64,000 nucleotides of DNA from positions 62,001 to 126,000 of the forward strand of contig JAUHYP010000001.1 in assembly GCA_030426265.1 (NCBI GenBank), in the 5' to 3' direction. The position numbers were made by a program, and so were the translations under genes. This document shows, in pieces, positions 1 to 64,000 of this stretch. The stretch's first letter is position 1. Each line of letters starts with the position of its first letter. Under the pieces are notes generated by a model. The model was not told where the DNA came from. It saw only the letters and a program-made list of their open reading frames with translations, and made no database searches. This stretch comes from Gammaproteobacteria bacterium. GTDB taxonomy: Bacteria > Pseudomonadota > Gammaproteobacteria > Xanthomonadales > SZUA-36.

Positions 1-2
1 AC

Positions 3-1850
3 ACCGCTTTCGGCATGACCTACGCCGTACTGGCGCCGGAACACCCCCTGGTGGACGCCGTGACCACGCCGGAACAGCGCGCCGAAGTCGAAGCGTTCCG
101 GGCGCGCGTGAGGGCGGCGTCCGAAATGGACCGCCTGTCCGACGAAGGCGCCCTGGAAAAACGCGGCGTGTTCACCGGCGCCTACGTGCGCAACCCCTTC
201 AACGGCGAGGCCGTGCCGGTGTACCTGGCCGACTACGTGCTCATGGGCTACGGCACGGGCGCCATCATGGCGGTGCCGGGCGAAGACGTCCGTGACTGGG
301 CCTTCGCGAAGGCCTATGGCCTGCCCATCCTGCGCACCGTGCAGCCGCCGGAAGACTGGCCGGACGAGGCGTACACGGGCGACGGCATCAAGATCAACAG
401 CCAGTGGCTGGACGGCCTGGACAAGGCCGCCGCGCTGGAGCGGGCCATGGACTGGCTGGAGCGTGAGGGCATCGGCCGGCGCACGGTCAACTATCGCCTG
501 CGCGACTGGGGCGTGAGCCGCCAGCGCTACTGGGGCTGCCCCATCCCGGTGATCTACTGCCCGGACTGCGGCGCCGTTCCGGTGCCGGAGGATCAGCTGC
601 CGGTCGTCCTGCCCGAGGACGTCAGCTTCATGGGCGTGCAGTCGCCCATCAAGGCCGATCCCGAGTGGCGCAAGACGAGCTGCCCGGAGTGCGGCGGCGC
701 GGCCGAGCGCGAAACCGACACCTTCGACACCTTCATGGAGTCGAGCTGGTACTACGCGCGCTACTGCTGCCCGGACGCCGAGGCGCAACTGGACGAGCGG
801 GCCAACTACTGGCTGCCGGTCGACCAGTACATCGGCGGCATCGAACACGCCATCCTGCACCTGATGTACTTCCGCTACTACCACAAGCTCATGCGCGACG
901 CGGGCCTGGTGGACAGCGACGAGCCGGCCTCGCGCCTGCTCTGCCAGGGCATGGTGGTGGCCGAGACATTTCATTACGAAGGCCCGTCCGGAGAGACCGT
1001 GTGGGTCAACCCGGCCGACGTCACCGTGGAAAAGGACGGCAAGGGCAAGGTCATCGGCGCGACGCTGGCCAGCGACGGACGGACCATCGAAGTGGGCGCG
1101 GTGGAAAAGATGTCCAAGTCCAAGAACAACGGCGTGGACCCGCAGCGCCTGGTGGACGAGTACGGGGCCGACACCGTGCGCCTGTTCTCGCTGTTCGCGT
1201 CGCCGCCGGACCAGTCCCTGGAGTGGTCCGAGTCGGGCGTGGAGGGCGCCTTCCGCTTCCTGCGGCGGCTGTGGAGCCTGGTCACCGGGCACGCGGAACG
1301 CGTCCAGGCCCTGGGCGCCGCCCTGCCTGGACTGGACCCCGCGACCCTGGACGAGGCGCAGGGCGAGATCCGGCGCCTGGTGCACGACACCATCGCCAAG
1401 GTGACGGACGACGTCGACCGCCGTCTCACCTTCAACACGGCCATCGCCGCGTTGATGGAACTGACGAACCACCTGTCCCGCTTCGAGGACGAGCGTCCCG
1501 CCGGCCTGGCCGTGGCCCACGAAGGCTGGTCGGCCATCGTCCGGCTGCTGGCGCCGTTCACGCCCCACATCAGCGAAGCGTTGTGGGAGGAACTGGGGTA
1601 CGCAAGCTCGCTCGCTGAGGCCGAGTGGCCCGCGGTGGACGAGTCCGCCCGGGTGAAAACCTCGGTGGAACTGGTGGTCCAGGTCAACGGCAAGCTGCGC
1701 GCGCGGATCTCGGTGGACCCCGGTTGCGCGCAGGCGCCCGCCCTGGAGCAGGCCCTGGCCGAGGCGAACGTACAGCGATTCGTCGAGGGCAAGCAGGTCC
1801 GCAAGGTGATCCACGTCCCGGACCGCCTGCTCAACATCGTGGTGGGCTGA
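3..1850 (+). CDS. leuS: Leucyl-tRNA synthetase, C-terminal part (5' end outside window)
   Basis: Frame open from window start; RDWGVSRQRYWGCPIPVIYC, KMSKSKNNGVDP (KMSKS) motifs; C-terminal VNGKLRARISV. Confidence 0.97.
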   Translation, partial: TAFGMTYAVLAPEHPLVDAVTTPEQRAEVEAFRARVRAASEMDRLSDEGALEKRGVFTGAYVRNPFNGEAVPVYLADYVLMGYGTGAIMAVPGEDVRDWAFAKAYGLPILRTVQPPEDWPDEAYTGDGIKINSQWLDGLDKAAALERAMDWLEREGIGRRTVNYRLRDWGVSRQRYWGCPIPVIYCPDCGAVPVPEDQLPVVLPEDVSFMGVQSPIKADPEWRKTSCPECGGAAERETDTFDTFMESSWYYARYCCPDAEAQLDERANYWLPVDQYIGGIEHAILHLMYFRYYHKLMRDAGLVDSDEPASRLLCQGMVVAETFHYEGPSGETVWVNPADVTVEKDGKGKVIGATLASDGRTIEVGAVEKMSKSKNNGVDPQRLVDEYGADTVRLFSLFASPPDQSLEWSESGVEGAFRFLRRLWSLVTGHAERVQALGAALPGLDPATLDEAQGEIRRLVHDTIAKVTDDVDRRLTFNTAIAALMELTNHLSRFEDERPAGLAVAHEGWSAIVRLLAPFTPHISEALWEELGYASSLAEAEWPAVDESARVKTSVELVVQVNGKLRARISVDPGCAQAPALEQALAEANVQRFVEGKQVRKVIHVPDRLLNIVVG

Positions 1851-1854
1851 ACGT

Positions 1855-2352
1855 TTGGCCGGCGTGACCCGCAGATCCCTGCTGGGCCTGGCGGCGGGCC
1901 TGCCGCTGGCCGCCTGTGGATTTCGCCTGCAGGGTGCGGCCGAACTGCCGCCGGCGATGAGCGCCACGCGCATCGAGACCACCGACCCCTACAGCCATTT
2001 CGTGCGCCGCCTCACCATCCTCCTGGAGCAGAACGGCGCCCGGGTGGTGGAGGGCGCCGGCGCCACCGCGGTGCTGGAAATTCCCCTGAACCAGGTGCGC
2101 AAGGACGTGCTCTCCATCGGCGACAATGCCCGCGTGCGCGAATTCCGTGTCGTGCACCGGGTGCGCTTCCGGCTGGTCGATACGGCCGGCGCCGTGCTCG
2201 TTCCCGAGCACAACCTGGAGCAGAGCCGGGTGATCAGCTTCGACGAGCAGGACATTCTCGCGGCCACGCGCGAAGAGGAGTACCTGCGCGAGGAACTCGC
2301 CGAGACCCTGTCGCGCCAGGTGCTGCGCACTCTCGGCACCGCCGGCGCCTGA
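1855..2352 (+). CDS. lptE: LPS-assembly lipoprotein LptE (TTG start)
   Basis: Lipobox LAAC near N-terminus, CGFRLQG motif, position between leuS and holA. Confidence 0.9.
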   Translation: MAGVTRRSLLGLAAGLPLAACGFRLQGAAELPPAMSATRIETTDPYSHFVRRLTILLEQNGARVVEGAGATAVLEIPLNQVRKDVLSIGDNARVREFRVVHRVRFRLVDTAGAVLVPEHNLEQSRVISFDEQDILAATREEEYLREELAETLSRQVLRTLGTAGA

Positions 2353-2353
2353 G

Positions 2354-3355
2354 ATGCCCCTGAAGCTCGAGCAGCTGGCCGGCAAGCTGGAACGGGGTCT
2401 CGACCCGCTCTACCTCTTTGCAGGCCCCGAGCCCCTCCTGGTGCAGGAATGCCGCGACCAGGTCTTCGCCCGCGCCGCGGCCGAGGGCTACACCGAGCGT
2501 GACCTGCTGGAAGTGGGCCGCGGGTTCGACTGGGACCGGCTGGCCGAATCCGCTGCCGCGCCCTCCCTGTTCGCCTCCCGCCGCATACTCGACCTGCGCC
2601 TGCCCACCGGCAAACCGGGGCAGGACGGCGCACGGGCGCTGGTGGAGTGGGTGGAGAACCCCGACCCCGACACCCTGCTGGTGGTGTCCTGCGAGCAGTG
2701 GGACGCTTCCTCGCGCAAGGCGAAATGGGCCCAGGCGCTGGACCGTGCCGGCACGCGCGTGGACATCTGGCCGGTGAGGCCGGAGGAACTGCCGCGCTGG
2801 ATACATGCGCGCATGCAACAGGCCGGCCTGCAGCCCGACCGCGAGGCGGTGATGGTGCTGGCCGAGCGCCTGGAGGGCAACCTGCTCGCCGCCCAGCAGG
2901 AGATCGAGAAACTGGCCCTGCTGATCGGCGAAGGGCCGGTCGCCGTTGACGATGTCTTGCGCTCGGTGGCCGACAGCTCCCGCTTCGACGCCTTCCTGCT
3001 GGTCGAACGCATCCTGCAGGGTGACCTGGGTGACGCCCTGCGCGTGGCCCTGGGCCTGAAACGCACGGGAGTGGCCATCCAGCTGGTGGCCGGGGCCCTG
3101 ATCCGGGAGCTGAACACCATCGAGGCCTATCGCAGCGCGATGGCCGCCCGCGAGAACGAGAGCGCCGTGTTCCGGAAGCTGAACGTCTGGCAGAGCCGCC
3201 AGGGGGCGTTGCGCAACGCCGCCCGCCGCCTCGACGGCAAACGCCTGGCCGATGCCTGGTCGCGGCTCGCCGAGATGGACCATCAGAGCAAGGGGCGCGC
3301 CGGTGGCGACCCCTGGCACAGCCTGGACCACCTGGTCAGCCGGCTGTGCGCCTGA
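2354..3355 (+). CDS. holA: DNA polymerase III subunit delta
   Basis: 333 aa, LYLFAGPEPLLVQECRD N-terminus, leuS-lptE-holA-nadD synteny. Confidence 0.93.
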   Translation: MPLKLEQLAGKLERGLDPLYLFAGPEPLLVQECRDQVFARAAAEGYTERDLLEVGRGFDWDRLAESAAAPSLFASRRILDLRLPTGKPGQDGARALVEWVENPDPDTLLVVSCEQWDASSRKAKWAQALDRAGTRVDIWPVRPEELPRWIHARMQQAGLQPDREAVMVLAERLEGNLLAAQQEIEKLALLIGEGPVAVDDVLRSVADSSRFDAFLLVERILQGDLGDALRVALGLKRTGVAIQLVAGALIRELNTIEAYRSAMAARENESAVFRKLNVWQSRQGALRNAARRLDGKRLADAWSRLAEMDHQSKGRAGGDPWHSLDHLVSRLCA

Positions 3356-3377
3356 GCGCGGCAAGGCCGGCCTCCGG

Positions 3378-4052
3378 GTGCTGACGCTCCGGGCGCTGTT
3401 CGGCGGCACCTTCGACCCGGTGCACCGCGGCCACCTGGAGGCCGCCCGGGAAGTGCGCGACGCCCTGGACATCGAGGACTTCCGTTTCCTCCCCGCCGGC
3501 GATCCGCCTCACCGGGAACGCACCTTCGCCGCGCCGGAGCATCGCGTGCGGATGCTCGAGTGCGCCCTCGCCGACCACCCCGGTTTCACCATCGACCGCA
3601 GCGAACTCGATCGCCCCGGCCGTTCCTACATGAGCGACACGCTGGCGCAGTTCCGCGAGCGCTTTCCGGACGACGCCCGCGCCCTGGTGCTGGGCCAGGA
3701 TGCGCTCAATGGCCTGGACCGCTGGCACGCATGGCGAGACCTTCCCGAACTGGCGCACCTGGTGGTGATGACCCGCCCGGGGGAAACACCGAACTACGGG
3801 CCCGAGCTCGCCGAAGCGCTCGAAGGCCGCGAGACCGACGATCCACGGGATCTGCGCCGCCTGCCCGCCGGACGGATGTTCACCGTGCCGGTGACCCCGC
3901 GCGACATATCCTCGACGGCGATTCGGCGCTGCGCGGGGGATGGGGCCACCCTGCGCGCGCTGGTTCCGGCGGCGGTGGCCGGCTACATCGAGCGCGAAAG
4001 GCTGTATGGCGGCGGCGTGGCAGGGGACGGGGCGGGCGCCGCCGACCTGTGA
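3378..4052 (+). CDS. nadD: Nicotinate-nucleotide adenylyltransferase (GTG start proposed)
   Basis: LFGGTFDPVHRGHLEAA nucleotidyltransferase motif, ISSTAIRR motif. Confidence 0.93.
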   Translation: MLTLRALFGGTFDPVHRGHLEAAREVRDALDIEDFRFLPAGDPPHRERTFAAPEHRVRMLECALADHPGFTIDRSELDRPGRSYMSDTLAQFRERFPDDARALVLGQDALNGLDRWHAWRDLPELAHLVVMTRPGETPNYGPELAEALEGRETDDPRDLRRLPAGRMFTVPVTPRDISSTAIRRCAGDGATLRALVPAAVAGYIERERLYGGGVAGDGAGAADL

Positions 4053-4105
4053 TTGTCACCTTTCCTGGGCTATCATGGGCTTGCGTCCACAACACAGGTC
4101 GACAT

Positions 4106-4486
4106 TTGAAAGCACAAACCCGGCAGTCCGAACCAACCGTCGAACAACTCCACCGACTCGTGCTCTCCACGCTTGAAGAGCTGAAGGCCGTCGACATCAA
4201 ATCTGTCGATGTGACCGGCTACAGCCCCCTCTCCGACCATTTCGTCATCGCCACCGGCAATTCCACCCGCCACGTCAAGTCCATGGCGGACAAGCTTGTG
4301 CAGGCGGCGAAAGCGCGCGGCATGCAGCCGCTGGGCGTCGAAGGGGAACAGGAGGCGCAGTGGGTCCTGGTGGACCTGAACGACATCATTGTTCACCTGA
4401 TGCTGCCCCAGGCCCGGGCCTTCTACAACATCGAGAAGCTCTGGGACATGAGCGCCGAGCAGCGGGCGGGCACGCGTACCGCCTGA
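4106..4486 (+). CDS. rsfS: Ribosome silencing factor RsfS (TTG start proposed)
   Basis: VDVTGYSPLSDHFVIATGNSTRHVKSMADKL and YNIEKLWD motifs; synteny. Confidence 0.93.
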   Translation: MKAQTRQSEPTVEQLHRLVLSTLEELKAVDIKSVDVTGYSPLSDHFVIATGNSTRHVKSMADKLVQAAKARGMQPLGVEGEQEAQWVLVDLNDIIVHLMLPQARAFYNIEKLWDMSAEQRAGTRTA

Positions 4487-4489
4487 GTC

Positions 4490-4960
4490 GTGCGTCTCCG
4501 GGTGGCCAGCGTCGGCCAGCGCATGAGTGGCTGGGTGACCGACGCATGGGACGATTACGCCCGGCGAATGCCCCGTGAACTGCCCCTGGAACTCATCGAA
4601 GTCCCCCTGAAGAAGCGGGGGCGCAATCCCGACATCGACCGCCTGCGGCGCGAAGAGGGCCAGGCCCTGCTCTCGGCCGTCACCCCCGGCTACCGGATCA
4701 TCGCCCTGGATGGGCGCGGCAGGACGTGGAGCACGGAGGAACTGGCGTCGCGCCTGGAGTCCTGGATGGGCGAGGGGCGCCACGTGGGTTTCATGATCGG
4801 TGGCCCGGACGGACTGGACGCCGGCTGTCTCGCCCAGGCGGAGGATCGCTGGTCACTGGGGCCGCTGACACTGCCGCATCCACTGGTCCGCGTGGTGCTG
4901 GCCGAGCAGTTGTACCGGGCCTGGACCATCACCCGAAATCATCCTTATCACCGGGCCTGA
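4490..4960 (+). CDS. rlmH: 23S rRNA (pseudouridine1915-N3)-methyltransferase RlmH
   Basis: FMIGGPDGLD, LTLPHPLVRVVLAEQLYRAWTITRNHPYHRA C-terminus. Confidence 0.97.
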   Translation: MRLRVASVGQRMSGWVTDAWDDYARRMPRELPLELIEVPLKKRGRNPDIDRLRREEGQALLSAVTPGYRIIALDGRGRTWSTEELASRLESWMGEGRHVGFMIGGPDGLDAGCLAQAEDRWSLGPLTLPHPLVRVVLAEQLYRAWTITRNHPYHRA

Positions 4961-4981
4961 GGCCCACACCCTGGAATTTCC

Positions 4982-5569
4982 ATGAACGAACTGTTGCTGG
5001 TCTCCGGATCGCCCCGCCGACGCGAGCTGCTGCGCATGATCGGCGTGCCCTTCGAGGCCTTCGATGCCGACATCGACGAAACGCGGCGTCCCGGCGAGGG
5101 GCCGGCGGACTACGCGGTACGCCTGGCCGGCGAGAAGGCCCGTGCCGGAATCGCCGCCCGGGGCGCGGATCGCCCGGCCCTGGGGGCGGACACCATCGTG
5201 GTGCTGGACGGGGAAATCCTGGTGAAACCGGTGGACCGCCCGGATGCGCGCGTCATGCTGGGCCGGCTGTCGGGGCGCACCCACGAAGTGCTTTCCGCCG
5301 TCCACGTCGAACGGCCGGACGGGGCGGCCCGGCATGCGCTCAATCGCAGCCGCGTGAGCTTCGGCGAGCTGCCGGCAAGCTGGGTCGAGGGCTACAGCGA
5401 ACTCGACGAGCCCATGGACAAGGCCGGTGCCTACGCCGTCCAGGGCCTGTTCGGGCAGTGGATCCGGCACATCGACGGCAGCTACTCGGGGGTGATGGGC
5501 CTGCCGCTGTTCGAGACGGCCGAACTGCTGCGCTGGGCCGGCGTCCTGGGCGAGCGCCCGCGCGCCTGA
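4982..5569 (+). CDS. maf: Maf family nucleotide pyrophosphatase
   Basis: LLLVSGSPRRRELL N-terminus, LGADTIVVLDGEIL; located before rng. Confidence 0.93.
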   Translation: MNELLLVSGSPRRRELLRMIGVPFEAFDADIDETRRPGEGPADYAVRLAGEKARAGIAARGADRPALGADTIVVLDGEILVKPVDRPDARVMLGRLSGRTHEVLSAVHVERPDGAARHALNRSRVSFGELPASWVEGYSELDEPMDKAGAYAVQGLFGQWIRHIDGSYSGVMGLPLFETAELLRWAGVLGERPRA

Positions 5570-5666
5570 GCCACCCCCGGTGGTATCCTTGGCGGCCGCC
5601 CTCCAGCGGTCGCGCGGGATGCCATCGGGAATCCGCCCCGAACACCCGCCAGGAAGCTGCACCCCC

Positions 5667-7148
5667 ATGAGCGAAGAGATCCTGATCAACGTCACCCCCA
5701 CCGAGTCGCGTGTCGCACTCGTGGAGAACGGCGTGCTGCAGGAAATCTGGCTGGACCGCGCCAGCCACTACGGTTACGTGGGCAACATCTACAAGGGCAC
5801 TGTCTCGCGGGTGCTGCCCGGCATGCAGGCGGCCTTCGTGGACATCGGCCTGGAGCGCACGGCTTTTCTGCATGCCTCCGACATCGTGCGCGTCGACCGC
5901 GAGCGCATGACCGGGCAACTGCCCGACGCCAGCCTGCGCGAGCCGCCGATCGGTGAACTGGTGCGCGAGGGGGCGCAGGTGATCGTCCAGGTCATCAAGG
6001 ACCCCATGGGCACCAAGGGCGCGCGCCTGACCACCAACCTCAGCGTGCCCTCCCGGTTCCTGGTGCTGTTGCCCGGCAACCCGCACATCGGCGTCTCGGC
6101 CCGCATCGAGGACGAGGCCGAGCGGGCGCGCCTGCTGGACCTGGTGGAGCGCCTGCGCGAGACGGGTTCCGACAACGGCTACATCGTGCGCACGAACGCA
6201 GAAGGCGTGGACGACTTCGCGCTCTCCGCCGACATGGCGTACCTGGGCAAGGTCTGGGACATCATCGGCGAGAAGACCGGCGCCTCGAAAGCCGGGGAAT
6301 GCGTGTACGAGGACCTGTCGCTGCCTTTGCGCGCCCTGCGCGACCTCATGCACGCGGAGGTCGAGCGGGTGCGGGTGGACCACGAGCCCACCTTCCGCAA
6401 GATCCGGGACTTCGTGGGCCGCTTCGTGCCCGAGTGGCTGCCGCGCATCGAGCGCTACGAGACGGAACGGCCCATCTTCGACGTCTACGGGGTGGAGGAC
6501 GAGATCGAGAACGCCCTGCACCGCAACACGCCTTTGAAATCGGGTGGTCACCTGGTGATCGACCAGACCGAGGCGATGACCACCATCGACGTGAACACCG
6601 GTGGTTTCGTGGGCCACCGGACCCTCGAGGAAACCATCTACAAGACCAACCTCGAGGCCGCCCAGGCCATCGCCCGCCAGCTGCGCCTGCGCAACCTCGG
6701 CGGCATCATCATCATCGACTTCATCGACATGCACGAGCCGGAGCACCGCGAACAGGTCATGCGCACCCTGGAGCGCGCCCTGGAACGCGACCCGGTGCGC
6801 ACTTCGGTGACCCAGATCTCGGACCTCGGCCTGGTGGAGATGACCCGCAAGCGCACCCGCGAGAGCCTGGGCCATGTCATGTGCGAGCCCTGCGAGGTCT
6901 GCGGCGGCCGCGGCTCCGTCAAATCGGCCGAAACGGTGTGTCTGGAAGTGTTCCGGGAGATCATGCGCTCGGGCCGTCAGTTCGAGGCCTCGCGGTTGCT
7001 GGTGCTGGCCTCGCCGGCCGTGGTGGACCGGGTGCTGGACGAGCACTCCACGATCGTGGCGGAGCTGGAGGAACTGATCGGCAAGTCGATCCGTTTCCAG
7101 CGCGAGGAGCAATACACCCAGGAACTGTTCGACGTGGTGCTGCTGTGA
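5667..7148 (+). CDS. rng: Ribonuclease G
   Basis: MSEEILINVTPTESRVALVENG, S1-like YVGNIYKGTVSRVLPGMQAAFVDIG, CEVCGGRG zinc-link motif. Confidence 0.96.
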   Translation: MSEEILINVTPTESRVALVENGVLQEIWLDRASHYGYVGNIYKGTVSRVLPGMQAAFVDIGLERTAFLHASDIVRVDRERMTGQLPDASLREPPIGELVREGAQVIVQVIKDPMGTKGARLTTNLSVPSRFLVLLPGNPHIGVSARIEDEAERARLLDLVERLRETGSDNGYIVRTNAEGVDDFALSADMAYLGKVWDIIGEKTGASKAGECVYEDLSLPLRALRDLMHAEVERVRVDHEPTFRKIRDFVGRFVPEWLPRIERYETERPIFDVYGVEDEIENALHRNTPLKSGGHLVIDQTEAMTTIDVNTGGFVGHRTLEETIYKTNLEAAQAIARQLRLRNLGGIIIIDFIDMHEPEHREQVMRTLERALERDPVRTSVTQISDLGLVEMTRKRTRESLGHVMCEPCEVCGGRGSVKSAETVCLEVFREIMRSGRQFEASRLLVLASPAVVDRVLDEHSTIVAELEELIGKSIRFQREEQYTQELFDVVLL

Positions 7149-7179
7149 GGCGGGTCCTTCCCGGTCGAAGGTCCACCGC

Positions 7180-10100
7180 GTGACCACCCTGAAAACATGG
7201 TTCCGCCGTCTGCGCACCCTGCTGTGGACGGCGCTGGCCCTGGTGATCATCGGCGCGGCGGTGCTGGTGGGCATCGGCAAGTTGCTGATGCCTTACAGCG
7301 AGCGCTTCAAGCCGCGCCTGGAAGCCGTGCTGGCGGAGCAGTTCAACCAGCCCGTGAGGCTGGACGCGTTCACCGGCGAGTGGAAAGCCTTCGGACCACG
7401 CATCAGCCTCGAGGGGGTGACCCTGCTGGGCAGCCGTTCGGGGCAGGACGCCATCGCCATCGAACAGGCGGCGCTGGACATCCGTCCGCTCAACGCCTTC
7501 ATTTCCGGCCGGCCGCTGTACTCCTTCCGCATCATCGGCGCCGACCTCGCGCTGGTCCGGCTCGACGACGGCCGGTTCGAACTGTCCGGCCTGGGCCTGA
7601 GCGGCCGGCAACTGGACGGAAAGTCGGATCCCGGCGGCCTGGGCAACCTGGCGCGTGTGGGCGAGGTCCGCCTCGAGGACTCGGCCTTCAGCTACAGCGA
7701 TGCGACGCGCGAGATGCACCTGCAACTCGTCGGCATCGACGGGCGGCTGCAGGTCAACGGCGACCGGCTGGCGCTGGAGGTCCAGGCCAGTGTTTCCGAT
7801 GCCGGCCGCGAGCGGGTGCTCGGCGACCTCGCCGCCACCGTGCTCGCCGGGCTGGACGCCCGCGGCCGGCTCGATGGCCTGGAGTTTCACCTGGAGACCG
7901 GTGAGCTGATGCTGCACGAACTCGCGGCCCAGTTGCCCGACCATTCGCTGCGGCCCGCCTCGGGCCGCCTGAATGCGCAACTGTGGGGCAGCTGGGCGCC
8001 GGGCCAGCCGCAGGAAATGGCCGGCGTGGTGGACATCCGCGACGCCGGGCTGGACACCGGCGACAGGATGCTGCTGCTCGATCACGCCAATGCCCGCCTC
8101 AATTGGCGCTGGCGCGACAAGACCCAGTGGCGCATCGACCTGGCCGACATGCGGGTCACCGAGAACGGCCGCCGCTGGACCGCGCCGCGCGTCAGCGTGG
8201 AACGCAATCTCGAAGGCAACCTGGCGGTCTGGGTCAGCGCGGATTTCGCCGAAGCCGAGTTTCCCCTGGAGATCACCCAGGTGATCATGGGTGAATTCGG
8301 CAGCCGCTGGCCGAAGGCGGTTCCCACGGCCGGGAGCGGTCCGGTCCATGATTTCGACCTGGTCATCAACGGCAACCGCAAGCTCACCGCGACCTCGGGC
8401 CGCTTCGAGAACCTCGAAGTGCTCGCCTGGGCCGACTGGCCATTGCCGCGCGGGCTCAACGGCCGCATCGACCTGGCCTACGGCGAGGGCAGCCTGCACT
8501 TCGCCGGCGAGGACGTGGCCATCACCTGGGAGCGCAATTTCCGCGCGCCGCTGGTCGTGGATTTCGAAGACTGCGAGATGGAAATCCTCTGGGTCGATGA
8601 CGACTACTGGCAGGTGGACGCCCTGCCATGCCCCATCCGCAACGAGCACCTGGATGCCGAGGCCCGGGCGCGTTTCGCCAAGGACGAGGGCAAGCCCCGG
8701 GTGGACGTCAACGCGGCCTTGCACCGCGCCGACCTGGCCGAGTTGAGCGACTACTGGCCGGCCAGCGTCATGAGCCCGAAAGTGACCGACTGGCTGCGGC
8801 GCTCGATCGTCTCCGGCACCGCGGAGAACGCGCGCTTCCTTCTGCAGGGCGACATGGACGCCTTCCCGTTCCGTGACTCGGAGGGAGCGATCCTGGCCAC
8901 GGCGCAGCTGCGTGACGCCCGGCTGGCCTATTCGCCGGGTTGGCCTGAAGCGGGCGATGTCAACGCGGCGCTGCGTATCGAGGGCGCCTCCCTGTCCCTG
9001 TCCGGATCCATCGGCGACCTCGCCGGCGGGCAGGTGCAGCAGGCCACGGCGCGCATTCGCGACCTGCAGACCCCGCGAATGGAACTGGACTACCGCAGCA
9101 CGACCGACCTGCCTGCCCTGGAATCCTTCCTGGCGGCGTCCCCCCTGCTGCGCGACACGGAACTGGACCCGGCGGATTTCGCGTTCCAGGGCGGCGCGGT
9201 CACGCGCGGCAGGCTGGTCCTGCCGTTCGGCGACACGCCCGGCGATTTCACACTCGACGGCCGTCTCGAATTGCGCGAAGGGCAGTTCACGCACCGCCCG
9301 ACGGGCGTGCGGCTCGATGGCCTGGCGGGCACGCTCGAATACGACGGCGAGGGCGTCGAGACCGAAGGCCTCACCGCCACGCTCGATGGCTGGCCGGCCA
9401 CGCTGGACCTCGACGCGGCCTGGGGCACGGACACGCCGTTCTCGGCGCGCCTGGCCGGTCGCTTTCCCGCTTCGGCCCTGGCGTCCGCCGCGCCGCTCGA
9501 CGACGACCCATTGCTCTCCTCGATCAGTGGCGAGGCCGACTGGGACATCGGGCTCGACGTCTCGCGACCGGAAACGGAAGCGCCGATGCGCACGCGCCTG
9601 ACGGCCAGCTCGAACCTCGAGGGCATGCGCCTGGGCCTGCCTGCCCCCCTGGCCAAGGACGCGGACACCGCCTGGCCCTTCGAACTTTCCTGGGCCACGG
9701 GTGAGTCCGCCGACGAGGTGCACGCCCGCCTGGGCGATCGCGCCACCCTGGCCCTGGAATTGGGCGAGCCCACCGCAACCGCCGCCCTGGAAGCGCCTGC
9801 GGAGGCGCCGGAGCCGGCGGACGAGGCCGTTGGGCCCGATACCCCTCCTGCCATCGAAAGTGGTGAACCGACCGTCATCGGACCGGCCTTGCGCCGCGGG
9901 GCGCTGGCCTTCGGGGCGGGGCCTGCCGAGTGGCCCGCGCCCGGCGAGTTCAGCCTGGGCGGCGAGGCCGAAACGCTGGACATCGATGCCTGGATGGACG
10001 TGGTCACGGCCTATGGAGCCGCCGATCGCTACCCCACGGGCCTCGCGTTCCGGGACGCCACCGTGGACGCGCGGGAACTGGTGCTGATGAACCGCGCTTT

Positions 10101-11169
10101 CAACGACGTGCGCCTGGACCTGGCCTGGGACGGCCAGGCCCTGGCCGCGGGCTTCGACGGCGCCGCCATCGACGGCGATGTCGCCTACACCCGCAACGAG
10201 GACGGCACCCACGTGCTCAATGCCCAGTTCGAGCGGCTGTACATGCCCGATCCACTGGACGCGGGCATGGCCATGGATGCCGATCCCACCGGCCTGCCCG
10301 AGATGCATTTCTTCGTGAGCGAGTTCCAGTTCATGGGCCTGGACCTGGGCGCGACGCGCATCGAGGCCTTTCCGATCGCCAATGGGCTGCGCATAGAGAC
10401 CGTGGATGCGGCCTCGGAGCAGCTCACCTTCCAGGCGCGCGGCGACTGGGTGGTGACCGATGGCGCCAGCCGCTCGGATTTCGACATCGTCCTCACCTCG
10501 GAGAGCCTGGGCGCGCTGGTGGAGGCCCTGGACCTGTCCTCGGTGCTCGAGGGCGGCCAGACCATGCTGCGCTACGACGCCTGGTGGCCCGGACCGCCGG
10601 CGGCCTTCGAACTGGCGCGCCTCAACGGCCTGATCACTTTCAGCGTGATCGACGGGCGCATCCTCAATGCCGACCCGGGCGCCGGGCGCGTGCTGGGCCT
10701 GATGAGCGTGGGCGCCCTGCCGCGGCGCCTGTCACTGGATTTCAGCGACGTGTTCGAGTCGGGTCTCACCTTCGACCAGGCCCAGGGCACGATCCGACTT
10801 GATAGCGGAACGGCATGGACCGATGATTTCATCCTGGAGTCCACCGCGGCGCGGCTGGCCATTACCGGGTCCTCGGACCTTGAAGCGCAGCAGTTCGACT
10901 ACCAGATGACAGTCAGGCCCGGTGTGAGCCAGGCCTTGCCGGTGCTGGGCGCCATCGCCGGCGGACCGGCCGGCGCGGCGGCCGGCCTGGCCCTGCAGGG
11001 CCTGTTGCGCGAGGCGCTGGGCGATGCGACCGAGGCGCGATACGAGATCACCGGACCCTGGTCCGACCCGGAGGTGGTGCGCCTGCCCTCCGGGCCCGCC
11101 ACGGCGCCGCCGGCCAACGGCGCCACGGACAATTTCACGGCAAGCACCCCCGATACGGAAGATTCATGA
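7180..11169 (+). CDS. yhdP: YhdP family AsmA-like envelope protein (1329 aa, GTG start)
   Basis: N-terminal TM segment, very long AsmA-like protein in rng-yhdP-tldD order; conserved C-terminal GDYQMTV-type segment. Confidence 0.92.
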
Positions 11170-12608
11170 CGGACCTGCTCAAAGACGCTACATCGCAACT
11201 GCTCGCTCCCGGCGGCCTGGACCAGGGCGACCTGGCCCGAGTGCTGTCCCACCTGATGGGCGCGGGCATCGATGGCGGCGACCTCTATTTCCAGCACGTG
11301 ATCCGCGAGGGCTGGTCGCTGGAAGACGGCCGGGTGCGCAACGCGTCCCACACGGTCGAACAGGGTGTCGGCATCCGTGCCGTCAGCGGTGAGAAAACCG
11401 GATTCGCCTACGCCGACGAGATCGTGCTGCCGGCGCTGATGGAGGCCAGCCAGGCCGCCCGCGCCATCGCGCGCCACGGCCAGGACGGCGCGCTGGCGGC
11501 CTGGAACCGTCGCCAGCCGACGCCGCTGTATGCACCCATCGACCCGGTGGCGTCCATGGACGCGGCCGACAAGGTCGACCTGTTGCGCCAGATCGATGCC
11601 TACGCCCGCTCGCTGGACCCGGCGGTGAACCAGGTGATGGTGAACCTCGCCGCGGCGCACGAGACTGTCCTGGTCGCGTCCGTGGACGGCGACCTGGCGG
11701 CGGACATCCGCCCACTGGTGCGCCTGTCGGTCACCGTGATCGCCGAGAAGGACGGCCGGCGCGAGCAGGGCAACGATGGCGGTGGTGGACGCTTCACTTA
11801 CGAGGAACTGGTGGGGCAGGGCGCCTGGCGGCGTTTCGCCGACGAGGCCGTGCGCCAGGCCCTGGTGAACCTGGAAGCCGGCGAGGCGCCGGCGGGCACC
11901 ATGCCCGTGGTCCTCGGTCCGGGCTGGCCCGGCGTGCTGCTGCACGAAGCCGTCGGCCACGGCCTGGAAGGCGACTTCAATCGCAAGAAGACTTCCGCCT
12001 ATTCCGACCGCATCGGCGACCAGGTGGCCGCGAAAGGCGTGACCATCGTCGACAACGGCTGCATCGGCCAGCGCCGGGGCTCGCTCACGGTGGACGACGA
12101 AGGCACGCCCACGGGTGAGACCGTGCTCATCGAGGACGGCATTCTCCGCGGCTACATGCAGGACAAGATGAACGCCCGCCTGATGGGCATGGCGCCCACG
12201 GGTAACGGCCGGCGCGAATCCTTCGCCCACCTGCCGATGCCGCGCATGACCAACACCTACATGCTGGCCGGCAGCCACGATCCCGAGGAGATCATCGCCT
12301 CGGTGGACCGGGGGCTGTATGCCGTGAATTTCTCCGGCGGGCAGGTGGACATCACTTCCGGTCGCTTCGTGTTCTCCGCCAGCGAGGCCTACCTGATCGA
12401 GAACGGCAAGGTGACACGCCCGGTGCGCGGCGCCACCCTGATCGGCAACGGCCCGGAGGCGATGACACGGGTGAGCATGGTGGGCGACGACCTGAAGCTC
12501 GACGCCGGCATCGGCGTTTGCGGCAAGGACGGGCAGAGCGTGCCCGTGGGCGTGGGCCAGCCCACGCTGAAGCTGGACCAGCTGGTGGTCGGCGGCACGG
12601 AGGCCTGA
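11166..12608 (+). CDS. tldD: Metalloprotease TldD
   Basis: [21 protein letters not shown] (HExxxH) motif; follows yhdP. Confidence 0.96.
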
Positions 12609-12614
12609 GGCGAA

Positions 12615-13181
12615 TCAGTCCAGGGGCGGCAGCGCCCCGTCTTCGTCCGCCTCGCGCAGCATGCGAAACAGCTTGCGCGCCGAGGCCGGGGGCTTGTTGG
12701 CCGCCGCTTCGCGCTGGGCGTTGCGCAGCAGCTGGCGCAGCGCCTGGGCATCGAGGTCGCGGCGCGCATCGAGCAGAACGCCCAGGGCGCGGCTGTCGCC
12801 TTCCAGCAGGCGGTCCCGCCAGGCCTCGGCCCGGTGGTGGCGGGCATTGAGTTCACGGGCTGCTTCCTGGCGCTTGTCCAGGGCGGCCTCGACGGGCGTC
12901 ATGTCCACGGCGCGCAGGCGGCTGGCGAGAAAGCCGAGCTGGCGTTTGCGGGCGACACGTGAGGTGATCGAGCGGGCGAACAGGATTTCCTCGAGGATCC
13001 GGGAATCAAGGGGCAGGGAGCGCAGCACCGAGTCCGGCAGCTCCACCAGCCGCTTGCCGAAATCGAACATGGCCCGGGCTTCGCGCTTGAGCTGGCTTTT
13101 GCTGACCGGGGCGCCTTCATGTTCGTCGGCGTCGCCGGTCTGGGAATCGGAAGCGTCTCGCTGGGGGTCGTGACGGGCCAT
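12615..13181 (-). CDS. darP: DarP/YjgA ribosome-associated protein
   Basis: VSKSQLKREARAMFDFGKRLVELPDSVLRSLPLD; next to pmbA as in other gammaproteobacteria. Confidence 0.9.
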   Translation of the reverse strand: MARHDPQRDASDSQTGDADEHEGAPVSKSQLKREARAMFDFGKRLVELPDSVLRSLPLDSRILEEILFARSITSRVARKRQLGFLASRLRAVDMTPVEAALDKRQEAARELNARHHRAEAWRDRLLEGDSRALGVLLDARRDLDAQALRQLLRNAQREAAANKPPASARKLFRMLREADEDGALPPLD

Positions 13182-13233
13182 GGCGAAGGGAACCAGGATG
13201 GACGCGCTGCACGGCGCGCATGGAAAAAAGAAC

Positions 13234-14607
13234 ATGAACGCAGAGCATAACCCAGAACAACTTCCCGAAACCGCGCTGCCGGACCGCGAGGCCGAGGCGG
13301 CCATTCTCGAAAGCCGGGTGCAACAGGCCCTGGACCTCGCGCGCCGTGGCGGCGCCGACCAGGCCGAGGTGACCGCCAGCCTCCAGGTCGGGCTCAATAC
13401 CACGGTGCGCCTCGGCGAAGTCGAGACCATCGAGCACACCCGCGACCGGGGCGTCTCCGTGACGGTCTACCTCGGGCGCAGCAAGGGCCACGCCAGCAGC
13501 GCCGACCTCCGCGAATCCTCGCTGCGTGAAAGCGTCGAGCGTGCGCTGGATATCGCCCGATACACCGCCGGCGATCCCTGCAACGGCCTGGCCGACGCCG
13601 ACCGGATGGCCACCACCTTCCCCGATCTCGATCTCTGGCACCCGGCGGTGCTGGAGGCCGATGCCGCCATCGAACGCTGCCAGCGCATGGAGGCGGCCGG
13701 CCGTGCCGACGAGCGCATCAGCAATTCCGAGGGCGCCTCGGTGTCCGGCAGTTTCGGGGTCTCGGTCATGGGCAACTCGCACGGCTTCCTCGGCCGCGGC
13801 GACGGCACGCGCTACGGCCAGAGCTGCGTGCTGATCGCCGGCAGCGGCAACGGCATGCAGCGCGACTACTGGTACGACTCCTGCCGCAGTCTCGACGACC
13901 TGGAAGACCCGGAAGAGACCGGCCGACGGGCCGCCGAGCGCACCGTGCGCCGGCTGGAGGCGCAGAGCCTGTCCACGCGCAAGGTGCCCGTCCTGTTTTC
14001 TCCCGACATCGCCCGTTCCCTGCTGGGCCACCTGGTCGGCGGCATCTCGGGTGGCGCCCTCTACCGCAACGCCTCCTTCCTGAAGGACAGCATCGGCGAA
14101 ACCCTCTTTCCCGGGTGGATGAGCCTGGTGGAGCGGCCCTTCATTCCGCGGGGCCCGGGCAGCAGCTGCTTCGACGCCGAGGGCGTCGCCGTGGCGGACC
14201 GCGCCATCGTCGAGGACGGCGTGCTGCGTGGTTACGTGCTGTCGAGCTACTCGGCGCGCCGCCTGGGCATGGAAACCACGGGCAATGCCGGGGGTGTGCA
14301 CAACCTGCTGGTCGAGGGCGATCTCGCTCCGGGCGCCGAAATGCTGGACCGCCTGGGCACGGGCCTCCTGGTCACCGAGGTGATGGGGCAGGGTGTGCGC
14401 ATGGTCACCGGCGACTACTCGCGGGGCGCCTCGGGTTTCTGGGTCGAGAACGGCGTCATCGTCCACCCGGTCGAGGAAGTGACCATCGCCGGCAACCTGC
14501 GGGACATGTTCAAGGGCATCACCGCCATCGGCGACGACGTCGACTGCCGCGGCAACATCCAGTGCGGCTCCATCCTGCTCGAAGGCCTGACCGTCGCGGG
14601 GAGCTAG
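13234..14607 (+). CDS. pmbA: Metalloprotease PmbA/TldE (in-frame upstream ATG also at 13180)
   Basis: TldE family: DRGVSVTVYLGRSKGHASSADL, NAGGVHNLLVEGD, paired with tldD. Confidence 0.94.
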   Translation: MNAEHNPEQLPETALPDREAEAAILESRVQQALDLARRGGADQAEVTASLQVGLNTTVRLGEVETIEHTRDRGVSVTVYLGRSKGHASSADLRESSLRESVERALDIARYTAGDPCNGLADADRMATTFPDLDLWHPAVLEADAAIERCQRMEAAGRADERISNSEGASVSGSFGVSVMGNSHGFLGRGDGTRYGQSCVLIAGSGNGMQRDYWYDSCRSLDDLEDPEETGRRAAERTVRRLEAQSLSTRKVPVLFSPDIARSLLGHLVGGISGGALYRNASFLKDSIGETLFPGWMSLVERPFIPRGPGSSCFDAEGVAVADRAIVEDGVLRGYVLSSYSARRLGMETTGNAGGVHNLLVEGDLAPGAEMLDRLGTGLLVTEVMGQGVRMVTGDYSRGASGFWVENGVIVHPVEEVTIAGNLRDMFKGITAIGDDVDCRGNIQCGSILLEGLTVAGS

Positions 14608-15449
14608 GTCTTCCGGAACTTGTGGGCGTTGGAGTTGGCCATGCGGCGGCCGAGCGGCGGGCAGGCGCCGTTGAGCCAGACGATGAGGCGGTAGATCGCG
14701 CCCGGGATGGCCACGACGCGGGGGCGCTTCCGCTCGACGGCATCGATGCCGTAGGCGACCACGTCCTCGGCCTGCAGCCACAGGAAGCCCGGTAGTTTGC
14801 TGACCTGTCCGCGAGTCCCCGTGACGTCGTGGAACTCGGAGTAGGTGAAACCCGGGCACAGCGCGCTGACCTTCACTCCGTGCTCGGCGCCCTCGGCAGC
14901 CAGCGCCTCGGAGAACTTCACCACGAACGCCTTGCTGGCGCCGTACAGCGTGTGCCCCGCGGTGCTGGGGGTGAGCCCGGCCACGGAAGCGACGTTGATG
15001 ATGTGGCCCCGGCCCCGCGCGATCATCGCCGGCATGAAGCGCCGGCTCAGCGCACACACCGCCGTGACCATCACTTCCAGGAAATCCCGGTGGGTATCCC
15101 ACGGTACGGCCACCAGCTTGCCCGGGACGCCGTAACCGGCGTTGTTCACCAGGTAGCCCACCTCGATGCCGGCTGCTTCCAGCTGGCCGGCGATCGCCTC
15201 CGGTGCACCGGGATCGGCGAGGTCCGCCGCCAGCACGAAGGTGCGGACCCGGTGCCTGGATTCCAGTTCGGCCGCCAGGGCGCGCAGCCGCTCCTCGCGC
15301 CGGGCCAGCAGAACGAGGTCATGTCCGCGGGCGGCCAGCTGGCGGCAGAATTCCTCGCCGATGCCCGAGGAGGCGCCGGTCACCAGGGCCCAGGTTCCCG
15401 TTCCGGCAGGCGGGGTCGTGTTCGAGTCGTTCGTGGTCGCTTCGTTCAT
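14604..15449 (-). CDS. SDR family NAD(P)-dependent oxidoreductase
   Basis: WALVTGASSGIGEEFCRQLAARG (TGxxxGIG), NNAGYG, YGASK catalytic motif. Confidence 0.9.
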   Translation of the reverse strand: MNEATTNDSNTTPPAGTGTWALVTGASSGIGEEFCRQLAARGHDLVLLARREERLRALAAELESRHRVRTFVLAADLADPGAPEAIAGQLEAAGIEVGYLVNNAGYGVPGKLVAVPWDTHRDFLEVMVTAVCALSRRFMPAMIARGRGHIINVASVAGLTPSTAGHTLYGASKAFVVKFSEALAAEGAEHGVKVSALCPGFTYSEFHDVTGTRGQVSKLPGFLWLQAEDVVAYGIDAVERKRPRVVAIPGAIYRLIVWLNGACPPLGRRMANSNAHKFRKT

Positions 15450-15586
15450 CGCGCCATTTTCGGTGCGGCGGGCGGCGCGGTTCAAGCGCCATGGTCTGGC
15501 CCCGGCGGCTTGCGGGTCGGGAAAGCGGCCGGTATCCTGCGGCACTTTCGGGCACCATCCCCGAAGCGGCTCAGGAATCATTCACC

Positions 15587-16348
15587 ATGCGCAGAATCAT
15601 GGTTGCGGGCAACTGGAAAATGCACGGCACGGCCGAGATGGCCCGGAGCCTCGCGGGCGATGTGCTCGCGGCCCTGCCCGAGTTTCCTGACGTCGACGTA
15701 GCGGTCTTTCCCCCGGCGCCGTACCTGGCCCTGCTGCAGTCCCTGGCCGAGGGTTCCCGTCTCGAGTGGGGCGCCCAGACCCTGAACCCGAACGCCGAAG
15801 GCGCCTACACGGGCGAAGTCTCGGGCGTCATGTTGCGCGACCTGGGTTGTCGCTACGTGCTGGTCGGCCACTCCGAGCGCCGCAGCCTGTTCGGCGAGAG
15901 CGACACCGACGTGGCCGAGCGTTTCGATGCGGCCTCCACGGCCGGCCTCGAGCCGGTGCTGTGTGTCGGCGAAACCCGTGAGGAGCGGGAAGCCGGCCGC
16001 ACCGAGGAAGTGGTCGAGCGCCAGGTGGACGCGGTCCTCGAGCGCTGCGGAATCGGGCGTTTCGAACAGGCCGTGCTGGCCTACGAACCGGTCTGGGCCA
16101 TCGGCACCGGGCTGACGGCGACGCCGGAAGAGGCGCAGGCGGTCCACGCCTTCCTGCGTAGCAAAATGGCGCGTCTGGATGGTACAATAGGCGGTCAAAT
16201 TCGAATTCTTTACGGTGGCAGCGTGAAAGCGTCCAATGCCGCCGATTTGTTTGCCCAGGAAGACATCGACGGTGGTCTGGTGGGGGGTGCATCCCTCAAG
16301 GCCCACGATTTCATCGGAATTTGTCGCGGCGCTTCCCGGGACGGGTAG
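15587..16348 (+). CDS. tpiA: Triosephosphate isomerase
   Basis: VAGNWKMHGT, AYEPVWAIGTG, RILYGGSVKASNA. Confidence 0.97.
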   Translation: MRRIMVAGNWKMHGTAEMARSLAGDVLAALPEFPDVDVAVFPPAPYLALLQSLAEGSRLEWGAQTLNPNAEGAYTGEVSGVMLRDLGCRYVLVGHSERRSLFGESDTDVAERFDAASTAGLEPVLCVGETREEREAGRTEEVVERQVDAVLERCGIGRFEQAVLAYEPVWAIGTGLTATPEEAQAVHAFLRSKMARLDGTIGGQIRILYGGSVKASNAADLFAQEDIDGGLVGGASLKAHDFIGICRGASRDG

Positions 16349-16354
16349 GTAACA

Positions 16355-16813
16355 ATGCAGGTTTTGAACATTTTCCACGTGTTGGTGGCCATTGCCATGG
16401 TCGCCTTCATCCTGGTGCAGCGGGGCCCCGGGGCCACCGCCGGCGCCGCATTCGGCAGCGGCGCCTCGGGCACCGTATTCGGCGCGCGCGGCGCAGGCTC
16501 GTTCCTGTCCCGCTCGACGTGGACCCTGGCGGCGCTGTTCTGCCTGATCAGCCTCGTCATGGCCGTGGTCGTTTCCCGGGATCTCGCGGCCCCGGTGACG
16601 GACCTCGGCGTCGTGGGTTCCAGCACGCCGGCGGAACAGTCCGAACCACTGCCGAGCCTGGGCGACCCGGAGAACGACGTTCCGGCCTTCGATCCGGAAA
16701 TGTCACTGGAGCCGGCCCCGACGGCGGACGACCTCCCGGACATGGATGCGGCACCTGCTGAGGGCGCGGACGCCTCCGGCAATCCCGAAGCCGAGGATGA
16801 CGGGTCCCTGTAA
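16355..16813 (+). CDS. secG: Preprotein translocase subunit SecG
   Basis: VHVLVAIAMVAFILVQRGPGATAGAAFGSGASGTVFG-type sequence; tpiA-secG-tRNA-Leu synteny. Confidence 0.96.
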   Translation: MQVLNIFHVLVAIAMVAFILVQRGPGATAGAAFGSGASGTVFGARGAGSFLSRSTWTLAALFCLISLVMAVVVSRDLAAPVTDLGVVGSSTPAEQSEPLPSLGDPENDVPAFDPEMSLEPAPTADDLPDMDAAPAEGADASGNPEAEDDGSL

Positions 16814-16820
16814 GATACGA

Positions 16821-16905
16821 GCCCAAGTGGTGGAATTGGTAGACACGCTATCTTGAGGGGGTAGTGGCGAAAGCCGTGCCGGTTCGAGTCCGGCCTTGGG
16901 CACCA
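16821..16905 (+). tRNA. tRNA-Leu (anticodon GAG)
   Basis: GCCCAAG...CTTGGGC acceptor stem, CTATC-TTGAGGG-GGTAG anticodon arm, long variable arm, GGTTCGAGTCC T-arm, encoded CCA. Confidence 0.97.
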
Positions 16906-16946
16906 TCTTTACAACGCGCCTTCGCGGCGCAGGGACTGGGAGCGAC

Positions 16947-17303
16947 ATGCTGGTAGAGTACCTGCCGATCCTGTTGTTCATCGGTATATCCACCGTGCTG
17001 GGGATCGTCCTGATCACCGCCGGCAACGTGCTGTCTCCCAGCAATCCCAACTCCGAAAAAGCCTCCCCCTACGAATGCGGCTTCGAAGCGTTCGAGGACA
17101 CGCGCAGCAAGTTCGACGTGCGTTTCTACCTCGTCGCGATCATGTTCATCATTTTCGACCTCGAAATCGCCTTCTTCGTGCCCTGGGCCGTCGCCCTGGA
17201 CGAACTGGGCGTGTTCGGCCTCGTCGCCATGTCCATCTTCGTTCTCGAGCTGATCGTGGGCTTCTTCATCGCCTGGAAACGCGGGGCGCTGGAGTGGGAG
17301 TGA
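16947..17303 (+). CDS. nuoA: NADH-quinone oxidoreductase subunit A
   Basis: [42 protein letters not shown]. Confidence 0.97.
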
Positions 17304-17851
17304 GCGACGAGCACATGGACTTCGGCGAGGGGCCCGCCCGGCTGAACGCCATCGACGACATCCTGCGGCCCAACGCCGACGACAACCCCCTGCTCGACCG
17401 CGGAGCGGTCACCACCACCCTCGACGCCCTGGTGAACTGGGCGCGCACCGGTTCGCTGTGGCCGATGACCTTCGGGCTGGCCTGTTGCGCGGTGGAGATG
17501 ATGCACGCGGGCGCCGCGCGCTACGACCTCGACCGCTTCGGCGTGATCCTGCGCCCCAGTCCGCGCCAGTCCGACGTGATGATCGTCGCCGGCACGCTGT
17601 GCAACAAGATGGCGCCGGCGCTGCGCAAGGTCTACGACCAGATGCCCGACCCCAAATGGGTGATCTCCATGGGCTCCTGCGCCAATGGGGGTGGCTACTA
17701 CCATTACTCCTACGCGGTCACCCGGGGATGCGACCGCATCGTGCCGGTGGACATCTACGTACCCGGCTGCCCCCCGACGGCGGAGGCCCTGATCTACGGA
17801 ATCCTCCAGTTGCAGCAGAAGATCCGCCGCACCAACACCATTGCCCGGTGA
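17300..17851 (+). CDS. nuoB: NADH-quinone oxidoreductase subunit B (GTG start overlapping nuoA stop)
   Basis: [41 protein letters not shown]. Confidence 0.97.
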
Positions 17852-17856
17852 CCTTC

Positions 17857-18612
17857 ATGACCCCGGATGCCTTCATCAAACAATTGAAAGAGGCCTTCCG
17901 GGAAGAGGGGCGCGTCCTGCCCACTGCCGACCAGCCGACGCTCGAAGTGCCGGTGGAACAGTGGCTGGAAACCGCGCGCATCCTGCGGGACGAGTTCGGA
18001 TTCGAACAGCTGATCGACCTGTGTGGCGTGGACTACCTCAGCTACGGCCAGGACGAGTGGGAAACCCGCGACGCCACCGCCGAGGGCTTCAGCCGCGGCG
18101 TCGACGCACAGGGCCCGGGGCGCTTTCGCTGGCGGGAGCTGCCGGAAGCCGAGGCGGTGGAGAACCGCTTCGCGGTGGTGGTTCATCTCCTGTCCATCCA
18201 GCACAACCGTCGGCTGCGCCTGCGCACCTTTGCCCCGGACGAGGACCTGCCCATGGTGCCCTCGCTGGTGGAGGTCTGGAGCGTGGCGAACTGGTTCGAG
18301 CGCGAGGCCTTCGACCTGTTCGGCATCCTGTTCGAGGGCCATCCCGACCTGCGCCGCATCCTCACCGACTACGGCTTCACCGGCCACCCCTTTCGCAAGG
18401 ACTTTCCACTGATCGGCAACGTCACCGTGCGCTACGACGAGGAGAAGCAGCGCGTGGTGTACGAGCCCGTGGAAATCGAGCCGCGCGTCCTGGTGCCGCG
18501 TGTCATCCGCGCCGATTCGCGCTACCGCACCGACGAGATCGACGAGGCCGCCGGCGAGGCGGCGGGTTCGCGATCGGGTCAGTCGACAGGCCAGTCGACA
18601 GGCAAGGGTTGA
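17857..18612 (+). CDS. nuoC: NADH-quinone oxidoreductase subunit C (alternative GTG at 17848)
   Basis: [41 protein letters not shown]. Confidence 0.96.
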
Positions 18613-18616
18613 GGCG

Positions 18617-19870
18617 ATGGCGGACATCAACAACTACACCCTGAACTTCGGCCCACAGCACCCCGCGGCCCATGGCGTGTTGCGCCTGGTGCTGGAAATG
18701 GACGGCGAGACGGTGGTGCGCGCGGACCCGCACATCGGCCTGCTGCACCGCGCGACCGAAAAGCTGGCCGAGAGCAAGCCCTTCAACCAGTCCATCGGCT
18801 ACATGGACCGGCTCGACTACGTGTCCATGATGTGCAACGAACACGCCTACGTGCGCGCCATCGAGCAACTGCTGGGCATCGAGCCGCCGGTGCGCGCCCG
18901 CTACATCCGCACGATGTTCGACGAGATCACGCGCATCGGGAACCACCTGATGTGGGTCGGCGCGAACGGACTGGACCTCGGCGCCATGACGGCCTTTCTC
19001 TACGCCTTCCGCGAGCGCGAAACGGTGATGGACCTGTACGAGGCCGTGTCCGGCGCGCGCATGCACGCCACCTACTACCGTCCCGGTGGCGTCTACCGCG
19101 ACCTGCCTGACCGCATGCCGCAGTACAAGGAGTCACCCTGGACCAAGGGCAAGGACCTCGAGCGCAAGAACGAATGGCGCGAAGGCAGCCTGCTGGACTT
19201 CGTCGAGGCCTTCGCCTCGGATTTCGACAAGAAAGTCGACGACTACGAGACGCTGCTGACCGACAACCGCATCTGGAAGCAGCGCACGGTGAACATCGGC
19301 GTGGTCAGCCCGGAGCGGGCGCTGCAGCTGGGCTTCACCGGCCCGATGCTGCGCGCCTCGGGCATCGCCTGGGATCTGCGCAAGAAGCAGCCCTACGCCA
19401 TGTACCACGAGATGGACTTCGATATCCCGGTGGGCGCGAACGGGGACTGCTACGATCGTTACCTCGTGCGCATCGAGGAGCTGCGCCAGTCGGCGAAGAT
19501 CGTTCTCCAGTGCGTGAAGTGGCTGCGGGAAAACCAGGGGCCGGTGATGCTCAGGAACTTCAAGGTGATTCCGCCCACGCGGGAGGAGATGAAGGACGAC
19601 ATGGAAGCCCTCATCCACCACTTCAAGCTGTTCACCGAGGGCTACTGCGTTCCCCCGGGCGAGACCTATGCCGCGGTGGAAGCGCCCAAGGGCGAGTTCG
19701 GCTGTTACCTGGTGTCCGACGGGGCCAACAAGCCCTTCCGCGCCCATTTCCGGGCGCCCGGTTTCGCCCATCTCTCCAGCATGGACGAGATGCTGCGCGG
19801 CCACATGCTGGCGGACGTGCCGGCGATGATCGGAACCCAGGACATCGTCTTCGGCGAGGTCGACCGCTGA
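18617..19870 (+). CDS. nuoD: NADH-quinone oxidoreductase subunit D
   Basis: [22 protein letters not shown]; separate from nuoC. Confidence 0.97.
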
Positions 19871-20385
19871 TGGCGCAGAAGCCCCTCCAGATCACGACGC
19901 CCACCGGCCTGCTGACGCCCGAGACCCGGGCGAAGATCGACGGCTGGGTGGCGCGCTTCCCCGCCGGGCGGCAGCGCTCGGCGGTCATCCAGTCGCTCAT
20001 GGCGGCCCAGGAACAGAACGGTGGCTGGTTGAGCGACGAGCTGGTGGCGGCGGTGGCGGCCTACCTCGACATCCCCCCCGTATGGGCGGCGGAGGTGGCC
20101 AGCTTCTACTCGATGCTGCACACGCGTCCGGTGGGCCGGAACACGGTCAACATCTGCACCAATATCTCCTGCTGGCTGAACGGCGCCGAGGACCTGGTGG
20201 CCCACGCCGAACGCAAGCTCGGCTGTTCCATGGGCGAAACCACCGCGGACGGCCGCATCACCCTGGTGCGCGAGGAGGAATGCCTGGCCGGTTGCGTGCG
20301 GGCGCCCATGATGGTGGTCAATGGCCACTACCACGAGCACCTCGACGCCGATGCCTTCGACCGGATCGTGGACGGGCTCGAATGA
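19870..20385 (+). CDS. nuoE: NADH-quinone oxidoreductase subunit E
   Basis: NICTNISCWLNGAEDL...EECLAGCVRAPMMVVNGHYHEHL (2Fe-2S). Confidence 0.96.
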   Translation: MAQKPLQITTPTGLLTPETRAKIDGWVARFPAGRQRSAVIQSLMAAQEQNGGWLSDELVAAVAAYLDIPPVWAAEVASFYSMLHTRPVGRNTVNICTNISCWLNGAEDLVAHAERKLGCSMGETTADGRITLVREEECLAGCVRAPMMVVNGHYHEHLDADAFDRIVDGLE

Positions 20386-20418
20386 CCCGGACCATCCCGC
20401 CCCTCGCCGGAGGCCTTC

Positions 20419-21714
20419 GTGGCTGAGCACAACGTCGTCTTCACCACCCTGGCGTTCGACCAGCCCTGGACGCTGGAGAACTACCGCGGAATCGGCGGTT
20501 ACCAGGCCTGGGAGAAGATCCTGCGCGAGAAGACGCGGCGCGAGGACATCATCGAAACCGTGAAAGCCTCCAGCCTGCGTGGCCGCGGCGGCGCCGGTTT
20601 TCCCACCGGGCTGAAATGGAGCTTCATGCCGCGTTCGGCGCCGGTGCAGAAGTACATCCTGTGCAATTCCGACGAGTCCGAACCCGGCACCTGCCACGAC
20701 CGCGACATCCTGCGCTTCAACCCGCACGCGGTGATCGAAGGCATCGCCATCGCCGGCTACACCATGGGCGCCACGGTGGGCTACAACTACCTGCGCGGCG
20801 AATTCCACCATGAACCCTGGGAGCGTTTCGAGGCGGCCCTGAAGGAGGCCTACGACAACGGCTGGCTGGGCAGGAACATCCAGGGCTCCGGCATCGACAT
20901 GGACATCCACGGCGTCCTGGGCGCCGGCGCCTACATCTGCGGCGAGGAAACCGCCCTCATGGAGTCGCTGGAAGGCAAGAAGGGGCAGCCGCGTTTCAAG
21001 CCGCCGTTCCCCGCCAACTTCGGGCTGTTCGGCAAGCCGACCACGATCAACAACACCGAGACCCTGGCGTCCGTTCCCTCCATCCTGCGCAACGGCGCCG
21101 AGTGGTTCCTCGACATCGGCAAGCCCAACAACGGTGGCCCGAAGGTGTTTTCCGTGTCCGGGCACGTCGAACGGCCGGGTAACTTCGAGGTGCCGCTGGG
21201 CACGCCCTTTCCCGAGTTGCTGGAAATGGCCGGCGGCATGCGGGGTGGCCGGCGTCTGAAGGCGGTGATCCCGGGCGGCTCCAGCATGCCCGTGCTGCCC
21301 GCCGAGACCATGATGAACCTCACCATGGATTACGACGCCATCGGCAAGGCCGGCTCGGGCCTGGGGTCCGGGGCGGTCATCGTCATGGATGAAACCACCT
21401 GCATGGTGAAGGCCTGCACGCGCATCGCGCGCTTCTACCACATGGAATCCTGCGGCCAGTGCACGCCCTGCCGCGAAGGCACGGGCTGGATGCACCGCCT
21501 GCTGCAGCGCATCGTCGATGGCAAGGGCATGCCGAAGGACCTCGAACTGCTGCGTTCGGCCGCGGGTCAGATCGAGGGACACACCATCTGCGCCTTCGGC
21601 GAAGCCTCGGCCTGGCCGGTGCAGGGATTCCTGCGCCACTTCTTCGAGGAATTCGAGTACTACGTCGCGCATGGCCGCTCCATGGTCGACAGCGCCGGGG
21701 AGAAGGCCGCGTGA
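20419..21714 (+). CDS. nuoF: NADH-quinone oxidoreductase subunit F
   Basis: [34 protein letters not shown]. Confidence 0.97.
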
Positions 21715-24062
21715 GCGCCGTCACCGGGCAGCCCGTCGTGGACACGGTGACCATCGAAGTCGATGGCATCCCCCTCCAGGTTCCCAAGAACTCGATGATC
21801 ATCGAGGCGACCGACAAGGCCGGTATCGCGGTGCCGCGGTTCTGCTACCACCGCAAGCTCACCGTCGCCGCCAACTGTCGTATGTGCCTGGTGGACGTGG
21901 AAAAGGCGCCGAAGCCCATGCCCGCCTGCGCCACGCCGGTGATGGATGGCATGAAGGTCTACACCCAGTCCAAGCGCGCCGTCGACGCGCAGCACGGGGT
22001 GATGGAGTTCCTGCTGATCAACCATCCGCTGGACTGCCCCATCTGTGACCAGGGCGGGGAATGCGAGTTGCAGGACCTGGCCATGGGCTATGGCCGCTCC
22101 GTGTCCCGCTTCACCGAGCGCAAGCGTGTGGTGAAGGACAAGAACGTCGGGCCATTGATCCAGACCGACATGACGCGCTGCATTCACTGCACGCGCTGTG
22201 TGCGCTTCCTGGACCAGATCGCCGGCACCTGCGAGATGGGTGGCACCGGCCGGGGCGACACGCTGGAAATCACGTCCAGCATCGCCGGCAGCATCGACTC
22301 CGAGCTGTCCGGCAACATCATCGACCTGTGCCCCGTGGGCGCCCTGACCAACAAGCCCTTCCGCTTTTCGGCGCGGGCCTGGGAGCTGGTTTCGAAGCCG
22401 TCGCACGCCGGTCATGACGGCGTGGGTTCGGCGCTGTACTACCACCTGCGCCGCGGGGAAGTGATGCGCGCCGTGCCGCGCGACCTGGAAAGCGTGAACG
22501 AGGCGTGGCTGTCCGACCGTGACCGCTACGCCCATTTCGGCCTGTACGCCGACGACCGCCTGCAACAGCCGGAGGTCAAGCAGGACGGCGAGTGGAAAAC
22601 GGTGAGCTGGGACGAGGCCTTCGAGGCCGCCGCCGCCGTGCTCCAGGCCCAGCCCGGTGACGAACTGGGCGTGTTGATGTCGCCCTCGGCCACTTCCGAG
22701 GAATACTTCCTGGCCCGGCGCCTGGCCGACGGGCTGGGCTGCCCGCACATCGACCATCGTGGCCGGGAGACCGATTTCAGCGACGATGGCTACCGGCCGC
22801 ACACCTTCAGCACCTCCATCGTCGATCTCGAACACGTGGACGCGGTGGCCCTGGTGGGCTGCAACCCGCGCCACGAGGCCCCGATCCTCGGCCACCGGGT
22901 GCGCAAGGCGGCGCTCGACGGCGCGAAGGTCATCGCCCTGAACCCGCTGGACTGGTCCTTCCATTTCGACCTGGCCGACGGCGTGATCGCTGCGCCCCAG
23001 GAGTGGGTGGGCGAACTCGGCGCCCTGGCGCAGGCCGTGGCCGAGGCCACGGGCCAGGCCCTTCCTGAGTCTCTCGCCGGGGCGACGGGACGGGCCGACA
23101 TGGAAGCGCATCGCGCCATGGCGGACATTCTCCAGCGTTCCGAGCGCGGCGCCATCATCGTCGGACAGGCCGCCATGAGCCATCCGCAGGCGGCCTGGTT
23201 GCGCCAGTTGTCCGCCTGGATCGCGCAGGCCACCGGCGCCACGTTGAACCTGCTGCCCTTCGGCGCCAACACCGCCGGGGCCGCCGCCCAGGGCGCGCTG
23301 CCCGGCGAAGGGGGGCTGAACGCCGCCGCCATGCTCGCATCGCCCCGCAAGGCCTGGCTGCTGTGGGACCTGGAGCCGGATTTCGACCTGGAGCAGCCGA
23401 CCGGCGCGATGGCGGCCCTGTCACGGGCCGAGGGCATCGTCGCCGTGAGTTCCTTTGCCGGACCGGCGCTGCGCCGCCGGGCGACGGTGCTGCTGCCGCT
23501 GGCGGCCTGGCCGGAAACGGAAGGCTCCTTCGTGAACCTGGAAGGACACCGCTTCGACCTGCATCCCGCGGGTCGCCTCCCGGGCGAGGCGCGGCCGGGC
23601 TGGAAGATCCTGCGCCGCCTGGGCAACGCCTGCGGCCTGGCGGGTTTCGAACAGGTCAACCTGGCGGAAGTCCAGGCCGTCATGCCCGATGCGCCCCTCG
23701 CGCCGGCCGAAGGCTGGCCGGATCTGCCGCCGTTGCCGGAGGTAGCCGAGGGCCTGTACCGCATCGGCGAAGTCCCGATGTACGCCGTGGACGCCCTGGT
23801 CCGCCGTTCGAAGGCGCTGCAGCAGACCGTGCACGCCGGGCATGGGTTCATCGGCCTCAACCCCGTGGACGCGGAACGACTGGGGCTGGCGGTCGGAGAC
23901 ACGGCGAGCGTGCGGCAGAACGGCGATACGGTCGAACTGGAAGTGCGCGTGACGCCCCGGGTGCCCGTCGGCGGGGCCTGGGTCCGGGCCGCCACGAAAG
24001 AGTCCGCCGTACTGGGCGCCGCCATGGGGCCCATCGACATCACCGCGGCGGGGTCGGGCTGA
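21711..24062 (+). CDS. nuoG: NADH-quinone oxidoreductase subunit G (GTG start)
   Basis: [40 protein letters not shown]. Confidence 0.97.
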
Positions 24063-25105
24063 TGGAGGCGCTGCTCGAACTGCTGTGGATCGTCGCCAAG
24101 ATCCTCGCCATCACGATCCCGCTGATCGTCATGGTCGCTTTCTACACCTATTTCGAGCGCCGGGTGATCGGTTTCATGCAGGTGCGCATGGGCCCGAACC
24201 GTGTCGGGCTGCCGTTCCTCAAGTTCCACCTGTGGGGCCTGGCCCAGCCCTTCGCGGATGTCTTCAAGCTGCTGCTCAAGGAAGTGGTGCTGCCCGAGAA
24301 CGCCAACCGCACCCTGTTCTTCATGGCGCCCATCCTCACGCTCGCCCCGGCCTTCGCCGCCTGGGCGGTGATTCCCTTCAGCGACACGCTGGTGCTGTCG
24401 GACATCGACGCGGGCATGCTCTACATCCTGGCCATGACCTCGCTGGGGGTGTACGGCATCATCATCGCCGGCTGGGCCTCGAATTCGAAGTACGCCTTCC
24501 TCGGCGCGCTGCGCTCCGCCGCGCAGATCGTGTCCTACGAGATTCCCATGGGCTTCGCCATCGTGGGGGTGCTGGTGGTCGCCGGCACGCTAAACCTGAG
24601 CGAGATCGTGGAGGCCCAGCAGGGCAACGTCTTCGACTGGTTCTGGCTGCCGCTGTTCCCCCTGTTCATCGTGTACTGGATTTCCGGCGTGGCCGAGACC
24701 AACCGCGCGCCCTTCGACGTGGCCGAGGGCGAGTCGGAGATCGTCGCCGGTTTCCACGTGGAGTACTCCGGGGCGGCCTTCGCCGTGTTCTTCCTGGCCG
24801 AATACGCCAACATGATCCTCATCTCCTCGCTGGTGCCCCTGCTGTTCCTCGGGGGCTGGCTGTCGCCCTTCGCGGGGGTGCCGGTGCTGGGCGAGACCTT
24901 CCTGGGGCAGGGCGGCATTCACTGGTTCCTGCTCAAGGCGGCGTTCTTCATGTTCTCCTTCCTGTGGCTGCGCGCGACCTTTCCGCGCTACCGCTACGAC
25001 CAGATCATGCGCCTGGGCTGGAAGGTGCTGGTGCCGATCGCCCTGGCCTGGGTGCTGGTGGCGGCCGGGCTGAAGCTCTCCGGGCTCGTGGTGTTGGGCA
25101 GCTGA
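24062..25105 (+). CDS. nuoH: NADH-quinone oxidoreductase subunit H
   Basis: [46 protein letters not shown]. Confidence 0.97.
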
Positions 25106-25106
25106 C

Positions 25107-25595
25107 ATGCAGGCGATCACCCGCTATCTCCGCTCCCTGATGCTGATCGAACTGCTTGGCGGCCTGTCGCTGACGCTGAAACACTTCTTCCGGCCGAAGT
25201 TCACGGTGCGCTATCCCGAGGAAAAGACACCGAAATCCAACCGTTTCCGCGGTCTGCACGCCCTGCGGCGCTACCCGAACGGCGAGGAACGCTGCATCGC
25301 CTGCAAGCTGTGCGAGGCCGTCTGCCCGGCGCTGGCGATCACCATCGACTCGGAGCAGCGCGAGGACGGGACGCGGCGGACCACGCGCTACGACATCGAC
25401 CTGTTCAAGTGCATCTACTGCGGTTTCTGCGAGGAATCCTGCCCGGTGGATTCCATCGTCGAGACCAGCTTCCACGAGTACCACTTCGAGAACCGCGGCG
25501 AGAACATCGTGACCAAGCCCCAGTTGCTGGCCATCGGTGACCGGCTCGAGGCCCAGATCGCCGCCGAGCGGCGGCAGGACGCGGCCTACCGATGA
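25107..25595 (+). CDS. nuoI: NADH-quinone oxidoreductase subunit I
   Basis: Two 4Fe-4S motifs [12 protein letters not shown] and [19 protein letters not shown]. Confidence 0.97.
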
Positions 25596-26227
25596 TCTTC
25601 GGAATCGACATCCAGCTGGCCCTGTTCTACCTGTTCTCGGCGGTCATGCTGGGCGCGGCGCTGGCGGTGATTTCCGCGCGCAACCCGGTCTACTCGGCGC
25701 TGTTCCTGGTGCTGACCTTCTTCAGCGCGGCCAGCCTGTGGATCCTGCTGCAGGTGGAGTTCCTCGGCATCGTGCTGGTGGTGGTCTACGTCGGCGCGGT
25801 GATGGTGCTGTTCCTGTTCGTGGTGATGATGCTCGACATCAATCTCGACCCGCTGAAAGAGGGGTTCACGCGCTACCTGCCGGTCGGCATCGGCGTGGCC
25901 ATCGTCATGGCGGGCGAACTCCTGCTGGTGCTGTGGGCCCGCGACCGCCTGGGGCCGGATCGCTTCCCCGCGCCGCCCCTGCGCGACGCCGACTACAGCA
26001 ACACCCGGGCGGTGGGCGAGTGGATGTACACCCAGTTCCTGCTGCCGTTCGAGGTGGCCGGGATCATCCTGCTGGTGGCCATCGTGGCGGCCATCGCCCT
26101 GACCCAGCGCCGGCGCAGCGATGCGCGCGTGCAGGTTCCGGCCCGCCAGGTGCGGGTCAAGCGCGAGGAACGCGTGCGCCTGGTGAAGATGAAGTCGGAG
26201 ATGCCGGCGAAGGGGGAGAAGGGCTGA
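25592..26227 (+). CDS. nuoJ: NADH-quinone oxidoreductase subunit J
   Basis: [51 protein letters not shown]. Confidence 0.96.
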
Positions 26228-26228
26228 C

Positions 26229-26534
26229 ATGCTGACGCTGGGCCACTACCTCACCCTGGGCGCGATCCTGCTGTGCATCAGCGTGGCGGGCATCTTCCTG
26301 AACCGCAAGAACGTGCTCATCCTGCTCATGTGCATCGAGCTGTCCCTGCTCGCGGTGAACATGAACTTCGTGGCCTTTTCGCGCTTCCTGGACAACCTCG
26401 ACGGCCAGGTGTTCGTGTTCTTCATCCTCACCGTGGCTGCCGCCGAGGCCGCCATTGGCCTGGCGATCCTGGTGGTGCTGTTCCGCAACCGGCGAACCAT
26501 CAACGTGGCCGAACTCGACGAGTTGAAGGGGTAG
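26229..26534 (+). CDS. nuoK: NADH-quinone oxidoreductase subunit K
   Basis: [41 protein letters not shown]. Confidence 0.97.
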
Positions 26535-26538
26535 GGCG

Positions 26539-28539
26539 GTGAACCTCGAGACAATCCTGGTGCTGATCCCCCTGCTGCCCCTGGTGGGCGCCGTGGTGTC
26601 CGGCCTGGGCCGCAATCTCGTCGGCCGGAAGGGCGCGCACTGGATCACCATCCTGGCGGTGGCCGTTTCCTTCGGCCTGTCGTTCTGGCTGCTCTACCTG
26701 CAGATCTACGAAGGCCTGGCTACTCAGGACATCAGCGTCTACACATGGATGGTCGTCGAGGGCGTCACCTTCGAGATCGGCTTCCTGGTGGACCACCTGA
26801 CCTCGCTGATGATGTGCGTGGTCACCTTCGTGTCGCTGATGGTGCACATCTACACCATCGGCTACATGGCCGACGATCCCGGCTACCAGCGTTTCTTCAG
26901 CTACATCAACCTGTTCACCTTCGCCATGCTGATGCTGGTGATGGCGAACAATTTCATGCAGCTGTTCTTCGGCTGGGAGGCGGTCGGCCTGGTGTCCTAC
27001 CTGCTGATCGGCTTCTGGTTCAAGAGGGAAACGGCGATCTTCGCCAACCTCAAGGCCTTCCTGGTCAACCGGGTGGGGGATTTCGGCTTCCTGCTGGGCA
27101 TCGCCGCGGTGCTCGTGACCTTCAACTCGCTGGACTACGCCACGGTGTTCGCGGCGGCCCCGGAGGTCGCCGGCGACACGATCTCGATCGTCGGCGGCGC
27201 GGAATGGAACATCCTGACCGTGATCTGCATCTGCCTGTTCATCGGCGCCATGGGCAAGAGCGCGCAGGCGCCGTTGCACGTGTGGCTGCCGGACTCCATG
27301 GAAGGCCCCACGCCCATCTCCGCCCTGATCCACGCGGCGACCATGGTCACCGCCGGCATCTTCATGGTGGCGCGGATGTCGCCGCTGTTCGAGCACAGCG
27401 ACGCGGCCCTGAGTTTCGTCATGCTGATCGGCGCCTTCACGGCCCTGGCCATGGGGGCGATCGGCATCGTGCAGAACGACATCAAGCGGGTGGTGGCCTA
27501 TTCGACCCTGTCCCAGCTCGGCTACATGACGGTGGCCCTCGGTGTGTCCGCCTATTCCGCGGCGATTTTCCACCTGATGACGCACGCCTTCTTCAAGGCG
27601 CTGCTGTTCCTGGGCGCCGGCTCGGTGATCATCGCCCTGCATCACCAGCAGGACATGCGCTTCATGGGCGGCCTGCGCAGCTACCTGCCGGTGACCTGGC
27701 TGACGGCCTGGGCGGGCACGCTGGCGCTGGTCGGCTTCCCCCTGTTTTCCGGGTTCTATTCCAAGGACGCCATCATCGAGGCGGTGCACCTGTCGGAGCG
27801 TTTCGGCAGCGACCTTGCGTACTACGCGGTGGAGGCCGGAGTGTTCATCACGGCCCTCTACTCCTTCCGCCTGCTCTACCTGGTGTTCCACGGGCCGGAG
27901 CGCTTCGAGGTGGTCCACGGCGTCGACCCCCATGCGCACCTTCCGGACGGCCAGTTGGCCCACGAGCCCCATGAACCGCCGGCGGTGGTGACCGTACCGC
28001 TGGTGCTGCTCGCCATCCCCTCGGTGCTGATCGGCTACTTCACCATCGAGCCGGTGCTGTTTGGCGGCTGGCTGTCCGACGCCATCGTGGTGGCCCCGGA
28101 CAACGACGTGGTCGCCGAACTGGGCCAGGCCTTCCACGGCCCGCTGGCCATGGCCCTGCACGCGCTGCAGACGCCGCCGTTCTGGCTGATGCTGGGCGGC
28201 TTCGCCCTGGCGACCGTGATCTGGCTGCTGCGGCCGTCGATCGCGGCGGTGATCGCCCAACGCGCCGGTTTTCTCTATCGCTGGCTGGGCCACAAGTACT
28301 ACTTCGACGAGTTCAACCAGAAGGTCTTCGCCAATGGCGCCGTGAAGCTGGGCCAGAGCCTGTGGCAGCGGGCGGACGCCGGCTTCATCGACGGTTGGCT
28401 GGTCAACGGCTCGGCGAAACTCGTCCAGGCGGTGGCCGCCCGGGTGCGCCGCTGGCAGACCGGGCTGCTGTACGACTACGCCTTCAGCATGATCATCGGC
28501 CTGATCGCCATTCTCGGCGTCTGGGTGGTGCTGCTCTGA
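26539..28539 (+). CDS. nuoL: NADH-quinone oxidoreductase subunit L
   Basis: WEAVGLVSYLLIGFWF, LPDSMEGPTPISALIHAATMVTAGIFMVAR. Confidence 0.97.
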   Translation: MNLETILVLIPLLPLVGAVVSGLGRNLVGRKGAHWITILAVAVSFGLSFWLLYLQIYEGLATQDISVYTWMVVEGVTFEIGFLVDHLTSLMMCVVTFVSLMVHIYTIGYMADDPGYQRFFSYINLFTFAMLMLVMANNFMQLFFGWEAVGLVSYLLIGFWFKRETAIFANLKAFLVNRVGDFGFLLGIAAVLVTFNSLDYATVFAAAPEVAGDTISIVGGAEWNILTVICICLFIGAMGKSAQAPLHVWLPDSMEGPTPISALIHAATMVTAGIFMVARMSPLFEHSDAALSFVMLIGAFTALAMGAIGIVQNDIKRVVAYSTLSQLGYMTVALGVSAYSAAIFHLMTHAFFKALLFLGAGSVIIALHHQQDMRFMGGLRSYLPVTWLTAWAGTLALVGFPLFSGFYSKDAIIEAVHLSERFGSDLAYYAVEAGVFITALYSFRLLYLVFHGPERFEVVHGVDPHAHLPDGQLAHEPHEPPAVVTVPLVLLAIPSVLIGYFTIEPVLFGGWLSDAIVVAPDNDVVAELGQAFHGPLAMALHALQTPPFWLMLGGFALATVIWLLRPSIAAVIAQRAGFLYRWLGHKYYFDEFNQKVFANGAVKLGQSLWQRADAGFIDGWLVNGSAKLVQAVAARVRRWQTGLLYDYAFSMIIGLIAILGVWVVLL

Positions 28540-30044
28540 TGCCGCTGCTCAGCCTGCTGATCTGGATTCCCTTGATGGGCGGCGTCGTCGTGATGCTGGC
28601 CGGCAACCAGCGTCCGGCCCTGGCGCGCGGCCTGGCGTTGCTGATCGCCCTGGTCACGCTGGCCCTGTGCGTGCCGCTGGTCACGGGCTTCGACAATGCC
28701 AGCGCCGCCATGCAGTTCGTCGAGCGCAATCCCTGGATCGACACCTTCAGCGTGTACTACCACCTCGGCATCGACGGCTTTTCGCTGCCGCTGATCCTGC
28801 TCACGGCCTTCTTCGGCCCCCTGGTGGTGCTGGCCGGCTGGGAAGTGATCCAGACCAAGGTGCACCAGTACATGGCCTCCTTCCTGATCATGGAAGGGCT
28901 GATGGTCGGTGTCTTCGCCTCCCTGGACGGCCTGCTGTTCTACATCTTCTTCGAGGCCATGCTGATTCCCATGTTCCTGGTGATCGGCATGTGGGGCGGG
29001 CCGCGGCGGGTGTACGCCACGATCAAGTTCTTCCTCTACACCTTCCTCGGTTCCGTGTTCATGCTGGTGGGCATCATCTACCTGTACAACGCCTCCGGAA
29101 CCTGGTCGATCCTGGCCTGGCACGACCACCCCCTGTCCATGCCCGAGCAGACCTGGTTGTTCCTCGGTTTCCTGGCGGCCTTCGCCGTGAAGATTCCCAT
29201 GTTCCCGGTGCACACCTGGTTGCCCGACGCGCACGTGGAAGCGCCCACCGGCGGCTCGGTGATCCTGGCGGCCATCATGCTGAAGATCGGGGGCTACGGT
29301 TTCCTGCGCTTCAGCCTGCCGATCACGCCGGACGCCGCGGCGTCGCTGGACGGGTTCGTGATCGCGCTGTCGCTGATCGCCATCGTCTACATCGGCTTCG
29401 TGGCGCTGGTGCAGCAGGACATGAAGAAGCTGATCGCCTACTCGTCGATCTCGCACATGGGCTTCGTGACCCTGGGCCTGTTCATCGCCTTCGGCATCTT
29501 CCGCGAGACGGGCGCGACCCAGGGCGCGGGCCTGGGCATGGAAGGGGCCATGGTGCAGATGATTTCGCACGGCTTCATCTCCGGGGCCCTGTTCCTGTGC
29601 GTGGGCGTGCTGTACGACCGCGTGCACAGCCGCGAGATCTCGGCCTACGGCGGGGTGGCCAACACCATGCCCTGGTTCGCCTTCTTCGCCGTGCTGTTTT
29701 TCATGGCCAACGCCGGCCTGCCGGGCACCAGCGGCTTCGTCGGCGAGTTCATGGTCATCCTGGCGTCGTTCCGCGCCAGCTTCTGGTACGCCTTCTGCGC
29801 CGGCCTGACCCTGGTCCTGGGGGCGGCCTACAGCCTGTGGCTGGTCAAGCGGGTGATCTTCGGCGAAGTGGCGAACAAGAATGTCGCCAATCTCAAGGAC
29901 ATCGACCGTCGTGAAGCGGTGGTGCTGGGGACGCTGGCGGCCGCCGTGCTCCTGGTCGGCCTGTGGCCGGCGCCGCTGGTCGACATGATGCATGCCTCGG
30001 TGGGCGAACTGCTTCGCCACGTGGTCCAGACGAAGCTGATCTGA
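28539..30044 (+). CDS. nuoM: NADH-quinone oxidoreductase subunit M
   Basis: FPVHTWLPDAHVEAPTGGSVILAAIMLKIGGYGFLRF. Confidence 0.97.
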   Translation: MPLLSLLIWIPLMGGVVVMLAGNQRPALARGLALLIALVTLALCVPLVTGFDNASAAMQFVERNPWIDTFSVYYHLGIDGFSLPLILLTAFFGPLVVLAGWEVIQTKVHQYMASFLIMEGLMVGVFASLDGLLFYIFFEAMLIPMFLVIGMWGGPRRVYATIKFFLYTFLGSVFMLVGIIYLYNASGTWSILAWHDHPLSMPEQTWLFLGFLAAFAVKIPMFPVHTWLPDAHVEAPTGGSVILAAIMLKIGGYGFLRFSLPITPDAAASLDGFVIALSLIAIVYIGFVALVQQDMKKLIAYSSISHMGFVTLGLFIAFGIFRETGATQGAGLGMEGAMVQMISHGFISGALFLCVGVLYDRVHSREISAYGGVANTMPWFAFFAVLFFMANAGLPGTSGFVGEFMVILASFRASFWYAFCAGLTLVLGAAYSLWLVKRVIFGEVANKNVANLKDIDRREAVVLGTLAAAVLLVGLWPAPLVDMMHASVGELLRHVVQTKLI

Positions 30045-30061
30045 GGGGAGACGCGAACACC

Positions 30062-31504
30062 ATGGATGCCTCGATGCTGATCGCCGCCCCGGAATTGCTG
30101 GTGCTGATCATGGCCTGCGTGGTGCTGTGCGTGGATCCCTTCATGGAGGATGACCGCCGCGGCATCATCCACCTGCTGGGCATGCTGACGGTGGTCTTCG
30201 CGGCCATCATCACCCTGCGCCACGACCCGCTGGTCGAGGGCAAGGCCGTGGTGACGGCCTTCAACGGCATGTTCGTGCGCGACGGCATGGGCGACACACT
30301 CAAGCTCTTCGCCTACGCGACCCTGGCGCTGGTGTTCACCTACGCCAAGCACTTCCTGCGCAGCTACCAACTGTTCTCGGCCGATTTCTACACCCTGTCG
30401 CTGTTCTCGCTGCTCGGCGTGATGCTGCTGATCTCCGCCAACAGCCTGGTCATGGTCTACCTGGGCCTGGAACTGACTTCCCTGTCCTCGTACGCGCTGG
30501 TGGCGCTGAACCGCGCCTCGACGCGGGGATCGGAATCGGCCATGAAGTATTTCGTGCTGGGCTCCATGGCCTCGGCGCTGCTGCTCTACGGCATGTCCAT
30601 GGTCTACGGCGCGACGGGCACCCTGTCCCTGCCGGCCATCGCCGATGCCGTGCGTGTCGCCGGCAGCGACGATGTGCTGCTGATCGTGGGGCTGGTGTTC
30701 CTGGTGGTGGGGATCGCCTTCAAGCTGGGCGCGGTGCCGTTCCACATGTGGGTGCCGGATGTCTACGACGGCGCGCCCCTGGCCGCCACGCTGTTCATCG
30801 CCACGGTTCCCAAGCTGGCCGCCTTCGCCATGGCCTACCGGCTGCTGGCCTCCGGCGTACCGGACCTGCATGGCGACTGGCAGCAGATGGTGGCCGTGCT
30901 CGCCGTGCTGTCGCTGGTGGTCGGCAACCTCGCCGCCATCATGCAGACCAACATCCGGCGCCTGCTGGCCTATTCCACGATTTCGCACATGGGCTTCGTG
31001 TTGCTCGGCCTGTTGCCCGGCTCGGCCTACGGCTACGGGGCGGGCCTGTTCTACATCGTCGTCTACGCGCTGATGTCCGCGGCGGCCTTCGGCATGCTGA
31101 TCCTGCTGTCCGGCGAGGGCCGGGCGGTACGGGACCTCGATGACCTCAAGGGCCTGAACCAGCACAACAGCTGGTACGCGGCGGTCATGGCCATGGTCAT
31201 GTTCTCCATGGCCGGCGTGCCGATCTTCGTCGGTTTCTTCGCCAAGCTGCTGGTGATCAAGGCTGTGCTCGATGCCGGCATGCTGGGCCTGGCCCTGCTG
31301 GCGGTGGTGTTCTCGGTGATCGGCGCCTTCTACTACCTGCGCGTGGTCAAGATCATGTACTTCGACGAGCCCGACGGCGAAACGCGCGTGTCCGTCCCGG
31401 TGGACTTCCGTGCCGCCATCTCCCTCAACGGCCTGCTGATGCTGGGCCTGGGGGTGTTTTCCAGCAGCCTGATCGCGGTGTGCATGGAAAGCTTCCCTTC
31501 CTGA
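30062..31504 (+). CDS. nuoN: NADH-quinone oxidoreductase subunit N
   Basis: AVPFHMWVPDVYDGAPLAATLFIATVPKLAAFAM; end of nuo operon. Confidence 0.97.
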   Translation: MDASMLIAAPELLVLIMACVVLCVDPFMEDDRRGIIHLLGMLTVVFAAIITLRHDPLVEGKAVVTAFNGMFVRDGMGDTLKLFAYATLALVFTYAKHFLRSYQLFSADFYTLSLFSLLGVMLLISANSLVMVYLGLELTSLSSYALVALNRASTRGSESAMKYFVLGSMASALLLYGMSMVYGATGTLSLPAIADAVRVAGSDDVLLIVGLVFLVVGIAFKLGAVPFHMWVPDVYDGAPLAATLFIATVPKLAAFAMAYRLLASGVPDLHGDWQQMVAVLAVLSLVVGNLAAIMQTNIRRLLAYSTISHMGFVLLGLLPGSAYGYGAGLFYIVVYALMSAAAFGMLILLSGEGRAVRDLDDLKGLNQHNSWYAAVMAMVMFSMAGVPIFVGFFAKLLVIKAVLDAGMLGLALLAVVFSVIGAFYYLRVVKIMYFDEPDGETRVSVPVDFRAAISLNGLLMLGLGVFSSSLIAVCMESFPS

Positions 31505-31568
31505 CGGCCTGCTATATTCAAGGTGAGCTTCCGGTGTTGGGCCGGAAGCAGGGCGAGTGGAGCCAACC

Positions 31569-32138
31569 ATGGCAAGCCGATGGATTTCGACCGTCCGGTC
31601 GAGGGGAACTCTGAGGGTTCACAACCAGGCCGGCGCCTGGCGCTCGCAGGTGAACTCGGCATTGGCGACGTTCAACCGGTTCGAACTGCAGGTCAGCCTC
31701 GAAAGCACGACCAATGAAAGCGAAGCCGACATCGTCGTGTTGCTGTCCGGAAACAATGCCTCGTATACGTTTCGCCGCCGCGGTTACGGCGAAGTGCCCC
31801 TCAGGACCACCTTCGATTCAACCATCGCCCATGGAAAAACGGTCACCGCGGCCGATACGCGGACCCGGGAGATCCTGATGGCGGCGATTTTTCTGCCGCA
31901 GCGGCTGGCGTCCGCCAATCGGGGCATCCGCGAGGTTGTCATCGTGCACGAATTCTTCCACGCGGCCGGCCTGAACTCCGATGGCGACCACGACACCCAG
32001 GCCGGCGTGTTCTATTCGCCCATGGAAGTGACCCATGGCCACCTGAGGCCGTGGGGTACCAGCGAACCCGCAATGCCACCGATCACCGTCGGGTCGCGTA
32101 CCACAACGGCCCTCAACGAACTCTGGCGTCGTCCCTGA
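31569..32138 (+). CDS. Hypothetical 189-aa protein with HExxHxxG zinc-metalloprotease-like motif
   Basis: ORF with SD-like GTGGAG before ATG 31569; VIVHEFFHAAGLNSDGDHD motif. Confidence 0.7.
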   Translation: MASRWISTVRSRGTLRVHNQAGAWRSQVNSALATFNRFELQVSLESTTNESEADIVVLLSGNNASYTFRRRGYGEVPLRTTFDSTIAHGKTVTAADTRTREILMAAIFLPQRLASANRGIREVVIVHEFFHAAGLNSDGDHDTQAGVFYSPMEVTHGHLRPWGTSEPAMPPITVGSRTTTALNELWRRP

Positions 32139-32201
32139 GGGGATCTCACACCGCGGGACCGGTCCGCCCTCGGGCCGGGAACGGGGGCTGCGTGGTGGTG
32201 C

Positions 32202-32230
32202 TTGTAAAACCCAATTCGACCCCGTATCAT
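32202..32230 (+). promoter_or_regulatory. Putative sigma70 promoter of tRNA-fMet (TTGTAA-N17-TATCAT)
   Basis: Hexamers with 17-bp spacer ending 15 bp before the tRNA 5' end. Confidence 0.7.
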
Positions 32231-32245
32231 TCCCCACCTTGCTGA

Positions 32246-32322
32246 TGCGGGGTGGAGCAGTCTGGCAGCTCGTCGGGCTCATAACCCGAAGGTCGCAGGT
32301 TCGAATCCTGCCCCCGCTACCA
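32246..32322 (+). tRNA. metY: Initiator tRNA-fMet (CAT anticodon)
   Basis: 77 nt; GGG-CTCATAA-CCC anticodon arm with three G:C pairs, A11:T24 in D stem, mismatched 1:72 (T:T), encoded CCA. Confidence 0.96.
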
Positions 32323-32364
32323 AGCTTTAGTCCCGGCTTTTGCCAGAAGCCAGGGACGCAAAAG

Positions 32365-32388
32365 AGGGCCCAGCAGGGCCCTTTTTGT
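32365..32388 (+). terminator. Intrinsic terminator after tRNA-fMet
   Basis: AGGGCCC-AGCA-GGGCCCT stem followed by TTTTG. Confidence 0.85.
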
Positions 32389-32540
32389 TAGGGCCGGCAA
32401 TGAGTGCCGACCCGGGTAGGAACCTTGGAAGACGCAATGAACGGATGACGTCCCCAGCAGCCCGAAGCGCACCCGGCCATCGTGCCGTGGGCGGAACGGG
32501 CAGGTTCCGGCGAAGGCGAAGGCCCGAGCCGGTACGACGG

Positions 32541-32560
32541 GGGCGGTGCGCCCTTTTTTT
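32541..32560 (+). terminator. Second intrinsic terminator/attenuator in rimP leader
   Basis: GGGCG-GTG-CGCCC stem followed by TTTTTTT, 95 nt before rimP ATG. Confidence 0.75.
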
Positions 32561-32654
32561 GTGCGCGCGATTTGCCGGAAACCCGGATTTGCCAGAAATA
32601 TCTGAAGACCGACGGGGCAGGGCGCCCCGGAAACCAGGAACGAACGAAACGAAC

Positions 32655-33131
32655 ATGAGCGGCAAGCGCCTCGAAGACCTCCTCCAGCCCCTGGTCGAAG
32701 ACCTGGGCTACGAGTTCGTGGGCCTGGAGTACCAGAACAATCCGAAGCAGTCGGTGCTGCGCATCTACATCGACGCCGAGGCGGGCGTGGGCCTGGAGGA
32801 CTGCGAGACGGTGAGCCGCGAGGTCGCGGCCCTGCTCGACGTGGAGGACCCGATCAAGGGCCACTACAACCTGGAAGTTTCCTCGCCCGGGCTGGATCGC
32901 CCGCTGTTCACCCCGGAGCAGTACCAGCAGTTCGCCGGCCACGAGGCCCAGGTGACGCTGTTCGCCCCGGTGGATGGCCGGCGCAAGTTCAAGGGCCCGA
33001 TCCTGGGCCTGGAAGACGGCCTGCTGAAGATGCAGGTGGACGGCGCCGAGGTCGCGCTGGGTTTCGACAACATCGCCAAGGCCAAGCTGGTGCCGGACTG
33101 GGACGCCCTGATGGCGGCCCGCAAGGACTGA
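32655..33131 (+). CDS. rimP: Ribosome maturation factor RimP
   Basis: LVEDLGYEFVGLEY, EVSSPGLDRPL motifs; precedes nusA. Confidence 0.96.
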   Translation: MSGKRLEDLLQPLVEDLGYEFVGLEYQNNPKQSVLRIYIDAEAGVGLEDCETVSREVAALLDVEDPIKGHYNLEVSSPGLDRPLFTPEQYQQFAGHEAQVTLFAPVDGRRKFKGPILGLEDGLLKMQVDGAEVALGFDNIAKAKLVPDWDALMAARKD

Positions 33132-33190
33132 GCGACCGCTCCTGGCGATCGACGCACGAACGAATGAATTCCTGATGGGGATCAACAACG

Positions 33191-34711
33191 ATGAGTAAAG
33201 AAATTCTGATGGTGGTCGACGCCGTCTCCAACGAGAAAGGCGTGGCCAAGGACGTGATCTTCGAGGCCCTGGAAGCGGCCCTGGCCTCCGCGGCCAAGCG
33301 GCGCAGCGACGAGGAAATCGGCGTGCGCGTGGCCATCGACCGCAGCACTGGCGAGTACGAGACCTTCCGTCGCTGGGAAGTGCTGGAGGACGACGCGGAA
33401 ATCGAGTTTCCCGAAGCCCAGTACACCGTGACCCAGGCGCGTGAGATCCAGGCCGACATCGAGGCCGGCGGCTTCATCGAAGAGCCCATGGAAAACCCGG
33501 AATTCGGCCGCATCGCCGCCCAGACCGCCAAGCAGGTCATCGTGCAGCGTGTGCGCGAGGCCGAGCGCGCCCAGGTGGTCGAGCAGTACCAGGACCGCGC
33601 CGGCGAACTGGTCAACGGCATCGTCAAGCGCATCGAGCGCGGCAACGTCTACCTGGACCTGGGTGGCAATGCAGAAGCCTTCATCGCTTCGCGCCACATG
33701 ATCCAGGGTGAGACCGTGCGCCCGGGCGATCGCCTGCGCGCCTACCTGTACGAGGTGCGCTCCGAGCTGCGGGGCCCGCAGCTGTTCGCCAGCCGCACCA
33801 TCAAGGAATTCCTGATGTCCCTGTTCGAGCTCGAAGTGCCGGAAATCGGCCAGGGCCTGATCGACATCATGGGCGCGGCCCGCGACCCGGGCCGCCGCGC
33901 CAAGATCGCCGTGCGCTCCAACGACCCGCGCACCGATCCCATCGGCGCCTGCGTGGGCATGCGCGGTTCGCGCGTGCAGGCCGTCAGCAACGAGCTGGCC
34001 GGCGAGCGCATCGACATCATCCTCTGGGACGACAACCCGGCCCAGTTCGTGATTAACGCCATGGCGCCGGCCGAAGTGGCCTCCATCGTGGTCGACGAGG
34101 AGTCGAACGCCATGGACCTGGCCGTCGAGGAGCCGAACCTGTCGCAGGCCATCGGCCGCGGCGGGCAGAACGTGCGCCTGGCCAGCGAGCTGTCCGGTTG
34201 GGAACTCAACGTGATGACCGTCGAGGACGCCGAGGCCAAGGGCGAGGACGAGGCCAAGAAGCTGGTCGAGAAGTTCATGGAGCGCCTGGACGTGGGCGAG
34301 GACGTCGCCACCATCCTGGTCTCGGAAGGCTTCAGCAGCGTGGACGAGGTGGCCTACGTGCCCGAATCCGAACTGCTGGACGTGGAGGAGTTCGACGAGG
34401 AGATCGTCGAGGAACTCCGCCGCCGCGCGCGCGACGCCCTGCTCACGCAGCTCATCGCCAAGGAGGAAGTGCTGGACGAGAACCGCCCGGCCGAAGACCT
34501 CCTGGGCCTGGAAGGCATGACCGAACGTCTCGCCTACCGCCTGGCCGAACGCGGCGTGCGGACCCAGGAAGACCTGGCCGAACTCGCCGTGGACGAACTC
34601 CAGGAAGTGGACGAGGACCTGGACGAGGAAGCCGCGGCAGCGCTGATCATGGCCGCCCGGGCGCCCTGGTTCGCCGAGGAAGAGGCAGAAACCGAGGAAG
34701 AAGAAGCCTGA
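33191..34711 (+). CDS. nusA: Transcription termination/antitermination protein NusA
   Basis: [49 protein letters not shown]. Confidence 0.97.
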
Positions 34712-34776
34712 GTACGACCGAAGGCTGAACAGAAGAACGCACCGCAACCCCGGGGAACGAGCAACAGGAGCAACAC

Positions 34777-37320
34777 ATGTCAAACGTAACCGTCTCACAA
34801 CTGGCCGAAGTGCTCGGCGTGAGCGTCGACAAACTGCTGGACCAGCTGAAGCAGGCCGGCATCGAGGCGGCCTCCGGTGAGGAGTCCGTGTCCAATGACG
34901 ACAAGAAGAAGCTCCTGGCCCACCTGCGCGCCAGCCACGGCAAATCCGAGTCGGACGCCACGGCGCCGCGCCGGGTGACGCTCAAGCGCCGTTCCCACAG
35001 CGAGCTGCGCATCCCCGGCAGCGGTCCGCGCGCCACCACCAAGACGGTGAACGTGGAGTTCCGCAAGAAGCGCACCTACGTCAAGCGCGACGCCCTGCAG
35101 GAACACCAGGCCGAGGACGAGGAACGCGAAGCCGCGCGTCGCGCCCTGGAAGAATCCCGCGCCCAGCGCGAGGCCGAGGCCCGCAAGGTGCAGGAAGAGC
35201 AGGACGCCAAGGCCCGCCAGGCGGCCGAGGAATCCGCCCGCGAGGAAGCCGAGCAGGCCGCGAAGAAGGAACAGGAAGAACTGGCCCGCCGCGAAGCCGA
35301 GGCCCAGGCCCGCGAGGCCGAGGAACAGCGCCGCGCCGAAGAGAAAGTGCGCCGCGAGGAAGAAGAGCGCGCGCGCCGCTTCGCCGAGGAAGAAGAGCGC
35401 AAGCGCAAGAAAGCGGCGGAGAAGAAGCCCGCCACGCGCTACGGCCGCAAGGAACTGCACGTGGCCGGCGGCGCCGTCGATCGCCGGCGCAAGCCGACCC
35501 GTCGCATCGCCCGTGGCGCTTCGCGCCCCAGCGAGCACGGCTTCTCCCGGCCCACGGCCCCCGTGGTGCGCGAGATCCAGGTGCCGGACACCATCTCCGT
35601 GGCCGACCTGGCCAAGCTGATGGCGGTCAAGGCCGGCGAGGTGATCAAGGTGCTGATGGGTATGGGCACCATGGTGACCATCAACCAGGTCCTGGACCAG
35701 GACACGGCCATCCTCGTTGTCGAGGAAATGGGCCACTCCGCCCGCGCCGCTGAAGAGAAGGACATCGAGGCCGAACTGCTGATCGAGGACGAAGAGGAAA
35801 TGGGCGATGCCCTGCCGCGTCCCCCGGTGGTGACGGTCATGGGCCACGTCGACCACGGCAAGACCTCCCTGCTCGACCACATCCGCAAGAGCCGCGTGGC
35901 GGCCGGCGAGGCCGGCGGGATCACGCAGCACATCGGCGCCTACCACGTGCAGACGCCCAAGGGCGGCATCACCTTCCTGGACACCCCGGGCCACGCGGCC
36001 TTCACGGCGATGCGCGCCCGCGGCGCCCAGTCCACGGACATCGTGATCCTGGTGGTCGCGGCCGATGACGGCGTGATGCCGCAGACCGAAGAAGCCATCC
36101 AGCACGCGCGCGCCGCCGGCGTGCCGCTGATCGTGGCCGTGAACAAGATGGACAAGCCCGAAGCCGACATGGATCGCGTCAAGAGCGAACTGGCGGCCAA
36201 GGAAGTCGTGCCCGACGATTGGGGCGGGGAGGAGCAGTTCATTCCCGTTTCCGCCCACACCGGACAGGGCATCGACGAACTGCTCGAGGCCATCGGTCTG
36301 CAGGCCGAACTGCTGGAGCTCAGGGCGGTCAGGGACCGTACGGCCCGTGGCACCGTCATCGAATCCAGCCTGGACAAGGGCCGCGGCCCGCTGGCCACGG
36401 TGCTGGTGCAGGAAGGCACGCTCAAGCACGGCGACATGATGCTGGCCGGCCAGGAAATCGGCCGCGTGCGCGCCATGTTCGACGAGACCGGCGCCAAGGT
36501 CACCGAGGTCGGCCCCTCCATGCCAGTACAGGTCCTGGGCCTGTCGGGCGTGCCGATGGCCGGCGACGAAGTGCTGGTGGCCGCCAACGAGCGCAAGGCG
36601 CGCGAAGCCGCCGCCCAGCGCCAGGAGCGCGAGCGCGAAGGCCGCCTGGCCGAGAAGCAGGCCGCGAACCTGCAGAACCTGTTCGAGAGCATGGGCAAGG
36701 ACGAGCAGCTGCAGGTCAACCTGCTGGTGCGCGCCGACGTGCAGGGCAGCGTGGAAGCGCTGCGCGACGCCCTGCTCAATCTGGCCAACGAGGACGTGAA
36801 GGTCAACATCGTCGCTTCCGGCGTGGGCGCCATCACCGAGTCGGACGCCTCGCTGGCGCAGGCCTCCGGCGCCATCATCATCGGCTTCAACGTGCGCGCT
36901 GACGCCACGGCCCGCAAGATGATCCAGGAGAGCGACCTCGACCTGCACTACTACAGCGTGATCTACGACGCGATCGACGAGGTCAAGAAGGCCATCTCCG
37001 GCATGCTCGGCACCGAGACGCGCGAGAGCATCATCGGCCTGGCCCAGGTGAAGGACGTGTTCCGCTCCTCCAGCCACGGCCCGATCGCGGGCTGCCTGGT
37101 GATCGAAGGCGTGGTGCGCCGCGAGAATCCGATTCGCGTGCTGCGCGACAACGTGGTGATCTTCGAGGGCGAGCTGGAATCCCTGCGCCGCTTCAAGGAC
37201 GACGTGAAGGAAGTGCAGTCCGGCACCGAGTGCGGCATCGGCGTGAAGCAATACAACGACGTGAAGCCCGGCGACCAGATCGAGTGCTTCGAGCGCGTCG
37301 AGGTGCAGCGGAGCCTCTGA
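34777..37320 (+). CDS. infB: Translation initiation factor IF-2
   Basis: [40 protein letters not shown]; charged N-terminal region. Confidence 0.98.
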
Positions 37321-37751
37321 TGGTCCCTCGGGACTTCAACCGCGCCGAACGCGTCGCCGGCGAGATGCGCCGGGAACTGGCCCGACTGATCCAGTTCGAG
37401 GTCAAGGACCCGGCGGTCGGCTTCGTCAGCCTGTCCGACGTGGAAGTGTCCCGGGACCTGTCCCATGCGCGGGTGTACATCACCGTGTTCGAGGAAGCGC
37501 AGGCCAAGGACAGCCTCAAGGCCCTGAACCGGGCCGCCGGCTTCCTGCGCCGGCGCCTCGGACAGGAGATGCGCCTGCGCGTGGTGCCTGAACTGAGCTT
37601 TCGGCACGACGCCTCGGTGGAGACGGGCCGGCGCATGGACCGGCTGATCGACGAGGCCGTCGCCTCGAATGCGGGCCACGAAGACATTCCGGAGCACGGC
37701 GACCTGCCCGATGGCTCCGCCGCGCCGGAAGACGACGAGCCCACCTCTTGA
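37320..37751 (+). CDS. rbfA: Ribosome-binding factor A
   Basis: RVAGEMRRELARLIQFEVKDPAVGFVSLSDVEVSRDLSHARVYITVF. Confidence 0.96.
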   Translation: MVPRDFNRAERVAGEMRRELARLIQFEVKDPAVGFVSLSDVEVSRDLSHARVYITVFEEAQAKDSLKALNRAAGFLRRRLGQEMRLRVVPELSFRHDASVETGRRMDRLIDEAVASNAGHEDIPEHGDLPDGSAAPEDDEPTS

Positions 37752-38674
37752 GCCGTCGCCGCAAGGGCCGCTCCGTTCACGGCGTGGTCCTGCTCGACAA
37801 GCCCGCCGGGCTGTCCTCCAACCAGGCCCTGCAACGCGTCCGGCGCCTGTTCGACGCCCGCAAGGCCGGGCACACCGGCACCCTCGACCCCTTCGCCACC
37901 GGCTTGCTGCCCCTGTGTTTCGGCGAGGCCAGCAAGACCACGGCCTGGCTGCTCGACGCCAGCAAGGCCTATCGCGCCGAGGCGCTTTTCGGCGAAGCCA
38001 CGGCCACCGGTGACCCCGAGGGCGAGGTGGTGGCCACCGGCCCCATTCCCGATATCGACCTGGAAGGCTTCACGGCGCTGCTGTCCGGAATGACCGGCGA
38101 GATCGATCAGGTCCCACCCATGTACTCGGCCCTCAAGCACGAGGGGCGCCCCCTCTACGAACTCGCCCGCCAGGGCATCGAGGTCCCCCGCAAGGCTCGG
38201 ACCGTCACCCTGCATGCCCTGGACCCACTGGACTGGATGCCGCCGGTACTTGCGTTCGAGGTGCACTGCTCCAAGGGCACCTACATCCGCACCCTGGCCG
38301 AGGACATCGCCGCCTCCCTGGGCACGGTCGCCCACCTGCAGTCCCTGCGCCGCCTGCGCGTCGGTCCCTTCGACGGCGCGGGCATGGTCACCCTGGAACA
38401 ACTCGAGGCCGCTGCGACAGCCGGAACCCTGGACGAGCACCTGCTCCCCGTCGACGCCGGCCTGGCCGGATGGCCCACCGTGGACCTGGACGAACAGGGC
38501 GCCACCGCCTTCACCAACGGCAACGCCGCCGCCGCGCCGCCGGGCGGCTACGAAATCGGGTCGAGCGAACCGCCGAGCCTCGTTCGGGTGCTTGGACCGG
38601 ATGAGGTTCCTCTGGGCATCGGCGAACTCCGCGCCGGCACCGTCCAACCCAAGCGCGTATTTCGGTTCGACTGA
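37748..38674 (+). CDS. truB: tRNA pseudouridine(55) synthase TruB
   Basis: GVVLLDKPAGLSSNQALQ, GHTGTLDPFATGLLPLCFGEASK. Confidence 0.97.
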   Translation: MSRRRKGRSVHGVVLLDKPAGLSSNQALQRVRRLFDARKAGHTGTLDPFATGLLPLCFGEASKTTAWLLDASKAYRAEALFGEATATGDPEGEVVATGPIPDIDLEGFTALLSGMTGEIDQVPPMYSALKHEGRPLYELARQGIEVPRKARTVTLHALDPLDWMPPVLAFEVHCSKGTYIRTLAEDIAASLGTVAHLQSLRRLRVGPFDGAGMVTLEQLEAAATAGTLDEHLLPVDAGLAGWPTVDLDEQGATAFTNGNAAAAPPGGYEIGSSEPPSLVRVLGPDEVPLGIGELRAGTVQPKRVFRFD

Positions 38675-38791
38675 AACTTCACTCCGGGACTGAACCCCCC
38701 TCCTGTCCGGCCAATTGGGGCTTTCACCGAGTGGTCTGGAGCGACTGGAGTCAATCCGTCCGAAACCCCCGAAAAAACAGCACCTCAAGGC

Positions 38792-38820
38792 TTGTGAGGG
38801 GGGCACTTCACGCGTACAAT
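38792..38820 (+). promoter_or_regulatory. Putative sigma70 promoter of rpsO-pnp (TTGTGA-N17-TACAAT)
   Basis: Hexamers with exact 17-bp spacing in the truB-rpsO intergenic region. Confidence 0.75.
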
Positions 38821-38933
38821 ATGCCGCTCTTTCAACCCCGGGGCTTTCCGAGGGCTTTGCAAAGACTCTTCCCCTGGGAGTTCCAGGGCGGGTTTTTACA
38901 AAGGCCTCGAGGCTCTAGTCATGGAGATTAACC

Positions 38934-39203
38934 ATGTCTTTGAACGCTGAGGCAAAAAGCCAGATCGTCGACGAATACAAACGCTCAGAGAGCGACACCG
39001 GCTCCCCCGAGGTGCAGGTGGCACTGCTGACGGCACGTATTCGTCATCTGACGGACCACTTCAAGACCCACAAGGGCGACCATCACTCGCGTCGCGGCCT
39101 GCTCAAGCTGGTGAACCAGCGCCGCAGTCTGCTCGACTATCTGCGCAAGAAGGATATCGAGCGTTACCGTGACCTGATCGGCCGTCTGGGTCTGCGTCGT
39201 TAA
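38934..39203 (+). CDS. rpsO: 30S ribosomal protein S15
   Basis: [54 protein letters not shown]. Confidence 0.98.
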
Positions 39204-39231
39204 GTCTCTTTTTGTCGATTCGATCCCGGTG

Positions 39232-39269
39232 AAAGCGCTGGCACGACGGTTCCGTTCTGCCAGCGCTTT
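39232..39269 (+). promoter_or_regulatory. Long stem-loop in the rpsO-pnp intergenic region (candidate RNase III/PNPase control element)
   Basis: AAAGCGCTGGCA ... TGCCAGCGCTTT, 12-bp perfect stem upstream of pnp. Confidence 0.75.
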
Positions 39270-39304
39270 GCCGTATCCAAAACTTTTATCGCAGGAAACT
39301 TGAC

Positions 39305-41398
39305 GTGCAGAAATTCACGAAGACGTTCATGTTCGGTGACCACGAGGTCACGCTCGAGACCGGTCGCGTTGCCCGCCAGGCCGACGCCACGGTCATGGTC
39401 AGCATGGCCGACACGGTGGTCATGGTGGCCGCAGTGGGCCGCAAGGAGGCCAACCCCGGCCAGTCCTTCTTCCCGCTGACGGTCAACTACCAGGAAAAAT
39501 TCTACGCCGCGGGCCGCATTCCCGGGGGCTTCTTCAAGCGCGAAGGCCGCCCCACCGAGAAGGAAGTGCTGACCTGCCGCCTGATCGACCGCCCCATCCG
39601 CCCGCTGTTCCCGAAAGGCTTCCTGAACGAAGTCCAGGTCACCGCCAACCTGCTGTCCCAGAACCCGCAGGTCGACGGTGACATTCCGGCCATGATCGGC
39701 GCTTCCGCCGCCCTGGCCCTGTCCGGCATGCCCTTCGCGGGCCCGATCGGCGCCGCCAAGGTCGGTTACGTGGGCGGCCAGTACGTGCTCAACCCCACCG
39801 CCGACCAGCTGGCCGAATCCGACCTGGAACTGATCGTGGCCGGTACGGAAAAGGCCGTGCTGATGGTGGAGTCGGAAGCCAAGCTGCTGTCCGAAGAAGT
39901 GATGCTGGGCGCCGTGACCTTCGGTCACCAGGCGATGCAAGCCGTGGTCCAGGCCATCAACGAACTGTGCGCCGAAGTCGGCGTCAACAAGTGGGACTGG
40001 CAGGCGCCGGTGGAAGACACCGAGCTGAAAGCCCAGGTTCAGGCCGCCGCGAACGAAGGCCTGGCCGCTGCCTACGCCATCTCCGACAAGCTGGCGCGCC
40101 GCGACGCCGTCACCGAGGTGAAGAACCAGGTGATCGCGCAGCTGTGTGACGAGGCGGACGAGTCCAAGCCGAAGGCCGGTGACGTCAGCAACTACTTCCA
40201 CAAGGTCGAGAAAGGCCTGGTGCGCGAGCGTGTGCTCAGCGGCCAGCCGCGCATCGACGGCCGTTCACCGACCGACGTGCGCGCCATCACCGTGGAAGCC
40301 GGCGTGCTGCCGCGCACCCACGGTTCGGCGCTGTTCACCCGTGGTGAGACGCAGGCCATCGTGACCGTGACCCTGGGCACCACCCGGGACGCGCAGATCA
40401 TCGACGCCGTGACCGGGGAGTACAAGGACCCGTTCATGCTGCACTACAACTTCCCGCCGTTCTGCGTGGGCGAGACCGGTTTCATGGGCGGTCCCAAGCG
40501 CCGCGAGATCGGCCACGGCCGCCTGGCGCGCCGCGGCATTTCCGCCGTGCTGCCGTCCCCGGAAGCCTTCCCCTACGTGATCCGCGTGGTCTCCGAGATC
40601 ACCGAGTCCAACGGTTCCTCCTCCATGGCCTCCGTGTGCGGTTCCTCGCTGTCCCTGATGGACGCAGGCGTGCCGGTGAAGGCCCCGGTGGCGGGCATCG
40701 CCATGGGCCTGGTGAAGGAAGGCGACCGTTTCGCCGTGCTGTCCGACATCCTGGGTGACGAAGACCACCTGGGCGACATGGACTTCAAGGTGGCCGGTAC
40801 CTCAGAGGGCATCACCGCCCTGCAGATGGACATCAAGATCGAAGGCATCAACGAGGAGATCATGAAGATCGCCCTCGCGCAGGCCAACGAAGGTCGCAGC
40901 TTCATCCTTGGCGAGATGAACAAGGTGATCGACAAGCCGCGCGCCGAGATGAGCGAATTCGCTCCGCGCCTGATGACCATCAAGATCCACCCGGACAAGA
41001 TCCGCGATGTGATCGGCAAGGGGGGTGTCACCATCCGCGGCATCACCGAGGAAACCGGCGCCACGATCGACATCGCCGACGACGGCACCATCACCATCGG
41101 TTCCGTGGACAAGGCGGCCGGCGACGAAGCGCGCAAGCGCATCGAGCAGATCACCGCCGACATCGAGCCGGGCCAGGTGTTCGAAGGCAAGGTCATCAAG
41201 ATCATGAACTTCGGCGCCTTCGTTTCCCTGACCCCGGGCCGTGACGGCCTGGTGCACATCTCCCAGCTCTCCGACGAGCGCGTGGAAGAAGTCACCGACG
41301 TGGTCAAGGAAGGCGAGATCGTGAAGGTGAAAGTGCTTGAAGTGGACAAGCAGGGCCGCATCCGCCTGTCCATGAAGGAAGTCGACAAGGCCGACTGA
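39305..41398 (+). CDS. pnp: Polyribonucleotide nucleotidyltransferase (GTG start)
   Basis: 697 aa; KH-S1 C-terminus [22 protein letters not shown] and S1 domain. Confidence 0.98.
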
Positions 41399-41421
41399 GC
41401 CACCACTTCCGAGTGAACCAG

Positions 41422-41451
41422 AAACGGCGCCCGGTGGGCGCCGTTTTTTTT
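41422..41451 (+). terminator. Intrinsic terminator of pnp
   Basis: AAACGGCGCCC-GGT-GGGCGCCGTTTTTTTT. Confidence 0.93.
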
Positions 41452-41562
41452 CGCCTCCGCACGGTCATTTCCGGCGGCGGTAAGGCGTGAAACCGCGGTC
41501 TATACTTCCATCTCCAGAATCATTCCCTGTCGAGATTCGATCGGCACACGGCTGACAGCCTC

Positions 41563-42861
41563 ATGCATACCGCGAAGATCCTTGTCCTCATCGTGTTGGC
41601 GCTTCAGGCCGGGACGGCACATGCCCGGGACTGGGTGGCCGATGCGGAACAGACCCTCACCAATCCGCGCAGCAGCGAGCAGGAGCGGCTGGATGCGCTC
41701 CAGTTGCTGGAGGTGCGAACGTCCAGCGAAGCCGGCGCGATCGTGCTTGGCCAGGTGTTGTCGTCCGATGACAGCGTCCGGGTCCGCAAGGCGGCCGCCA
41801 GCGCCCTGTGGGGACACGAACACGCCCTGCTCGCGGAAGCGGCGTTGCGTCATGCGCTGCAGGATGATCCGGAAGTCTCGGTGCGCGCAGCGGGCGCGCT
41901 TCACGCCGCCGGCGTGGCCTCGGGAGAAGTCGCGGACGGCTTTCGTCGCGGACTGGATTCCCGCAATCGCGGAACGGCCTTCAGCGCCGCCCGCGGCCTG
42001 GCGGGTGTCGATCCCCCCGAATCGTTGTTGCCGGCCATGCTGGCGTACCTGGACTGGCAGCTGGAGCAGGGGGATGTCCAGGGTGCATTCACCGCGCAGG
42101 AAGCGCTGGAGAAACTGGTCGATCACGGCCTGGATGACGCGGCCTACCGGGCCCTGGCCGTATATGTCGAAAGCGGCGGCCCCGGCGCCCCCTACGCCCT
42201 GGCTTCCCTGGCGGAACTTTCCGATCGTCCAGTCGGCCACGTTCAATGGCTCGAGCAGCTTGCGGAGCGATCCCCTTCGTCCGAGGTGCGCGCCGTCGCC
42301 ATTCGCCAACTCGGCTTCAGCGAGCCCACCGCGCCGACCCTGGGCGCCATTGCCGATGGCCTGGTCGATGCTTCCCCCGACGTCCAGCAGAACGCGATTT
42401 CCGCGTGTGGGCAACAGGCAGGATCGGCGGGTACCGACTGCATCCTGCGGTTGGCGGCGCTCCTTGGAGGCGCCCCGGATGACGACATCCGTGCCGATGC
42501 CGGCGAAGCGCTGGGAGATATCCTGGGCCAGACGGAAGGGGTCGATGTTCCGGACGGCGTCTGGGAGGCCGTTCGTGACGCCGCCCTGAATGACCCGGAC
42601 GATGATGTCCGTGAACATGCGATCGAGGCATTGGCCGACATGCCCGGAGACACGCCCCGAACGCTGGCGGCATTGGCGGAGATCGCCGGTGTCGATTCCC
42701 TTGCGTACAACCAGGCGCGGGCGCTGGGCCGGCTTGCCCGGATGGTTGGATACCCGGGAACGGATGTGCCGGAATCCGTTCGTGAACACGTGGCGCCGCT
42801 CGTGAATGACGAAGACGCCGAAGTCGCCCGACTCGCCAGGTTGGTGATCGACGCCCTCTAG
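41563..42861 (+). CDS. Secreted HEAT-repeat-like protein
   Basis: N-terminal signal peptide (KILVLIVLALQAGTAHA), repeated alpha-helical V/R/A/A/L pattern (RKAAASALW, VRAAGALHAAG, VREHAIEALADM). Confidence 0.7.
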   Translation: MHTAKILVLIVLALQAGTAHARDWVADAEQTLTNPRSSEQERLDALQLLEVRTSSEAGAIVLGQVLSSDDSVRVRKAAASALWGHEHALLAEAALRHALQDDPEVSVRAAGALHAAGVASGEVADGFRRGLDSRNRGTAFSAARGLAGVDPPESLLPAMLAYLDWQLEQGDVQGAFTAQEALEKLVDHGLDDAAYRALAVYVESGGPGAPYALASLAELSDRPVGHVQWLEQLAERSPSSEVRAVAIRQLGFSEPTAPTLGAIADGLVDASPDVQQNAISACGQQAGSAGTDCILRLAALLGGAPDDDIRADAGEALGDILGQTEGVDVPDGVWEAVRDAALNDPDDDVREHAIEALADMPGDTPRTLAALAEIAGVDSLAYNQARALGRLARMVGYPGTDVPESVREHVAPLVNDEDAEVARLARLVIDAL

Positions 42862-42865
42862 GCGA

Positions 42866-43630
42866 TCAGTGATAGAGCGGGTCGAAGGTCGCCGGGTCAC
42901 GGACCAGGCGCGGCGTTTCTCCGGCAAAGCGGCGAAAGTCCCGGGTCATGTGGGGTTGGTCCGCGTATCCCGCCGCCAGGGCGGCTTCGACCAGGCTGGT
43001 CGCACCCCCCTTGATCGCTGTCCGCGCCCGGTGGAATCGCGCCAGGCGCAAATAGAATGCGGCCGTCAGTCCGGTGCAGCGCTCGAAATGGCGGTTGAGC
43101 GTCCGGACGCTGACCTCCGCCTGCCTCGCCGCGTCCTCCAGTGAGTTGACAGTCCCCGTTTCCATGCAGGAGATGACCTGCCGGGCGAGATGGCTGGCTT
43201 CCGGAAGAGGGACATTCGCCAACAGCGCGTCCGCCGTGTCCATGAACGCTTCCAGCGAGCGGGCCCCGGGCAGATCGAATCCGAGTGGCGCCAGCACGCT
43301 CAGTCGGTCACGAAGCTCCGCGGGCCTAGGGCTCAGGGCGCCAACGGCCCAGGGGTGCAGGCGAAGTCCCATGACGTCCATGTCCGCGTCCTGTTCGATG
43401 ACCAGCACGCGGGTCAGCGGCCCGTAGAGGAACGCCCGGGGCTGCCGCACGGGACCGGCGCCCACCCGAAGCTCCCGTGGCGGGGTGGCCGCATGCACGA
43501 TCAGTTCACAGCGACCGTCAGGGGCGATCACCTGTTTGCCGCGTTCCCCCGATCTCAGCCGCCAGGCTCCCTCCGCGAGATGCGCCAGCCGCGCTCCTGC
43601 TGGCAGGTACTCGTACACCGGGTCGGTCAT
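42866..43630 (-). CDS. AraC family transcriptional regulator
   Basis: C-terminal HTH: ARQAEVSVRTLNRHFERCTGLTAAFYLRLARFHRAR...AAGYADQPHMTRDFRRFAGETP. Confidence 0.92.
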   Translation of the reverse strand: MTDPVYEYLPAGARLAHLAEGAWRLRSGERGKQVIAPDGRCELIVHAATPPRELRVGAGPVRQPRAFLYGPLTRVLVIEQDADMDVMGLRLHPWAVGALSPRPAELRDRLSVLAPLGFDLPGARSLEAFMDTADALLANVPLPEASHLARQVISCMETGTVNSLEDAARQAEVSVRTLNRHFERCTGLTAAFYLRLARFHRARTAIKGGATSLVEAALAAGYADQPHMTRDFRRFAGETPRLVRDPATFDPLYH

Positions 43631-43710
43631 CGGCCGTGTCCTGATCGTTCAATACAGGCACATGGTGACGCACCTACAGTCCTGCGACCAAACCCCAAAG
43701 GAGATATGAC

Positions 43711-44157
43711 ATGCGATTCACCCTTCCTGTACTCGCTGTGGGCGTCCTGAGCTTCGGATCGGCCGGGGCGGAGCCCTTGGACTTCCTGGAGGGACATTGG
43801 CGATCCGCCCCGGGCCCGGAAGTCAGCGAGGAAGTCTGGACCGATGGTGCGGGAGGCATTCATCTCGGCGTCAACCGGTCGATTTCCGGCGATCGCGCCC
43901 AGGCCTTCGAATACCTGCGTATCGTCAGCGATGCAGCGGGTGACGTGCAGTACTGCGCGCAACCGGGGGGCGGACCGGGGACCTGCTTTCGCATGGTGGA
44001 GTCGGGCGAACACCATGCCGTTTTCGAGAATCCCGACCACGACTTTCCGCAACGCATCCGCTACGCCCGCTCTGGCAACCTGCTGACAGCCACGATCTCC
44101 GATCTCGAGGGGTCGCAGTCCTTCAGCTTCGAGTGGGTGCGGGTGTCGGACAGGTAG
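43711..44157 (+). CDS. Signal-peptide-bearing DUF6265-like protein
   Basis: Signal peptide then LDFLEGHWRS...FENPDHDFPQRIRY. Confidence 0.6.
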   Translation: MRFTLPVLAVGVLSFGSAGAEPLDFLEGHWRSAPGPEVSEEVWTDGAGGIHLGVNRSISGDRAQAFEYLRIVSDAAGDVQYCAQPGGGPGTCFRMVESGEHHAVFENPDHDFPQRIRYARSGNLLTATISDLEGSQSFSFEWVRVSDR

Positions 44158-44234
44158 CGTCGCTCGTGGGGCGCCTTGCGCGAATCGGAACCTACAATGG
44201 CACCAGGAAGCCCAATCGCTCAGGACCGAACGTC

Positions 44235-45059
44235 ATGATGAAATCGCCGCTCTCCCTGCTTGCCATCGCCCTGCTGTCACTGCTGGGCGCCACTGCCGCT
44301 GCGCAGGACACCGACCCCGCCAGGGTGCTGCTCCTGGGCGTGTTCCATTTCCAGGATGCCGGCAAGGATGTCGTGCAGGTGGAGGACGTGAATGTCTTCA
44401 GCGATGAGAACCAGGCCTACCTGGAGGCACTGACCACCCGACTGGCGGCGTTCACACCCACCGCCGTACTCCTGGAATACAACCCCGAAAGCGAAGCGGA
44501 GATTAACGAACGCTACCGCCAGTACCTGGACGGCGCCTTCGAACTGCCCGCCAACGAGGTGTACCAGCTGGGTTTCCGCATCGCGAAGAAGGCCGGGCTC
44601 GAACGGGTGTCGAGCTTCGACCACCGGGAAGTGCAGTGGCAGGCGCAGCCCCTGTTCGAACACATGCAGCAACAGGAACCGGCGGCCTGGGAAGGCTTCC
44701 AGGCCCTGATCGGGGAAGTGGAGCAGGAGGAGGCCGAAGCCCGTGCCAGCCTCGACCTGGCCCAGCTCCTGGCCCGACAGAACGACCCGGAGCGGGATCG
44801 CTTGAACATGGACCTCTACCTGTCCATGAACCCTGTCGGCGCGGGAGACAGCTGGGTGGGCGCCAATGCCACGGCGAGCTGGTGGGAGCGCAATTTCCGC
44901 ATGTACGCCCTGGTCCAGCAGCACGCCACGCCGGGCGCGCGGGTCATCGCCATCGGCGGCTCCGGGCACATGGCGATCCTGAAGCACCTGGTGGCCATCG
45001 ATCGCCGCCTGGAGGCCGAGGACCCGTTGTCCTATATCGCGGCGGAGCCTGTGCCCTGA
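44235..45059 (+). CDS. DUF5694-like secreted protein (possible TraB/TIKI-fold relative)
   Basis: Signal peptide; GVFHF ... LLEYNPESEAE ... GSGHMAILKHL. Confidence 0.6.
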   Translation: MMKSPLSLLAIALLSLLGATAAAQDTDPARVLLLGVFHFQDAGKDVVQVEDVNVFSDENQAYLEALTTRLAAFTPTAVLLEYNPESEAEINERYRQYLDGAFELPANEVYQLGFRIAKKAGLERVSSFDHREVQWQAQPLFEHMQQQEPAAWEGFQALIGEVEQEEAEARASLDLAQLLARQNDPERDRLNMDLYLSMNPVGAGDSWVGANATASWWERNFRMYALVQQHATPGARVIAIGGSGHMAILKHLVAIDRRLEAEDPLSYIAAEPVP

Positions 45060-45205
45060 TCCTTGGCGACGCTGGACGGGGCGGGTGGCAGCACAAGCGG
45101 TGAATCGGGATGGCGTCGGCACATGAGCCGCGCATCGGGTAAGGGGGCCGGGAAGGTGCCGGACCATCGCCTATACTCGGGCAAGGCTCAAAAAAAGGAA
45201 GTGAA

Positions 45206-48091
45206 ATGACCTCGCTCAGACTGTTCATGCTGCCCCTTCTCTGTGCCGGCTTCGCGGGATCTGCCGCGGCCGAGGACGACATCACCGTCAACGGCGTTTC
45301 CATGCCCGTCACCGTCCAGCTCGACGAATTCGGAATCCCGACGATCACCGGCGACAGCGAGCGCGACGTGATATTCGCGCAGGGCTATCTGCACGCCGCC
45401 GACCGCTTTTTCCAGATGGACGCCGCCCGCCGACAGGCCAGCGGAACGTCCGCCGAGCTCTTCGGCGCTTCGCAACTGGCGAGCGACATCCAGCTGCGGA
45501 CACTCGGCCTGCGGCGCGCCGCCCTCGCCAGCTGGTCGGCCCTGGATGCGGACACCCAGGCCTGGCTGGGCGCCTACGCCGACGGCGTCAACACCTGGCT
45601 GGCCAACAATCCCCTGCCGCCGGAGTACACGGTGCTCGAGATCAGCAAGGCCACGCCCTGGTCGCCCGTGGATTCCCTCGTCATCGGCAAGGCCCTCGCA
45701 TTCCAGCTGTCCTTCGACCTGGACATCGACCTGACCATTCGCGCGCTGGCCTACCAACAGGCCGGAGCGATCGGCGGATTCGACGGGGCCGCCCTGTTCT
45801 CCGAGGACACGCACCGCGTCGCCCCCATGGACGACCGGGTGAGCGTGCCCGGCTTCATCGCGGGCATCGGCGGCATCGGCGGCGCCGCCGTGGAGTCATC
45901 GAAGGCGTCTCCGGCGGACTCGACGCAGTCCTTGCCGGAAACCGGACCGGCCGGGCCGGCCCTCGGCAACGTCAACGAGCGCACGGCGCGCCTGGCGGCG
46001 CGCTACCGTGACAAGGTCGCAGGCATCCCGGTTCTGGCCGAGAAGCTGGAGGCACGGGAAGGTCGCGGCGGTTCCAATGAATGGGCCGTGTCCGGCAGCC
46101 ACACCGCCAACGGCGTGCCGCTGGTGGCCAACGACCCGCACCTGTCCCTGAACCTGCCGCCCATCTTCACCGAGGAACAGCTCATCGTCACCGGCGATGA
46201 CGGCTTCACCGCGAGCGGTGTGGGGCTGCCGGGCGCCCCGGGCATCATCCAGGGCTGCAACGCACATCTGTGCTGGGGCACGACCACCAACCCGCTGGAC
46301 GTCACCGACACCTACGAGGAAACCCTGGTGCTCAACGGCCTGGGTCTGCCCACGCACACCGTGTTCCAGGGCGCGCTCGAGCCCGTGAAATGGCTGTTCC
46401 AGAGCTACTTCGTCAACTCGGTCGGGGACGGCGAGGCTGACAACGTGGCGCGCGCGAACGTGCCCTACGATGGCGGGACCATCACCGTGATCGTACCGCG
46501 CCGGAACAACGGGCCCCTGGTGGAAATCGACGGCAGCTTCGGCCTCAGCGTGCAGTACATCGGCTGGGGACCCACCCGTGAACTGGAGTCCTTCCGCCTG
46601 ATCAATCTGGCCACGAACCGGGAAGAATTCGAGGCAGCCCTGCAGCGCTTCGACGTCGGCTCGCAGAACTTCATCTATGCCGACCGGGAAGGCAACATCG
46701 CCTACTACACCACCGGCGAGATGCCCCTGCGCGCGGACCTGCAGAACGACATGACGGCCGATGGCGGGATTCCTCCGTTCCTGATCCGTGACGGGTCCGG
46801 TGCGCTGAACCACGAGTGGCTGCCGGCGGAGAATCCGGAGCCCGAGCAGACCTCGTCCTACGCCATCCTGCCCTGGGCGGAAATGCCCCAGTCGGTGAAC
46901 CCGGAATGGGGCTACCTGGCCAATGCCAACAACGACCCCGTGGGCGTCACCCTGGACAACAACGCCCTGAACCAGGTGCGCCCGGGCGGCGGCCTGTACT
47001 ACCTCAACGCCGGCTATTCCGAAAACCGCATGGGCCGGATCGACCGCGTGCTCCAGGACCTCGTTGCCCGCGGCGACGTGACCCTGGACGAGATGGCCGA
47101 GCTCCAGGCCAACAACCAGTTGCTCGACGCCGAACTGCTGACGCCGCATCTGCTCGAGGCTTTCTCCCGGGCCACCGCGGACGGCGCCTGGGTCGGCATC
47201 GCCCAGTTCGCGGCCGATCCGCGGGTCGTGGAGGCCGCACAGCGCCTCGCCGCCTGGGATTTCAGCACCCCCACGGGGCTGGCGGAGGGCTGGGACCCCT
47301 TCGATGACCCCACCGCGCTGGCGCCGCCCACCCAGGACGAGATCGACGCCTCCGTGGCCGCCAGCATCTACTCCACCTGGCGCGGCCAGATGATCCAGAA
47401 CACGGTGGACGCCACGCTGGGCGCCATCGGACTCGGCAGCTTCCTGCCGGGCAGCACCGAGGCCCAGCGCGCCATGGCCCATCTGCTGACGGACTTCGAC
47501 CAGAACCAGGGCATCGGCGCTTCGGGGATTCCCTTCTTCAACCTGCCCGGGGTGACCCCGCCGACACCGGCGGACGGACGGGACGCGCTCATCCTGGCCA
47601 GCCTCCAGGGCGCGTTGGACCTGCTCGCGTCCGACGATTTCGCGCCCGCTTTTGGCGGTTCCACGAACCTCGAGGACTACCGCTGGGGCAAGCTGCACCG
47701 CATCGTCTTCGACCACCCCCTCAACGCGGATCCCTTCAACGTGCCCAACGGCGGCGGGCTGACCGACCTGGGCCCCGGTTTGCCCGGTGTCGCCCGCGCC
47801 GGCGGACGGGACGCGGTGGATGCATCCAGCCACGGCGCGCGATCCGACGGTCTGAACGAATTCATGTTCGGAGGCGGGCCGGCCCGTCGATTCATCGGCG
47901 AAGTGGGCCCGGACGGACCGGTCGGCGAGGAAGTGATCCCCGGCGGGCGCAGCGGCGTGTTCCTGAGCCCGCACTACGCGGACCAGCTGCCCTGGTGGCT
48001 GACCAACCAGTACCACCCGCTGACGCTGGGCGCGGACGCCGCGGACATGGGCGAGACCGCCAGCTTCCAGTTCCTCCCGGCTTCACCCTGA
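45206..48091 (+). CDS. Penicillin acylase family (Ntn-hydrolase) protein, exported
   Basis: Signal peptide; ITGDSERDVIFAQGYLHAADRFFQMD; GG-SNEWAVSGSHTANGVPLVANDPHL nucleophile motif. Confidence 0.93.
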   Translation: MTSLRLFMLPLLCAGFAGSAAAEDDITVNGVSMPVTVQLDEFGIPTITGDSERDVIFAQGYLHAADRFFQMDAARRQASGTSAELFGASQLASDIQLRTLGLRRAALASWSALDADTQAWLGAYADGVNTWLANNPLPPEYTVLEISKATPWSPVDSLVIGKALAFQLSFDLDIDLTIRALAYQQAGAIGGFDGAALFSEDTHRVAPMDDRVSVPGFIAGIGGIGGAAVESSKASPADSTQSLPETGPAGPALGNVNERTARLAARYRDKVAGIPVLAEKLEAREGRGGSNEWAVSGSHTANGVPLVANDPHLSLNLPPIFTEEQLIVTGDDGFTASGVGLPGAPGIIQGCNAHLCWGTTTNPLDVTDTYEETLVLNGLGLPTHTVFQGALEPVKWLFQSYFVNSVGDGEADNVARANVPYDGGTITVIVPRRNNGPLVEIDGSFGLSVQYIGWGPTRELESFRLINLATNREEFEAALQRFDVGSQNFIYADREGNIAYYTTGEMPLRADLQNDMTADGGIPPFLIRDGSGALNHEWLPAENPEPEQTSSYAILPWAEMPQSVNPEWGYLANANNDPVGVTLDNNALNQVRPGGGLYYLNAGYSENRMGRIDRVLQDLVARGDVTLDEMAELQANNQLLDAELLTPHLLEAFSRATADGAWVGIAQFAADPRVVEAAQRLAAWDFSTPTGLAEGWDPFDDPTALAPPTQDEIDASVAASIYSTWRGQMIQNTVDATLGAIGLGSFLPGSTEAQRAMAHLLTDFDQNQGIGASGIPFFNLPGVTPPTPADGRDALILASLQGALDLLASDDFAPAFGGSTNLEDYRWGKLHRIVFDHPLNADPFNVPNGGGLTDLGPGLPGVARAGGRDAVDASSHGARSDGLNEFMFGGGPARRFIGEVGPDGPVGEEVIPGGRSGVFLSPHYADQLPWWLTNQYHPLTLGADAADMGETASFQFLPASP

Positions 48092-48281
48092 GGCGGGCGG
48101 GTCGGCCCGGGCCAGCGCCCGGGCCGGCCTGACGGGACGGCGATGTCCGGTCCGTCCTGGCCGGCAACGCCGGTGGGGGACAGCGACTCACCCGACACGT
48201 TAGAATAGACGGCTGATGGGGCGGTCTTGCCCCGAGAAATGACACCGGTTACCTTTTCACCACCGATCCAGGAATCCATTC

Positions 48282-48923
48282 ATGAACATTGCGCTCATCA
48301 TCGAAAACAGCCAGGCGGCCAAGAACGAGATCATCCACAACGCGTTGACGAACGTCGTCGAACCGCTGGGCCATACCGTGCACCACTACGGCATGTACAG
48401 CCCCGAAGACGAGGCGCATCTCACCTACCCGATGATCGGTATCCTGGCCGGCATCCTGATCAACTCGAAGGCTGCCGACTTCGTCGTCACGGGTTGCGGC
48501 ACGGGCATGGGCTCCGGCCTGGCCTGCAACGCCATGCCCGGCGTGTTCTGCGGACTGGTGATCGACCCGACCGACGCCTTCCTGTTCGGCCAGATCAATG
48601 ACGGCAACGCCATCTCCATGCCGTACGCGAAGGGCTTCGGCTGGGCCGCCGAACTCAATCTCGAGGATTGCTACCGCAAGCTGTTCGAGGTCGAGCGGGG
48701 CGTGGGCTATCCCAAGGAGCGCGCGGCCGTCATGGCGAAGAACCGCGGCATCCTGAGCGAACTGAAGGCCGCGTCCTGCCACGACATGCTGACCGTGCTG
48801 AAGACCATCGACCAGGACCTGCTCAAGACGGCCATCTCGGGCGAGCGCTTCGGTGAATACTTCTTTGCCAACAGCCAGGACGAGGGCATCTCCGAATATC
48901 TCCGGGGCGTGCTGGCGGCCTGA
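48282..48923 (+). CDS. RpiB/LacA/LacB family sugar-phosphate isomerase
   Basis: FVVTGCGTGMGSGLACNAMPGVFCGLV motif typical of RpiB/LacAB proteins. Confidence 0.82.
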   Translation: MNIALIIENSQAAKNEIIHNALTNVVEPLGHTVHHYGMYSPEDEAHLTYPMIGILAGILINSKAADFVVTGCGTGMGSGLACNAMPGVFCGLVIDPTDAFLFGQINDGNAISMPYAKGFGWAAELNLEDCYRKLFEVERGVGYPKERAAVMAKNRGILSELKAASCHDMLTVLKTIDQDLLKTAISGERFGEYFFANSQDEGISEYLRGVLAA

Positions 48924-48989
48924 TCACCCTGTAGTTCGGTGCAGGCTGTATCGTAGGCGGCTGTTCAAGCTGATCTGGCGGTCACAACA

Positions 48990-50114
48990 ATGCACATCGA
49001 CGCAAATTTCGACGGCGGCAACATCCGGGTCGTCTCGGCTGAGCGTGCCGACGATATCGTGCTCGAAATCGAGTTGGACGAGGGCGGCCGGCACGGCCAG
49101 TGGTTTTTTTTCCGGCTCTGCGGCGCCCGGGACCAGGAGTGCCGGCTCACCCTGCGCAATGCCGGCGAGATGTCCTATGCCAAGGGTTTCGAGGGCTACC
49201 AGGCGGTTGCCTCGGTGGACCTCGATCTCTGGACCCGCATCGACACGGCGTTCGACGGGCAGGCCTTGACCCTGCGTCACCGTCCTGAAACCGACTCGAC
49301 CTGGTTCGCCTATTTCGCGCCGTATTCCACGGACCGCCACCAGCACCTGGTGGCCGAGGCGCTGGGTTCGCCCCTGGTTCGCGGAGACATGCTCTGCACC
49401 ACGCCCGACGGGCGGCCCCTGGACCTGCTGACGATCGGTGAGCCACGCGAGGGCAGGAAACAGCTCTGGGTCATCGCCCGGCAGCACCCGGGGGAGACCA
49501 TGGCCGAATGGTGGGCCGAGGGCTTTCTCGACCGCCTGCTGGATCCGGAGGACCCGGTGGCCCGCGCCCTGCTCGACGAAGCGGTCGTTCACCTGGTTCC
49601 CAACATGAACCCCGATGGCTCCGCCCGCGGGCACCTGCGCTGCAACGCGCGGGGGGTGAACCTCAATCGCGCCTGGGAGCAGCCGGATGAGGCGGAGTCC
49701 CCGGAAGTGTTCTTCACCCGCCGGCGCATGCACGAGACCGGCGTGGACTTTTTCCTCGACGTGCATGGTGACGAGGCGCTCCCGTACGCCTTCATCGCCG
49801 GTGGCGAGGGCGTGACGTCCTGGACGGAGGCCCGCAACGAGCAGTTGCTGGGATTCAAGGACCTGCTGGCGACCCTCAGTCCGGATTTCCAGACCACTCA
49901 CGGCTACGCCATCGACCCGCCCAACACCGCGGACCTGCGCAAGGCCACGAACTACGTCTCCGAGCACTTCGGCTGCCTGGCCATGACCCTGGAAATGCCG
50001 TTCAAGGACAACGCCGACCGCCCCCTGCCGGAACTGGGCTGGTCTCCCGGACGCAGCCGGCACCTGGGCGCGGCCTGCCTGGACGCCATCTGGCAGACGG
50101 TCAGGCGCCGTTGA
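48990..50114 (+). CDS. M14-type (cytosolic carboxypeptidase-like) metallopeptidase
   Basis: ARQHPGETMAEWW (HxxE), VPNMNPDGSARGHLRCNARGVNLNRAW, FFLDVHGDE. Confidence 0.88.
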   Translation: MHIDANFDGGNIRVVSAERADDIVLEIELDEGGRHGQWFFFRLCGARDQECRLTLRNAGEMSYAKGFEGYQAVASVDLDLWTRIDTAFDGQALTLRHRPETDSTWFAYFAPYSTDRHQHLVAEALGSPLVRGDMLCTTPDGRPLDLLTIGEPREGRKQLWVIARQHPGETMAEWWAEGFLDRLLDPEDPVARALLDEAVVHLVPNMNPDGSARGHLRCNARGVNLNRAWEQPDEAESPEVFFTRRRMHETGVDFFLDVHGDEALPYAFIAGGEGVTSWTEARNEQLLGFKDLLATLSPDFQTTHGYAIDPPNTADLRKATNYVSEHFGCLAMTLEMPFKDNADRPLPELGWSPGRSRHLGAACLDAIWQTVRRR

Positions 50115-50130
50115 GCGTGCCCGGGTTGCG

Positions 50131-52011
50131 CTACCAGGCGATGCCGTAGTCCTCGCCGTAGTCGCTCGCGGCGCCGTGCATCACCCCCTGCTCGGTGTCG
50201 AACAGGATGCCCATCGAGGGGTTGTAGGTCCGCTCGATGACTTCCAGTTCGTAGCCCATCCGCTCGAGTTGCGCCCGCACGACGGGTGACACCTGCTGCG
50301 TCAGCACCAGGCGCCCCGGTTCGGCCTCGTGGGCGCCGAAGGAGGCCTGCATCTGGTAGCTGTGGATGTTGTGCGCCTCGGCCGCCTGCTGCACGTTCAT
50401 GTCGAACTCCACGATGTTGAGGAAGAACTGCAGCAGGTTCTGGTCCTGCAGGTCCCCACCCTGGATGGAGAAGGAGAAGAACGGCTTGCCGTCCCGGAAG
50501 GCCATGCTGGGCGTGAGGGTCACGCGGGGGCGCTTGCCGGGAGCCACCACGTTGTAGGGGTTCAGGGCCGGGTCCAGCACGAAGCTCTGCATGCGCTGGC
50601 TGAGGCCGATCCCCGTATCCCCCGCCACGAAGGCCGGTATCCATCCGCCGGACGGCGTCACCGAAACGATCCAGCCTTCGGCATCAGCGGCCTGGATGGC
50701 GGTGGTGCCGGCGATGAAGTCCTCTTCCAGGCGTTCGATCCGCGCCTGCTGGAACGCGGCCTCGCCTTCGCCTTCCGCCACCGGTGGTACGGGTTTCCAG
50801 GCGCGACGCAGGTCCTCGAAGGGGTTCTTCCCTGACTGGAAGGCGTAGGGGTCGCCGGGCAGGAGTTCCGTCAAATTGCGATCCGCCGGGATGAGTTTCC
50901 GCCGCTCGGCGGCGTACTCCTTCGACAGTAGCCCCGCCACGGGCTCCTCCGGGGGAAAGTAGGGATCGCCGTAGTAGAAGTCCCGGTCGGCATAGGCCAG
51001 GTTCATGGCCTGGTAGAGCGTGTGGATGTAGCGAGCGCTGTTGTACCCCATACCACGGAGATCGAAACCTTCCAGCAGGTTCAGCGCCTGGAGCAGCACC
51101 GGACCCTGGGTCCAGGTCGTCAGCTTGTAGACGTCGATGCCCCGGTAGCTCGTCTTGACGGGTTCTTCGGTCTTCACTTCCCAGTTCGCCAGGTCCTCCT
51201 GGGTGAAGAGGCCGCCCGCGTCGCGGGTGGCGGCCACCAGCGCCTCGGCGATGTCGCCGCGATAGAAGCGCTCGTAGGCCGCGTAGATGGCCTCTTCGCG
51301 GCTCGCCCCGGCCGCGAGGGCCTCGGCCTCCGCTTCCACCAGCTTGCGCAGGGTGTTCAGCAGGTCCGGTTGGCGGAAGATCTCACCGGGCCGCGGCGCC
51401 GCGCGCTGTTCGGGACGGTCGGGATCGTAGTGCGGGAGAAACACGTCGATGGAGGACGGCCAGCGTTCGATGACGTCTCTCCGCCGTTCGATGTTCTCGG
51501 CCTGGGACGTCTCGATGGGGTAGCCCTCGGCCATCTGCATGGCCGGGGCGAGCACGTCGGCGAGACTCAGACGGCCGTACTCGGCGAGCATGGTCATGAG
51601 CCCGCCGGGCGTTCCCGGGGTCACGGCCGCCAGGGGTCCGAACTCGGGCGGGTAGGCCATGCCGCGTTCCCGGAAGAACTCCGGGGTGGCCCCGGTGGGC
51701 GCGACGCCGAGCGCGTTGATGCCCAGGACTTCCTGGGTTTCGGGGTTGTAGATCAGCGCCTGCGTTTCCCCGCCCCAGCTCAGGACGTCCCACATGGTGC
51801 AGGTCACGGCGAGCATCGCCGCCGCGGCGTCCACTGCATTGCCCCCCTGCTGGAACATCATCGCGCCGGCCGTGGCGCCCTGGGGCTTGCCCGTGATGGC
51901 CATCCAGTGTTTGCCCAGCAGCACCGGCCGGGCCGTGTCCTGGCCCAGGGCGGGGTGTGCGGGAAGCAGTGCGAGCAGGGACAGCGAAGCGAGGCGTTGC
52001 AGGCGATTCAT
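50131..52011 (-). CDS. Gamma-glutamyltransferase family protein
   Basis: Signal peptide; GGNAVDAAAAM; AGTTAIQAADAEG nucleophile Thr region; VTLTPSMAFRDGKPF. Confidence 0.9.
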   Translation of the reverse strand: MNRLQRLASLSLLALLPAHPALGQDTARPVLLGKHWMAITGKPQGATAGAMMFQQGGNAVDAAAAMLAVTCTMWDVLSWGGETQALIYNPETQEVLGINALGVAPTGATPEFFRERGMAYPPEFGPLAAVTPGTPGGLMTMLAEYGRLSLADVLAPAMQMAEGYPIETSQAENIERRRDVIERWPSSIDVFLPHYDPDRPEQRAAPRPGEIFRQPDLLNTLRKLVEAEAEALAAGASREEAIYAAYERFYRGDIAEALVAATRDAGGLFTQEDLANWEVKTEEPVKTSYRGIDVYKLTTWTQGPVLLQALNLLEGFDLRGMGYNSARYIHTLYQAMNLAYADRDFYYGDPYFPPEEPVAGLLSKEYAAERRKLIPADRNLTELLPGDPYAFQSGKNPFEDLRRAWKPVPPVAEGEGEAAFQQARIERLEEDFIAGTTAIQAADAEGWIVSVTPSGGWIPAFVAGDTGIGLSQRMQSFVLDPALNPYNVVAPGKRPRVTLTPSMAFRDGKPFFSFSIQGGDLQDQNLLQFFLNIVEFDMNVQQAAEAHNIHSYQMQASFGAHEAEPGRLVLTQQVSPVVRAQLERMGYELEVIERTYNPSMGILFDTEQGVMHGAASDYGEDYGIAW

Positions 52012-52221
52012 GGCGCGCTCCAGGCGATCGGCGCACGACTTTATCATGGCGGCCTCGAGTCCCGCCGCTGCCTGTCGCCACGCCGGCGATGGTCTCGGCC
52101 ATCCACGGGTCATTCCGGGGCCGTCCATGAAATCGACGGGTTATCATGCGCTCCATCGAGCCACCGTGTTCCCGGGAGATCACCATGCACTGTTCCTTGC
52201 AAATCCCAGTCGACACCCGTC

Positions 52222-52671
52222 ATGTCTGAGCATCCCTCCATGCCCACACTCCGCGGCCGCTGCCTGTGCGGCTCGGTGACGGTGACTGCCCGGGCCGTTC
52301 ACGGCCGGATCGAGGCCTGCCACTGCAACATGTGTCGACGCTGGGGCGGGTTGGCCTTCCTGGGTGTGCAATGTGGCTCCGGTGTGCAGTTCACGGGGGA
52401 GGAATCCATCACCCGCTACCGGTCCTCCGACTGGGCGGAGCGTGGCTTCTGCAGGCACTGCGGGAGCAACCTGTTCTACCGCTTCATTCCGGCAGACAAC
52501 TATTCTTTTCCCGCCGGACTGTTCGACGATCTCGGCGACCTCGCGTTCACCGAGGAGATCTTCGTCGACGAGCAACCGGACTACTACGCGTTCGCCCAGG
52601 AGACGGAGCGAAAGACCGGGGCCGAAATCATTGCCGAGGCCGAGGCGGCGGGCTTTACATTTGACGATTGA
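52222..52671 (+). CDS. GFA (glutathione-dependent formaldehyde-activating-like) family protein
   Basis: GRCLCGSVTVTA, CHCNMCRRWGG, FCRHCGSNLFYR zinc motifs. Confidence 0.88.
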   Translation: MSEHPSMPTLRGRCLCGSVTVTARAVHGRIEACHCNMCRRWGGLAFLGVQCGSGVQFTGEESITRYRSSDWAERGFCRHCGSNLFYRFIPADNYSFPAGLFDDLGDLAFTEEIFVDEQPDYYAFAQETERKTGAEIIAEAEAAGFTFDD

Positions 52672-52751
52672 GACCCTCGTGGATGGGCACGGCCTGCCAC
52701 CACTCTGGCCGGACCACAGTCACGGCCAGACATCGCAACTTCGTGTCGTTG

Positions 52752-53960
52752 CTAACCGGGTTTGCCGTCCACCCTGGGCCGAATCAGGATGGGCGTGTAC
52801 ACCAGCGCGAAGATGAGAAATCCCGCCATCCACAGCACACCGGAGAGGCTGATGAGGTCGCTGTAGTGCGCCGGTGCGATGGCCGGGCCGAACACACGGG
52901 TGGCAGCCGCCAGTGCCACCAGCAGGTAGGAAACAGCCATTACGGGGGCGACCTTCAGTTCGCGTCCCGTATGGCCCAGCGATGCCCGGGACATGACGGC
53001 CAGGATCATCATGGCTGCTGCGCCGGCGCCGAGGGCGTGCATCCAGAAGGCCGCCCAGCCAAATCCACCGAGCAGAAACGCCGTCTTGAGCAACAATCCG
53101 ACCGGTATCCATGCGTAAGCCAGGTGCAGCACCCAGACAATGGGCTCCGCGAACGTCCGGTGTCCGTTCCACCCCGAGAGCCGGGCCGCCTGCGCCAACC
53201 CGGCAATCAGGGCGACCGCCCCGGCCCAGGGCGTTGACGGCAGCAGCAGGTCCACTGCCAGGAGCGCGATCATGGAAAGAATGACGAGGCCATCGAGGGC
53301 CGGGAAACTGCGCAGCCTGGGCTCGATCCCGCGTCGCCGCAGGGCATTGGCGGTGAAGGCGGGAACGATTCTTCCCCCGATCACCGTGACCAGGAGCAGC
53401 ACGAGGTTCAGTGCGAAGGCCAGCGCGGCGCCGGCAAGGCCCGGGTCGCTGCGAACCAGGCCGATCATGAAGACGACATCGGCCGCCCAGAGCGCGAACA
53501 GCACGAACAGAAGTCGGGTATTGCCATTGCGTGACCGGAGCAGCGCGGGCGCGACCAGGGCCGCCAGTGCGGGAAGAAACGCGAGTTCGACGATGGCAAG
53601 AATCCACAGCGGCGCCCACCCCGCCAGCAGAAAGCCGACCCGGCCGAAGAGCCAGAGCAGGGTCAACAGGACGAGTGGCCAGCCTCCGAAGCCCTTCGAA
53701 CCTGTCCAACTGGGTACGGCCGTCAACATGAAGCCGGCAATTGCCGCCGCGACGAATCCGAACAACATTTCATGGCCATGCCACTGGGATGGCGGCAGGG
53801 CGCCCGTCCATATCAGGCCGCCCCGGTAGAGAATCAGCCAACTGGCCAGGCCAAACACGGCGAACCAGCCGGCCAGCAGGAAGAACGGACGGAACCCATA
53901 GGAAAAAAGCACGATGCCTTGCCTCGAAGGCGATTCGGCATGATCCATTGCGACACCCAT
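52752..53960 (-). CDS. nnrS: NnrS family protein (NO stress/denitrification)
   Basis: SYGFRPFFLLAGWFAVFGL, WHGHEMLFGFVAAAIAGFMLTAVPSWTG. Confidence 0.93.
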   Translation of the reverse strand: MGVAMDHAESPSRQGIVLFSYGFRPFFLLAGWFAVFGLASWLILYRGGLIWTGALPPSQWHGHEMLFGFVAAAIAGFMLTAVPSWTGSKGFGGWPLVLLTLLWLFGRVGFLLAGWAPLWILAIVELAFLPALAALVAPALLRSRNGNTRLLFVLFALWAADVVFMIGLVRSDPGLAGAALAFALNLVLLLVTVIGGRIVPAFTANALRRRGIEPRLRSFPALDGLVILSMIALLAVDLLLPSTPWAGAVALIAGLAQAARLSGWNGHRTFAEPIVWVLHLAYAWIPVGLLLKTAFLLGGFGWAAFWMHALGAGAAAMMILAVMSRASLGHTGRELKVAPVMAVSYLLVALAAATRVFGPAIAPAHYSDLISLSGVLWMAGFLIFALVYTPILIRPRVDGKPG

Positions 53961-54021
53961 GTTTCTCTCGACGGTATCCGGTGTTTCCGGTTGAGATCGA
54001 GAGCAGTACCTGAACGTGTGG

Positions 54022-54091
54022 ATTCTACAAAGCCCGTGTCATTGCCCAATTGACCTGCGTCAAGTAGTGGCAGGAGCGATTGTTCTAGATT
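54022..54091. promoter_or_regulatory. Bidirectional FNR/DNR-type promoter for nnrS (-) and qNor (+); palindrome at 54050-54063
   Basis: TTGACCTGCGTCAA palindrome; TAGATT (+, 54086-54091) and TAGAAT (-, 54027-54022), each starting 29.5 bp from the palindrome centre. Confidence 0.8.
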
Positions 54092-54137
54092 CACCGGACA
54101 AGAATCCTGGTTTCGGGAATTCCGGAGGAGCACACTC

Positions 54138-56408
54138 ATGTCGACAACCCGGCGGTTGTGGTTGGGGCTCATCGCCCTTTTGGTTGGTTCATTTGGCGTT
54201 CTGCTGTGGATGGGCGGGGATATTCACCGCCAGGCGCCTCCGGTTCCGGAGCGCGTCGCCAGCAGCACGGGTGACACGATCTATACGCGGGAAGACATCG
54301 AGTTCGGGCGCCAGGTATGGCAGTCCATCGGGGGCATGCAGTTGGGTTCCATCTGGGGCCACGGCGCCTTGATCGCACCGGACTGGTCCGCGGACTGGTT
54401 GCACCGCGAACTGGTCGAACGACTCGACATCGAAGCCCGGCGGACGGGTCTGGGAAGCTACTCGGACCTCGATGAAGCACAACAGGCGGCCTTGCAGTCG
54501 CAGATTCGGGCCGACTACCGCGACAACACATGGAACCCGGAGACCGGGACCATCACGGTCACCGAGGAGCGTGCTGAGGCGATCGAACGGGTCGCGGCAC
54601 ATTACGTCAGCCTGTTCGGCAACGACCCGGACATGACGGCGTTGCGAGAGTCCTACGCGATGCGCGAGGGGACCATCGAGGACGAGGCGCGGCGTGAGGC
54701 GGTGACCGCCTTCTTCTGGTGGACGGCATGGGCCACGACGGCGGAGCGACCGGACAGCGACATCAGCTACACGCAGAACTGGCCGCATGAGCCCCTGGTC
54801 GGCAATTCGCCGACCCCCGCCAGTTTCATGTGGACCATGTTCAGCATCGTGTTCATGCTCGGTGGTATCGGCCTGCTGGGCTGGCACTACGCGGTCTACC
54901 ATGGCCGGGCTCCGGAACCGCAGCCCCCGGTCAACGACCCGCTGGAGGAACTGGTGGTGACCCCGTCGATGCGGGCCACCGCCAAGTACTTCTGGGTCGT
55001 GGTCGCCCTGTTCCTGGTGCAGATCCTCCTGGGCGCCATCACGGCGCACTACCAGGTCGAAGGCCAGGAGGCCTACGGCTTTGCGCTGTCCGAAGTGCTG
55101 CCCTATTCATTGACCCGCAGCTGGCATACGCAGCTCGCCGTGCTGTGGATCGCGACGGCCTGGCTGGGCACGGGCCTGTTCATCGCCCCGGCGGTGTCCG
55201 GGCATGAACCCCGGTTCCAGCGACTGGGCGTCAACTTCCTGTTCGTCTGCCTCCTGGTGATCGTGGTCGGGGCGTTTGCCGGACAGTGGCTGGCCGTGAT
55301 GAACAAGCTGGGCCTCGAGTACAACTTCCTGTTTGGTCACCAGGGTTGGGAGTACACCGACATCGGGCGCTTCTGGCAGGCCTTCCTGTTCATCGGCCTG
55401 ATGCTCTGGCTGGTGCTGGTGGGTCGGGGCTTGTGGCCGGCCCTGAAGCGGCGGGACGAGACTTCGTCCATCGTCGCGCTGTTGTTTCTTTCCACCATCG
55501 CGATCGGCCTGTTCTATGGCGCCGGCCTGTTGTGGCGCGAGAACTCTCACATCGCGATGGTCGAGTACTGGCGCTGGTGGGTCGTGCACCTGTGGGTGGA
55601 GGGCTTCTTCGAGGTGTTCGCGACGGCGGTGATCAGTTTCCTGTTCGTGAAACTGGGGCTGGTGCGGGCCAAATTCGCAACGATCAATGTCCTGTTTGCG
55701 ACCATGGTGTTCATGGCAGGCGGCGTGCTGGGTGTGTTCCATCACCTGTACTTCGCCGGTACGACCACGGCGGTGCTCGCCCTGGGCGCCAGTTTTTCGG
55801 CGCTCGAAGTCGTGCCGCTGGCGTTGATCGGCCTGGAAGCCTACGACACCTGGAGCAAGCAGCGGGCCACCCCCTGGATGCCTCGCTACCGATGGCCGAT
55901 CATGTTCTTTGTCGCCGTCAGTTTCTGGAATCTCGTGGGTGCCGGCCTGTTCGGCTTCCTGATCAACACGCCGATCGCGCTGTACTACATGCAAGGACTG
56001 AACCTCACGCCCCTGCACGGTCATACCGCCCTGTTTGGTGTGTACGGAATGCTGGGAATCGGGCTGATGCTGTTTTGCCTGCGTGGTCTCAGGCCACAGG
56101 CGACCTGGAGCGAAAGCTGGTTGCGGGGATCGTTCTGGAGTCTCAATGTGGGCCTGGCGCTGATGGCCGTTCTCACCTTGCTGCCGATGGGGGTGCTGCA
56201 GCTCCAGGCCGCGCTGGAAGAGGGTTACTGGTATGCCCGATCCGCCGAGTTCATGGGCCAGCCGCTGATCGAACTCCTGGTCTGGATGCGCGTACCTGGC
56301 GACACGATCTTCTCGATCGGTGCACTGATGCTGTCGGTGTTCGTGGCGGGCCTGTGGTTCGCCCGGCGGCGCGAGGCCCGGCAAGAGGTGGCCGCGGCCG
56401 AAGCCTGA
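54138..56408 (+). CDS. norB: Quinol-dependent nitric oxide reductase, NorB (qNor) type
   Basis: 756 aa; SIGGMQLGSIWGHGALIAPDWSADWLHRE N-terminal domain; SHIAMVEYWRWWVVHLWVEGFFEVF and HLYFAGTT motifs. Confidence 0.94.
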   Translation: MSTTRRLWLGLIALLVGSFGVLLWMGGDIHRQAPPVPERVASSTGDTIYTREDIEFGRQVWQSIGGMQLGSIWGHGALIAPDWSADWLHRELVERLDIEARRTGLGSYSDLDEAQQAALQSQIRADYRDNTWNPETGTITVTEERAEAIERVAAHYVSLFGNDPDMTALRESYAMREGTIEDEARREAVTAFFWWTAWATTAERPDSDISYTQNWPHEPLVGNSPTPASFMWTMFSIVFMLGGIGLLGWHYAVYHGRAPEPQPPVNDPLEELVVTPSMRATAKYFWVVVALFLVQILLGAITAHYQVEGQEAYGFALSEVLPYSLTRSWHTQLAVLWIATAWLGTGLFIAPAVSGHEPRFQRLGVNFLFVCLLVIVVGAFAGQWLAVMNKLGLEYNFLFGHQGWEYTDIGRFWQAFLFIGLMLWLVLVGRGLWPALKRRDETSSIVALLFLSTIAIGLFYGAGLLWRENSHIAMVEYWRWWVVHLWVEGFFEVFATAVISFLFVKLGLVRAKFATINVLFATMVFMAGGVLGVFHHLYFAGTTTAVLALGASFSALEVVPLALIGLEAYDTWSKQRATPWMPRYRWPIMFFVAVSFWNLVGAGLFGFLINTPIALYYMQGLNLTPLHGHTALFGVYGMLGIGLMLFCLRGLRPQATWSESWLRGSFWSLNVGLALMAVLTLLPMGVLQLQAALEEGYWYARSAEFMGQPLIELLVWMRVPGDTIFSIGALMLSVFVAGLWFARRREARQEVAAAEA

Positions 56409-56497
56409 TCCCTCGTGATCATGGCGCCCATCATGGGCACATGGCTGGAACGGCGCTGCTGATGCAGCGCCGTTCACGTACCGGGAGACGCTGAACC

Positions 56498-56902
56498 ATG
56501 GCGGAGTTCTATCTCCAGATTCGCTGGGTTCATGTCGCCGCGGTGTTCGCCAGCGGCGCCTTGTTCCTGCTGCGTGGCCTGCTCGTCCTGGCCGGCAGGA
56601 AACAGTGGGCCCTGGCGGTGCCCGTGCGCTATCTCAGTTACACCATCGACACGATTCTGCTGACAGCGGCGCTGATGCTCATGACGCTGCTGCACCAGTA
56701 CCCGTTCGTGCACGGCTGGCTGACGGTCAAGGTACTGGCGCTCGTGGCTTACATCCTGCTTGGCAGCATCGCCCTGAGACGAGGCAAAAGCGCAAGAACG
56801 CGCAGGCTGGCCTTCGGGGCAGCACTCCTGGTCTACCTGTTCATCCTCGGCGTCGCACGTGCGCATCATCCAGCAGGTTGGCTGTCGACGGTTTTCGCCT
56901 GA
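56498..56902 (+). CDS. SirB-like integral membrane protein
   Basis: About 134 aa, four hydrophobic segments, LQIRWVHVAAVFASGALFLLRG. Confidence 0.65.
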   Translation: MAEFYLQIRWVHVAAVFASGALFLLRGLLVLAGRKQWALAVPVRYLSYTIDTILLTAALMLMTLLHQYPFVHGWLTVKVLALVAYILLGSIALRRGKSARTRRLAFGAALLVYLFILGVARAHHPAGWLSTVFA

Positions 56903-56973
56903 TTCCCGAAACCATCAGCATCCCGTGTGGGACTCCGGGCGATGGAACACGGAGGGCCAATGGTGGGGGCCGT

Positions 56974-58347
56974 TCAAAGAACCCGGCTGAACTGTTCCTG
57001 GCGCGTCGCGCCGACATGGGCATCGAAGGCCTGGACCAGCGCCCGGCTGACCAGGCGGCCCTGGTCGGTGATGCTCAACCTTCCCGGCCCGCACTCGGTG
57101 AGGCCTTCATCGCTGAAGCGGCGCCAGGCCTCCAGGGCTTCCCTGAAGTAGTCGTCAAAGGCGATGTTCCACCGGGTCTCGACGGCGCCGGTGTCGAGTT
57201 CCAGGTCGCACAGCAGTCGCATGATCACGTCCCGCCGGACCTCGTCATCGGGGTCGAGCCGGTAGCCCCGGGAGATCGGGAGCCGTCCCGCATCGAGTAG
57301 GGCCTTCCAGGGTTCGACGCGCTTTTCATTCTGCAGATACAGACGGCCAAGGTCGCTGATGGCGCTGACGCCGAAACCGACCAGGTCGGTGTCACCGTGC
57401 AGGGTGTAACCCTGGAAATTCCGGTGCAGCTGGCCTGACCGCTGGGCCTGCGCCATGGCGTCGTCCTCCAGCGCGAAGTGGTCCATGCCGATGAAGCGAT
57501 AACCGCTGTCCTGCAGCAGGGTTCCGGCGCGGGAGATCATGCGCACTTTTTCTGCAGGTGAGGGCAGTGTGGATTCGTCGATCTGCCGCTGTACCTTGAA
57601 GCGTCCGGGCAGGTGGGCGTAGCTGTACATGGAGATCCGGTCCGGCCTCAGCGGCAGCAACCGATCCAGGCTGTGCATCAGGGTCGACTCGCTCTGCAGG
57701 GGCAGGCCGCAGATCAGGTCCACGTTGATCGAGTGAAAGCCGGCCTCCCGAGACCAGGCGACCGTGTCGCGAATCATCTCGAAGGGTTGCACGCGGTTCA
57801 CGGCTTTCTGCACCAGTGGGTTGAGGTCCTGGACGCCCAGGCTGACCCGGTTGAACCCAAGGCCGCGGATTGTCATCAGGCGTTCGCGGTCCACCGTGCG
57901 CGGGTCGATCTCGATGGCGTAATCGCCTCCGTCATCGGTTCGCAGGCTGAAGTGGCGTCCCAGCGAGCCCATTACGCGGGCCAGCTGGCTGTCATCGAAG
58001 AAGGTCGGTGTGCCTCCGCCAAAGTGCAGCTGCTCGACCGTTCGTGCCGGGTCGATGCCTTCCGCGCGCAGGCTGATCTCCCGCTCCAGATCATCGAGAT
58101 AGGCCGCACCTCGGGCCTTGTTGGCCGTGATGATGCGGTTGCAGGCGCAATAGAAGCAGACGGTGTCGCAGAACGGTACGTGGGTGTACAGCGACAAGGG
58201 GCGTCGGTTCGCGTTCCCGGCGTCGATCGCCGCCGCGATGTCATTCGCGCTGATCGAGTCCCTGAAGTTCGGCGCCGTGGGGTAGGACGTGTAGCGAGGT
58301 CCGGGGCCACCGTATCGACGAATGATCGATTCGTTCCAATCCAGCAC
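56974..58347 (-). CDS. hemN: Oxygen-independent coproporphyrinogen III oxidase (GTG start proposed; upstream ATG at 58377)
   Basis: GPRYTSYPTAPNF, CDTVCFYCACNRIIT radical SAM motif, GGGTPTFF; AAAAGGA SD 8 nt before GTG. Confidence 0.94.
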   Translation of the reverse strand: MLDWNESIIRRYGGPGPRYTSYPTAPNFRDSISANDIAAAIDAGNANRRPLSLYTHVPFCDTVCFYCACNRIITANKARGAAYLDDLEREISLRAEGIDPARTVEQLHFGGGTPTFFDDSQLARVMGSLGRHFSLRTDDGGDYAIEIDPRTVDRERLMTIRGLGFNRVSLGVQDLNPLVQKAVNRVQPFEMIRDTVAWSREAGFHSINVDLICGLPLQSESTLMHSLDRLLPLRPDRISMYSYAHLPGRFKVQRQIDESTLPSPAEKVRMISRAGTLLQDSGYRFIGMDHFALEDDAMAQAQRSGQLHRNFQGYTLHGDTDLVGFGVSAISDLGRLYLQNEKRVEPWKALLDAGRLPISRGYRLDPDDEVRRDVIMRLLCDLELDTGAVETRWNIAFDDYFREALEAWRRFSDEGLTECGPGRLSITDQGRLVSRALVQAFDAHVGATRQEQFSRVL

Positions 58348-58404
58348 GTGTGCGGTCCTTTTCTTGGGTCTGCTCATTGTCCATCGGGACGGCGATGCCC
58401 CGAA

Positions 58405-58418
58405 TTGACAATGGTCAA
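58405..58418. promoter_or_regulatory. FNR/DNR-type palindrome between hemN and the TonB receptor
   Basis: TTGACAATGGTCAA. Confidence 0.75.
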
Positions 58419-58479
58419 GGCGGTACAGACACGCATGGGGCCCAATCGGTCCAGGCCGAGTGCAAGCGGGCGAAATGTC

Positions 58480-60675
58480 ATGAAACGGATCGGATGGGTC
58501 CTGGCCATTCTGGGTGCAGGCATGGGCGAGGTCATGGCTGCGCCCGCCGACGGGAACGAAGACATCTTCGAATTCGATCCGGTCGTCGTGACCGGGCACA
58601 AGTACCCCCTGCACCAGTCTGAAGTCGCCGGCCAGATCGGCGTGATCGACCAGGAGGACATCGAGAAACACCTGGTCGAAAACCTCGACCAGCTCTTTCG
58701 GTACGAGCCCAGCGCAGGCACGCAGGCCGGCGACACCCGATTTGGTGTCAGTGGTGTGAGCATTCGCGGCGTTGGGGGCAACCGGGTCGCCATCGAAGTC
58801 GACGGGGTACCCATCCGCAACGGCTTTGCGATCGGCAGTTACTCGAATGCGGGCAGGGCGCTGGTGGAAACCGACCGCATCAAGCGCGTGGAGCTCTATT
58901 ACGGTCCCGCTTCTGTCCTGTATGGGTCCGACGCCCTGGGCGGAATTCTTTCCTTCTCGACCTGGGACCCCGGGGACCGGGTTCGATCAGCCGATGACAC
59001 GACATGGTTCGGCGCACGTGCCGGCTACCAGTCCGCCGACCGGAGCACGGTCGGCAATGCCGGCGCAGCCTGGAGCGACGGCGAACATGGCGCGCTGGTG
59101 TCCGCGACGCTTCGTCATGGACACGAAACCGAAAGTGCCGCGGTCGGCCGGGAGCAGCTCGACCCACAGACCTGGCGTGGGCTGGATTTCGCGGCCCGCT
59201 ATACCTTCGATAGCCCGTACGGGCACGCCGTTCGCCTGGGTATCGAGCACTTCGAACGCGAGGTCGACACCGAGGTTGCCTCCCGGTTGGGATATGGGCG
59301 TCTCGCACAGGTCACTGCATTGAGTGGCGATGACGACGACCAGAGCACCCGCGCATTGTTGGATGTGGATTTCAGTACGGAATGGCTCGACACGGCCGTG
59401 GCCCGAACATTCCTGGACGCCAGCCGGACCCGCCAGCACACCAGGGAAGAACGTGGTCGGCTCGAGCCGCCGCTCTACCTGGAGCGCAGTTTCGAGTTGG
59501 ATAGTGATCTCTGGGGTATCGAACTCAACGGGTTTCGTTCGTTCCGGGTCGGCACGAGTGAGCACCGATTGGGGCTGGGGCTGGAGTTCCTATCCACGCA
59601 CATCGAAGAACTGCGTGACGGCTTCCAGCAGGACCTGGAGAGTGGCGACATCACCAGGGTCATCCTGGGCGAAGTTCTGCCGACACGGGATTTCCCCAAC
59701 TCCTCGACGCGGGAGTTCAGCCTGTTTCTCGAAGATGTCATCTCATTTGACGAAGGGACCTGGACGCTCTCACCAGCCCTGAGATTCGAACGATATGCGC
59801 TGCGGTCGCATCCCGATGAACTGTACCTGGAGTCCTTTCCCGACCAGGCCACTGTCAATCTCGACGAGAGCAGCCTGACTCCGCGACTCTCAGCTCGCTA
59901 TGCCTTCAACACGGACTGGAGCGCTTACGGGCAGGTTTCGCGCGGGTTTCGGGCTCCGCCGGTCGAGGATGTGAACATTGGGTTCGAGCTTCCGTTGCTG
60001 CGGTACCGCGCCATTCCCAACCCGGACCTGGTGTCCGAGACGTCGGTCAGCTACGAATTCGGTGTGCGGCGCCACGTTGCCGATGGACGCCTGGCGCTCA
60101 CCTGGTTCGACACCCGCTTCGACGACTTGATCGAGTCCCGTGCGTTCAAGGGATTCGATCCGGCCTCCGGATACCTGGAGTTCCAGTCGAGAAACATCGG
60201 AAAGGCGCGCATCTACGGCATCGACGTTCGCTGGGACCAGGGCCTGGAAGCCTGGAGTCCTGCACTCGATGGCTGGACCCTGCGCACCGCCGCGCTGTGG
60301 TCGCGAGGTGAAAACCAGACCGACGACCAGCCGCTGAACAGCGTTTTGCCCCCGCAGCTCATCGCCGGGCTCAAGTGGCGATCGGGCAGTGGCGACTTCG
60401 ATGCCGAACTGATCACGACCTGGACGGATGCCGTGGAGCGGGTCGACCTCAGCGCGGGGCCGCGGTTCCTGCCGTCCTCGGCGACGGAGGTGGACTTCGT
60501 GGCCGGTTGGCGGCTATCACCAGCGGTTTCCCTGCGGTTCGGCCTGTTCAATGTCCTCGATGAAACCTGGTGGCGCTGGTCGGACGTGCAGAACCTCGAG
60601 GCGGACGACCCGGTCATTCCCCTGCTCGCGCAGCCTGGCAGAAACTTCAGTGTTTCACTTCGGTTCGAGGGGTGA
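58480..60675 (+). CDS. TonB-dependent receptor, heme/hemoglobin-receptor type
   Basis: TonB box-like DPVVVTG, plug domain VSIRGVGGNRVAIEVDGVPIRNGF, FRAP...NPDL segment typical of heme receptors, beta-barrel C-terminus. Confidence 0.85.
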   Translation: MKRIGWVLAILGAGMGEVMAAPADGNEDIFEFDPVVVTGHKYPLHQSEVAGQIGVIDQEDIEKHLVENLDQLFRYEPSAGTQAGDTRFGVSGVSIRGVGGNRVAIEVDGVPIRNGFAIGSYSNAGRALVETDRIKRVELYYGPASVLYGSDALGGILSFSTWDPGDRVRSADDTTWFGARAGYQSADRSTVGNAGAAWSDGEHGALVSATLRHGHETESAAVGREQLDPQTWRGLDFAARYTFDSPYGHAVRLGIEHFEREVDTEVASRLGYGRLAQVTALSGDDDDQSTRALLDVDFSTEWLDTAVARTFLDASRTRQHTREERGRLEPPLYLERSFELDSDLWGIELNGFRSFRVGTSEHRLGLGLEFLSTHIEELRDGFQQDLESGDITRVILGEVLPTRDFPNSSTREFSLFLEDVISFDEGTWTLSPALRFERYALRSHPDELYLESFPDQATVNLDESSLTPRLSARYAFNTDWSAYGQVSRGFRAPPVEDVNIGFELPLLRYRAIPNPDLVSETSVSYEFGVRRHVADGRLALTWFDTRFDDLIESRAFKGFDPASGYLEFQSRNIGKARIYGIDVRWDQGLEAWSPALDGWTLRTAALWSRGENQTDDQPLNSVLPPQLIAGLKWRSGSGDFDAELITTWTDAVERVDLSAGPRFLPSSATEVDFVAGWRLSPAVSLRFGLFNVLDETWWRWSDVQNLEADDPVIPLLAQPGRNFSVSLRFEG

Positions 60676-60684
60676 TCCGGCGTC

Positions 60685-60698
60685 TTGACGCGGGTCAA
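60685..60698. promoter_or_regulatory. FNR/DNR-type palindrome upstream of nirS
   Basis: TTGACGCGGGTCAA; TAGCCT -10-like hexamer at 60721-60726. Confidence 0.78.
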
Positions 60699-60749
60699 GG
60701 CGACACTTTGGTGGCAGGAATAGCCTGAAGTTGAACAGCTGCGCGGTAG

Positions 60750-62912
<2,163 letters not shown>

Positions 62913-62914
62913 CC

Positions 62915-64000
62915 ATGGCCCAGGGGCGGCACATGACCCTCCTGGCCAGTCTCATCCTGGCTGGCGCCGGCTCACCGGCGCTGGCCGGTGAGTCCCTCGG
63001 GAACGCCACCGGCATCGATGGCCTTTACGCCCAGTTTCGGTGGCGAGCGGAGCATGTCGACCAGGATGATTTCAGGAAGGACGCCTTTGCGGCGCCCCTG
63101 CGTGCGCGTGTCGGGTATGCCAGCCCTTCGTGGCACGGTTGGTCACTGGCCGCCGAATACGACCACGTTTTCGACCTGGGCCTGGATCACTATGACGAAG
63201 GCGGCGGCAACACGCCGGACCGGGGGCAGTATCCGGTCATTGCCGACCCGTCGGGCGGTGACCTCAACCAGGCCTGGTTGCAGTGGGCGTCACAGAGCGG
63301 CCTGCGCATCAAGGCCGGACGCCAGCGAATCATCTACGACAACGCCCGGTTCATCGGCAACGTGGGGTGGCGCCAGAACGAGCAAACCTACGACGGTGTC
63401 GCACTGGAGTACGAGGGCTCCAACGGCTTCGAACTGAAGGCGGCCTGGCTGGGAGAAGTGCACCGCATTTTCGGTGATGACGTCCCGGCCGGTGAGAATG
63501 ATCTCGACAGCTGGATCGGCAATCTTGGATACACCTTCGCCGGCAAGGGCAAGCTGGTCGGCTATGCCTACGCCATCGACAACCGGGACGTCGCCGCGTT
63601 CTCCACGACGACTTTCGGCGTGCGTTGGTTGGGGGACGCGATGGCCCTGGGCGAGCACGCACGGCTCGGCTACACGCTGGAGTACGCGCACCAGGAAGAT
63701 TCCGCCAACGCCCCGGTCAGCTTCAACGCTGACTATTTTCGCGTCGACCTGTCACTGGCCCTGGAGGTTCCGACCTTCGTTGCAGGCTATGAATCATTGG
63801 GTGGCGACAAATCCCGCAGCGGCGCCGCATTTCGCACGCCGCTTGCTACCCTGCATGCCTTCAATGGCTGGGCCGACAAGTTCCTGACGACTCCCGACGC
63901 GGGCCTGAACGACCTTTTCGCCGGCGTGAAACTGCCCGTGGGCGGATGGACACTGAATGCGACCGGCCACCTGTTCGAAGCGCAGTCAGGGGGGAGTGAC
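62915..64000 (+). CDS. Alginate-export-like outer membrane beta-barrel porin (3' truncated by window; absent from the supplied ORF track)
   Basis: Read directly: frame open from ATG 62915 to window end; signal peptide MTLLASLILAGAGSPALA; RAEHVDQDDF...RARVGYASPSWHGWSLAAEYDHVF...KAGRQRIIYDNARFIGNVGWRQNEQTYDGVAL. Confidence 0.85.
   Translation, partial: MAQGRHMTLLASLILAGAGSPALAGESLGNATGIDGLYAQFRWRAEHVDQDDFRKDAFAAPLRARVGYASPSWHGWSLAAEYDHVFDLGLDHYDEGGGNTPDRGQYPVIADPSGGDLNQAWLQWASQSGLRIKAGRQRIIYDNARFIGNVGWRQNEQTYDGVALEYEGSNGFELKAAWLGEVHRIFGDDVPAGENDLDSWIGNLGYTFAGKGKLVGYAYAIDNRDVAAFSTTTFGVRWLGDAMALGEHARLGYTLEYAHQEDSANAPVSFNADYFRVDLSLALEVPTFVAGYESLGGDKSRSGAAFRTPLATLHAFNGWADKFLTTPDAGLNDLFAGVKLPVGGWTLNATGHLFEAQSGGSD

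Follow-up and report, generated by a model that had tools for sequence, protein, structure and literature searches.

In the 64,000-nucleotide stretch of gammaproteobacterial DNA analysed here (the window), nnrS and the quinol-type NO reductase gene qNor diverge from a 177-bp intergenic region that holds a Dnr/FNR-type palindrome, and the question raised by this locus is whether a single operator can serve both genes. Judged from its sequence, the segment 54022-54091 is quite probably a shared, back-to-back class II promoter at which NO-activated Dnr, bound to the one palindrome, would drive both qNor and nnrS. The preliminary description of the locus placed the palindrome and two candidate -10 elements, TAGATT and TAGAAT, at positions that proved correct to the base when recomputed, and the family matches agree with the names it gave to the two genes (Table 1).

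The operator is built of two five-base half sites, TTGAC and GTCAA, which form a perfect palindrome around a non-palindromic centre (CTGC), and it has the form TTGAY-N4-RTCAA upstream of denitrification genes that is expected of a Dnr site. The first base of TAGATT on the forward strand and of TAGAAT on the reverse strand (54027-54022) each lie 29.5 bp from the operator centre, so both predicted starts place the activator at -41.5, in keeping with the -41.5 rule for activation by FNR (PMC3688515). Recomputation reproduced the palindromic half sites and the symmetric spacing that had been claimed: each divergent gene has a -10 at the appropriate distance from the one operator, the hexamer beginning about 29.5 bp away and the activator centre lying near -41.5 on the qNor and nnrS arms alike. 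Moving either hexamer by 1-2 bp leaves at most 3/6 matches to TATAAT, and TAGAAT is the sole 5/6 match on either strand of the intergenic region. Should transcription begin where this geometry predicts, the leaders would be about 40 nt for qNor and about 55 nt for nnrS.

Table 1. Features of the nnrS-qNor locus and its surroundings, in window coordinates
Feature	Position	Strand	Remarks
nnrS, 402 aa, PF05940, divergent target	52752..53960	-	Family match
Predicted -10 of nnrS, TAGAAT	54022..54027	-	Class II spacing; predicted start ~54015
Dnr/FNR-type operator TTGACCTGCGTCAA	54050..54063		Centre 54056.5; box kept before qNor in relatives
Predicted -10 of qNor, TAGATT	54086..54091	+	Class II spacing; predicted start ~54098
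qNor, quinol-type NO reductase (qNor-type NorB), 756 aa, PF22085 + PF00115	54138..56408	+	Family match
SirB-family membrane protein, 134 aa	56498..56902	+	90 bp downstream of qNor
TTGAC-N4-GTCAA box 2, upstream of hemN	58405..58418		-10 GACAAT at 30.5 bp, - strand
TTGAC-N4-GTCAA box 3, upstream of nirS-like gene	60685..60698		-10 TAGCCT at 29.5 bp, + strand
Dnr orthologue, 227 aa	equivalent of 64154-64837	-	154 bp past window end, beside nirS cluster

The symmetric placement of the -10 elements is unlikely to have arisen by chance. In 20000 dinucleotide-preserving shuffles of the operator flanks, the qNor arm reached at least 4/6 matches at its exact forward-strand position with P=0.0186, the nnrS arm reached 5/6 or better at its exact reverse-strand position with P=0.00135, and 0/20000 shuffles had the two arms together. 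All of these figures were obtained once the pattern was already known, and they serve as a guide rather than a clean test. The operator itself belongs to a small set. Sites of the form TTGAN6TCAA number three in the window against 0.43 expected, and the fuller TTGAC-N4-GTCAA has only three copies in the 3.64-Mb assembly, all within a 6.7-kb part of the window and adjoining qNor/nnrS, hemN and nirS, respectively. The three full Dnr boxes suggest that in this lineage the set covers NO production through nirS, haem supply through hemN and NO handling through qNor/nnrS.

The preliminary description had left the activator as one of the FNR/DNR type, and of these two the genome points to Dnr. Two CRP/FNR-type regulators (HTH_Crp_2) score above the family cutoff in the assembly, which is 97.7% complete. 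The Dnr orthologue, whose closest match among solved structures is P. aeruginosa DNR (3dkw, E=1.5e-36), has the recognition helix SVQPETLSR against SIQPETFSR in the latter; it carries the E-SR helix without the N-terminal cysteines of FNR, as is expected of a Dnr, and is the only regulator found in the genome with an FNR-type (E-SR) recognition helix. The second regulator has the helix ESVNK, unlike that of FNR/DNR, and should read a different site. FNR/ANR was rejected as the regulator, neither of the two HTH_Crp_2 proteins being FNR-like, although at this completeness an FNR may have been missed. Because the sole E-SR-helix regulator has no N-terminal cysteines, the box at 54050-54063 is most likely recognised by Dnr in response to NO, and not by FNR in response to O2.

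The qNor arm can be followed through related genomes. A search for qNor in 39 genomes of the family, 370 of the class and the GTDB contig collection, in which a box was counted if at least 8/10 positions matched 55-100 bp before the gene, gave 71 qNor loci with a box (window included), mostly from Lysobacterales/Xanthomonadales. When 60 non-redundant loci, the window left out, were aligned on the box, the A at -11 and the T at -7 each reached 83% at an offset of 29.5 bp and were low at other offsets, this being the only offset at which both peaked jointly; the mean match to TATAAT was 2.77 there, whereas most nearby offsets gave 0.5-0.8 and no other offset exceeded 1.75. Since the -10 match peaks at 29.5 bp in 60 relatives, the qNor promoter has a conserved class II geometry, which strongly supports what had been proposed for this gene.

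The mirror side has a much narrower distribution. A -10 of at least 4/6 occurs there in the window (5/6) and in one congener, G016 (CAGAAT, 4/6), and scores are lower in the other 69/71 loci with a box; mechanically called nearest upstream ORFs are unreliable in these high-GC relatives, and the mirror-side result is expressed purely in -10 scores. The two-armed geometry is present in the congener with a different partner gene and absent from more distant relatives, and the predicted nnrS arm is lineage-specific. Of some 110 related qNor loci that were inspected, only the one in the window has nnrS as the immediate divergent neighbour of qNor, and conserved nnrS-qNor synteny was accordingly discarded as a line of support; in one locus (L058) nnrS lies about 0.7 kb from qNor without a mirror -10.

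This distribution is what would be seen if the promoter worked in one direction, with Dnr driving qNor alone, TAGAAT a coincidence and nnrS transcribed from another, weak promoter: the conserved element is the qNor promoter, and no mirror -10 of 4/6 or better accompanies 69/71 of the boxes. That explanation, the strongest of the alternatives, is nevertheless improbable, given that TAGAAT stands at the exact mirror position (P ~0.0014) as the one 5/6 -10 of the spacer, and given the arrangement in G016. In this congener, whose qNor is 91% identical, the box and both -10 elements are present (TACATT and CAGAAT), and a Cys-rich ORF of about 70 codons lies opposite qNor in place of nnrS; since the gene there differs from nnrS, CAGAAT could be a relic or chance. 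The nnrS ortholog of G016 (73-74% identical) is located elsewhere in the genome, behind a related Cys-rich ORF, and has a perfect box of its own, TTGACCGCGGTCAA, from which TATGAT is 29.5 bp distant. Given this second box, nnrS is predicted to be under class II control of the Dnr type in both species, in each by its own arrangement. The class II position that had also been proposed for nnrS is thus sustained at the level of sequence by an exact, non-chance -10, a similar arm in G016 and an independent Dnr box, its -10 at class II spacing, before the nnrS operon of that congener.

The Cys-rich ORFs form a family of about 70 aa (RCLExC...CPCxxGE; L028:3929-4138 (+), L141:1256-1495 (+) and L142:2711-2920 (-)). 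In G016 they adjoin the qNor box or precede nnrS; in a further genome, G015, one precedes nnrS. Pfam gave no credible match for the two G016 copies, and the family was not found when looked for in the window. It is possibly an unnamed NO-related small protein.

Under the shared-promoter reading, which remains the preferred one, the appearance of NO would lead a Dnr dimer to bind the single palindrome, and either face of the dimer could recruit RNA polymerase to the predicted qNor or nnrS start, because the operator is symmetric and at -41.5 from both. The polymerases would probably alternate rather than reside together, as the predicted starts are 83 bp apart and the DNA immediately upstream of the activator, to which the alpha subunits of one polymerase would turn, lies in the promoter of the other. 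The locus would then couple, in little space, the induction of an NO reductase to that of NnrS through a single operator, and its 41.5/41.5 spacing, exact to an unusual degree, would make it a natural template for studying how a single activator dimer is shared by two polymerases.

A bound activator may also act in opposite senses on its two sides, and Dnr might activate qNor while repressing or occluding nnrS, much as E. coli FNR, which activates nrf, silences the divergent promoter acsP1 (PMC5434802). This is very unlikely here, where the nnrS -10 is ideally placed for activation without overlapping the operator; in other lineages nnrS is activated by Dnr or NnrR (PMC1274295). Control of nnrS/qNor by another NO regulator (NsrR or NorR), with the box incidental, can be set aside as barely credible despite two Rrf2-family proteins in the genome and the control of nnrS by NsrR elsewhere (PMC1274295), for the genome has just three such boxes, each of them adjoining NO/denitrification genes, and the inverted repeats of the nnrS-qNor spacer, compared with the NsrR motif gATGyAT-N5-ATrCATc, gave no match.

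The principle of a shared site is not new, and what this locus adds is a matter of detail: nnrS is paired with qNor, and the symmetry is exactly 41.5/41.5. Single-site divergent promoters of E. coli CRP were reportedly described by El-Robh and Busby in 2002, and P. aeruginosa nirQ and nirS may have a common ANR box, which is given no weight as evidence here. The closest parallels are in Dinoroseobacter shibae, where one Fnr/Dnr palindrome likewise lies between divergent starts of denitrification-linked genes at two shared sites, nirS/nosR2 (39.5/41.5) and hemA3/dnrE (41.5/39.5); reporters of nirS and nosR2 both depend on DnrD, and mutation of the palindrome abolishes nirS expression (PMC5398030). 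The gene pairs are different, the spacing is 39.5/41.5 in contrast to the 41.5/41.5 predicted at nnrS/qNor, and D. shibae is an alphaproteobacterium with four FNR-type regulators (PMC5398030). In Bradyrhizobium diazoefficiens a single CRP/FNR-type box also serves divergent genes that include nnrS, but the activator is FixK2 and the partner is nnrR, not qNor; in vitro transcription of both requires FixK2 (PMC6710368). Eleven E. coli CRP pairs with a single common site similarly place one dimer between two divergent promoters, though with CRP, in carbon metabolism and not in response to NO (PMC3105977). In the Dnr regulon of denitrifying gamma- and betaproteobacteria, Dnr boxes precede nir, nor, nnrS and hemN; the text consulted mentions no site common to nnrS and nor, and the consensus is TTGATnnnnATCAA as against TTGACnnnnGTCAA here (PMC1274295). 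A phrase search of the literature for FNR class II divergent promoters returned no paper.

Symmetric sites of this kind recur across the class. A scan of the 370 class genomes for TTGAY-N4-RTCAA flanked on both sides by TANNNT 22 bases off gave 29 sites in 25 genomes, compared with 1 for the reversed pattern and 4 when the spacers were cut from 22 to 18, the one shifted spacing used as a control. One of the 29 (in G293) precedes norC-norB, with a cytochrome c gene divergent from it, the genes being named by eye from their translations. Tentatively, and with the odds well against it, the operator may be a portable module in which the Dnr-qNor half is fixed and the NO-related gene on the mirror side varies (nnrS here, the Cys-rich ORF in G016), with two polymerases competing for one dimer and -10 strength, in place of separate operators, setting the qNor:nnrS ratio.

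Several further features of the neighbourhood were observed. The SirB-family protein that follows qNor is possibly part of a qNor operon. At hemN, the ATG at 58377 overlaps the gene's likely -10 (GACAAT; region 58347-58381), and the true start may be the GTG at 58347, which is preceded by AAAAGGA. A TonB-dependent-receptor-like ORF (58480-60675, inside a 1020-aa frame ending at 60675; identified by eye from its translation) begins near the hemN box and is read away from hemN, and the -10 facing it, CCCAAT, is only weak. The textbook NirS has a single cytochrome c domain; the 712-aa product of the nirS-like gene of the window (60774-62912) carries two of them N-terminal to the d1 domain.
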